DNA from: Pratylenchus scribneri
Taxonomy: Eukaryota > Nematoda > Chromadorea > Rhabditida > Pratylenchidae
DNA length: 64,000 nucleotides
Assembly (NCBI GenBank): GCA_030063045.1
Contig: JAQSEB010000020.1
Location: 1,426,001 to 1,490,000, forward strand
Reading direction: 5' to 3'
The translations under genes were made by a program, and so were the position numbers. Shown here piece after piece: positions 1-64,000 of this stretch. Position 1 is the first letter of the stretch. Each line of letters opens with the position of its first letter. The notes beneath the pieces were generated by a model that had not been told where the DNA came from, did not search any database, and saw only the letters and a list, made by a program, of their open reading frames with translations.

Positions 1-1
1 T

Positions 2-346
2 GCGGTTTTTGTGGGACCGAGGATTCCCCAGCCAAAGCGGTTTATGAGGAAAAAGTGGCCAAAAGTTTTGTTGAGTAAGAAAGTATACGGAAATAATTTA
101 GACTTTTTGGTATTAAGATGCTATAATCCAGCGAGGGGAATGGCAAGGGAAAGAATGGATTTGGAGGAAAATTCAGGTATTTTGGAAGGGGAAAGAAAAT
201 CTAATTAAATATTTTGTGATTTAGTTTTCCAAAATTTTGTGAATCGATACGCGACCAGAAGGAGAAAGATGAAGAAAAGAAGACGAGAAATGGTGGAGGA
301 AGAATTTGGAATAAAAATTAAACCAAATTTTATGATAAATGAATAA
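2..346 (+). CDS. 3' end of an unrecognised, very basic protein (partial)
   Basis: Two exons are visible: the frame is open from base 2 to 176, a GT..AG intron of 48 bp follows (177-224), and the last exon runs 225-346 and stops with TAA. The joined frame codes for about 98 residues, rich in Lys and Arg (VNRYATRRRKMKKRRRE near the end), closing in PNFMINE. The 5' part lies outside the window. The high charge would suit a ribosomal, mitoribosomal or nucleic-acid-binding protein, but I do not recognise the family. The stop codon lies one base away from the stop of the convergent SCYL2-like frame, so one of the two 3' ends may be misjudged. Confidence 0.5.
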
Positions 347-347
347 A

Positions 348-2133
348 CTAAAAACTCACATTCACTTCCCTCGACTCCAAAACCATTCGCAACAATTTGG
401 GCAATAACTGAGAGCGCATCTGGTCCCGATCGACGAATTTGACCACATTTGGCACTTCACTAAGGCAAAGTTCCTTAAAAATCAATTTACAATTAAACAA
501 TGATGAATATTTGGCAAACCTGAATTTTAATGCTTTCACTGCTCAATGAATTGTAAATGAGCGGTAATAAATGTTGTTTGATGGCCGGGGCGGGCATTTT
601 GTCCAAAAATAAATTCACCCTTTGCAAAAGCAATAATCCAATCTTTAATTGAATTTTTAATTATAATTATGAATACTAAAAACCTGATATGGAGTTTGAA
701 TGGGGAAAACAGTGACCAATGTGGGCATAATTGTATTGGCAAATTCATCGGCGCTGGCATTGTCGGCAATCAAAAAAACACTTTGCAGGATGAATGGGAC
801 GAGCACCGGGGTGGAATATTCGGCAGCCAAATGCGGGTAGATTTTTTGGATTTGAACACGTTGAGGAAATTGGGGCAGGATGGCGGCAAGTCCTTTGAAA
901 AATTGCATTTTTTGGGTATTCTCCATGGCATTGCGTGTTTCCAGAAAATTCAGCGTTTTCACGAGAGGATGTTCGAAAAATGGAAGCTAAAAATTTGATG
1001 GGAAAAATTTATGAATTTTACCAAAAATTTAACCTTTGTGAATTGGATGGCATCTGGCCGAAGTTCCGGTGTTTGATTCAGGCACATTTTGATGTCCTCC
1101 CTGATTTCTTCGGGCACAATCAGTAATAAAGTTGAAAGTGAATTCTTCAATTGGTCAAAATTCTTTCGATAACAGGCAAATGAATTTTGGCTATCAAAAA
1201 GTGGTTTTCCTTTGTTGAATGTGGCAAAAGCGAGCACTCCCAGGGAAAATATGTCGGAAAATGGATCGCATTTGGCTCCTTCAGTCAATTCAGGTGAAAC
1301 ATAATCCAAACCAGGACACAGGGCGGAGATTGAATTTTGACTCCAATTTGGGACATTAAAAGTGGCCTGAAATTTTTGCATTCATAAAAATAACAAAATT
1401 TAAAAGAACCTTTCCATTAGGAGAAATATTGCCAACAATGCAAAAATCAAATCCGCCCAATTTCCAAGCACCCTTTGAGTTGATGATAATTGAATTTGGT
1501 GAAATATTGCCATGAATCATTTTTGTATCATTGTGAAGAAAGGCCAGTGCCTCTGTTATCTTAATCGAATTTTTTATAAATTTAAACAATTTGAAAATTA
1601 ACTTGAAAAAGTCCATGCCGAATTTCCACATCCTGCAATTCGAGTCCCTTCAGTTGGCGAGGAGGATTCAAAATATTGTCCAAATCGCCGAAACAATTTG
1701 CCAGGCTTGCAAAAATTGGCTCCGTACAAAATGCGAAACAATCCCTTGACTCCTCCAATGAACGTTCAACGGTGAGAATGCGTGGATGGCGGAGTCTTGT
1801 CAGCTGTGATACACCCTTTTTGAGCATTTCCGGCAATTCATCCCGCTTCACTTTCAACCAATTTTCTGTTTGTTTCTTTTCGAATAGCCAAATAGCAACT
1901 TCCTAAAAACCACATAATTTTAATAATTTGTTTGTTCATATAAAAACCTGTTTTGTTGAATTTTTTGTTCCAGAATAAATTTTCCAACATAGTCCAGGAC
2001 CAGCACTCGCAATTTGTGCTCCAACAGCGTATTCACGAAATATTGGATTCCCGGGTAATGCCAAATTAACTTGTGCTGCCACCTGATGCACTTGTGCTGC
2101 TACTGATGAGTGGATTTTTTTTAGATAATCCAT
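348..2133 (-). CDS. SCYL2: SCYL2-like (SCY1 family) pseudokinase, short at the C-terminus
   Basis: SCY1-like proteins are catalytically weak or dead kinases with HEAT repeats; SCYL2/CVAK104 works in clathrin-dependent traffic between the trans-Golgi and endosomes. The frame starts at ATG 2133 (MDYLKKIHSSVAAQ) and is read over about six exons. The kinase-like domain shows family features: the HRD position reads MIHGNISPNSI and the DFG position reads GFDFC, both degenerate as in SCYL pseudokinases, followed by LDYVSPELTEG and SDIFSLGVLAF. Alpha-helical HEAT-type sequence follows (exons near 660-960 and 348-540). The last exon (LLPKLLRMVLESREVNV) reads into TAG at 350-348, about 490 residues in all, whereas SCYL2 proteins are usually near 900. 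A GTGAGT donor overlaps the last codons, so a downstream exon beyond the window, or real truncation, is possible. Confidence 0.82.
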
Positions 2134-2479
2134 GCACAATCAAAAATCAAGATTAAAATAAATTTTCTAAAATTTAAAAAAATTAATTGTATTAAATTTT
2201 TCGTAAAATTTCCATAAAACAAGCAAAAAAATCAATAAAAAAAAAACATCTTAGATTTCATTTCACAAACATCATCGATCGATAAAACATAGAGAATATG
2301 TTAAAATTTGAGAGTAAAAAGAAATAAATTTTTGGACTTTATATCCCAATTTAAACATAACGCCAAATTAATTTAAAATATTTTTAAAATGAATGAATAT
2401 CCCTTTCTTTTTCTCTCATTCATGTTTTTAGCATTTGGAATTTGGGAATAATTTCTCAAGGTAGAAGTAAAATTCTAAA
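2134..2479. promoter_or_regulatory. Divergent intergenic region between SCYL2-like and XPD genes
   Basis: 346 bp of strongly AT-rich DNA between two divergent start codons. It must hold the 5' ends of both genes, but I see no convincing TATA box or other element. A short palindrome ATCGATCGAT occurs near 2274-2283. Confidence 0.4.
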
Positions 2480-5358
<2,879 letters not shown>

Positions 5359-5504
5359 AAATATTTTTATTATTTATTTTATTATTTTTTGTTGATAAAT
5401 TTATTAAATTCTCAATGGATTCCAATCAAATTTATGGAGTTATTTTCTCGATTTATTTATGCAAATTTTATTCAAATTCATTCAATTTTAAATTTTAAGT
5501 TAGA

Positions 5505-5985
5505 ATGGAAAATTTCATTCGACTTTCGGCAGTCGCTAGTTCATTGGCCCGTACCCAACGGATTCCACCCACAATTTGCATTCAATCAAGGCAATTCTCG
5601 ATTAGCTCCTCCCATCAAAAAGGCCATTCACATGCACAAAATGTTGCAAAGAATAAAAAGGAGGGTGAGGACAAGAAAAATGCCAAAATAAGTGCATACG
5701 CCAAAAGGCTGAATGATGTGGTTAAAGGTGGATTTGATCCAAAATTGAACACCAAATTGGCCGAGTTGATTTCGGTGAGTTAATGGATGGAAATTGGGAT
5801 TTAATACTAATAATCCATACAGGATTATCGGAAAGATTCACTCCCAATGAAAACGCTGGAAAAAATGCTGGACAAACATAAATTGGTGGGATTTAATCCA
5901 ATATATTAAAATATTTAAATTTATTATTTAGAATTATACAAAAAAAGGTTTCATCTCCGCCGCCATCAACGAGAAAGAAACATAG
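5505..5985 (+). CDS. Short TACO1/YebC N-domain-like mitochondrial protein
   Basis: YebC/TACO1 proteins bind the mitochondrial ribosome and help translation of problem sequences such as those of COX1. The frame starts at ATG 5505 with a Ser/Arg-rich leader (MENFIRLSAVASSLARTQR...RQFSISS) typical of a mitochondrial presequence, then a stretch like the YebC N-terminal domain: GHSHAQNVAKNKKEGEDKK, a GGFDPKLNTKLAELIS block and PMKTLEKMLDKHKL. Exon joins lie near 5773/5822 and 5885/5932. The last exon ends at TAG 5983-5985 after NYTKKGFISAAINEKET, giving only about 130 residues against nearly 300 for full TACO1; the two later domains are missing and are not found downstream. It may be a shortened paralogue, or I may have missed distant exons. 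Confidence 0.6.
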
Positions 5986-6139
5986 AAAGGAGGAAATTAC
6001 ATGCAGAAATGACATTAAATTACACAATTGAATTGATTTAATATTTTGTTATACATTTTTGATAGATAAATTAATGTAATTCGGAATCAATTTTTATTTT
6101 TTTTTATTTCCCCTCTTTTTCTAAACATCTCCGCCATCG

Positions 6140-9100
6140 TCAGTTTGTTGTCGCCTCAACAAATTCCAAGTATTCCTTTTTCGATTCCCTCAAAATTGAA
6201 TAAAAATTAGAATGACCCAATTTCCCCTTCAAAAACCGACCGATCAAAAGGGGAACTTGATTTTTATGAATAATTTGAATTATTGCCGGCGGTTGAGTCC
6301 ATGGCTCTCCGTCAATTTGCATTGGCAATGTTTTGTGTGTTTGAATGACCACAGTAGAGCATTGGGCCAATCTTCGTGCTTGCCTCACTCCAGCCTTTGA
6401 ATTTCCCATTTTATTTCCAAATCCCCCTTAAATTCCCACTTTTATTTGGCCCATCTGAATGGCCGATTCCAGGCCGACAACTTCAATCAGCTTGTCCCCA
6501 ATGTCCTGCACTCGATGTTGAAGTTGACCTCCACCATTGGCAATTTGCGGGAACAAATAGGGAATGTGCCAAGAGGTCGATGATTTTCGGCTATTTCCCC
6601 AAAGATTACTGCCACCATAACTGCGAGAAGGAATTATTATGGGGGTGGGAGATTCAATGGATTTATTATTTGCCCTCTTTGATTAATTCCCTCATCAATT
6701 ATCGTATTTCCTCCATGTTGCCCGGGGGTACTATCTTTCAGAGACCCTCCAAAATAGGGCAAAGAATCCTTTTTTATTTTCTCCTTATTATAAATTATCC
6801 TGAGGCCTTTTTATTAGAAAGGGAGGATTCTACTACTAGAGGAGAAGAAGGGGGGCGGGGGAGCAATGATAAGGATATACGGTAACAAAAATATTTCAAC
6901 GAACATGCTGGCAATATTCAACAGTGCAATTCCCTCAAGCGTTGGTCCATTGCCCAGGTCGATGGTTTCTCCGTCGCACTGTGTGTGTAAAATGTGGGGC
7001 CAAATAGGAAGGTTGAGGACTAACCAAAATGTCAATTTGTTCATGCAAATTTTTGCAACTGCTACTCAACGTTTCGCTGGTGCCCAATTCAAAGTACCAA
7101 AGTTTGTTGCGCATTCGGGAATTGAATTTTTCCTGCGGAATGGACAAAATTTGAATAATTGAAGGCAATTCATGGACTTATAGCCCAAAAATTAGCTCTT
7201 AATCGACTAAAGATTCCCTAAAATTGTGCCTTCACATATTTTACCGGATATTTTTCGCGCATCACGTGGAATCGATGGGCGATGGAGGCATCCACTCCGA
7301 TGGAGAAATAATTCTTTAATTTGATTGGATAGGGGAGATGAGACCAATCCCCGTCAAACAAACGTTGATTATTTGATATGGTTGAGGGTCACCTTTGTCC
7401 GATCGTCGACTTTGTTCAATTGTAATTTTCCACCGATCCATTAAAACCTTTGAATTTAAAGGCCCATTTTTAACCCAATTTCCCCTCCAAATTTGCCTGG
7501 TTTGCCTTCTCAATTTGGTGTAATATTTTTGCCAATGGTTCATTTTCATAGCCACCTCCCCATTTCAGGCAACGGGCCAAATCATTTCCAGTGCCCAGGG
7601 GAAGAACGGCCACAGGTGGTCGATTTTCACCATATTCCAATTTGTCTGGAATAAACCGTACATATTTTGTCACTTTTTGCCAAATTGCCCCACCCATCGA
7701 TTCCAGCACCCATCCAACGGTGCCATCCCCTCCACAAACCAAAATGTTGTAATGTTTTAGGGATTTGAACAAATTCAGCCCTGGTTCTGGGCCATCTTTG
7801 ATCAAATTGTACACCTATATATGAAGGAGGGGGGAATGAATGGTAGCAATATGTAATTTAATTGCCTGTCGAGGATTCAGCAAATATTGGAATCTATTGG
7901 GACAAAAAAGTAGGTATTTTTTATAGAATTCACAGACTTTCTGAATATTCGTTCTCCCTGCCTTCCACCACTTTTTGGGTTGATCAAAACGAGGAGAGGA
8001 CGACAACGACTATTCGCCGGCAGCGGAATGGTCTTCAACTGAAAATGTCCTCTGGGGAATTCATTCATTTCCCCCTTTGAATGATTGCCTGAAGCAGTCC
8101 AGCCGAACTATTATTGCTATTTGTGCCACTGCATTGTGGATGGGAATTGGCATTGGTGGATGTTGATGCAGTGGAAGAACGGTCAAGGAATGTGGGAATG
8201 ATGTTCACCGGGGGCAGAATGGAGCCGGCCATTTGGCCAAAATCGCAGGCCCCTGGCCACAATGGAATACATTTATGGTGGAGCTGGGGAAAATGCGAAA
8301 GTCATTTGACATTTTATGGGAGACAAACCAAATTTTTGCACCATCGGCAATGTTGACCCTGGAAAATGCCAACGTTGGATTTGCATTTTGCGCATTTTCC
8401 GGCACTAAATTATTTTTAAAATATTTTCCATTAGCCACCGTTCCGCTTTTCCAACCAATTTGAGTCCATCCAATGATGCGGTTGAACAGGGGATGAATCC
8501 TTTTTGGTGGAGGATGGATTCGAATTGTATGTGTGAATGCAATTGTTCGAGGCGGAACGCACACAACGCTCATGGACAGTGTATTTACAAAGGGAACAGG
8601 CCAAACCCTGTTTGCCGCCCCAACCGACCAACATATTCAGACAAACATTACAATAGGTGGCTGCAAATATGGGATGGAATTGGCATTGAGTTGAGGGATT
8701 GGGGAAATTGGCAAACGTTTGCTGAAATGGCGAAGACGCCAAATGTGGCAGCCATCCTCCTTCATGTCCTGCAAAATTTGGGTGGATAAATGTCAAGGAT
8801 AAAAACGGATTTATGCCATTCATAACTGTCAATGTTAAGTGCCTTTCCGTATTCATCCTACTGTACCCCAACTTTTTGCCTAAATCATCCATCAACCTTA
8901 TCATCAATCAAATATTACCCCAATCTGCCTTATCCTTTTCCTCTCTTCTGTTCTTTTCCGCTTCATATTTTTATCATATTTTCCGTCACATTTAATAAAG
9001 AATAAATTAACACTATGCTGTTAAAGATTCTCAAATAATAATTTCGATACAATCAGCAGAAAATAGTCTGCAAATTAATCAAAAATAATTTCACGAAATT

Positions 9101-10631
9101 GTTCAATTTTGAACAACTAAACCATAAAAAATCAAGATTTTAAACTGATGGATTTTGCATCAGAATCCTAATTCTATTCATTCCAAACTGAGCATTCCCC
9201 TCAATGATTTTTTTTGTACCGTGTCGAATCCAAGGAGGACCAACAAAGGAATTGTGGTCATCCCGCCCCGTTTCCATTCCTCCAATGAAACAATTCCATC
9301 ATTGTCATAGTCAATTTCCTGCATCATTTGGCGAAGAATCTGAAATCAATGGGAAGATATTCCCTGGGGGGTTAATTTGATTATTGACCGGTTCCAGTTC
9401 GATTGTGTCCCATTGCTGATATCGGGCAACATTCATCATCTTTAATTTCAAGTATGTTCAATTTATATGGCCTATTCCATCCTCCAACCTGTTCAATGAT
9501 GGACTCAATCTCTTTATGGTCCAAATAGCCATTCCCTAAGGCAAAATTATCAGCAATTCCCCCAAATTATTCCCTCCCAACCATCATTGTCATAAACATG
9601 AAAAACAAATTCCAATTTATCCTCGGGCGGTGCCCCCTCCAAAAGGCTTAAATAGCAAACCAACGGCTTCAGCGGAATTCGACGTTCCTCCAAATCCGGC
9701 AATGGCCATAAAATCTTTATTAATACAATGAACACATAAAATTTCCCTTTCCATTGACCCACTGGTTGACTTTTGCACTCAATTTGTTGGTTTTGAATCG
9801 CCGATTCTTTCCTCGTCGACATCGTTGATTCCTTCCTTGTCCCATGATGGAAAACAACATTTTTCACACTTTTGACTGCGCCCTCAATGGCGGATGGCCT
9901 CCTTTGGGGAATTTGGATGGGTGGGGTGCAAAATGAGAGGAAAAGTTGTTGGATCAAATCAGCCGGTAATTCCGCCCCAAAATAGCAATTGATGAAGGAG
10001 GTGAAGCCCTGCAGGTGGATTTTGGGGGCAAAATATATTTAATGGCATTCCAATTTATAATTTTTGAAGGATTGTAATTGTAATTGTAATTTACTAACTT
10101 CATTCCGGAAGGATTGTAATTTTTAATTGCGATTGTAATTTTCCGGAAAGAGATTGTAATTACGAAATTCTGATTTTTAATTATGTTTTATAAGTTTTTT
10201 GATTCATGTTTTCTAGGTGAAAAAACGCAGCTTTTAGGCATATTCTTTTTTTATCCAGTTTATAGAATATGGTGGTACAAAATGCCCACAAGTGGCTCTC
10301 TAGTTATAACTAAAAGAATGGCTCTAATCATAATCGTCCTAGTTTCGTTTACGGTCAAAATTCCCGCAGGGAAAAATCACCTCAAAATCGATTGTCTGCA
10401 AATCGGGCGACAAATATCGATAAAAAATGCCTGTGAAAAAGGATGAATGGGGAAATTGGCGAAAATTGACAAATTATGGGCAACCTTCAGGATGCGAAAA
10501 TTCGGCCAACAAATCCATCAATTTATGGCTAGAATCTAATTAAAGAAAATAAAATCGAGACAGTGGGATTGATGGCACTCACAGCTGGCATATTCAATCA
10601 ATCGGGCGAATTGTTCGGGCGAAAGCAACAT
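6140..10631 (-). CDS. Type I diacylglycerol kinase (DGK-3 / DGK alpha-beta-gamma type)
   Basis: The enzyme phosphorylates diacylglycerol to phosphatidic acid, ending DAG signalling at membranes. The start at 10631 gives [16 protein letters not shown], like the recoverin-homology N-terminus of type I DGKs. Next come calcium-binding EF hands (VYDNDG near 9590; [15 protein letters not shown] near 9290-9330), a C1 zinc finger ([15 protein letters not shown] ... [13 protein letters not shown], about 8560-8700) with traces of a second, the catalytic domain ([50 protein letters not shown]), and the accessory domain ([67 protein letters not shown]). It ends at 6140. EF hands plus C1 plus kinase identify the calcium-regulated class, represented in C. 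elegans by dgk-3. An ATTGTA-rich repeat lies in a 5' intron. Confidence 0.93.
10071..10164. repeat. ATTGTA-rich dispersed repeat with two TTCCGGAA palindromes
   Basis: Lies in an intron near the 5' end of the diacylglycerol kinase gene. It holds repeated GATTGTAATT-type units and two copies of the perfect palindrome TTCCGGAA at 10103-10110 and 10141-10148. A related arrangement, the palindrome next to ATTACAATC, occurs at 15681-15726 in the opposite orientation. Confidence 0.6.
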
Positions 10632-11321
10632 TTTTGGTTTAACAAATAATATATTTGGCTTGAATTAAATTGAGTTTGATAAATGAGGGAAGAAGTCCTT
10701 GGGGGGGAGGAATATTGCAAAATGGGTGTGAGGGAGAAAATGAAACCAAAAAGAAACCCATTGGCCTCACCCCCTCTTGCCGACTTAAGCCCCATCTCTG
10801 GCATTCCACCCTTTTGCGCATTTGTCGGCATTGGAGGGACTCGCGCATCGGCCAAATGAATTTATTTATTGGCATCGATTGACGACGAAAAGGGATAAAA
10901 GGAGGAAAAGTGGGGAAAATGGAAGGAAGTTATTTAAATTGGGACAAAGTCGGCTTTTGAAGAATTGAATGAGGGAGGAAAGGCAATTAAAATGAAAAGG
11001 GAGGTAAAAAAAACAATTCGAGAATTGGCCACAGCCATATATTTGGGCACAAAATTCATTGGAATTGGAATCCAAATTCTTCCAAAATATTTCATTCAAT
11101 TCATCTTTTCTTTTCCCTTGCATTTCCCACTTTGCATTTTCCACAAATTGACCCAAATTGATTGGTTCCGAATCATCGAAAAAAACCGTTTTATTCGTCC
11201 ATTCTCTTTGTCTCCTCCAATTCCAAGTTTCACTTCTCCTTCCCTTCCCCCAAACTTTTTTATGGCCAATTTCTCCCCTCCCCATTTGTTCATTTCCTCT
11301 AAATAATAAATAATTTGCCCA
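10632..11321. other. Intergenic, no gene seen
   Basis: About 690 bp between the 5' end of the diacylglycerol kinase gene (-) and the small cysteine-rich gene (+). Frames on both strands are open for about 100 codons (for example 10866-11339), but they overlap each other and show no family similarity. This region probably holds both promoters. Confidence 0.4.
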
Positions 11322-11743
11322 ATGAATTTCCTCTTTCATCTACTCATTTCTATCATTTTTATTCCTCATTTGGTCAATTGTTCTTCGTGCCATTCAAAAT
11401 GTTCTCCATTTTTCACGCTTCCTTGGTAAATTCCATTCATTCATTTAAAAATTGTGCCACTTTTCGTTCACAGAATACCCAAAAATTCTCTCGTCATTTA
11501 TGTTAATAATTTGCTTAAATCTCAAAATATTCAAATTTATATTCTTCAAAACAATATAATTCACTCTTCCTTATTTACAGCACTTTCGGGGCATTCGACA
11601 AATGTTTGGCCCAAAATTGTAGGGAAATGTGCGCCAAGGATGGTGGCCGAAAAATGATTGACTGTTTTTGCCGTGGCACTACGGAGGGCCCAACATTTCG
11701 TGCGTGCTTTTGTGCTGGACAGAAACGGCCAAAAACATTTTAA
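11322..11743 (+). CDS. Small secreted cysteine-rich protein, unknown family
   Basis: Two exons (11322-11425 and 11581-11743) joined by a clean GT..AG intron (GTAAAT...TTTACAG) give 88 residues. The N-terminus MNFLFHLLISIIFIPHLVNC is a good signal peptide with likely cleavage near residues 19-20. The mature part has 11 cysteines: C20, C23, C27, C35, C43, C48, C52, C63, C65, C77 and C79. The pattern includes CxxC-xxx-C, CxxxxCxxxC, CFC and CFC, and the C-terminus is basic (QKRPKTF). The splice falls inside a Cys codon. No known family is recognised. Such proteins in nematodes may be excretory or cuticle products, effectors or peptide toxins; none can be chosen here. An AATAAA-like signal (AATAAATTAATATT) follows at about 11783. 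Confidence 0.62.
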
Positions 11744-12638
11744 ATTGCGCACAAAATTGTGACGATAATGAGCATCCAAACCAAATAAATTAATATTATT
11801 GTAATTATCCCATATTTGTGCCTTCCATCCATTTTCATATTAATATTAATCCTCCCAATTCCCTGCCCAAATATTTGTGTAAAAATGTGGTTGAGGGGGA
11901 AATGAATGCCACTGATCGGTTATCTCTCCTTTATCCACCAATGAATGTAACTAACTCAATTAATTGCGCCTTTGTGGCATTTGGTTTGGGTGGAAGAAGG
12001 GGCAAAAAGCATGAAGGTCGTCCGTCGCAACAAACACAAAAAAATTGCGGCGACTGTGCCGATGGCAGCAGGGCAATGGTTGGTTTTTTTTCGGTAATTG
12101 TCGTGAAATGAAAGGAAAATGAAGGCGGCACAATGCAAGGAAAGAGGTTCAGGAGAAGGTCCAAATCCGAATTGTAGGCACAACATTTTTTGAGGACATT
12201 TTCCAATTCATTTGGGGGGGGGGGGGGAATTGGCCAAATAATCTTTTTGCCTTTGGCCATTAAGACACAATGGTGGGTGAATTTGGTGGGAGGGAATTTG
12301 GGGGAAATTTGCCCGGAAATGAAGAATGGAAGACCCAAATTGAGTGAATGAAGGGGCAAATTCTGGATTGAAGAATGAATGGGATTCGCCCTTCCCCCCT
12401 CCAACACATTTAATTTTCACATTTTCGCCTGAAGGCAAAACAAACAGACAAAAAAATTGGACGGAAAAGGGGAATTGCCATGAGGAATGAATATTCGATT
12501 CACACAGAAGAATGAGTGGTTGAGGAGGGCCTATGGCATTGTAAAAATGTGAATGATGAATTTATGAGAATATTTCCTTGATTTCAGTCAAAATATTTAT
12601 ATGCGAATTATTATGAGCAAATATGGACGGTGGGTAAT
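11744..12638. other. Intergenic, no gene seen
   Basis: About 900 bp between the cysteine-rich gene and the inverted-repeat element. Overlapping frames near 11931-12438 have no recognisable product. A run of 14 G lies at 12214-12227. Confidence 0.4.
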
Positions 12639-13004
12639 GTTTCAGTACCGCACGTTTCAGTCCCAGCCACTTTGTTGAGCCATAGCTCAACAAAGAAGAA
12701 ACCGTATGATGCAATCTTGGTATCATTTGATAGAGCTATCTGAACTTTATCGAATAGTGATAAAGCTTTTTTGATTAACTTAAATTTTAAATGACTTAAA
12801 GTTGAATAAATGAATACAAGTCGCCTTTTCTTAATTAAAAGCTTATAATTAAGTGGATATCAAACTTTTCGCAGATCTCTATATACTATTTGATAGAGCT
12901 CAGACAGCTCTATCAAATGATACCAAGATTGCATCATACGGTTTCTTCTTTGCTGAGCTATGGCTCGTCAAAGACGCTGGGACTGAAACGTGCGGTACTG
13001 AAAC
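12639..13004. mobile_element. MITE-like element with 105-bp terminal inverted repeats
   Basis: The left arm, 12639-12743 (begins GTTTCAGTACCGCACG), is the inverted complement of the right arm, 12900-13004, with 6 mismatches in 105 positions by hand alignment. The arms contain the repeated sub-motif CGTTTCAG. The central 156 bp are AT-rich with no coding potential, so this is a non-autonomous element or a foldback repeat. Similar 13-bp sequences, AATATGGACGGTG on the left and AATATGGATAGTG on the right, flank it imperfectly; they may be a decayed target-site duplication or chance. It lies just downstream of the T-box gene. Confidence 0.82.
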
Positions 13005-13055
13005 GTGATGGTCCGAATATGGATAGTGGTCATTATTATTATTAATCATTTTCAT

Positions 13056-14650
13056 TTATTTCTTAATTCCATCATCCACAATTTGCCCTTGTTGATTTCC
13101 AATTCCTTCCTCCTTCTTCTTTTGTTGTTGTTGATTGTTGGCCATCCAAATTTGTTGCCATAAATTTTGATAAAATGTCGACAATGAGGCGGCGTTGCCC
13201 CCCTCAACAAAAGGTTGTTGTTGGCCAATGATTGGTGGGGACGGCCATTGCCAACCACCGAATTGATGGCCAAATTGATGTTGATTTTGGCCATAAATTT
13301 GTTGTTGTTTTTGTTGTTGATTGGCCAACATGGCGACGGCGGCAAATTGGGCGGCGGTAATGGCGGAAGGATATGAAGAAGGAAAAGCGGTGGAGAAATG
13401 TTCAGGGGCCAAAATGAGAGGACGTTTGGGAGGAGGACAATAATTCGAGGATTGAGACGGGGAAATGTTGGTGGAGGAATTGGACGAAGCTGAAAACAGT
13501 GAAGAATTCAACAGGGCAGCAGGGCCTAAATTATTGGGGGAATTATTGAAATTTAGGACATTTTAAAAAGTTTAAAAATTTAATTAATTCAGTTAAATTA
13601 AATAAATGAAAAACTGACCAATTTTTGGTTCATCGACCGGCGATGGAGAAAAGTCGGATGCCCCTCTTTTGCGGGATGATCCCTCGCGAAAACCCTTGGC
13701 AAATGGATTGAATTCAATCTGAATTTTTGGGCCGTTCATTCCATTCTTTCATTCCCTATTTTCACCTTCAAGTTTGTGAGTGCCTCACTTTGGTAGGCGG
13801 TCACCGCAATGAATTTGCACTCTTTTGGTCGAAATTTGTACACAATTGAACTGGACATGGACAAATTGGTTGGATTTGGAATGCATTGGAAAAGTATTAT
13901 TATGGGCTGATATTTTTGCATGGAGCAAAGGGAAATCTAATGAATGGGAATGAATTGTTGTATCAAACAAAAAAGATCAGAAAATGTACCAATGTTTTGT
14001 TATTTCCCTCTTTGTTCGTCAATTTGACCCGTTCAAATGTGATGCGTTCTTGGCTGGCCCAAAATTCACCCGAATTCCATCCTTCATGGTGCTCGACCTG
14101 CGTAAAAATGAGAATTAATGGCCAATTTAATGTGCCATTTCCATACAGAATTGGATTGCATTGGACCATTGTCGTCTTGGCCAGATGGGGACCATCCACC
14201 CGCTTGATATTTATACCTGCGAAATGGAGCATAAATTCCATCAAAATAATTTGAAAATCACCGATTATTGTCAATTTTCTCCATGTACATGACTAATCCA
14301 TATTGCCCTTTTGGGTCCAATCCGCGCAAATTCAATTCCAATTTTGGGAACATTTTCCTAATAATTTGTCCAATCCATTCAATCCATTTTATGTCTATTC
14401 ATTACCTGCCCGGTTTGGTCACGACCATTTCATTGCCAACTTTATCAAATTTTTGCCAAAGTTCTTTATTGGCCAATTCAATGCTAATTTGGGCAGAAGA
14501 ATTGGTCACAACGTTTTGGACTGGCTCAGGATCGGGATCAGCGGGAATTTGGGGGCCAAAATGAAGGGCAGCAGCCGAATTGAATGGAGGAAATGTGACC
14601 GCTGGGTTTTGGAATTGGAGGGGAAAGGGTTTGGGCAGAGGCAAACTCAT
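13056..14650 (-). CDS. T-box transcription factor
   Basis: T-box proteins are DNA-binding developmental regulators. Start ATG 14650 gives MSLPLPKPFPLQFQNP. The T-box begins with LWQKFDKVGNEMVVTKPGR and MFPKLELNLRGLDPKGQYGL, continues through GEFWASQERITFERVKLTNKEG and IVYKFRPKECKFIAVTAYQ, and after a 49-bp intron reads IEFNPFAKGFREGSSRKRG, the conserved end of the domain. The C-terminal exon (13056 to about 13530) is low in complexity, rich in Ser, Pro and Gln (LANQQQKQQQ, WMANNQQQQKKKE), as in activation or repression tails. The segment containing RVDGPHLAKTTMVQCN differs from the usual central T-box, which suggests a divergent nematode-specific member. I cannot assign it to one tbx subfamily. 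Confidence 0.88.
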
Positions 14651-15804
14651 TTTTTTCTATTTAAAATGTGCGTGAAATTTAGGAAAAAGGTTAAGTGAAA
14701 ATGGATTATTAGGGAAGGGGAAAAGTGGTCATTTGGGGCGGGCCAACACAATTATTATTCCCTCTTCATCTTTTAGCCACTTTTTTGCTGACCAATCCTC
14801 GCCCCACACTCCTTCCCTTCATCCTACACCGTATTCTCCCCTTTTAGCCCCATCAATTTTGCCCACATATTTGCCACTTTCCATTATCCCCTTCCCCTCA
14901 CATTCTCAATCCCCGATGCAATGATGACCAATTTCTACCCTTAAAAATGTTCACGTTTCTGACAATTTTGCATTGGCATTGCCCCCCGTACAAATTTGAT
15001 GATGGTCGACGGGTTTACGAGTGTTTGGGAAAATGCCGGAAGACAAAATTGGAACGGAAAAGGCAACTAACCAATACAAAAATGATTGGAATACAATTGG
15101 AGATTAATGAATGGAATGGAATTGATGATGTGGGAAAAGGCCAAAAGTGTCATTGGATGTTGAAAGTGTCCACAAATGTGTTCACATTGGAAAGGATGGA
15201 CTCTGATTGAAGGGATTGATTGCAGCAATTTTTGAACATTTAATATATTGGTTGGAAATGAAAATTATAAAAAGTACAATCTTGAATGCCATTCCATTGC
15301 CATAGCAAAGTAGAGGGAAAAAGCCTGGACCACAGTGAAAATCATCCTAAACATCACTTCTTCGGCAGCACCAGAAGTTCCTTCCCCGCAGCAAAAATCC
15401 ATCTCACTTTCTTTCTTTTGTCGGCTTTTGTCGATGGTCGAGAATCTCAAATGGCGGTTACTCAATCAGCCTCAATTTTCATCAATCCTCTCGTTTTTTT
15501 TGCAAATTCGCTTTAAATTGCCGATGAAAAACGAAATTGAATAGTTTTTTAACATTATTACAACCATTGTTTTTAATTTAGCTTTCTCATTGATAATATA
15601 AAACTGTCAATGGTTAAATTAAACTTAATTGTCGAATTTCTTTAAAAAAATACAAAAAAGATGGATAAAATAAAGGGGCAATTACAATCTCATTCCGGAA
15701 TGAACTATGCAAATTACAATTACAATCATTTTATTAACCTTCCCACCGTCCAAATTGATTCCAATTAAATTATACAATACAATAAATGATGAGATGATGG
15801 CAAA
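14651..15804. other. Intergenic between T-box gene and lysine-rich gene
   Basis: About 1.15 kb upstream of the T-box start, presumably with its promoter. A single open frame at 14947-15210 (+, 87 codons, ATG start) has no family similarity and no visible partner exon. A TTCCGGAA/ATTACAATC repeat lies at 15681-15726. Confidence 0.4.
15681..15726. repeat. Second copy of the TTCCGGAA / ATTACAAT repeat
   Basis: ATTACAATC is followed by a TTCCGGAA palindrome at 15693-15700 and then by AATTACAATTACAATC. This mirrors the arrangement at 10071-10164 on the other strand. Confidence 0.55.
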
Positions 15805-16402
15805 TTAATTTGTGAATGTATGATATGTAAATTTCTTCTGGCTCTCCGTTGGCGTTTTTGACAAACTTGCATTAACAGGAAGACTCGTCTTTTGCTTCAA
15901 TGCCATTTTCAGGGGCAAATATTTAGTTTGTTTAAGCGAAATTGAAATCTTCCTCTTCACCATCCTCTTTTGTTCTTCCGTGAGCCGTCCATCCTCAATA
16001 TTTTCCATCACATTAACTGATTGTTGTTGGCATTTTTGTTTCCTTTTGGCCAATTTCTGATGAAAAAGAATGGCATTGACCAAACTGAAAATGCTGGGTG
16101 TTTTGGTGGTGGTGGTAATGAATTCTTTTTGATAAGAAGCCGCCGTATCCCCTTTCGACGATTCCGAACGTTTCAATGAGGAATTTAGCATTTGGAGAAT
16201 AATTTTTGACAAATTTTTGTCTGAATTTTTGTGGATTGGGTGGAATGATTGGAATGGGAGAATTCAACTTCCTTCAACTCTTCTTTGACTTTTTCAACGA
16301 GTTTTTACTCATCAAGTATTTTCCTATGACTTCCTCTTCCTCAATTTTTATGCAAACATTCAATTTGGGTTCACATTTTAACGCAAAACTTTTTCGGTGC
16401 AT
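15805..16402 (-). CDS. Lysine-rich protein of unknown function
   Basis: Two exons, 16279-16402 and 15805-16220, joined by a 58-bp GT..AG intron, give 179 residues from ATG 16402 (MHRKSFALKCEPKLNVC). The lengths add up to a whole number of codons and the join keeps the frame, which supports the model. The protein is rich in Lys, Ser and Thr (KKSKKNKNLSK, KEFITTTTKTPS, EEQKRMVKRKISISLKQTK), without signal peptide, membrane segment or recognised domain. The composition suggests a nuclear or disordered protein. The stop lies at 15805. It is tandem with the neuropeptide-like gene: the ATG here lies 93 bp downstream of that gene's stop. Confidence 0.5.
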
Positions 16403-16495
16403 CGTGAAGGAATAGTAAAGGTGAAAATGGGGGTTAAATTAAACTTGGAATATTCACATTTGACAAATATAAATATGATGGAAAGGAGAATCAAT

Positions 16496-17023
16496 TCAAT
16501 GGAATGAAAGTTGCCAAATTGTTTGTGGCTCTTCCCTTTCGCCTCTTTTCCCAAATCCAATGGCCAATTCGGCCAATTTGTCTGTCAGTGCCGCACTATT
16601 TTCCACATAACCATTGGTGGGCCATTGTTGTCTTTTGCCAAAACGAATGCCCAAATCCATGGTTGGATCAGCAGATTCGGGCATTCCACGCTTCCAAGCC
16701 CTCCAAATGAATGGATTCAATCTGTTTGGCATTCCTCCAAAGGACTGCTGCTGTTGAGCCCTTCGGGCACCATCATCATCGAATGCGCCACCCCTCTTCC
16801 AAGCTCTCCAAACGAATGGATTCAGGCGATTCGTACGGCCAGTGGATTGATGATGGGCCGATTGTTGTAGTTCATTGGCTGATGAAAAGGAGAAAAGTTG
16901 AATTCCAAACTGAAAAATAAATATGCAACAAATTCAAATAAACTTTTTGAGATTTACCGAAATTGTTGGCAACAATAGGAGCATCAAAATGGGGACAAAA
17001 TGATTCAATTTTGCGAAGTACAT
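16496..17023 (-). CDS. Neuropeptide-like precursor with duplicated NRLNPF[VI]WRAWKR unit
   Basis: Two exons (16958-17023 and 16496-16909) joined in phase 0 by a 48-bp intron give about 159 residues. The first exon is a signal peptide (MYFAKLNHFVPILMLLLLPTIS). The second contains two near-identical units ending in dibasic sites, NRLNPFVWRAWKR and NRLNPFIWRAWKR, and two sites of the form Gly-Lys-Arg that would give amidated peptides: one ending LGIRF-GKR and one ending LAIGF-GKR, the latter starting with QQ (possible pyroglutamate). This is the layout of a regulated-secretory precursor cut by proprotein convertases. The LGIRF ending resembles FMRFamide-like peptides; the WRAW unit I do not recognise. 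The tail after the last KR is GEREEPQTIWQLSFH. Precise orthology to a known nlp or flp gene is not assigned. Confidence 0.75.
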
Positions 17024-17842
17024 TCTCTCGAAATATTGCTGCAAAATGATGTGAAAATTTGAGAGAAAATTGGATGAAACGGGCAAAATATTGTGAAGAT
17101 TTGAGGGCGGTCTAGTAGATTCAAAATTAAAATTCTCCTTTAGGGATTCACGATGGACGGATTAAAAAAGCTGAGGAAAATGAGGGAATCCTTTTAATGG
17201 AAGAAAAATGCCCGGAAATGATGATTACATCATCTTATTAGGCATTGATGGTAAGAAAAACATTTTAATATGCAAGCAGTAGAGCAAAATTGCCGAATAA
17301 GAATAATCATGAAACCTATCAAATGCAAAATGATGCTTCTTTTCTGTCTAGTGAGCAAAATTTTGTGTGAATTCTCAGTAGAAAAGGCCAAATTTGTGAT
17401 GTGGGCCAGAGGCCAAATCGAGTGATAATAAGAATTTAACAAGGAATGGAAAATGGCAGCAGCAGCAGATGTTTTATGTCCAACAAAATGTCCCGTGAAT
17501 TGTTCAAAAATTTCTCACCCACCCATCCATTCATATTATTTCTGGGAAAAAAAGAATTGTGTGGTCAAATGTGGGGGAATTGTATGTATTGGGAATGTGA
17601 GAATTTATGTCTAATTAATTTGGCTTTATACAATTAAATGGTCCCCAACTTCTCCAAATATTATAATTTGGCTGACGGCATCTCTTGGGAATATTTTTTA
17701 TGGGACAATGGGAATGGTAAAAAGAATAGAATGCAAATTTTGTAGTCAAATGAATGAATAATTTATCAAGTTAAAAGAATAAAAAAAATAAAAATATTTG
17801 AAAAACAAAAGTAGAAAAAGAGATCATCAAATTCATCATAAT
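17024..17842. other. Intergenic between neuropeptide-like and CLP1 genes
   Basis: About 820 bp holding the 5' side of the neuropeptide-like gene and the 3' flank of CLP1. Short frames at 17230-17442 (-) and 17446-17637 (+) have no supporting features. I see no RNA gene. Confidence 0.4.
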
Positions 17843-19762
17843 TCATAAACTGTTGTCGTCCACAAATGTGACATCGGAAAGGAGTGCAACTTTTGAAGGA
17901 AGCGGATATGGTTGTGGACTGAGTAAAGTGATGACCTAAAAAAGATTAAATAAATTAAATTCATTTATGCCCATTATCATACCTTTTTTGTTGGATCGAC
18001 GCCGGTGATCACCAAAAAGCCAATGGCCGGTTTCTTCAGCAAATTTTGATCGACCTGCGAATCGGGTGGCATAAGGGCGATCACATGGTTAAGCAATTCT
18101 GCGGAAATTGGGACAGAAACAATCTGAAAATGAAAGGAATTTTAAAATTGTACCTTTTAATTTTAATATTTGTACCTGAACTCGATGGTCTTCAATCACC
18201 ATTCCGATGGGAAGACAAGAATCCGGTAATTGTTCGGCGCCAATTTTTGCAATTTGTAATTCTTGTTCTTCAGCGGGTTTATCGTAGGAAATTTCAAAAG
18301 AATGCGGGAAAAGAGGCGACGATTTGGTGCCATAAAAATACTAATAAAAATGAATAATTTTGTAAAATAAATTTTATACTGACCCTATGGATTGTTGCAC
18401 GTCGAGCACCACTTCGAACTTCCTGGGATCGGCTTTCGACTCCGCCCGATTTAGGCAAATGCAAAATCTGAAAAATAAACCATCAATAATCAAATCAATT
18501 TTAATTATTTAATCATAGTAAATTGAAAATGCATTTACAATTGCAATTACAATTAAGAATTTACACAATCGCAATTACAACTTAGAATTTACAATTACAA
18601 TTACAATTGAAAACACATTTACAATTACAAAATACTTAATAATAAAAATTTAAATGAACATTTAATTAATCGAAAACATAATCGAATTTAATCTATAACA
18701 CACATTTAATCAAAAAAAAAAAAACATTTTTATTAGTCAATTGATATATCTTACCTTCACAAATGTGGGCAAATCCTGTTGCAATGAACTGTAAAGTCGT
18801 TCGTGGTCAAGTACGATGACCACATCCGGCTCGAATTTTTCAGCCGCGTTCACAATGCAGGCATAGCCATCGCCTTTCACCCATCCACAAGTGTTGACAA
18901 TGTAGCCAGAAACATTGCAGGCCAACGAGGAACGCGCCTTTTTTTTGACAGATTCCGCCAACTCATTGACCAATTCATCATAGAGACGAAGATTAGCGGA
19001 TGGGGTCACATGGCCGAACTAAAAATGGACTTAAATAAAATTTTAAAAGTTAATTTTGTACATTGTAAACGTATGCTGCCTTCCGATCGAAACCATCGAC
19101 AATGTCGGCCGGTTTTTCAATGTAAAGACAACCAATTGTGCCGGGAATTGAAACACTGCTCTTAAATTTATTTGATTTTTTAAATAAATTATTCAAAATA
19201 TTTAAAACCTGTCCAATATCCAAGTCTATATAGAGCGGAGTTCGTCCTTCTCGGACAGCATAATTGCACAAAATTCGGCATAATGTCGTTTTGCCAACAT
19301 CCGTTGGTCCCGCAATTAACATCCGCGGTCCACGTGCTGTCGCATTTGGGTCCGCCAACAGTTGGGTTTCCGCCGTTTTCCGCAATGATTCCAGGGCAGC
19401 ATGCGTGTTCAAATAAATAATCTATTTGGAAAATATTTATTTTAATAATTGATTGTTAATAATTAATGAACCATTGGTGTTTGTTGTGCAATATAAATGC
19501 TTTCAGTTTTGCCGACCACTGCGATCTCTGCACCGCGGTATGAGAAGATTGCAGCACGAAAACCTATATATGTTTAAATATTAATTTTATATTTCCAAGT
19601 CAAACCTGGTGGCAATGTATATCTTTTGTTTTTTGCAAGAGGCGTCCCAAAAACTTCAGCCACTCCTTTTAGCAATTCAACGATGCATTCCTCTGCACCA
19701 ATTTCAAGTCGAAGTTCACTGTCCTCATTCAGACTAAATATTTTTTCCTTTTCACTTTCCAT
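17843..19762 (-). CDS. CLP1: CLP1 polyribonucleotide 5'-hydroxyl kinase
   Basis: CLP1 is an RNA 5'-kinase and a subunit of pre-mRNA cleavage factor II and of tRNA splicing complexes in the nucleus. From ATG 19762 it begins [20 protein letters not shown], typical of the N-terminal beta domain. The P-loop is [11 protein letters not shown], followed by [58 protein letters not shown] and [18 protein letters not shown], all collinear with CLP1 proteins. The C-terminal domain includes [21 protein letters not shown] and ends VTFVDDNSL at TGA 17843. About eight short-intron exons are used; one intron carries the ATTACA repeat. It is the last of a same-strand series starting with NDUFV2; the Ly6-like gene stops 284 bp upstream, and an AAAATCAG acceptor-like sequence lies 4 bases before the ATG. 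Confidence 0.94.
18534..18630. repeat. ATTACA-type dispersed repeat in a CLP1 intron
   Basis: Composed of units such as AATTACAATTACAAT. A 22-nt segment at 18565-18586 recurs exactly at 58587-58608 in an EVI5 intron, 40 kb away. Confidence 0.7.
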
Positions 19763-20046
19763 TTAACTGATTTTAATAAAATATTAATTTATTTGATAAT
19801 TATGTTGAAAAATCAAATGGCAATGAACCATTATTGAATTAAATAAATAAATTAGTTAACTAAATTTTATCATTAACAAAATATTATGTAGGAGATGCAC
19901 CAATTTATCGATTATCTATTATTGTATATTTATGATAATGAATGTGATTAATAAAAATGAGAATTTAATGTCAAAATTGGAATAGGAATTTAATGATTAT
20001 TTGTCTAGCATTGGGCAATTAATAGAGAATAAAAAAGTTGGATCAA

Positions 20047-20731
20047 TCAAAATTTGGCCAGCAGGAATATGAACACCATCAGCATTGGAATTAAGAATTC
20101 AATTCGCCTGACAACTGCCGAATTGCATGGCTCATTCTAAATGAAAATATTTAAAATTTAAATAAATTTATATAAATTATTTACATTTTCCTTATTGAAG
20201 CACTGATAAATGTAAAGGGTGATTCCTTTATTGCCCGTTCTTCTTTTGCCATCAACCGGCTCATCGCCCGTATAGGCACATTCCCTCACAACATTGCTCT
20301 CATCACCAAAATTTTGTAGCACTTTTCGACAAGATCTTGCCTCTTTCCCAGCCAATGGTCCATTGTGCAGTGGTGGACAGACCTTGAGAATTTATTTTAT
20401 AATAATAATAAATTAATGTTAAAGATAAAACTCACTGTAATGAAATCCTTCAATTCATCCACATTACTGCTGGTGCAATTTTGTTGGTCATCATTGTCCG
20501 AATTGCAAACATAGCAGCTTATCCGTGATTTCACTAGTGCTTCGGCATCCACCGGAACGGATTCTCTAAAATATTCAGTTTAAGTTCAATCCGGATTTGT
20601 TTAATTAGATTTGTATTTTCGGGAAAGATTTGTATTCCATTTTGCTAAATGACTTACCCTTTGTCATTGGCGGCTACAATCAACATTGTTTGCACAAATA
20701 TTGTTGTCCAAAATAGTCCGAATGAATACAT
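20047..20731 (-). CDS. Ly6/uPAR-like (quiver/sleepless-like) GPI-anchored protein
   Basis: Read from ATG 20731 over four short exons. A signal peptide (MYSFGLFWTTIFVQTMLIVAA) is followed by a domain with a Ly6-like cysteine pattern: SCYVCNSDNDDQQNC, VCPPLHNG, RSCRKVLQNF, VVRECAYTGDEP, YIYQCFN and EPCNSAV. The protein closes with a hydrophobic tail (FLIPMLMVFIFLLAKF), which fits a GPI-attachment signal, and stops at 20047. The C-x-x-C start and the ECAYTG block are like the quiver/sleepless group, whose members modulate channels and receptors at the cell surface; C. elegans has many such proteins. The exact target cannot be inferred. It sits between EMC4 and CLP1 on the same strand. Confidence 0.72.
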
Positions 20732-21248
20732 TTTGCTGAAAAATATAATTGAATGAGAAAATAAAAAATGAAATGATGAGAATTTTTTAATGATTGATCT
20801 TCTATCTTTCAAAACTAATCTCAATCATCCAATCCCTTTAATAATTGACTGATTTTAAACAATTCCCGCTAGACGATACCCACATTTTCCATCATTTTAA
20901 AATGTCATGGGAGAGCGGTTGGTTGAAAAGATGATGTTCTCTTCAACTATAGCCTACCTTTTTATTATTATAAAATTCGTCCCGCAAGTATGTAGAAGTG
21001 CTCCCTCACTATTTTTGAAAAATCGATAGCCAGTTGCCAGATGGGAAGAGTGACTTTTTTTCTTCCTCCAAAAGACGTAATTCCGTTTCCGTTCTTGTGT
21101 TTGCTAATTAGATTTATCCTGAATTTTTTAAAATATTTGATATGAAGAATTTTAAAATATGCTTGATATGATTTTAACATTTTATATCTTGATGATTACA
21201 ATAAAAATGAAAGCTCTTTCAATTTATTTAACTCAAATATGTGCACAA
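20732..21248. other. Intergenic between EMC4 and Ly6-like genes
   Basis: 517 bp, the longest gap inside the minus-strand series, so the Ly6-like gene probably has its own promoter. I see no coding exon or clear motif. Confidence 0.4.
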
Positions 21249-21983
21249 TTAAAATATGTCAGAAAATAAGGCAAATTGCATTCTTTCTTGTGGCAACATA
21301 AAATCGAGCCAATCTGATTCGTGGTTGGGCAGTAATCCCCTGCAAATTTATACATTAGAATGGAATAGGAAATTCATATATTTACATTGTATGACATTTA
21401 TAAACAGCTAGCCCAATTGCCCCACAATTGCCAATGACGAAGATGATTTTGTGGAGGATCAGCGAGCCAAGATGTTCTTGCTAAATTTAATTTTTGCTTA
21501 TTAAAAAATTAATCGCTGACTTCTAATGGTTTGAAGGCGGCATTCACCGAAAGAAGTGCCTTAATTGGTCGCCAAGCCATCATTACGACCATCATAATAG
21601 GAAAAATTGATATGGTGTTGCCGGCCATGTACATCATAAACCTAGAATTTAAATATTTTTGTACATTCCTAAAACATAACAACATATTCATTGGCAATGC
21701 TTTCACCGGTCCCAATGCAATATCCCATGCTCTTTTGCTGAGCAAATGCTGCTGTTGTTGTTCATTTTTTGAAGTGGTCTCAAGCTTAAAAAAGCTCTTT
21801 TAAAAAATCAACAAATTTGATAAATTGTTTAACCTGTTGCGAAGCAATAAAGCCCGGATGGTACCCCGGCGGATTCAATGATTGATCAGAGGCGGCAATT
21901 TTTATCAATGATCTGTTCGAAGTGCCTCCGCCCAAATCTAATCGCCATTTATTCATTGGATTCACTTGAGTTGATGAAACCAT
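21249..21983 (-). CDS. EMC4: ER membrane protein complex subunit 4 (EMC4/TMEM85)
   Basis: EMC4 is a subunit of the ER complex that inserts tail-anchored and multipass membrane proteins. From ATG 21983 the protein starts [20 protein letters not shown], then NPPGYHPGF and the family core [18 protein letters not shown], which continues after a short intron (about 21650-21690) into [20 protein letters not shown] and [19 protein letters not shown], two predicted membrane segments. The next exons read [21 protein letters not shown] and [17 protein letters not shown], ending at TAA 21249. This is collinear and of usual length. A TTTTTTTAG acceptor abuts the ATG directly, typical of a trans-spliced nematode message; the gene lies 140 bp after the LCMT1 stop, consistent with a downstream operon gene. 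Confidence 0.94.
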
Positions 21984-22123
21984 CTAAAAAAATTAGTATA
22001 ATAAAAACAGAGCAATTTAAATAAAATAATTGCTTTCGTAACATTTTAATGAATTTTATAAAATCAATCAAAAAATATTTATTTTTTAAATCAAAATAAT
22101 TTGAGAATAATTAATTTTAAAGA

Positions 22124-23365
22124 TCAATGATGGATGGAAAGTTGTGCAAGTTGGCTTCGATTCTTTGTTGAATCTTTGAATGCGTAAACTAAGCAATAAT
22201 GCTCCAAAAGTTGAATGAGGAGTTCGCGTTCATCCAACGGTTCCAAACTTTCAATTCTTTGTACTTCTTTTTCCGGAAAATTCGAATAAATTTCTCTAAT
22301 TGTCCAAGCATTGACACTGGAAAAACCGGCGGAAAGGAAACTAAATTAACTAGTTTAAATTTAAAATCTGGAAAAAATACCGCTGTTTTTGAGTTTGCAA
22401 TGATTTGCATGAAGCGATGCCAGGCAAAAGTATTCCTCGGCTATTTAAATTATCCACCATTATTTTGCCGAAATTGTCAGTCATACTGACCTAAAAAATA
22501 TTTAAATTAATACTTAATAAGAGTGACAAACCTGTTCATAACTTATGATTGCAATTGTTTCGAACAATTTTGCCAAATATTCAATCAATTCAAATGAGTG
22601 CTGTTCGTCCATGTACACAAAAACACATTCCGCAATAATCAAAGTTGGTTGTGAAAAATCCAAATCCGCCGTCGACAATTTATATTCAAATTCTCGCATT
22701 TGGCGTAAATCGGCCCCAATCAAATGATAATCGCCGGCGTGCAAATCACTGTGTTGATTTTCAACAGCTTTAAATTTTCGTTAATTATTTCAAAATAAAA
22801 ATTAATTTAACCTGGTTTACTAAAATATGAAGAAAGTTCGATGTTTTTGCTTCTTTGGATTTGACGAATTTTCTTTGAAGTGACACTGCTAAAATCGAAT
22901 TCAACAAATTTGTAGAATTTGAGGCCTTTTTCTTTTAAACGCCAATAAAGAGTGTCAAAACCGGCGCCAATATTGATGATTTGGGTAGATGGACCACCGG
23001 CCTGAATTATTTATTTGTATAATTTAATGATGAGAATTAAACCTCAATAAATTGCGTTGCCATTGAGGTAATTGCCGCCGTTCGAGCCCAATATCCACGC
23101 GATATTTCCGGATCTCGATGTTGATGGGCATTATTATCGCAAGCAAATATGAACGCTCCGATGAAATTGTCCGAATAATATTTTGCCTAAACAAAATAAT
23201 ACACATTTTAAACCGTAAACTTACTTGAACAGTATGATATTTACATTCAGTTGCATCATCATTGGTTTTTTGGACGGAATAATCATTTGAAACTGATGCG
23301 GTCCGCCGTCGATGGCTGACCTCAACTCCCAAGAGGCCAGAGCCCAAATCGGCTTCAGATTCCAT
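22124..23365 (-). CDS. LCMT1: Leucine carboxyl methyltransferase 1 (PP2A methylation)
   Basis: LCMT1 uses S-adenosylmethionine to methylate the C-terminal leucine of the PP2A catalytic subunit and so controls holoenzyme assembly. From ATG 23365 the order is VQKTNDDATECKY, AKYYSDNFIGAF, PEISRGYWARTAAI, the SAM-binding loop IINIGAGFDTLYWRLKEKG, KFVEFDFSSVTSKKI, ADLRQMREFEYKL, PTLIIAECVFVYMDEQHS and ISYEQ, all family landmarks. The C-terminal part includes ESLEPLDERELLIQLLEHYC and ends SQLAQLSIHH at TGA 22124. Six or so exons are read. It follows NDUFV2 by 169 bp and precedes EMC4 by 140 bp on the same strand. Confidence 0.94.
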
Positions 23366-23534
23366 TTAATAATTGAGCTTTAAATAAATTTAAATGTTCA
23401 AAAACGTAAATGTTATTAAAAATAAAATTATTTTGATTATAAAACAAATAAATGTAAAAGTTTGGACAATCAATTCGAACAATTTTATGCATTTAAATGA
23501 CTATTTATTAAAACAATGTGAATTATCGATTTGT

Positions 23535-24519
<985 letters not shown>

Positions 24520-25171
24520 TTTTGACTGAAGTAATTAAAAATCCTTTAAAAATTGAATTTATGTTTATGTGTACACATTTTATTCACAAATATTAAATGG
24601 GTGAGCGGTGTGAGTAAATTTCATATGCGGGTTTTTTGTAAACGAATTATTTTCGTAGTTTAATAAACAACAAGTATTAAAACGGGGAGAAAATTCGGCA
24701 ATTATGGAATACTTCCAAATTGATTAATTTAGAAGTAAGGATAAAGGAGGTAATTTTTTCCATTCCTACTCTCAAACAAAAACAAAGGTATTATTGATTG
24801 AATCACACAAAGTTTTTGTAAACAAAATTGCAAGTATAAAATCAATAAAAATGAATTTATAAAAACAGCATAAATTGGTATAACAACACAACCAACAAGT
24901 ATATTTTATTTTATGTCAGATCATTTTTGTTAAAATGTGGTAATAATAAAAGAAAACCCATTTCATATGTGAAAGCTAATGTTGGACACATTTGTGAATA
25001 TTTATGGAAGAAATTATGGATTCATTCAGGGGTGAAAATAATAAAAAAAAAAAACAACAAATTGGATGTGTGTGAAATGGGATGTGAAGACAATAAATTG
25101 GTGGTCTCTTTTATATGCAATAGAAGTAATCTCACAATTTGATTTGATATTCACACAAATATAATAAATCA
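24520..25171. other. Intergenic, no gene seen
   Basis: About 650 bp of AT-rich DNA between the USP stop and the NDUFV2 start. It would hold the promoter of the NDUFV2 group. A 71-codon plus-strand frame at 24927-25142 is Lys/Asn-rich and unsupported. Confidence 0.4.
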
Positions 25172-27508
25172 TCAACTGATAAATGAGCCGAATGTCCTAT
25201 TCATTTGAATTTTTGTTCCACCATTGAATGGGCTGTGTCCGACCATTCTCTCTTGTTTTGGGAAAGGGGGCTGGCAAGAATCAATGGAATGCCGTTGTTG
25301 ATTTGAAGAACAATTATTGTCAATTCGTTTAAACTGAAATTTATTTGAAATTAAAAATAATATAAAAAATTTACCTTTGTGAAAAAAAGGATGTAAGGTT
25401 CCATGTGATCGAGCCAAGAAAATTGAACACATTTTCTCTGAAATGGTTAATTATTAAATAATTTAATATTTTGTTAAAATACATCAGAGTCGTCGAATTG
25501 GTAAAATTGGTTGTCAAAGCCACGCATTGCGCAAATATAATGACCAAAATTGATGCCACCGCCAATGTGCTCAATTAGGCCCTGCAATCTATAGGAAACA
25601 TCCTCATTCTTGAATGAATATTGGCCGAGAGAAATATGCGCCTAAAATGTTAAATTATATCGGATTTAATTATTATTTTGGAAAATTTACCTTAATTTTG
25701 ACCGTTGTTCGATTTTTTCCGCCAAATTGGTTGAACCTCTTCAATTGAATGATCAGAACTGAAGGAGAGCTGAGCAAATGAGTCCGGCGAGTGGCTGTTC
25801 GCTTTGTTTGGCATTTTGAGCAATGAAAATTTTGTAATTGTTCCGGCTTGAAAAAATCGTTGATCAGTTCGGCGAGGGAAACCGGCGAATTCCGGTTGTT
25901 CAAGCCCAAATTCAATTCTCGAATTCTTTCGTAGTTGGTGTGAGGATGGCGACAAACATTGCAAATAACTGAAATTAAAAATAATTTAAATGGTTTCAAA
26001 CCATTATTTAAACCTTCATTTCTCAAATTTCCACCAAAAATTTGCTCAATTGGAGTGGCCGGAATTCCACCATCCACTTTTAGCCCATTTGGTTTTGGCA
26101 AGTTTGGTTCCAATGCACTTAAAAGAAGTGTTAACATTTCGTGGGCGTCCTCTTGGCAACTTTGTCGATGTGCAGGAAATATTCCTATATAAATAATGAA
26201 TTAAATTGAGTTTAAATTAAAACAAACTTTTCAAATGCTGTTCAATCCAATACGGTCGAAATGGATTGTTCGATTGAACGGCTTTTTGTATGTGCTGCTT
26301 CAAATCACAATGAAAACATTTGTAATTTTGGTTGGTATAATTTGTGCACATTCGATTTTCTTGATTTCCTTCCACGACCATCCTGGCAATTTGTGGAATA
26401 TGAACAATTGATTGCAAAACGCTGTTCAAGAAGCAATTGTTCAGCGGATTGTACAGCCCAATGCCACATCTCTTGCCATACTGAACAAAATTTAATGTTT
26501 TTTTTAAATGTTTTAAACTAACCACGAGGTTGCAGCCCTCCCAATTGGAAAAAATCATTGCCCGATTAACTCTTGGATATTGGCTTTCCTCTTCGCCTCT
26601 CTCCGAAAGGAATCTTTTCCGTGGAACATTTCGGTTATTGTTTGTCGCAGGCAACGAAGTTGATGGGATGGGCGGCGATACGCCATTCTCAATTGGTTTC
26701 AGCCTGAGAATTGTATTTTAATTTATATTAAATATAAAAATTAAACCTCATATTTTGTTGTTTGACATTGTAATTTTCCTCTCTTTCATTGTCATTAATA
26801 CGACCATCATTCCCATTCATGCCTTTTGAATAGCCATTCTGAATTGGTCTCTCCATTCCCTTGGATGATGATGAGCTGGGTAAGAGCGTGTCAACTTCAT
26901 ATTTAGTTTGCTTTTTAATTTCTGCCTTGACACTTTCGGATTTAGTCGTTTGCAACAATTTTTGTCGCACCTCTTGTGGTTCTGAAATAAATATTTTAAA
27001 TTATTTAATCAATGAATTTATTAATTAACCAGGCACACTCGTGAGTTCTTCCGTAATGGAATTTGGTGTGGCCGTTGATGATGAACTGGTCGCCGTGTAA
27101 GGTGATCGACTGCTGTTGGACTGATCAATGTCTTGCCTGATGAAATCTTCTTCCTCGAGATAAATTGTGTCAGCAGTTGATTGTACATGTTCTTCGATGG
27201 TGAGTTCGCCGGCAGCAACAAATTTAATCTCGCGTTTGAATGTTTTCTTCGATCTTTTAACTGCATCACCGTTGGCTGCATCAGCATTTTTTTGGTTTAA
27301 TGTCACAGTTCGAGGAAGAAAGAGCCTGAGTGGATTGGGTGAACTCTGAAAATGGTAATGTTATTGCATATTTAAATTTAAAGATTACGAAGTCCGGTGT
27401 TATGTCAGGTTTGGGCTGAATTGCAAATTTCTGCTTCTGCTGATTGGGCTTAATTCCCAATTCTTTCCTTCTTTTCTGGATATTTGCTGCTGATGTAGAA
27501 ATAGGCAT
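25172..27508 (-). CDS. Ubiquitin-specific protease, USP36/USP42-like
   Basis: A cysteine protease that removes ubiquitin from substrates. The N-terminal region from ATG 27508 is long, charged and Ser/Thr-rich (KKTFKREIKFVAAGEL, LLPSSSSSKGMERP), likely disordered. The catalytic domain begins YGKRCGIGLYNPLNNCFLNS, the Cys box with the active cysteine in NNCF, where the family usual is GNTCF. It continues RQSCQEDAHEMLTLLLSAL (QEDAHE), a zinc ribbon (CNVCRHP...CSKCQTKR), VLIIQLKRFN, and the His box IGGGINFGHYICAMRGFD with QFYQFDDSD, closing PYILFFTK. A 52-residue tail (FKRIDNNCSSNQQRH...MNRTFGSFIS) follows the domain. The Cys, His and Asp residues of the triad are all in place, so it should be active. 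The resemblance to USP36/42 is by memory only. Confidence 0.88.
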
Positions 27509-27861
27509 GTATCTTATTAATATTTATATCTTAATTTTTGGTTTGAGTTTGTGTTGACTTACATTCATAATCTCGTGAAATTCCAACAAAATCAACAATT
27601 TTTGATCGTGAAGTTTCGATAAAATAATTTAATAAAAATTCAACAAGATTTCTAAAAGTTTGATTTATCAATCAATACTTTGGCATTTTTTGGTTTACAA
27701 TTTACATAAATAATTTTTTTAAATACCATCCAAAACTTTAGGTTAGGTGTGTGTGCTTTGTGCTCAAATGATTTTTTTAATCATCTTAAACAGCAACAAA
27801 ATAACATGGAATGTTAGCAAATTTCAAAAACAAAACAATTATTTTATTGAATTTTTCTGCG

Positions 27862-27899
27862 GCATGCAAGTGCAAGTTGCACTGCAGCAACTTGCATGC
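27862..27899. repeat. Nested palindrome / hairpin
   Basis: Outer arms GCATGCAAGT (27862-27871) and ACTTGCATGC (27890-27899) are perfect inverted complements. Inside, GCAAGTTGC (27872-27880) pairs with GCAACTTGC (27887-27895) around a 6-nt loop, an alternative stem. Confidence 0.6.
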
Positions 27900-29917
27900 A
27901 ATTAAAGGTTCATTGTTCAACAAAAACAATCAATCAATTCAATCCAATTCCAATCCAAATTGCAAACAAAAAAACCTGCTGCTGAGCTGATAAAGAAATA
28001 ATTGGGACAAATTTTCATTTTCACCAATATATAAACATAATGCAAATAAAAATGCGAATGACCCTTTATTTAAAAATTCAGTTGAACTACTGTACCGAAA
28101 AAATTAAAAACGAGTAAATATCAACATTTCGTGTCCAAAATATTTTTATTTTCCATTGCTTTATGCTTGCTAGACGATTTTCTTTTTGAAATAAGCCATT
28201 TAACTTTAAAACAGTCGGATTTATCCATTCTGCCACCATTCAAAGGAGCAATTTAAGCAAATGTGCAAACAAATTAGCAAAAAAAAATTAGTTCGGCCAG
28301 AATATTGGCATCTTCCTCTTTATTAAAGATGGGACGGACAACCGCAGTAATCCTCAGATCGACTTGTTGCTTCGTTTTTTTCCTTCTCCTCCCGAAACAC
28401 ATACAAATTCATTTCCAGAGTTGTACCCCTAATTTTAAGTGCATTTGCTTAAAGGGTTGTATGTGCTTCTTTAAAATGGCCGAAAACTCATTTTTCCCTT
28501 TCCCAGGGCACTCGACGTCAAGAGTCCGAAGAATCGAAGAGGGGAACAGTCGGCTAACCACTTTCCAATCTCTTTCCATTATTATGTTTGATCGATTGGA
28601 AGTTCCTCCCATCTTCCCCATTATTACTTTTGGCCAGCTTTTTTATCGGCCTCATCCAACCAGTAAAACCAACCACCACATCACCGCCAATTACGCCCAC
28701 CTTTCCTCCATTCCCTTTTTTACCAATTTCAATGTTTTTTTATGGTCTGCTGCAGGGCGAATTATTTAAAAAAATATTTTGATAAAAATAAATCCTCTTT
28801 AATTTCTCTCGATCGAACTGCTCTTCTGATAAATTTGAGAAAGCCAAATCCACTTCTAAAATAAAAATCCTTCCACCAATTTTTATTTCCCATCCAATTT
28901 CACTTGGCATAAATGAATTTTTTCCCTTCAAGCGTCTCCCCCTCCGTTCCCACCCCCAAAAATTGTCCCAATACCGCCTCTCCATTTTCCACAATTCTTT
29001 TTGGCCAAAAAGAAGACTCCTCATTCCTTCTTCATCCAATTGTGTTTGTGCCGCCTGCGAATAAGAATGGATTGGGGGGAAAGAAGGAGCCCCCTCCTTC
29101 AACCCTGTTGTGCCGAAATGGAGGGAAGAATTAGATTGGCGTAACGGTCTTAACTCTCGAATGGTGTGTGTTGTGTAGATGTTGACGACGAATTTGGGTT
29201 GAGGAAAATGTGGAAAGGAGGAAGGGAAGGGGCATTGACTTTTTCCGAATTTTTATTAGCCGCCGCGCCCATTCAAATAAGGAGTCCGTCCATTTTTGAA
29301 GTGGACCACTGCCATTGCTATTGCAGTCAAGCAGCCCTATAGTGCCAAAAAAACCCGAAACCGGCTGGAGGAAGGGTTGTCTCTGCTAGCGTAATGTGTG
29401 GTACCAGCAGGGCCATATTTTGTTGGTTCTTTCCCAAGGTCAACCACATCAGTCGCTTCACATAGGTTATTCCTTCATTCAAGTTCACCTTTTGTCAACA
29501 AACCCATTATTAGCCTTCTATTTAAATGTTCAACTCAGATAGGAATTATTGATCTATGATTTTTAATCCGGCTGGCCCTATTTTCGATCGAATTTTTTGA
29601 ATCTATTCCTATAAACCATTTGCCCATTTTTCTCCCAAATCCCCCCCCCCCCTTTCCGTATTTTCATATTCCAACAAATTATGCCATTACAAATTCACCT
29701 GTTTCCTTCCACCAAATATACCAAATTTTCCCACAAATTGGTTTATTTTTATTAATTCATATTGAATGGGATATGGTCGTAAATATCTATGAGTAAATCT
29801 GATAATGCCCCCGGCAATTTTTAAATATTTCTTCCTTATAAAAGACCTTAGGTGGAATTGAAAGCAAAAAACGTCATTCCAAAATGAAAATACGAAATAC
29901 CTTCTCCTCCTTGAATT

Positions 29918-29945
29918 CACACACGCACACACACACACACACACA
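29918..29945. repeat. CA dinucleotide microsatellite
   Basis: A run of about 14 CA units with one interruption (CACACACG followed by CACACA...), in the gene-poor region. Confidence 0.8.
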
Positions 29946-32011
29946 TCCTCTCCTCTCTTTCTTCCATTTAAAAACATTCATCTCCCTTCCGCCAATGAGA
30001 CGTACGGCCTCCGGGGCTGGGAGAGTTTTTTCGAGACACCCCAAAGGGCAGCAGGTTGGAGACGAGCGGCCGTATTTTAAAGAGGAATTACAAAAAGTGA
30101 AGTGGGACATCCCAAAGTCCTCCTATTTAGATTCAGTTAGAGCAACTCTTGCAGCTGTCGCCACCCTCAAATTTACGAGATAGACAAAGTAGCGACGACT
30201 GCCCAATAACGCGGGATAGGGAAGTGGATTCAGTGGTGGTTGTACTAGAACCAAAAAATGAAGCAATTCTCGGGTTGGAATGAAGAAAAGGCCGTCTCTC
30301 TCTCTAAATTCTCGAATGAGGACAGAGAATTCAAGAGTGGCGATATATGCGTCCGACTGGCATGGAATTGGCAGCTGTGGCAGAAAACTACACCGTCGGC
30401 CCAGCAACCACACCGACTTTCCTCTATCCACACTTTCAACCAATCCAATTGCGCTGCCTCTATTCTTCCTCCCATGGGCCAAGCAAGACTGGGGATTACC
30501 CCGAGAAATACCAAGGAGGAACCTCTCGGTTGCCTCCAATGCTTCTTCTCTCCCATATCTTCCCGGCTTTTCATTCACTTCCCAACCACCACAGACGTCT
30601 GGAACGTCACAACCACTGTGGTAGTAGGAGAGGGCATCCTTCCCTCCCTGTGAGAAAATTAGGTGTCCTCCTCTTGTGCAGCTCTCCGAATTCTTTTACC
30701 ACACAACTGTTGTTCAGAGAGAAATGAAAAATTCGGGACGGATACCGACGACATCTCTGGCTGAGCCTTTATTGATGGATGCGAACCAAAACCTCTTTTT
30801 AGTTACCATACAATTGAACCTCATTTTTGAACCCCCGCTGGCCAAATTTATTTATATCCCTTTTTCGCCGTCCCGACTCCCGACTGCCAACAAAATTGAT
30901 TGTTTTTGTCCAAGGTCCAAAAAGTAGTGTTTCTTCTTGTCTATCGCAATTTCCCGATTTAATCTTTTTCACCTTTTTTCCAATTCGTTTCCATTGCTAC
31001 TCTGGAGGTAACAAAAAAGTCACCAAATCCATCCATTCCTCCAATTTTCAATCATTTCCGCCAAAATAAAAAGGGAAAAAGATTGATGGCTCCCTCTGGA
31101 ACAGGTTCCTCTTTATTCCATTCTATTTTTATGGCTCATCCCCGAGGCCCGCGCCAGTCACCCCCCGCCCTTTGCTTTCAATTTGCGCAATAAATATGAA
31201 ATTCGAAAAATTCCCTGTCTTAAAACAATCAATGTACATTTTTAATCCAACAAAAATAACGGACTGTTATTTATATTATATCACATATTTATTCATTTTT
31301 TTATTTTTATTGACATTATTAAATTAATCGATAAATTTACTACGGTATATTAAATTTTTCGACGCGAATGTAAATTAATTAATTATTTTCCTTTTACAAA
31401 TTCTAGCCTTCGCCTTATATTCATTCTCATTCAAAGATTCAACAATCATTATTGAGAAAGCCGAAGCAGTTTCCAATCAAAATAACAACGTGGATTGGAC
31501 ATTTTATTGTAATAAATAGCAGCAGATAGTTTTATTAGCAATCACAACACAGACAACAACTATCAAATCCATCCAAATTTATTTGGTAAAAAATAAAATT
31601 TATAATAGAATAGCTTTTCACGTTTTTAAATCATTTTCTTTTATCCATCCATATCCATTTTTTATATGACCAGTGACGAGTGACCCTGACAATTTTATTC
31701 GCCAAATCGAAATTAAAATCTCATCATTTCATTTATATAAAAGATCAAAGATCACCGATTCCGATATATTATACATAATTGTTAGATAACCGCTCATTTT
31801 TGCTCTTTTCTGATATTTGGAAAATTTACCAAAAATCAAGAACATAGTATACCGAAAATAGTTTTTAAGAAACATGATTCATAATTTAGGAAGTGATTGA
31901 TAATAAATAATTTTCATAAACTCTGCTTTGTTTAATTATTAATTTATAAATAAAATTTCAGCTTTTTGTCTAGCCAAGTGAGCTCTTTATCATAATTTGA
32001 GCAATTGCGAT

Positions 32012-33225
32012 ATGAAAAAAGGAGACAATGGTGGGAAATTTGCGGAGGAGAATAATGCGGTAAATAAATTGATAAACTTCCTCATCATTATATTGATTTT
32101 ATTTTTTTAGTTAATGGCAAATGGTAGAACTAAACCTGCAGAGAAAACTTCCATTGCGACTTTCATATACAACAAACGTGAAGGAAAATTCCTTGGGCGG
32201 ACAGGAAAATCATGGGCTCAAATTATTGTTTTCTACATTATTTTCTACATTTGCCTCGCAGCTTTCTGGATGGCATGCCTTGCTATCTTCCTAAAAACAA
32301 TTGACCCAGCAACGCCCAGATATTACGGAAAGGACACAATAATTGGAGACAGTCCAGGTTTTATTAAAATCAAAATATATTTATAAAAAAATATAAAAAA
32401 GGAGTCGGATATCAACCATGGCTGAAAGACGATCCGGAGTCGACATTGATAAAATTCAACAAAGATGACAGTTCAACCTATGCACATTATATTGAAGCCA
32501 TCGACAACTATTTGGCCAAATACAACAACAAAACTCATACTCGCATATGCAATGGAAAGGAAAAGAATTTGGACTTCATCAAAAATGGAAAAGCAGAAGG
32601 CGGTGCAGAGGTTTTTTACATTTTTTTAAATTTCTTAAAATGCTGTTTGCAAAGGCTTGTCAATTCAACTTATCTACATTCGTTACAAAAGGATGCGGAA
32701 ATGATACGGACTACGGGTTCAAGGAAGGCAAACCATGCATAATATTGTCGCTGAATCGCTTAATTGGATGGGTCCCAAAACCATTCGAGGATGAGGCCAT
32801 TCCCGATGTCGTCCGTACTCGTTATGACAAAGAATCCATAGCTTTCTATTGCAATGGAACGGTATGAGAACAATTTTGCGTAATTAGATTTGTAATTTTT
32901 TTGTTTAGAGCGATGCTGACAATGAAGTGATTGGGGAGATCCAGTACATCCCTGAACATGGAATCGATGGTCGTTTCTATCCATACGCAGTTATGGACAA
33001 TTATCATCAACCAATTGTATTAATAAAATTCCTAATCAATATTAAACCAAATATTTTAAGGCAATGGTCAAATTCAGGAATCTTAAACCGAATCGACTTG
33101 TCATGATTGAATGTAGTGCCTTCGCCGCGAACATCGAACAGGATGTGGAAAGCCGTTCTGGGATGGTCACTTTCGAACTGTTGATGCAGCAAAAAGCGCC
33201 AAGCAGAAAAACAACAAACTCATGA
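32012..33225 (+). CDS. Na+/K+-ATPase beta subunit
   Basis: The beta subunit is a type II glycoprotein needed for folding and surface delivery of the sodium pump. Start ATG 32012 gives [18 protein letters not shown], then [20 protein letters not shown], a single membrane helix ([24 protein letters not shown]) and a large ectodomain. Family landmarks are [69 protein letters not shown] and the closing [24 protein letters not shown] and [10 protein letters not shown]. Paired cysteines of the ectodomain and N-glycosylation sequons (NKT, NLS, NDT) are present. It ends at TGA 33225. Introns are short. A polypyrimidine-AG site (ATTTCAG near 31971) lies about 40 bp upstream of the ATG. Confidence 0.95.
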
Positions 33226-34260
33226 GAAGAGCATCTCGCCAATATTCTCCACCGCAGTCTCCTAAATACCACCCCAACTAGCTATATAGAAAATTATTTC
33301 ACTCCATTATCACTCCATCATTTATTTTGTTTTTTTTTGTGATTCGAGTATATGAATGTATCCCATCCAATTTCACTCCCTATATATGCCCTATCCACCC
33401 CCCAACCAATGAACGATGAACCACATCCATTTTCGTCTACATCATTTTTGTTTTTCTTTCCTCAAGTTTTATCCATTTATTGACTTAATATAATTTTCTA
33501 ATAAATAAATAATTATTTTGAATTTATTATTCAAATATCCACCGTTAAAACATTCTAAATTTACCTATTCCCCGATTTCGTGCTAATTTTAAATCAATTC
33601 TTGTCCAATTTACAAATCTACTTTATTGAATAGGATCAATTTCCTCTGCCAAAACATGCTAATTTCATAGTTTAAAATGCAAAACCATCCCATCTTTCCT
33701 CACTTCACTATAATTTCATCGATTCACTGGTTGCAAATTTTTCGGAAAATAATCAAAAAGTAAATTGACAACGGAATCTAATCCAAGGCATCATTGGCTC
33801 TACTCACATAAAATCAGTTCCTCTCTGGAACATCATGCTCAAAGGACATTCCTTTCATTTCATTTCCCTTCTTCTTAATAATAGTCTCGTTCTAACTTCT
33901 AATAAGGTTTTCTTCTACTCATTTTATCCGCTATTTATTTTTAATTAATAGATCATTTTTTAAACCCAAAAGTAGTTGATCTTTTGACTCAATAAATAAT
34001 CAATATTTTAATTGAAAAACAATTTAATTTTTTTTTTTATCAATTGTATATCCAAATTATAATCTCCACCCGAATATAAAATTTTTCAATTATTTCTTTC
34101 CCGAAAATTTTTGTTGAATTTAATTTTTTTGACTTCAATAAATTTGTAGTTTTTTTTAAAAATTTTTTCCAATTATTGGTCTTAATTTCCAATTAATTTA
34201 AGGTAGATTCATTTTGGAGCAAAATTAATACCTTTTATTTTGTTAGAGATTTACAAAAAT
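33226..34260. other. Intergenic / 3' flank, no gene seen
   Basis: About 1 kb of AT-rich DNA with several AATAAA sequences soon after the ATPase beta stop (for example near 33501). I see no exon. Confidence 0.4.
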
Positions 34261-34837
34261 ATGTCATTGTATAAGGAAGATGTTTACGAAACTGAAGATC
34301 CACCATTGCCAGACCCAATTGACACTGAGGAACAATTTGAGAATAAAGAAGTTCAAAAAGTTCATATTGATTTGCAAGGAGCCAGAAGACGATTTGATAA
34401 TTGCATTTTGGAATCAGGGAGCGCAGGTTTAATAAGTGAAGATTTTATATCAAATTTAATTTATTTATAAATAGATTTTTCGGATTCTGTTGCCACAATG
34501 CGCTTGAAAAGAGGATATAAAGCCAGTGAAATATTTGAGACAGAAACGATTGAGGAGGAAACATTTGAGCAGAAATATGAACGAATTTGTGCCGAAGTAA
34601 AGCAGCTTATCGCCGAATCGGAAATGGTTTGATTATAGATTGTTTTGATAAAATAAAAATATGGTTTTAGAGGCAAATGGACTCAACAAAAGTTACCAAA
34701 ACTGAGATATTGGCATTAAATGACCTGCTAAAATCGATTGCTTCAGCGAAAAATGACGGCAAAGAGGTGGAAGATAAACAGGTTTGAATGGGCAAAGGGA
34801 ATAGGAATTATATTTTATTTATTTTAAGGAAAATTGA
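34261..34837 (+). CDS. Short dynamitin-like protein (dynactin subunit 2)
   Basis: Dynamitin is a dynactin shoulder subunit that links the dynein motor adaptor to its cargo arm. Three introns join four exons from ATG 34261 to TGA 34837. The N-terminus MSLYKEDVYETEDPPLPDP is the hallmark dynamitin start (DVYET), followed by a QGARRRFDNC block, DFSDSVATMRLKRGY (family DFSD...GY), then a coiled-coil-like stretch EEETFEQKYERICAEVKQL. The last exon, behind a TTTTAAG acceptor, adds only Glu-Asn before the stop, so the protein is about 145 residues where the family has 330-400. No further coiled-coil exons are seen in the following 560 bp. Alternative splicing or a truncated gene is possible. Confidence 0.66.
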
Positions 34838-35398
34838 ATCTGAAACAAGCCGACCCAATAATTGCTATAATCTCTTTATTGACAAGAATAATGCCTGAAA
34901 ATATGAAAGAGCAATGTTTTTGATATAAATAAATGTTAATTATTTAGTCACTGTTATTTATTTATGAATAAATGATTTGCTTTAAAATTCAATTTATTTA
35001 TACTTTGCTTTGGGTTACGATTTTTTGGAAATGGGTGGCTTGCCACTAAATGAATCAAATAGTTAAATTTCTGTTCTACTAGTCTTGGTTTTAGGAAGGA
35101 TAACAATCTAATAGAACCGTAATTCACTGGTATAAAAAATGTTATTTTCGAACAATTAGAATTTCCCCAACTCCAATTAAAATGTAATGTGAATATATAT
35201 TTTCCTATTTAATATGGAAAATGCAAAATCACCACAATCAATCAATCAAATAGTCCAATAATAATCCCCATCCCCCATGTAAATTAAAAAAAAAAAACAA
35301 TTGTTTTAAAAACATTTTTATTTTATCCAAAAATAACAATGAAAAAAGAAGTTAAATTTCAACAGCAGAAGAGATCGTTTAAATAAATTAATTGTAGG
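34838..35398. other. Intergenic between convergent dynamitin and RUVBL2 genes
   Basis: 560 bp of AT-rich DNA in which both 3' ends must lie. No exon continuing the dynamitin coiled coil is visible. Confidence 0.4.
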
Positions 35399-37587
<2,189 letters not shown>

Positions 37588-40500
37588 ATGTCGGACGACC
37601 TTATTTCTTTAAAGAAAGAGGAGGCAGATCCTAATAACAGAGATGAGACAGAGCCAAAAAGTCCAAATGATAATAATCATCATGGGAATGCAGGTTTCAA
37701 ACATAATTTTAGATAAATTTGTAAAAAAAAATATTAGAAGCCATTTCATCTGACGATATCCAACGATTGGAGAAAGAAAAGACAGAAAGTCAATCACCTT
37801 GTGAAAATCTCAAAATTATAAGTGAAGAGAATATGGACGAGATGGATCATGATGCTGTGCAATCATCCGAACTTGCATTAGAATCATCTGCAGTTGAGTC
37901 ATCATCAGATACAAAAGATATGCTTAAAGGATGGGAAACTCCACCACAGGTTATTTTTCCATGATATTTTATAATATTCTTATTAATAAAAGGATGCAAT
38001 GAATGGTGTTGTACAACCCAGAGTGATTGCACCTGTTGGGAAGCCAACTCGATGGACAAATCAATTGGATTTTCTTATGAAGGATGTGCTCAAACATGCC
38101 AAAACACACAAGCATTCATGGCCATTTTTAAAACCAGTTGATGCTATTAAACTTAACATTCCGGTTTGTTTATTCAAATATTAATGTATTGACATTAATA
38201 AAATTCAGGATTATCATAAAGTTATCAAACGGCCAATGGATTTGGGCACAATTGAAAAGAGATTGAAGAATATGTATTACTATTCGGCGAAGGAGTGCAT
38301 GAAGGTGAGCAATCAAAAAAACTATATTCCAAATATGGGTATATTTTGCCACAACTCGTTCAAAATAACCTAGAAAAGATATTTTCGGATTAGTTTTAAA
38401 ATCTCTTTTCAAAAATTGGTGGGGAGGTTTCTCGAAATGTTCCTATTTTTTGTAGGACATCATGGCAATCTTCAACAATTGCTACATTTACAATCCACCA
38501 GAATACGGGGTTTATAAAATGGCAAAAGAGCTTGAACAAAATATTCTTTTGAGAATCAGCAAAATTCCACCTAACGTAAGTTCATTTTGCAGGATTTTGA
38601 AAACATATGGTCAAACTGTTACAAATTCAATCAATGTGAAGATGATGTCACTCTCATGTGCAAGAATGTAGAAAATTTATACTGGGACCGTATGAAAAAT
38701 TTTCCACAAGAGGTGGTAAATGGACTTTTTTTTGTTACACTTTCACTACTATTCTTTTCGGGCATGGAAAAATTTATAGAAAAAATTTTTATTTATCATT
38801 TATTAATATTAATAATTTTCCAGGAAGTTGAAATACCTTTTCCCAGCCAAAAGAAAGGAGGCAAAAATGTTGGCGGTGCGGCGGGCAAAAAGACTATTCG
38901 AGCTACTTCAACAACGACAACAACTAAAGGTACTAGCGTAGTAGCTAATAGTCCTTCTAATGTGTGTGAATCGGCTGCAGCCATTTTAGGCTATTTCCAC
39001 AATGCAACTGTACAAGGTGCTCCCGCTAGATTTTATTTTTTTAATTCTCTTTCCTATAAAAACTTGGTACATTTTTATATTAAAAATAAGCGGCGGGCAC
39101 AAATAGATTTTTTTGTTTTTAATTTAATTAAAAAATTAAATAAATAATAATTAATTTAAGCAAGCCGTGAATCTTCCGCACAACGCGGTCTTCCGGACAG
39201 TTCTTCCTCATCAATTGGCGTTGTCAAATTGGAAAGTGATTCAACGGATGACCATAAATTGGTTTGTCTGATATTACTTTATGATTATGATGAATAAATC
39301 ATTATTTTAGAAAGGTGTCAAACGAAAAGCCGATACGACCACTTCATTTGATGAGGACCAAGGACCGTCGACGAAACAAGCACCGAAAAGGGAGAATCGA
39401 TTAATCAAAAAAGGACCACCTCCAATCGATTATAGTCAGCTGAAACCTCGATTAAAAGGCAAATTGAATGATCAAATGAAATTCTGTACAAAATTGATCA
39501 ACGAGCTTATCACATCCAAAAAGTGCCAAACTTTCACTTGGCCTTTCCTCGAGCCTGTTGATGTTGAGAACCTGAATCTTTACGATTATTACGATATAAT
39601 CAAGGAGCCGATGGATCTTGGCACAATCAAAAGGAAAATGGAGGCCAGGCAATATGCAAATCCGGAAGAAATTCGAACGGACATATTACTCATGTGCAAT
39701 AATAGTTTCCTTTACAATCCGGCGGATCAAGTGGTTCATAAAATGGGCAAACAACTTCAGGTTTTATTTTAAATTTATTTTATTTTAATCACTTTTTGAA
39801 GGATTATTTCAACAATCGTTGGAAACAATTGCCACCGAAAACCGCAGAGGCCGAGTCACCACCGAATGTAATCTCACCAATTTTGCCTGTTGAGAAGGAG
39901 GAAAAGAAGAAGGAGTCAACTTCAAAGCGTACAAACTTTGCATCTGCCGGTGCCGTTGGAACTTCCACATCGTCGAAATCATTGGATGACGATGACCAAA
40001 TTGATTTATTGCTTATCAATGTGAATGAGAAGCTTTCGGAATTGCAACAATATAGTCAAGAATTGATTTCACTCAGGTTTTACAATGCATTTTTTAAATT
40101 AAAAATGAACATCAATTTATAGGTTAAAAAGAAAAGAGGCACAAAGACTTCAAAAAACGCCACCAATTCTGAGTGGCGAACTTCATTCTGCAATCAAACG
40201 GGCCCTGGAAAATGCCAACTTGCCTGCAAATGCTCCCACTCTTGGTCAACTTCAAAATCCAGCAGCCAGTGGACTTTTACCCTCACTTTTGCCAAATATT
40301 ATGAACAATGCCGCCGCTTTACAACAAATATTACATCAAAATATGTCTTTGATGGTTCCTCAACAGCAGAATGTGCCGCCACAAACGGTTAATGCAAGAA
40401 AGAAGACAGGACCTGGGCGTCCAAAGGGATCTTCATCAATGCAAGCAACAAGTAAAAATCATTTAAAAAGTACCAAAAAATGGATGTTTTTTCAGCTCTT

Positions 40501-42852
40501 CCTCATCAACAATCGGTCGATGGTAGCCTCAGTGCACCGACACTTATTTCTCCCACAATAACAAGCCCTGAACTTGGAGACAATTTGCAAATGGCAGCCG
40601 AAAACAGTCAGCCTCCTCTTTCAAATGCCCAACATCCACAATTGCAACCAGTCTCGAGTGGTGGAAAACGAGGGAGGAAGCCTGGCTCAAAGAACAAACC
40701 AAAGAGTGAAAATACTTCAAAAGATTCGTCCAAATGGGAATATGAATTCAATTCGGAAGATGAGCATTCCTTGGAACCAATGTCCTATGAAGAAAAGGCT
40801 CAATTATCGCAGGAGATTGGGCGATTGGCAGCCGACAAAATTCATACGTATAAAATTTTAAAGTAAGATTGATTATTTAAATTATACTTCATAGAATTGT
40901 TAGCATAATTGCGGCTCGCGAAAAAATGACCGACTTCAACCCGGAAGAATTGGAAATTGATTTTGAGACTTTGAAGCCAATTACTCTACGAGAACTTGAG
41001 GCTTATGTGAAAATGTGCCAAAGTCAGGAACAAGGGCAGACTCCACAATCCTCCAAAGTTACCAAAAAGACTAATGGTAACAAAATACAAAAATTATTAG
41101 ATTATTATTTTATATTGATATTTAGGTGCAAAATCTACTACTAATGTGAAAAAGAAGGAAATGAATCAAATGACTTCACAACAAAGTATGAATGGCGGTG
41201 CATCGACTAGTGGAAAATGTATTAATAATGAATTAATTAAATTAACTTTTAATGATTTTTAGTAACAAATGGTGGAGTGCAAGTTGCGAGTCCAACTTTG
41301 GCTAAGCCACCCCTGGTTTCGACCGTTAATCGCCCTGCTCCGCTGGATATGTCAAAAGAAGAATCGTCATCGGATTCTTCAAGTGGTTCATCCTCGTCTG
41401 AATCAGATAGCAGTGACTCATCTGATTCTGAATCAGGTTAGAAACGAGAACAATGGAAAATTTTAGGGATGACCAAAATTAGGTTGTCTTCTCTCATCAT
41501 AATTATTTCTCATTTTCATAATTCAAAATTAATGTCCTCCCGATCTCTTATCCCAAAATTTTTTTGGTTTTTTTTTAATTAACCTTGGGACCACCAATCT
41601 TTATCTATTTTTTTTATTTTCTGATCTCCTCCAATGTCAAAAATGATCAAAACCCTGAACGAAAATTGTACCCATTTTATAAAAATCCAACTTGCCAAGA
41701 CACCATTTTACACTATAGCAATCTTCTTTAACTGCCATTAAAATTGTATTTTTTGCATTTTCACAATTCACACATTTTTTACGTGATAATAAAGTGCTTT
41801 ATAAATTTTGTTTATTTTTTTTTTAAATATTTAATTTTCCTCGTTTAGAGGAGAAGCCGACCCCACGGAAGCCAGAACAGGCGATTCATGTTGATTCTAA
41901 TAAGGTTTTTAAATGAATTGAGGATGTGTTTTAAGAAGTGTTATAATTGAAGGTTTATCCACCACAACAATCTCGCAATATTGAACAACCACCCATTAAT
42001 AATATGATGCCTTTTTCGTCGATGCCAAATGCTGTCAAAACTCAAGAACAAATTCAATCCTCCTCTCAAAAAGGTCTTAAATACATATTTTCTTATATGA
42101 AATGATTTAAATTGTTTGAGATGGTAACAATGAACCTATCAAACCGGCTAGCACAAATGTGACTTCAAATGTTCAAACGCCAACCACTTCCATTGTACAT
42201 AGTGGAGCGGCACCTCTGCTTCAGTCAAATAATGCAATGGAAATGAATGTGGGTATTGCTGGTACGGTTCTTGATGCGCTGCTTCCACCGGCTGCAAATG
42301 ATGACAATAAAGGAAATGCAGCAACGGGCATTATGAACAAAACTTCCTGGAGTTCATTAACACAAAAAGTTGGTGAGACTGGACAGTTGAGTTCAGCAAA
42401 TGCGGCAACGGCTTTTGAGCAATTTCGAAAAACCGCCAGAGAAAAGGAAGAACGGGTATTTTATTCATGTTTTGTTACTATTTAAAAATAATATTTTTTA
42501 GAAACGAGTGCTAAAAGAAGACGAGGATCGAAGGCGTCGTCAGCGTGAATTGGAACAGCAACAATTGCAACAAGCTGGAACTTCTTCTGACTCAACACAA
42601 CATAGTAGTGCTCAACCATTGAAAGCAAAACAGCAGGTGGATCAAGAAGAAATTAAGAGACTTCGTGAAATGGAAAAGGTTTGCCATTATATTGAGTTAA
42701 AAGCTGATAAATATAAAAATTATAGGAACGACGTAAACGGGAAGATAAAGATCATGTGGATATGGCTAGCCAGATGGTATTTTTATTATTAAACTTTATT
42801 AATTAAACCGAATTTTTAGGAATTGATGGCAGATTTTGAGATGAGATTCTAA
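37588..42852 (+). CDS. BET bromodomain protein (BRD2/3/4, BET-1 type) with two alternative BD1 exons
   Basis: BET proteins read acetylated histones and control transcription. The protein opens with an acidic region from ATG 37588, then bromodomain 1 ([56 protein letters not shown]). The end of BD1 is coded by either of two adjacent 120-nt exons, 38456-38575 and 38593-38712 (see findings). A basic linker ([14 protein letters not shown]), bromodomain 2 ([71 protein letters not shown]), an AT-hook-like [16 protein letters not shown] pair and the NET domain ([43 protein letters not shown]) follow. Then come an acidic Ser run ([17 protein letters not shown]), an SNVQTPTTS region and a C-terminal basic helix ending [10 protein letters not shown] at TAA 42852. 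About 17 exons. Confidence 0.94.
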
Positions 42853-43432
42853 ATGAATAATTGATTGATTGACCATGTGGTGCCGGATAGAAGCGGATCT
42901 ACATATTTAAATATGAATTTTACTGATGATAATATGATGAATATCCATCCTCCACCCCTCCAATTTCCGATTATTCTGCTCATCCATCCATCACACATTT
43001 GACTCTATAGTAAATTCACAATAGCAAAACCTTCTCTCAATTCAATTTGAATTTTGATTGACTTCAATTCACCAATTTATTTAATTATTATAAAATTTAT
43101 TTGGAAATTTGAATTAAGCTTTGCTTTCTCATTCGTTTCAAGTCAACCGGCTTGCTGGTTTTTGTCCATTTTATCTATTTTCATTAATTCAATTAAAATT
43201 TATTGTTTGCAAAAATGAAAAAACAAACTTTGCTTATCACAAATTATCCGTTTTTAATATACTTCATCACATTTATTTTTTAATGTAATAAAAGTTCTAT
43301 GAACATTACCTATTTTATTCAAACGTGTAGGGTAATTTAATAAATTGAATTCCCGATCTATTTTTTTTTGACTAAACTAAACTATTTACCTATAAGTCTT
43401 TCATTATTTAGCGACAAGAATTCTTATAAAAA
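42853..43432. other. Intergenic BET / APC8
   Basis: 580 bp, AT-rich, holding the BET 3' UTR and probably an APC8 promoter. No exon seen. Confidence 0.4.
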
Positions 43433-45782
43433 ATGGAAATAGTTGATTCCGAAACAAGTATGACGAAAACCCAAGCTGTTATTGATGCTGATCCAACAAA
43501 GATTATGAGCGATTTATTCTGGCTTGCTGAACAATCACAACAAAGGTGCATGTTCGAATGCTCACAATGGTTAGCATTTTGGACATTTAATTCATCCTAA
43601 ATTATAATTTTAGGGCCAGTGAACAACTCAACAATTTGCCAACCAACTATTATAGTGCGGTCGATCCAGTGAAAGTTCAAGAAAATCCAACCCAACAAAT
43701 GCCAATAAAGAAACGGGTACAAATTATGTTTATTCGTTCTTTGATAATCAACAAGGATTATAGCAGAGCTAAGGTTTTCAACCAAATTTAATTGGTTTAA
43801 TGTTTTTAATTTACAGTTTTATCTGTCAAAAGAAAAATTGGAAACAAGTTTGGAGGCATTTCTTTTCTATTTCAACTGGTATATGATCTCAATTCGAAAT
43901 CGGATGGAGAATGATGCGGATGAATTGGATCGGAAAGAAGAATATATTGATGTGGAATTATCGAGATTAAGTATGGATATTGAAGCATTGAAGAAATCTT
44001 CACCCAAATTATTCGATTGTTTCCTCAATTATTTGTAAGTTATTTAATCAAATTTCAGTGAATTTATCTATAATTTCTAGGCTTGGATTAATCAGACACA
44101 AAAGGGATGCCCCTGAAGCTGCAATTCAGGCTCTAAATGAAGCGGTTTAATTTGCAAGTTTAAATTTAATAATTCGAATTCGGTTAAGATTCAACAAGAT
44201 AATAGATGTTGGCCAGCCTGGCAATTACTTTCCACACTTTCTGAGGGATTTCACCTGGAAAAAGATCAAATTAATCATACATGGTTCTACAATCTTTTTG
44301 TGGCCGAGCGAATGTTTCATCTTCAACTTTTTGTTTGCGCCATTGATGCATACACCGCCGTTTCCAAATATATTGGCGCCTCTCCATACATTCTTGCTCA
44401 AATTGCCGCCGCTCAATCCGAGTTGCAAGAACACGACAGTGCCATAATGTCATTCCAAAAAATTCGCAAAATTGATCCATATCGAATTGAACAAGTAAAT
44501 TTATTTTGTTATTCATTGATTATAATTCTTTAGATGCATTTTTACTCCGATTCCCTATATATACGGCAAAATTTGGTTGAAATCTCTTCATTGGCAAAAT
44601 GGTTTTATGAAACGCACAAATTCCATTGGGAAACTTGCTGCATTGTTGGTTCGTTATTCCCCATTTAGTACAAATTAAAATTAATATTTTTAGCAAATGA
44701 TTATAGTGCCAAAAATGTTCATGAACAATCACAAGAATTCCTCAAAAGAGCCATACGATTGTGCCCATCCAATGCATCAATTTGGGTCCTATTGGGACAT
44801 GAATATTTGGAAACAAAAAATCATCAAGCGGCGGAGATTTCATACAAAAAAGCAATTTGTAAATTTTTCTTGAGAAAAATTCCAAAATAAAACTATTTTT
44901 TAGCAATCGACTACAAATGTTATAGAGCCTGGTATGGACTTGGTCAGTTGAATGAAATCCTCAAGAAGGATGAAAATGCCTTGTTTTACTATCAAAAGGC
45001 GCATAAATGTCGACCGGACGATTCGCGGATGTTAATTGCCTTGGGAGTAATATTTACGCGGATGGATCGAAAATCGGATGCAGAAAAATGCTTCAAAAAG
45101 GCATTCCAAATTGGCGATGTCGAAGGGAATGCATTAACACATTTGGCAAAACTTTATGAGGATCAAGAAGACAACCGAAATGCGGCGAAGGCATATGATG
45201 CTTATTTAACACTTTACACTGAGGAATTGGTTGGTAAATTGTTTATTTTATATTTAAATATTAAATAAATAGGTTGGTGATTTGAATTTGATCGCGACCG
45301 CATGCAGATTTCTGGCTCGATACAATTTGGAACAAGGAAATTTAGATATTGCATACAATCATGCTCAGGTTTCAAAAATGATTAAAAAATAAATATATTA
45401 AATTTTTAGCGATGCCTAAACTATGATATATCCAAAGAGGAAGGCTATCGGATATTGAGTCTGATAAAAAGCAAAAGGAAAGAGGACCAAGAGAAAATGG
45501 TAAGACAAATGGAAACGACCCCTTCGAATCATGGGCAACAACGAACAACTGTATCGTATCGAACGCCAATTGATGCACCACGGCCCATTGGAGGGGGAGA
45601 TGAGTAAGTGGTGTTATATTTGGGTAATAATTTTGGTGGCAAATTTCAGTACAATGCAAACACCAATCCAACAAACTGGGCAAAAGGATGAGAATGATGA
45701 CAAAAATGTCGGTGCCAATGACGAGGATGAAGATATGAATATGAATTCGGACGATGAATTAGACATTTCAGACGATTTATGA
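43433..45782 (+). CDS. CDC23: Anaphase-promoting complex subunit 8 (CDC23)
   Basis: APC8 is a TPR scaffold of the ubiquitin ligase that triggers anaphase; its C. elegans orthologue is mat-3. Start ATG 43433 begins MEIVDSETSMTKTQAV, and the family N-terminal block reads FECSQWASEQLNNLP across an intron. TPR units follow, for example WFYNLFVAERMFHLQLFVCA, SPYILAQIAAAQSELQEHDS, MSFQKIRKIDPYRIEQM, CCIVANDYSAKNVHEQS, FLKRAIRLCPSNASIWVLLG, KKAISIDYKCYRAWYGLGQL and KKAFQIGDVEGNALTHLAKL. The C-terminal tail is acidic (DEDEDMNMNSDDELDISDDL) and stops at 45782. About eleven exons, in usual order and length. RME-6 starts 206 bp downstream. Confidence 0.95.
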
Positions 45783-45988
45783 AGGCAAATGGTCAATGGT
45801 GTTTTTATGTTTTTAAATTATTTTTTATTAATTTGAGTTTATGTATAAAATGAATTAAATTTTAATTAAATCTCATCGTGTTTTATGACATAATCATTGT
45901 TGTCATATATTTTAATTTATAAATTGTCAAAATATTATCAAATAATTTATTCGTCATATAAAGATGACGTGATGAATTATTATGTAAA

Positions 45989-48900
45989 ATGAATTCACCG
46001 GATTTTCTAAATTTTAACTATCCATCGTCCTCTTCTTTATATGAAAAACTTCGCTCTGAGCATTTACTAATCAATCATGAACAATCAATTTTAAATAATC
46101 TCAATTCGGAAATTGATGCCATATTTAGTGAGCTGTCAAAACGAGTATGGATTTGCCGTCATGAACAGGTTTAATGAAAAGCATTAAAACTCATTCAAGT
46201 AAGAATTTTAGGATTTACTCCGCCAACTTATCAATTCGGATGTCACCGTTTGTCCTGAAAATTGCTATCAACTATTAAACAATTTGAATTGCACAAAATT
46301 TGTTGAAGCTCACAAAATTTTGAGCCATCATGCAGCCGAAATTGTCCATGTTTTCAAAATGCTTTGGATGGCACCGAGGGCGGTGGCCTCATTCCTAAAT
46401 GCGGCAGAGAAAATCAACAATTCTTTGGTCAGTTTTATTGATTGAATAATTATTTTGCTTAGAATTTTACAGTTCAATTTAGGTAATTAATTAGCTCTTT
46501 CTATTTCCAAATCATAATTATAAAAAATTTAGTATCCAATTTCTGAATTGTGTCTTTCCGTATTCAATATCCTTTATGGGTCTTGCCTTTTCTCGGAAGA
46601 TGAGAAGAATTTGCTGGAATTATTGGACCATTTAATTGCCATTCAATTGGTGCAAAACCCGGATCCACGACGAGTTTTACGAAAGGGCAATTCAACATTT
46701 TCACGGATGTACAAATTATTTTCGGAAGCATTGCCTTTGACCAAGGTTTTCAATGATATTCCGTAATTACTAAAAAATTTTTTTCATATAGATTTTCCTG
46801 ACCGCAGCTTTACATGAACCAATTATGTTTTTGCTTTGCCAAGATGGTAATTTTTAATTTATATATTCAAATTATGCAAAAATTTTATTTATAGAATTAT
46901 TTTTTGATATTGATCCGGCAAAATCAAAAATTCGGATACCGAAAGCGGAAAGGTAAATTAAATTTAATTATTTTATTAATTTATATTATTTAAAGAGATC
47001 GTCTTTTTGGCTCGGATGAATCTTCTAAATCTTACCAGGAGAAATTCGCTCAACATCGAAAAATTCTGGTCGATAAATTGGTGTTCATCACAGAAAAATT
47101 CATCTCTTGTTGGTTTTTTTAGGACTAATAAGTAATAATTGATTTTTTAGCCATCATTAAAGCCATTCCAATGTTTCCAAAGAGCATCATTTGGCTGGTT
47201 AAACAAATGTACACCGCATTGATTGAGCAGGAGTTGATTAGCAAAGAAGAGGCCACCTTGATTTGCACGGATCTAATTTTCACTTATTTCATTTGTTCCG
47301 CTGTGATAAATCCAGAGCCGCTTGGAATCATTTCTGATACGCCAATTAGGTAGTTTTAAAATTATTTTTATTCATATCCAGAAAAATTTAAGCTATGTCG
47401 CCCGTTTCAATCTCATGCAAATTGGTCAGCTGCTTCAAACATTGGCTATTTTGCCTTATGAAAAGCAGCAAATTCCTGCATATTTCAATGAAATACTCAG
47501 CCGATTAAATCCGGACTCAATGGCCACTGTGATGAATTTAATCCTTGGTTCTTCATCTGCAGAATCTGCTTCCATTGAAACAATATTTTCCACTCAAGTA
47601 CCAGATTCGGAAGGGCTTGAAGTGTTCAAGCGAAGGAATTTTGTTGGCACTTTGCAAGAAATCAATATTTTAGTAGGTTCAAAAAATAAATATGTATTAA
47701 TAAAATAACATATGATTATGATTTATTTTATGAATAATTGCGAGTTCTAATTATGATTAAATTCTTAATTGTAATTTTGAATTGTAATTTTATTTGAGAA
47801 TTGAAAAATTATGAAAATTATCATGCATTTATTGCACGAGAATAAATTACATTATTAAAATTTTAGCAATCATTTCTGAAGTCTCCGGCCATTGATGAAA
47901 TTGATGATACTATTTTGTGCAACAATCTCAAACATACAATGAAAAGATTGCCAGAAAAATTGAACGAAATTACGACAACAAAATTTACAATTGATGCTCC
48001 ATCGCCAACTATCGAGAAAACGCTGGATTCTGCGCAAGCAACATCCTCATCAATGCGCTTGAAAAGTTTTGCTGATAAAGGTTGGTACGTTAAATCTAGA
48101 AAACATTTTGACTCAAATTAATAATTTAACATCAAAATCAAAAATTAGTATTAAGGATAGCCCCATTTAAGAACTTAGGTTAATTCTTTTTAATCAAATT
48201 TGATTCAATCACATTCATTTATAATTTCCAGTTCAAACGGTTGCTTCAAGAAGTCATCAGCGATTGATGCAAACCTCTTCCGTCTCAAATCTTCGCAGTT
48301 TTCAACAACGTCATCTTTCAAATTCTGCCTCAGAAAATATGTTATTGAATACTGAAAATACTCCTTTGCATAATGCGCATGATGTGAATAATGGAGAAGA
48401 AAATCAATCAGTGTCTGAGCCTCAGGTTATTTTGGGAATCCGCCATTTGAATTATTACTAAATTATTTTTGATAGATTGTCTTGATGTTTACAATTTCTG
48501 ATGATACAGAGTCTATTGGATTGAAATCAGAAGATTCAATTATGAATTCATCAGTGGATATGCCAGATAAATCGCCACCTATTTTTGATGAGGAAAGGCC
48601 TTATTTTGATTCGAACAATTTGCTAAAATGTCGAGCGTTCTTGGATACGAAGAGGAAACTCCGATTGATGTTGAGCTATGCCAGTTCCCTGCCGAATAGT
48701 TCCACAAAATTGCCGGATAATCCCAAAAATGAAAATGATGATCAACAACAAAATGGTGGAATTGACCATTGGAATTCTGGGAAAATGGATGAAATGGAGG
48801 CAGATGATCTTCGCCAAATACTTCAAATTCAATTGGCTGAATCCATCAACAGTCGAGATCCGAAAAGAACGGCTCTAATTAGAGAATGCCAACGAAGCCT

Positions 48901-50064
48901 TTCCGATTTTGATAATAAAGGGTAAATGTTTTATTGATTATTCTTTAAAACAAATTAATTCATTTAGAATTGCACTACTTTTGCAAACAATGAAGAAAGA
49001 ACAAATCAATCGAATGGCCTACATCTTCTATTTACAAAATTCACGCTTGACTCTTTTAAAACTGAAAAATTTTTTGAACAAAATAAAACAACGAGTTCAA
49101 CGGGAAATGGCACTCACTTCGGAATGTCTTGTGGAAATTATTGTTCGATTCAGCCTGCAGAAAAAGGATCAATTCATGCGGAAATTTGTGCACAAATTTC
49201 AGAGTTTAAGGGTTCAGGTAATTTATTGTTTTTATAGAATTATATTTAGAATAATTCAGGATGAGAAAATCGACTTGGTGGATACCCATTTAAGGAATTT
49301 ATGTGAACAATTGGTTGTGGAACCAATGTGGTGAGTGATTTAATTTTAATAAATTATTCATTTATTTATTTAAGGCACTTTGCTACATTAGAGAACATTG
49401 AATATGCTCGAAAATGTTTAGAACGTACCTTGATGGCTCACATTTACACTTTCGCACTGTTTCCCAATGGCGATGCCGATTACTACAGAGACGAGTATAA
49501 ATAAATTTAATTTTCCGAAATCCGAAAATAATTCATTTTATTTCAGGGTTTTCCACAAATCAATCCAGCAACTTTCCAGTCAAATCACAGTGGACCATGT
49601 CGAATTGGCAATTCCAAAGGTTAATTATTTAATAGTGACAATCTCAATTTATTAAAATTTATTCAGGGTCTTCATGCGGAATGTCCATGGCCTTCTGCAC
49701 AGGCTGAACTTGCAATTATAAATGCGTATAAATCGCCACGTGATAAAATGGTAATAAAATGCTTCCTTTTTATTAAAAAATTAAATGGATTATTTTCTAG
49801 GCATGCATCATTCGCTGTTGTGAGCAAATTGAAAATTTGATTGTCCTTTCGCCGAGCCGGCAAACCGCATCGGCCGATGATATTTTGCCAATCCTCGTTT
49901 TTGTCATAATAAAAGCAAATCCACCGGCAATTTTCTCAAATCTTCAATTCATTGAGGGATTCTATGGTGCAAAAAGAATGCAAGGAGCAGAGGCATATTG
50001 GTGGACTCAATTCAATTCGGCCATTGAATTTTTGAAGACATTATTGAACAAATTGTGCAATTAA
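45989..50064 (+). CDS. RME-6: RasGAP- and VPS9-domain protein RME-6 (GAPVD1/GAPex-5)
   Basis: RME-6 activates RAB-5 by its VPS9 exchange domain at clathrin-coated pits and also carries a RasGAP domain. From ATG 45989 the first exon has a helical region, then a RasGAP domain (SLYPISELCLSVFNILYGS, FSRMYKLFSEALPLTKIFLT, ALHEPIMFLLCQD, LICTDLIFTYFICSAVINPE, NLSYVARFNLMQIGQLLQTL). The middle is Ser-rich and acidic. The C-terminal exons contain LTLLKLKNFLNKIKQRVQRE and the VPS9 domain, with ERTLMAHIYTFALFPNGDAD, SPRDKMACIIRCCEQIENLI, TASADDILPILVFVIIKANP (the conserved GADDxLP-like core) and SNLQFIEGFYGAKRMQGAEA. The stop is at 50064. The domain pair RasGAP plus VPS9 is found only in this family. 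About seventeen exons. Confidence 0.94.
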
Positions 50065-50300
50065 ATTTACCCAAATGTGATCAACCTTTTCATATAATTT
50101 TATTATTTTTATATAATTTTATAATTTGACCTTCAAATCTCAGAATATTCGCATAAAAATTTATAAAATTTCATACATATTATAAATTGCGATGTTTTTT
50201 TTAAACATTTTAATTCATTTTGGATATTTTGAATTTAATCAATAATTAATTATAAATTTATTTACATTTAGAATTTAATTTGATCCCAAATATTGATTCA

Positions 50301-51111
50301 ATGGGTGCTAGAAAAATGTTTTTGAATACGCCATTATCAATTATTTGGAAGGAAATGGAATCAAGTTTGGAATTCAAGGGTTGCATTTATCTTTCAAATG
50401 TTTTACAATTGCTTCGATGTGAAATTACTTTATCAGGTAATTTGTCAAATATAAAATTAATTAAGTCAAATAATGTTTTAGATTTTTATGAAAGCACAAA
50501 AGACGTCTCACCTGACTTGAATGATCGTTTCTTGAACGGAATCTCCACCCAATTGGAGGTCAGATTTAAAATGAATTCATTACTAAATTTAACCAAATTT
50601 TAGTACACCATTCTTGGGAAGGTTTCAATACCCAAAAAACGAATGATGCCGGGTCCAAAAAAAATTCATACTTACTTAATGCTTTATGCATGTAAATATG
50701 GAATTGACGAATTTGAACCGGAATGTGCAATAATCATTTTTCAATTTGTAAAAAATCAAATTTGTGCAATTTTGGAAGCTGTTCTTCAACTTGCTCGTCC
50801 ATTCAAAATTACCGACTATGGTTTATCGCATTCATTTGGTGTTATAAGGTGAATAAAAAAATATATTTAATCTCTAATTGATTAAAAAAAATATTTTAGG
50901 ACTGGTCAACCATCTACAAAATTTACAATGATTGCTGAAGATGTTATCGACACTTTGGAGGTAATACCTCTAAATATTTAAGTTTAATTTCATTTTTCAG
51001 TTTGAAAACGGTTTAATCCCACATCGCTTACTCTTAATGGCATTGGTCAAGCGGCTTTGGAATATTCAACAAAAAGAGCACCAACAGCAGCGGAATGTTC
51101 AACAGAAATGA
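50301..51111 (+). CDS. TADA1-like SAGA complex subunit
   Basis: ADA1/TADA1 is a core structural subunit of the SAGA histone acetyltransferase complex. From ATG 50301 (MGARKMFLNTPLSIIWKEME) the chain reads FKGCIYLSNVLQLLRCEITL, DFYESTKDVSPDLNDRFLNG, then a histone-fold-like block that lines up with human TADA1: RMMPGPKKIHTYLMLYACKY, GIDEFEPECAIIIFQFVKNQ, ICAILEAVLQLARPFKI and ITDYGLSHSFGVIRTGQP. The last exon is FENGLIPHRLLLMALVKRLW, similar to the TADA1 C-terminal IPTHTVYALNIERIITKLW region, and stops at TGA 51111. It is shorter than the human protein (around 220 against 335 residues), mainly through a smaller N-terminal linker. The match is at the level of motifs in a divergent family. It follows RME-6 by 236 bp. 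Confidence 0.7.
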
Positions 51112-53541
51112 TAAATGAAAGCAACAAATCACAAATGGCTAAATGTCCATGCTGCCTATTCCATTTCGTATCCGCTTTCGCCCAAATAAATGCTGAATGC
51201 TCCACTGCTGGATTTTGGTGTCAATTTTCCTTCACAGCAGGTAAATTTCCTGTGTGCTTTAAATCCAGTTGTCCCATTTTTACATGTCTCTTTATTCCTC
51301 TTTCACCATGGTAACCATCCATCCAAACACTCCCCTCTTTATTGCCTCTCTTTAAAAATCCTTGCATTTTTTAAAAAATTTTTCATGACCTTTCATTTTT
51401 CTGAAACAACAATGGTTCCTTCTTCCCTTTGTGACCTCCCAAAAACTTTCCCATCCATCAAAAGGCCATTTTAATATATCTATTTGTCACCCAAGAAGCT
51501 TCCTCCTCCTCCTCCATATCTCATCTCATCGTGTCAAAGGCTGCTGCGGTTTTTTGTGATTAATGGGCCATCCGCCCTTCATTTTCCCCCTTCATCTCAT
51601 AGAGCAGCGCCGCCTGCTGCTCTTCTTCTGCTGTTGGGCCTTTTTTCCCCCAAAATTTCCCCCATTGACGAACCGCGTCAGTTTACTTCGTCCCTCTCCC
51701 CCCTCTTCCACCACAAAGCATTGGTTCGGTGACGATGAGTGTTTTATGTTTCCTCCTCCTCTTCTTCTTCTTCCTGTCTTTGTTTCCACTCGACCCTCCT
51801 CTCGGCCTTCAAATTGGTCTTTTTTGTTTAGCTTCACTAAACCTCCATGTAACTTACCACCAACAGAGCGATCCATTTTGTTGGGTTTCCTCTGCTGAGG
51901 AATTCTTCCTTTTATTGTTGGCACTCCCCTCATTTTCCCAGCTCATATTTCATTTTTCTTCCTCAATCTACAATCACGGTTTATTCATCTTAATTTTCCA
52001 CATGCTAATAAATTATCCATATTCCCTAATATCCTAATAAGGGGGGATTTGAGATCATCTTCATCTCTCCGCAATCCTCCAATCCAATTTTTCATCCATC
52101 CTTCCTTCCATTCATTAATAACCTGTTCATTAAATTACCAATTGCGGATGGGTAATGATGATTTTGCGCGTCATTCAATCTCCGAGCACATTGCCGTTGT
52201 CGGCGGAAAAAAACCCATTGATGATGATCGCTAATTGGCGAATTCTATTATTCTCTTCTTCTTCCCTCAAAAAATAGCCGCATTCAGCAGAAGATGATGA
52301 GCGGTTTCTTCTCCTTCCATCTTAAATTATTGTTCCTATTCATCCCATTCAATTCATCTCAGCCCAACTCCACAGAACAGCGGCACTATTGTCTGCCCAA
52401 ATTCCACCTAGTCTAGTCTCTTTTTCATGCTTATTTCATTTTCACCTAACAAATTTAAAATTCATGCCATCTTTCCAAAAACCAATAAATTATTCTTGCT
52501 ATTTTTTAGCCTTAAATGAAAGGTTTTTTTTCTAAATACTTTTATATACAAAAGTGGAAGAGTCAAAATGGAAAAAGGACTCTAAAATCAAGCAATTTCA
52601 CCATTCATGAAACGATTATTACCTTAGCCAAAATTCGTTTTACCCTTTAAAGTTTAAATAAATCAATAATTTAGTTTAGCCATTCAAAAAACAATATTTT
52701 AAAATTTGTCTTCCTTTAAATACCTCTGCAGGGATGATTACGCGAACGAAAAATGGGTAATAGGATAGAAAAGAGAGCAATGACCTTTGAGGAAGCACTG
52801 CGAAATCCCCAAAATTCGCAATCTCCCAAAATCGCCCTAGTTCCAATCCAAATCCAAAGCATCTAGGTATTCCTAATCCACCTTCTTCTCATTTTCTTAC
52901 TCTATCCTATCTCCATTTTTCCCTCTCTATTTTATTTTTATTCCATCAAACCAAATCATGCATTCAATTCCACGTCAGTAAAATTTAAAAAGTCCAAAGT
53001 AACGGGCGCGCCGTAATTTTTACACTTTACCAAGTCGTTTAATCGACGAGAATTAATTAAAACCAATTGTAAAAACTAATTTTCCGTTCCACTCTACTAT
53101 ATTTTTATTTTTGAGATACAAAAATCAACAAAATATTATTTATATTTATGCAAAACACTGATCCATTTCCATACATATTCTTTTCGGAGGGCTTTTTAAC
53201 GATTGAAGTGAATGTGAATGAATGAATATTTTTCCCATTCATCCCACTCCTCGTCCCCCAACCCCTTCACATTTGTCATAATCCGCATGCATTCATCTCT
53301 AAAGAGGGAACCCCGCCCAATCGACATCGCCAAAAAAATTATAATAGCCAATCTTTTTATTTATATAGCCGTACATATACGGAAATATTTAATTTTTAAT
53401 TAAAATAATTAATTTTAATATTTTTAGAGTTCAACCATTTTATGCATTTCGAGGGCTAAAACGGTTGGTGGTTGGAGGATCAACAACAATTTTTCGAATT
53501 ATCTTTACCCAAATTTTGCCCTTCCATCATCAAATGTCATT
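51112..53541. other. 2.4-kb pyrimidine-rich intergenic region
   Basis: The TADA1-like and EVI5-like genes flank it. Its plus strand is rich in CCTCCTC and CTTCTT tracts (51500-51900), which leave frames open on both strands (51484-52037 and the opposite strand) without any family signal. I see no gene in it; it may hold the EVI5 promoter. Confidence 0.4.
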
Positions 53542-56500
53542 ATGGTGGTCGAATTCAAGGAGAGCAACAATATTGGCAATCGAAATGGCGGTTTGTAATT
53601 TTTATCATTAAAAAAAATTAAAATAGTATAATTATAACCGGAACTGGAACTAACCCACGCAATTAGCCCCACCTTTTATTGCATTCATTCAGTTCCTGAA
53701 TTTCTCCTACTCTTCCCCTAACAAACAAATCGATAGTTCCCATTCCCCCCCCTTCTCAACCCGTCATCATTCAATTTGTCTATGAAGGTGTGGAAGGGGG
53801 AGAAAGGGGGTAAATGTTTCTGCTCTGCTGGTTGCTCTCGATTGGTCCCAATTCAACCACCATTCTTCTTTTTGTGTCCTTTTCCGCCCAATAGAGCGCC
53901 TGTCTGCCAAAAAGCTTGGCTGGACATGGACAGTGGGTGGACGCCAATGAAAGCGGATCGCATCCAAACATAAAATCATCATCCAAACTGATGTACAAAA
54001 ATCGATTCATGAGCCAATGGACTTTGGCGGTGTTTGGGGGATTTACTGAATACTCAACTACCCAGTCCCCCCACCTCTTTCACCGTCAATAAATAAGTAG
54101 CAAAGGCAAACATTGTCACTGCTGCTGTTCCCCTCTCCATTTTAAGTGTTCATTATTTGGGGTGAAATTTATTTACAATTTTGTTATTGCATTTATGCAA
54201 CCTTCCCCGCCTTTTAATCTGTAATCAAACTAGTTTCCTACCCCATAAATAAAATAATCCATACAAATTCGTGTTAATAATCTCCAACAAAATGGGTGAA
54301 TTAAATATGTTTATTATCGTGACAATAATTTGAACTAATCCATTCATCATATTCCAACAATAATTTCAGTTGAAATCGCGAACAACGGAGCACCAACGAA
54401 GAGCAGCAATTCAATTTCCATTCCCTCCTCCGATTCTCAATCTTGTTCCGATCAAACAGTGGACGACGAACTTCGAAGTGTAGACACAACGCCTGATGAC
54501 CCGGAAATTCAATCCACATTGACCAAAATGGAAGCATTAAATAGGTCAGTCAGTTGGATGGAAAAAGTTAATTATTTTGAAAAATAAAATCATTCCAAAT
54601 TCCATAAATAAATCAATTTAATTTAAGAATAAATGAAGCCGATGTTCGGAGTGTGACCTCTCGACGCTCTTGCAGTTCCCATACGGGTCGTTCATCGTCG
54701 CCTTGTTTAATTGGAAACAACAAAATTGAGGATGCATCATTGCCCAGAAGCAATTCACTTCAACCCGCCAACATTGATGATGATGAGAATTTGGATCTTT
54801 GGACTGTGAGTTAAATTTAGTTAAATTATTGATTTATCGATTTGTTTAAGGTTTGGGGGAATTTGGTCAAATCTTGGGAGATTGAATGGAAACGAAGGCC
54901 AAATTGTGTGAAGGAATTAGCACGACGGGGAATTCCGCAACATTTTCGCACAATTGCATGGCAATTATTGTCCGGAGCACAAATCAATCAAATTCATGAC
55001 CTCTACGCGGAATATATGCGCAAACCTTCGCCATATGAAAAAGCAATTGCCCGTGACATTCCAAGAACATTTCCCGAATTGGATTTCTTCAAGGATGGCA
55101 GCCATGGACAGCAGTCACTTTTCAACGTTATCAAGGCCTATTCCCTTCATGATCGAGAAGTAAGCGAGGATAAACATTCTAATTCATTCCAAAATTTAGG
55201 TTGGGTATTGTCAAGGTTCCGCCTTCATTGTTGGCCAACTTCTCCTTCAAATGCCCGAAGAGGAAGCGTTCGCTGTTTTTGTTCGTCTAATGGAGAATTA
55301 TCGCCTCCGAGAATTGTACAAACCGACAATGACCGAATTAGGACTTTGCATGTTCCAATTGGAGATTATGGTCCAAGAACAAATTCCTGATCTTTACATG
55401 CATTTGTATGTTTTTTAATATTTTAAATTGCTAAATTAAATTGTTTTTAAGTAACAATATGGGTTTTGACACTTCCATGTACGCTTCTTCATGGTTTTTA
55501 AAAAATTTACCGACTAAAATAATAATTTATAACTTAAGGTTTCTCACTGTTTTCCTCACAACTCTCTCATTGGACCTGGCAAATCGCATAATGGATTGGT
55601 TTTTGGTCGATGGAATGGACGCAATTTTCCGCATTGCAATTTCCATTTTGCAACAGGCCCGAATAGATTTACTTCAGCTGGACATGGAAGTTGGTTTATT
55701 TAATATTTAATTTGTTTAATTTACTCATTTTTCAAGGGAATGCTCAAATATTTTCAACGGGATGTTCGGGAAAGATACGAAAATGACCATGAATTGTTGT
55801 TCACTGTGGCCTCGCGCGTTCATCTAAACACAAAGAGGATGAAAAAACTTGAGAAGGAATATTTGACAAAAAGAACCAAAGAACAGGAGGAGGCCATTGA
55901 GCTAAGGGTAAGTTGAATTATTACATGAAAAAATTAAAATGGTAAAATAATTTCCCATTAGTTAAAAGGCCCCCTTTGCCCCTTCCCAATATATTTCCAC
56001 TCCACTCCTGACTCATCCATAAAGCCCTTTAAAATTTCCATTCTTTATTTTGGGCTTAAATTTCCTCATGCATAATTTCAGCCCCTCCCTCCATCTTCAC
56101 GTCCTTAAGCCACCAACATCCTTCTCCAATATCTTTCCGGATGAAGAATTTTTTGTCATCCTCTGCTTCATTCCCTCGTCCCTCCAAAAATGATTCATTG
56201 ACCCTCCACCAATTCACAATTCTGCATTCCCCTCTCACCTTTCAATTTTTAAGGGACCACCATTCTCGAATTTCCGTTCCTGTCACTAAAAACTCTTCTC
56301 CCATCCCCTCAATAACAATCAATTCAATTTTGCCCAATTGCCGCCTTCCGCACTCCTCTATTCTTTTTACATCCACACGCAACTCTCCACAGTCCACACC
56401 TTTTCTTTTGTTGCTTCCGTTCATTTCTTTTTCTAACCAACTTTTTGCCCATTTTTAACCTTTTCAATTGCGTCAACCAGCAGCCAGAACCGGTGTTTCT

Positions 56501-59347
56501 CCAAGTTAGGGCCTACTCATCGCCTTCCTATTCTTCCTTCACGCATTTTCCCCACTTCGTTCCCCCTCCTTCTTTCCTCATGTTCTTTTTAATTTGATCA
56601 TGAAAATTTAGAGTTTTTACATTAAATCTTCAATTTGCTGAATAATTTTTGGTTGATTTTCAATCTTATTCGTTCTTTCTCCCCAATCCCCCCCCCCCCA
56701 ATTTCTCCAATTTCCGCCATTTTTGCATTTGCAAGCTAAAATTTGAGCTATTCCTTTCATGTCCAAATCCGCACCACAACCCCACGGCAGCCAACATAAT
56801 GACAGCAAAATTAGGGGTGGACAGGAATTATTATTATTCCCTGTACATATAAATGGGGGCTAGCATCCTTCATCTTGTCCGTCCTCTTCTTCCTCTCCTC
56901 ATTCCAGCCCATCCATCCGAATCCCCTCGCGCGGCTCATGCACTACCCCCAAAAAGCAGCAACAGCTGGATGAACTCATTCAACCCCACCCCGTACAATG
57001 GATTTTACTTTATATATTTTTGCATGACTAGGCACACTCCCCCAACCGCGAATAAATTAAATGATGTCCATTTTTTAAAATGACCATCTCACTAGAATTT
57101 ATATTTAAAATGGTAAAAAAGCTTAATGGTCGTCAAAGAATTTTCGATCGTCGATTTGATTGGACGGAAAAGGTGTAAAAATATATTTGCATATTTATTT
57201 TATTTATTAAATTATTTTTCCAGCGCCTCCGAACAGAGAATCGACTACTCCGCCAACGAATTGACTATTTGGAGAGGGAAAGTTCCGCATTGGCCGATAG
57301 ACTGGTGCGTGGTCAAGTGGATTTGGCACAACAGGCCGATTGTGGTAAGAGATAAAAACATTTCATCCCGAATAATATTTTTTTTTTTCATCAGTTTTAA
57401 ACATAAGCCATGAATTGAACATTCTTCGTGACATCAATTCCGATGCACATCGACGTTTGGAGGTTTCTTTTTCGTCTATTTTTATTTTATTAATTTATAA
57501 ATTAAATAATTATTTACAATCAAATATATTAATATTCCAAACAATTTACAGGACGCCTACGAGACAATAAGGGAACTGAGCACAGAGAAGGGAAGGAACA
57601 GAAAAGACAAGGTAATTAATCAATAAATTATTTTAAATTTGTTAATCCATCAGCAGGTGGATCGAGGCGTTCAAATTGACGATGTTTCAATGATTGAGCA
57701 TATTCATCAGCTGCAACAGGAATTGATTGAATCCGCATCAAAGAAGGCGGATTTGGAAAATACAGTGCGAGAATTGAAGAATCGAATCACCGAGCTGGAA
57801 TCTTCAAACAAACGGCTGAAGGAATGTCCGCCCGATGGAGGAGTGGCAGCAATTCAAGAGGCAAAAAAGCACAAATTAAACCACAATAATCCTCATTATT
57901 TTAGGAATTGATTCGTGTCAAAATGCGTGAAGCCGAATCCTCACTTTCGCTGAAGGAAATTCGCCAAAAGCTCTCTGAAGTGGAACAACAATGGCAAAGA
58001 TTTATGCAGCTTCGAGGAGCATCATTCCCATCATCTTCGACCTCAATTGACCTGCTTCCCGCCTCCACCAACAATTCGCCTCCTTCCTCCTCTTCATTGG
58101 ACGATGAACCGCCTCCTCAGGAGCCCTGCCAATCGCCGACCCCCTCTCAACAATCGCAACAGGAAAAAGCGACCGCCGCCCAACAGCAACCACAAACTAC
58201 TCGGGCCCGTATAGCCAAATTGACGGCCACAATTATCGGCGCTGTTGGAGCGGCAGGAAATGGAGCGGAAACACAACAGCAGCCAGAAACGCTGGAAGGA
58301 TGGAGTCAAAAGGAACTTGAGGACAATTTTATTGGGCTGAAAATCAGAGAGGCTGATACATTGGCCGAATTGAAGGAAATGCGTCAAAAATGTACTAAAT
58401 AAAATATTCGTTTATAAAAATTAATTGATTTTTAGTGATGGAATTGGAAACGCAAAACCATGTTTGTACGAATCAATTGAGAAGGCAGGATGAGGAAATA
58501 AAAAGATTGAAGGAAGAAAAAGATGCATGTGCACAGGTAAAAATGATAAAAAAAATTGAATCATTCTTATCTTCAAAACAAAAATTACAATCGCAATTAC
58601 AACTTAGATTTACAATTGTTAGGGGATAATCAAAATTAATTTCACATAAATTTGCCATTAATTCAGATTGAACATGAATTGAGAGAGGAATTGCGGGACA
58701 GTGAACGAAAATTAATTGTTTTGCAAAGCGAATCAAAGGAGAAAAATGTGATGCAAAGGCTCAAATACACCGAAGCACTTCAAACAGTGGCAGAATTGAA
58801 AGAACAACTCGCACAACTAGAATCAAAAGTAAAAATTGATTTAACGTTTTTTAATTACAATACTTGTATTTAAGAGAGCAGAGACCGAAGCCCGGGCAAA
58901 AATCCGTGGAAATTCCATTTATGACATGGATAATGATTCGGTGGGTATGGGAATTGATTGAATTTATTGATTGTATAAATTACACATTTTTAGTTGACAT
59001 CATCCACTCGATCGGTGACAAGTTTGGACGGAATCCAGTCACTCTCCTCCGAAGAAATGGCTCTGTTCATTGCTGGAATTAAGGCCCGAAAAGTCGGCAA
59101 TCATAAAACGAATCAATATGAAGAAGAGGATGGGGCCGAGACAGAGACCAACGACGCGGAAGATGATGAAGAGGGAGAAGTGCCAATGATAAATGGCAGT
59201 GCAAAATCGCCGACCTTCTTTTTGCCTTCACCAGCAACAATAGCAAATCGAAATGTGGAAGGAAGCAACAATAAATCCACAATTAGCACTGCTCATAATG
59301 AAACATCAGATTCGGGTCTCAGTTTAAGCGAAAATTCACAACATTGA
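53542..59347 (+). CDS. EVI5: EVI5-like TBC-domain Rab GTPase-activating protein
   Basis: EVI5 family proteins are Rab GAPs with an N-terminal TBC domain and a long coiled coil. The start at 53542 (MVVEFKESNNIGNRNG) splices across a 777-bp intron to VEIANNGAPTKSS and a Ser-rich region. The TBC domain begins WGNLVKSWEIEWKRRPNCVK with RRGIPQHFRTIAWQLLSG. It contains the arginine-finger motif IARDIPRTFPELDFF and the glutamine-finger motif YCQGSAFIVGQLLLQMPEEE (exon join near 55158/55200). SMYASSWFLTVFLTTLSLDL and RIMDWFLVDGMDAIFRIA follow. After RVHLNTKRMKKLEKEYL a 1.3-kb intron (about 55910-57220) leads to heptad-rich coiled coils, with a Ser/Pro/Gln-rich insert (58020-58200) and an acidic tail (EEEDGAETETNDAEDDEEGE) ending SENSQH at TGA 59347. 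One intron carries the ATTACA repeat. Confidence 0.92.
58587..58617. repeat. ATTACA-type repeat in an EVI5 intron
   Basis: Within an intron of the EVI5-like gene. The 22 nt at 58587-58608 are identical to 18565-18586 in a CLP1 intron. Confidence 0.6.
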
Positions 59348-59857
59348 CCAATCAAAATTTGATAATATTTGTGTATTTGTTACTGACCCCTTCCTCTCTT
59401 ATTAAATTCTAATCGCCCCATCCTTGCTTTTGTTCCCACTTCTTAATTTTGTCACAAATTGATATTAACTTCAAACCAAACTATGTTAAATTAAATTGTG
59501 ATTCAATTAGTTTTGACTCTATATTATTCAAATTTGTGTGCTTCTTCTGATCATGTTTTGGGCGGGCCCTTATTTTTATATTTGATTGTTTTTTGCTTTT
59601 CACACCTACCGAATGAGCCTTACATTTTATCTGTGAGATCTTTCCCCTCTCCACCTATTATCTAAACATAAATTGAAAATGCCCATTTTATGCCTTTTAA
59701 ATATTTGATTCTTTTATTTTATTGAAAATATAAACTTTCACCATTTATGCCCATAAAAAATGCATATAAAGAATATAAAAATCAAAATGTTGGATATCAA
59801 TTTGTTGTAGGTAGAAATTGTTTGTTTGCTCACTTCTTTTGTGCAATCATCTCACAA
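59348..59857. other. Intergenic between convergent EVI5 and mini-exon genes
   Basis: About 510 bp of AT-rich DNA that must hold both 3' UTRs. No exon or RNA gene seen. Confidence 0.4.
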
Positions 59858-60730
59858 TTAGGCGCTCACCAAATCGGATTCACTAAAAAATAAATGTTTT
59901 AATTTGGGAAAATACCTTAAAATTAAAATTAAAATTCCCTACTTGTTGCCAAAAGGTGAGATTGGGAAAAATTGCTGTTGGCCGTCTTCGAAGTCCCTGT
60001 AAAATATTTAAGTACATTATTTTCACTTCCGTTTATCATCCTTACCCATTGCCGAAAGGCGAGAGCTGCTGCTGCTGGTCGACGCCATATTCAAAGCCTC
60101 TGAAAAATTGTTGAAATTTTAAGCACAAAATTTCCCTTACTCATTGCCGAAAGGCGAGAGCTGCTGCTGCTCGTCGCCATATTCAAAACTTCTGAAAAAA
60201 TTGTCGAAATTTAAACTCCAAAAATAGTTCCTTTACCCATTGCCGAAAGGCGAGAGTGGGCCGCCATCATCAAAACTTCTGAAATGATTGAAGAAGGATT
60301 ATTATTTGTGCTTTCCTCATTGTCTTACTCATTGCCAAATGGCGAGTCCGGTCTCTGTCCAGCAGAAAATCCGCTAAAATGAAATCCAAATTTAAAAATA
60401 AATCTGAATATTAACTTGTTGCCAAACGAATCCTGATCGCCGTTTTTCTGCTGGAATCCACTAAAGTAAAAAGGCAATGAAGGATTATGGGAGAAGAGTA
60501 CTTATACTTACCCATTGGCAAATGGTTCATCATCCAATAATTTCCTGTGAAAATATTGGGGAATTGCGGATATTTACAAAAGTTCAAACTTCTCAGAATC
60601 AGCACGGTGCTTTTTTGTGCCAACAGCCTCTCCCGGACTCGACATGCTTCCCCTGTTAAAAAGACAAATAATGAAATGAATTTTTCATGTTCCCGACTCA
60701 CTTTCCTTTGCGTTTTCTTGTGCCGACCAT
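59858..60730 (-). CDS. Protein of tandem mini-exons coding for PFGN-ending repeats, unknown function
   Basis: Reading from ATG 60730 (MVGTRKRKGKGSMSSPGEAV) I find exons 60702-60730, 60578-60652, 60512-60544, 60416-60460, 60329-60373, 60237-60278, 60141-60191, 60046-60099 and 59943-59996. Every internal exon is a multiple of three, in phase 2 at both ends, and from exon 3 onward each ends with a [PS]F[GA]N motif: PFANG, DSFGNN, DSPFGNE, LSPFGNG, LSPFGNE, LSPFGNG, ISPFGN. Most start [GSD]F, with Gln runs inside, for example GFEYGVDQQQQLSPFGN. The ninth exon can either read into TAG at 59939 or use a GTAGGG donor to a last 25-nt exon ending TAA 59858 (NESDLVSA); the lengths close in frame both ways (143 or 150 residues). 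No signal peptide; the N-terminus is basic. The family is not recognised. Confidence 0.68.
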
Positions 60731-61427
60731 TGGTGTGGTTATTTTGTTGGTTGAGGGTTGAGGCCACCAGCAGCTGACTGAATAAAAATCAATAAATGGG
60801 TGCGGCGAATGGGTGAATAAACAAAATGAGAATAAAATTAATTTCTAAAAATTTTAAAATGATTAAACCTTTTTTGGGAAATAATAAAAGGAGGGTTAAA
60901 ATGATCGAGCCTTTGGGTAGGACTATATTCATCATCATTGTCACCAAATTTTGCGGACATTGGCGAGCTATTTGATTTCCCCGCCTCCATATGGAAATAA
61001 GTTCGGAAGAATAACAAATAAGCGACCCGCCTTCCCTATTATTATTATTATCGGTCGCATATCATCTCGCACGCATGTACTTTTGGTGGTAAGGAAAGAG
61101 GGCGGGGGAATTTGGGAAACATGTGTTTTGATTTTGAGATTTGGGTTGGGAAATGGGATGAAATCATTAATTCTCTTTTGGGCGTTGGGCCTTGGCCGGG
61201 GTTTTTACTTTCTAAAGATCTATAAATGTTCAATAATTTCATTTACTCAAAAATAAAGTTCACAAAATACAAATAAAAATTGGCAAATATATTTTATTCG
61301 AAAAAGAATATGATACAAAAAAAACAATATACAATACAAAATAAAATTGATGGAAATACAACAATATATAATGAATACAATTTAAACAAATTACAAACAA
61401 TGAATATCAATATGTGTTGGAGACAAT
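60731..61427. other. Intergenic, no gene seen
   Basis: About 700 bp between the mini-exon gene and the kinase stop, both on the minus strand. A 101-codon plus-strand frame at 60951-61256 has no support. Confidence 0.4.
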
Positions 61428-62893
61428 TTATTTCTTTTCTTCATTCTTTGGCGGCCGGTCCTTTTGCTGCTCCACTTCATCCTTGTCGTCGTTGCCAATC
61501 CAGCGGGGATGTCTAAAAAATATTTGAATTAATTTGGAATTTTAAGAATTAAAATAAACATACCCTAGCGCCTGTTTTGTCTATTGCATCGTCGATGTAT
61601 TCCTGCAGTTTGTCGTACGGCGGCGCATCATAATATTTGATATTGGCAATGAGGTCGAGCATTGGTTCAAACTGCCTAAAAATTATCCAAATTGAAAGAG
61701 AAAACAAAAAGTTGAAAATCAAATCTGGGGCATCCTCCTAACAAGAGACGTCGCGCTCGGTCTGCTGGTCTGTCCGTTGATCCGCCATCCGCCGTTGCTG
61801 GATTCTTTGCCCACTTCTTCATGTTGAATATCTTCCTCGTGTCCTGAAATAACAAAAAATGTTTTTCTGTTCAAAAAATTGTGTCAAAACCATACCTCAT
61901 ACTTGTGCCAGGGTAGTTTGCCTTTGATCAGCTCGCACACCAGGTAAAACCTTAAAAATATTGGGAAATGAATATTTTATCAAGTGATTAAAACAAACTA
62001 ACCAGCTCTCAATGTCGTCGCCCCGGCACAGCTCCAGTCCTTGGTGAGAATGAGTGCTCGCATATTTGGGCGTCCCCCGGAATCCAATTTTGCCCTGCCT
62101 CGGCCTTCTTAACACGTGTTGATTGCTATCCTCTTCTTTGATGAATCGCCGCGCCATTCCGCTGTAAAGAAAAAATGTTGATCGAATATTAAAGTTGAAG
62201 GCACTTACAAGTCGAATCCGTAGATGGTTGAATCGTCGCCGCCCAGTCCAATTGCGAAGTTTGCCGGCTTGATCTGAAAATTGTTCAACATTAAAAAAGG
62301 AATATTATTAATTAATTTAACTCACGTCTCGGTGAAGATACCCAGCTCTGTGGAGCTCATAGAGGCACTGCAGGGTTTGACGCGCGATGATCAGTGACGT
62401 GCCCATTGAAAATTTGTTGTCGGGTCTGCATTCTCGGAGATCCTTAAAAGCAAAAAATTATCAGAATGAGAAAATTCCTTGATCCCAATAACCAACCTGA
62501 AGTGATCGGCCAACCAGCGACATCACGATATAGCTGCTTTTCTTCCAGTGTCCTTGATCAATCATTGTTGGTTGATGCCGCCGTTTCTTCGGATGATTTG
62601 TTTGCAGAGCATTGTAGACGCGAGCTTCGAGTCCCAAAAGTGATGGTTGCTGATCCAATTTCTCGATCTTAAAAATTGAAAATTAATGATTTTAAAAAAT
62701 GATTTAAAAACAAACCAACCTTCATTGCGTAACTGCTTGTGTCATTGTTGTCTTCTTTTGCCCGTTTGCATTTGAACACTGCGCCGAAAACTCCCGTGCC
62801 AAGTCTTCCAGTGATCCTCCATTCGTTGATTGTCGTTCCAATTTGAGGTTCCGCATCGTCCGCTGGTTGAGGTGATTGTTGATTTGCTGCCAT
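61428..62893 (-). CDS. Tau-tubulin-kinase-like (CK1 superfamily) protein kinase
   Basis: This is a Ser/Thr kinase of the TTBK branch of the CK1 group, greatly expanded in nematodes, many members expressed in sperm. From ATG 62893 (MAANQQSPQPADDAEPQIGT) the kinase domain begins WRITGRLGTGVFGAVFKCKR, the ATP lysine is in SYAMKVEK, helix C is SLLGLEARVYNALQ, and the hinge SSYIVMSLVGRSLQDLR is typical of CK1. The catalytic loop is YLHRDVKPANFAIGLG, and DFG is restored across an intron (YGFDFGMARRF). GFRGTPKYASTHSHQGLELC and GRGDDIESWFYLVCELIKGK-like sequence follow, with LPWHKYE. A tail ends DRPPKNEEKK at TAA 61428. All catalytic residues are present, so it should be active. Its 5' region carries a TATA box (62977-62989). 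Confidence 0.9.
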
Positions 62894-62976
62894 TCCCGTG
62901 TTGTCGCGTTTGTTGTTTTCTTCTTCGGCGTTGGCGGTTGTTGATGAATTGACTGACCTTCGAATGGAGATGAAAG

Positions 62977-62989
62977 CCTGCTTTTATAC
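62977..62989 (-). promoter_or_regulatory. TATA box of the TTBK-like kinase gene
   Basis: On the minus strand the sequence reads GTATAAAAGCAGG, about 85 bp upstream of the kinase ATG. It is nearly identical to the plus-strand box at 63139-63151. The short distance suggests a short 5' UTR and direct transcription. Confidence 0.55.
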
Positions 62990-63138
62990 AATTTTGGATT
63001 ACGGGATATTAGATATTTAGTTCTTTAGATATTTTTTAGATGTTTATTTCGTAATGAAACGGTAACAGTATACTTATTAGAGGTTTCGGTACTACAGATT
63101 TTCGACCATGTTTGTTTTGTTTTGGAACTAATCAGCAG

Positions 63139-63151
63139 GTATAAAAGTAGG
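63139..63151 (+). promoter_or_regulatory. TATA box of the downstream membrane-protein gene
   Basis: GTATAAAAGTAGG, 86 bp upstream of the ATG at 63237. Together with the mirrored box at 62977-62989 it makes a divergent, TATA-driven promoter pair over about 160 bp. Confidence 0.6.
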
Positions 63152-63236
63152 TGCTCAAGAAGAAGGAAGAGTACATTCCAGCAGGCCGTCAATCAATATC
63201 CTCCTTCAAATTTCCACCCATATTTCCACTTCAACA

Positions 63237-64000
63237 ATGGCTTCTTCAGTTGACAATTGTGAGTTTATTTTAAATATTTTTTATTTTTAATTCCTTTTTT
63301 TTGCAGATGGCACGCTCATTGCAATCATCATATTTGTTGTATGCCCAATTCTGATTGCCCTTATCTGCCTCTGTATCTACTGCGCTTCGAGTAATGAAAG
63401 AGCAAATGAAACCCGGCGCAAACGACTTCAACTTCAACGACAAGTGGAAGAACAAAATCGGCAAATTCAACTACAAAACAGTCAATCAATGCCCATGACC
63501 GGCGGTGATGCAAAGCTCATAACCATGACCATACCACCCATGACAATGAGGATGACGCCAATCTGCCCACCACAACAACCGCCGCCACCACAATTTGGAC
63601 AAATGCAAATGCATCAACCGCCTCCACTGTCAGGTTAGCTCTATTTTACAATTTTTTCTTCAAATATTTAATCCAATCAAATTTACAGGTGTCAATTTAC
63701 CTCCTCCTCTTCCTCCAACTGCGCTTCAAATGGCCCCGTTCGCTGCACCACCAATGCAAACTCCGTATCCGGCCGCTCCGAATTCGACAACAATGCCAGC
63801 TGGATGGAATGCAGAATCACTGGAACCAAAGGCGCAGCCGGGAATATTGATAACGCCCAGATATTCGGATCGATCAGGAAGAAGGTTAGTCAATTTATTC
63901 ATTTTTTAATAAAGAAATCAAAATTTTTCAAATTTAGTGTGACCCAAGTCAACCTGAAGCCAGCAGTCATTCATCATGTGTCGCCGCCAAAGAGGAATGC
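63237..64000 (+). CDS. Proline-rich single-pass membrane protein (3' end outside window)
   Basis: From ATG 63237 the first exon is MASSVDN; a 47-bp intron ends TTTTTTGCAG. The next exon gives YGTLIAIIIFVVCPILIALI and CLCIYCASSNERANETRRKR: a very short outside segment, one membrane helix, a cysteine cluster fit for palmitoylation, and a basic stretch. The cytoplasmic part is low in complexity, rich in Pro, Met and Gln (PPQQPPPPQFGQMQMHQPPP, NLPPPLPPTALQMAPFAAPP), which could bind WW or SH3 domains. It then reads ITPRYSDRSGR, and after an intron QVNLKPAVIHHVSPPKRN to the window end. No family is recognised. It is divergent to the TTBK-like kinase, with a matching TATA element, so the two may be co-expressed. 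Confidence 0.72.

Follow-up and report, generated by a model that had tools for sequence, protein, structure and literature searches.

Tandem 120-nt exons as probable alternative second halves of bromodomain 1 in a nematode BET gene

The window analyzed here, a stretch of 64,000 nt from the genome of Pratylenchus scribneri, contains on its forward strand a gene for a BET protein that possesses two adjacent exons for the second half of its first bromodomain (BD1). Our gene model was drawn by eye, with proteins of related worms as its sole check, and consists of 20 coding exons per isoform and 1208 codons. Pfam identifies two bromodomain stretches followed by the BET/NET domain (PF17035, residues 779-841) in the model built with the first exon of the pair, exon A, and the version built with the second, exon B, is also recognized as a bromodomain, which is the domain order of the BET family. 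Among the matches listed, the nearest proteins are those of Meloidogyne and Globodera, which, together with the three gene copies described below, suggests a polyploid worm of the root-knot group or its near kin. Upstream, a gene for a TIP49 (RuvB-like) helicase on the reverse strand (about 35600-37090; Pfam PF06068 on one piece) forms a head-to-head pair with the BET gene. The next gene downstream (43434-45783, forward strand) encodes a TPR protein, presumably CDC23/APC8-like.

The first four exons of the BET gene (37588-37693, 37738-37949, 37993-38163 and 38209-38304) are all on the forward strand, as is the rest of the gene. The first half of bromodomain 1, including the WPF shelf, comes from exons 3 and 4, the latter ending in phase 0 at 38304 in front of GTGAGC. 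An intron of 151 nt (38305-38455), exceeding most of the gene's introns in length, separates exon 4 from the exon pair, which in turn is followed by an intron of 111 nt (38713-38823). The common part of the transcript resumes with exons 38824-39016 and 39161-39261, the former beginning in phase 0 with EVEIP and able to take up either member of the pair. Bromodomain 2 is encoded in a single version by exons 39311-39760 and 39802-40076, and the remaining exons (40123-42852) include the BET/NET domain and run to the stop codon at 42850-42852.

Exon A (38456-38575, sequence DIMAIFNNCYIYNPPEYGVYKMAKELEQNILLRISKIPPN) and exon B (38593-38712, sequence DFENIWSNCYKFNQCEDDVTLMCKNVENLYWDRMKNFPQE) are each 120 nt long and in phase 0, exactly as the original prediction for this locus had placed them. 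Their translations are identical at 13 of 40 residues, the number previously counted by hand. In 100,000 shuffles of B, neither these 13 identities (shuffle maximum 10) nor the BLOSUM62 score of 51 between the two segments (best shuffle 25) was ever attained. The 17 bp between the exons (38576-38592, GTAAGTTCATTTTGCAG) contain the donor of A and the acceptor of B, as anticipated, and nothing more. The donor of A, GTAAGT, is the sole donor of such form in the gene model, most others being weaker. Exon B is followed by GTGGTA or, 3 nt further on, by GTAAAT; use of the later donor (GTG|GTAAAT) adds one valine and leaves the phase unchanged. The predicted phase-0 boundaries of the neighbors, GTGAGC upstream and 38824 downstream, hold in the gene model, and A or B each fits in frame between them, both builds giving an open frame of 1208 codons. 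Reading through the gap shifts the frame into the TAG at 38669-38671 that had been predicted, and a transcript that retained the 17 nt would consequently meet a stop at 38669. The locus thus presents adjacent homologous exons of equal length and phase for one and the same protein segment, the configuration expected of a mutually exclusive pair.

We consider it highly probable that this single BET gene uses its tandem 120-nt exons as alternative second halves of bromodomain 1, that the 17-bp gap is what likely forces the choice of one or the other, and that two readers with different acetyl-lysine pockets would result. Since GTAAGT and TTTTGCAG share the same 17 nt, factors assembling at the donor of A and at the acceptor of B would be unable to act together, and the gap would leave no room for a branch point. 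On these grounds exon 4 would be spliced to A, with A in turn spliced to exon 6 at 38824, or else to B. PMC6071210 states that an overly short intron prevents the exons on either side from being joined to each other; with a gap that holds only these two splice sites, we take such spatial exclusion to be the cause. Exclusive pairs held apart in this way, the mechanism described in PMC6071210, resemble ours in consisting of homologous exons equal in length and phase, with a gap that here too is probably too small for splicing; they differ in that the segment here belongs to the ligand pocket of a histone-acetylation reader and that exclusive use here is predicted from sequence.

Either exon completes a Pfam bromodomain (E 8.1e-21 with A, 2.7e-20 with B), and bromodomain 1 with either of them aligns to BRD4 BD1 over the whole domain without a gap. 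The WPF shelf and the conserved asparagine, which characterize the acetyl-lysine site of BET proteins, both align with their BRD4 counterparts, the asparagine lying within NCYIYN in A and NCYKFN in B, in agreement with the NCYxxN motif noted earlier in both exons. This asparagine, at position 13 of the segment, is present in 35 of 36 distinct A segments and in all 26 distinct B segments from the wider comparison described below. It is followed by EDDV in 26/26 distinct B segments; the DD, which we take to correspond to D144/D145 of BRD4, is found there in 0/36 distinct A segments. Asn25 of B is likewise invariant (26/26). Because the DD pair is kept in B and replaced in A, BD1-A and BD1-B are predicted to prefer different acetylated partners or BET inhibitors, and we infer a different choice of ligand by the two pockets. 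Structure models were one of the checks proposed for the two types: AlphaFold models of an A-type protein of Haemonchus placei and a B-type protein of H. contortus, taken as stand-ins for the window, do not differ in their helices, and both agree with BRD BD1 structures.

The exon pair occurs three times in the assembly (227 Mb, 276 contigs): once in the window, which lies on contig C20, and once each on C114 and C66, always with a 17-bp gap separating A and B. The gap is identical at 17 of 17 positions across all three copies found, and A and B retain open frames and splice signals in every copy. Between the window and the most distant copy, on C66, exon A is identical at 116 of 120 positions (three synonymous and one nonsynonymous change) and exon B at 114 of 120 (two synonymous and four nonsynonymous); outside the two exons, about 25 % of the gene's synonymous sites differ between copies. 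Measured against that divergence, these counts, from a small comparison, show exon A to be under clear constraint, and exon B to be open but not clearly constrained. At codons 4 and 31 of exon B (38602 and 38683) the window copy and the C114 copy, the closest two of the three, have Asn and Trp in common; the C66 copy and the Meloidogyne B segments have Gln and Arg. Together with the nonsynonymous excess, these two substitutions hint weakly that constraint on B is relaxed or that B is changing.

To place the pair among other nematodes, we drew on protein searches with BD1-B and an alignment of nematode BET proteins (29 rows, the best 120 of 998 and the best 120 of 874). Rows were picked by hand and comprise those with nematode names, P0001, P0027, P0065 and the C. 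elegans translation; all rows from other worms are proteins, either gene models or sequences. Segments were assigned to A or B by their score against two consensus strings that we wrote ourselves, and stretches of bromodomain 2 were removed by a score cut. The resulting set of 68 chromadorean sequences excludes the window itself, the single-segment proteins P0058, P0059, P0065 and P0069, which are outside Chromadorea or unplaced, and P0004, P0021 and P0029 together with P0008, P0009, P0011, P0012, P0013, P0019, P0023 and P0025, eleven worm-like fragments that end before the segment. The last eight are worm gene models or contig ORFs that end at or just past the donor of the exon preceding A, and these halts look as if the exon pair had broken the gene model.

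Among the matches listed, 22 of the 68 sequences carry A only, 23 B only, 17 both, four both in part and two neither, and in 17/17 sequences with both the order is A then B. Both types are present in Tylenchina, Rhabditina and Spirurina, three suborders of Rhabditida, and in 21 of the 41 named genera among the matches listed. For Bursaphelenchus, Haemonchus and Pristionchus the A and the B segment come from different species, as do full A and full B in Steinernema and Mesorhabditis. Meloidogyne incognita has one predicted protein of each type (P0062 with A, P0034 with B). Plectus, of the order Plectida, has a B segment. The models of Globodera P0030 and Mesorhabditis belari P0163 leave A in mid-exon and go on with B. 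The comparison of related nematode BET proteins, which had been proposed as a check, thus finds both segments recurring across suborders. Decay of one exon in relatives, named beforehand as evidence against a switch, fits Caenorhabditis, where all three species seen (C. elegans, P0184 and P0201) have the B-type segment alone, and fits only there; elsewhere both segments are kept across suborders. From these three species, A appears to be dispensable in Caenorhabditis.

The same proteins bear on the idea that A and B are spliced in series, giving a bromodomain 1 with a 40-residue repeat of its second half. Both exons are in phase 0, and among the matches listed 17 of 68 sequences from other worms, most of them Spirurina, join A to B in frame, 14 directly and three across eight extra residues. 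One of these three, P0027, which groups with cyst nematodes, has VSVFHHLQ between A and B, which fits an unspliced gap of 24 nt starting with GTAAGT and ending with CAG; in Wuchereria P0167 and Brugia pahangi P0169 the eight residues have a start that is not donor-like. Serial use in P. scribneri would however need a 17-nt intron in a gene whose 17 introns besides the two flanking the pair measure 41-412 nt (median 46), none near 17, and the fold modelled for either version would probably not accommodate a duplicate of the last two helices. Moreover, exactly one segment is found in 45/68 sequences among the matches listed, and Brugia, Wuchereria and Nippostrongylus have single-segment and joined models within the same genus. 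We therefore regard serial splicing as very improbable and read the joined models as prediction artefacts, given that each exon alone completes the fold and that single-exon models exist in the same genera. If the joined models follow RNA, both exons would be usable together in those worms.

We also examined the descent of the two segments. A tree over 40 columns was computed from 92 rows, reduced to 69 after removal of identical ones, with rows lacking more than two residues omitted. The A segments (36 rows) and the B segments (26 rows) each make up one side of a branch with support 100/99, a division found in 100 % of 200 bootstrap trees, and each group spans several suborders. This separation points to retention of both versions since early chromadorean evolution. 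Trichinella (a member of Enoplea), Trichuris and P0065 have one segment each, and all three adjoin A. The likeliest history would be a single exon duplication no later than the base of Chromadorea, in which A represents the older type, adjoining the single Trichinella and Trichuris segment, and B arose from the duplication. In this 40-column tree the branch leading to B is long, and the A side has arthropod rows at its base, for which reason the duplication may instead predate Chromadorea, with loss in Trichinella and Trichuris.

The conservation of both groups makes it hard to regard one exon as the one in use and the other as a relic of exon duplication, a reading to which we give very little weight. 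In its favor, Caenorhabditis has the B type only, and the substitutions in exon B of the window are absent from the Meloidogyne B segments. Against it, neither exon has lost its open frame or its splice signals in any of the three copies, and two separate groups persist across suborders, with EDDV and Asn25 unchanged in every distinct B segment. Mutually exclusive splicing of A and B, as the original prediction had it, is accordingly the reading that we retain from sequence: length, phase, short gap, three gene copies and the presence of both segments in three suborders all speak for it.

That competing RNA secondary structures of the docking and selector kind, as in Dscam, enforce the exclusion in place of the short gap is most unlikely. 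The two flanking introns are longer than most in the gene and contain short blocks identical in the three copies, and a consensus fold pairs UUUUGCCAC of the upstream intron with the donor of B. In that fold of three close copies, however, covariation is close to nil, both partners having changed in 2 of 128 pairs, and shuffled sequences attain the pairing energy in 71 of 300 cases for the B donor and in 65 of 300 for the gap region. Duplex energies between the upstream intron and the splice sites were thus without significance against 300 shuffles, and neither they nor the consensus fold gave anything significant for competing structure as a cause. Nor are the flanking introns specially conserved, with an identity between copies of 0.79-0.80 as compared to 0.64-0.93 for the other introns.

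Among chromatin readers and drug targets, the BET proteins belong to the most intensively studied, and their isoforms usually differ in the tails. The gene described here shares with BRD2, BRD3, BRD4, BRDT, fs(1)h and C. elegans BET-1 the two bromodomains and the BET/NET domain, and its BD1 aligns with that of BRD4; unlike in these proteins, half of BD1 is encoded in two versions. If exclusive use of A and B is true, the worm could change which acetylated histones or factors are read without a second gene. A BET inhibitor could then act on one splice form while leaving the other unaffected, and many gene models of parasitic and free-living nematodes would miss, truncate or fuse one of the forms. 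We see an even chance that the wider proposition holds, namely a chromadorean splice switch in which the exon pair is as old as the group, two BD1 readers with different pockets are deployed by tissue or stage, splicing thereby takes the role that BRD2, BRD3, BRD4 and BRDT have in vertebrates, and Caenorhabditis has lost the older A. The loss of A would then be the reason why the model worm never showed the switch.

The published C. elegans isoforms are of one type in this segment. The coding sequence of bet-1A printed in PMC9835578 translates to a B-type segment, DIETVFQNCYTFNGKEDDVTIMAQNV, and bet-1B and bet-1C have the same B-type stretch; in the parts compared, the three printed sequences diverge only close to the C terminus and not in the BD1 segment. 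Overexpressed bet-1 isoforms affect life span differently, according to that paper. The Kassiopeia set of C. elegans exclusive exons, as presented in the main text of PMC3923563, likewise rests on prediction by exon length, frame and similarity, and the word 'bromodomain' is absent from that text; our case differs from it in that the C. elegans BET-1 sequences seen carry one segment. Neither the device of exclusive exons nor the BET family is new in itself. What appears new is a switch within the BD1 pocket that is kept across chromadorean nematodes, since the open-licence literature that we searched yielded no description of a splice switch inside the BET BD1 reader pocket. Database isoforms, for example Brugia Bm4523 and Bm10119, or a report elsewhere may already contain it.

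Several minor observations concern the gene, its neighborhood and the assembly. At 412 nt (41437-41848), the longest BET intron is 87 % identical between the window and the C66 copy, above most other introns. The whole assembly contains 45 bromodomain stretches, including tandem pairs on contigs C10, C41 and C1. In the gene models of Heterodera (P0048) and M. javanica (P0159), BET and TPR domains are combined in a single protein, and Globodera P0030 has a tail similar to the beginning of the downstream TPR gene; because of these fused models and this tail, the BET-TPR neighborhood looks conserved across relatives.
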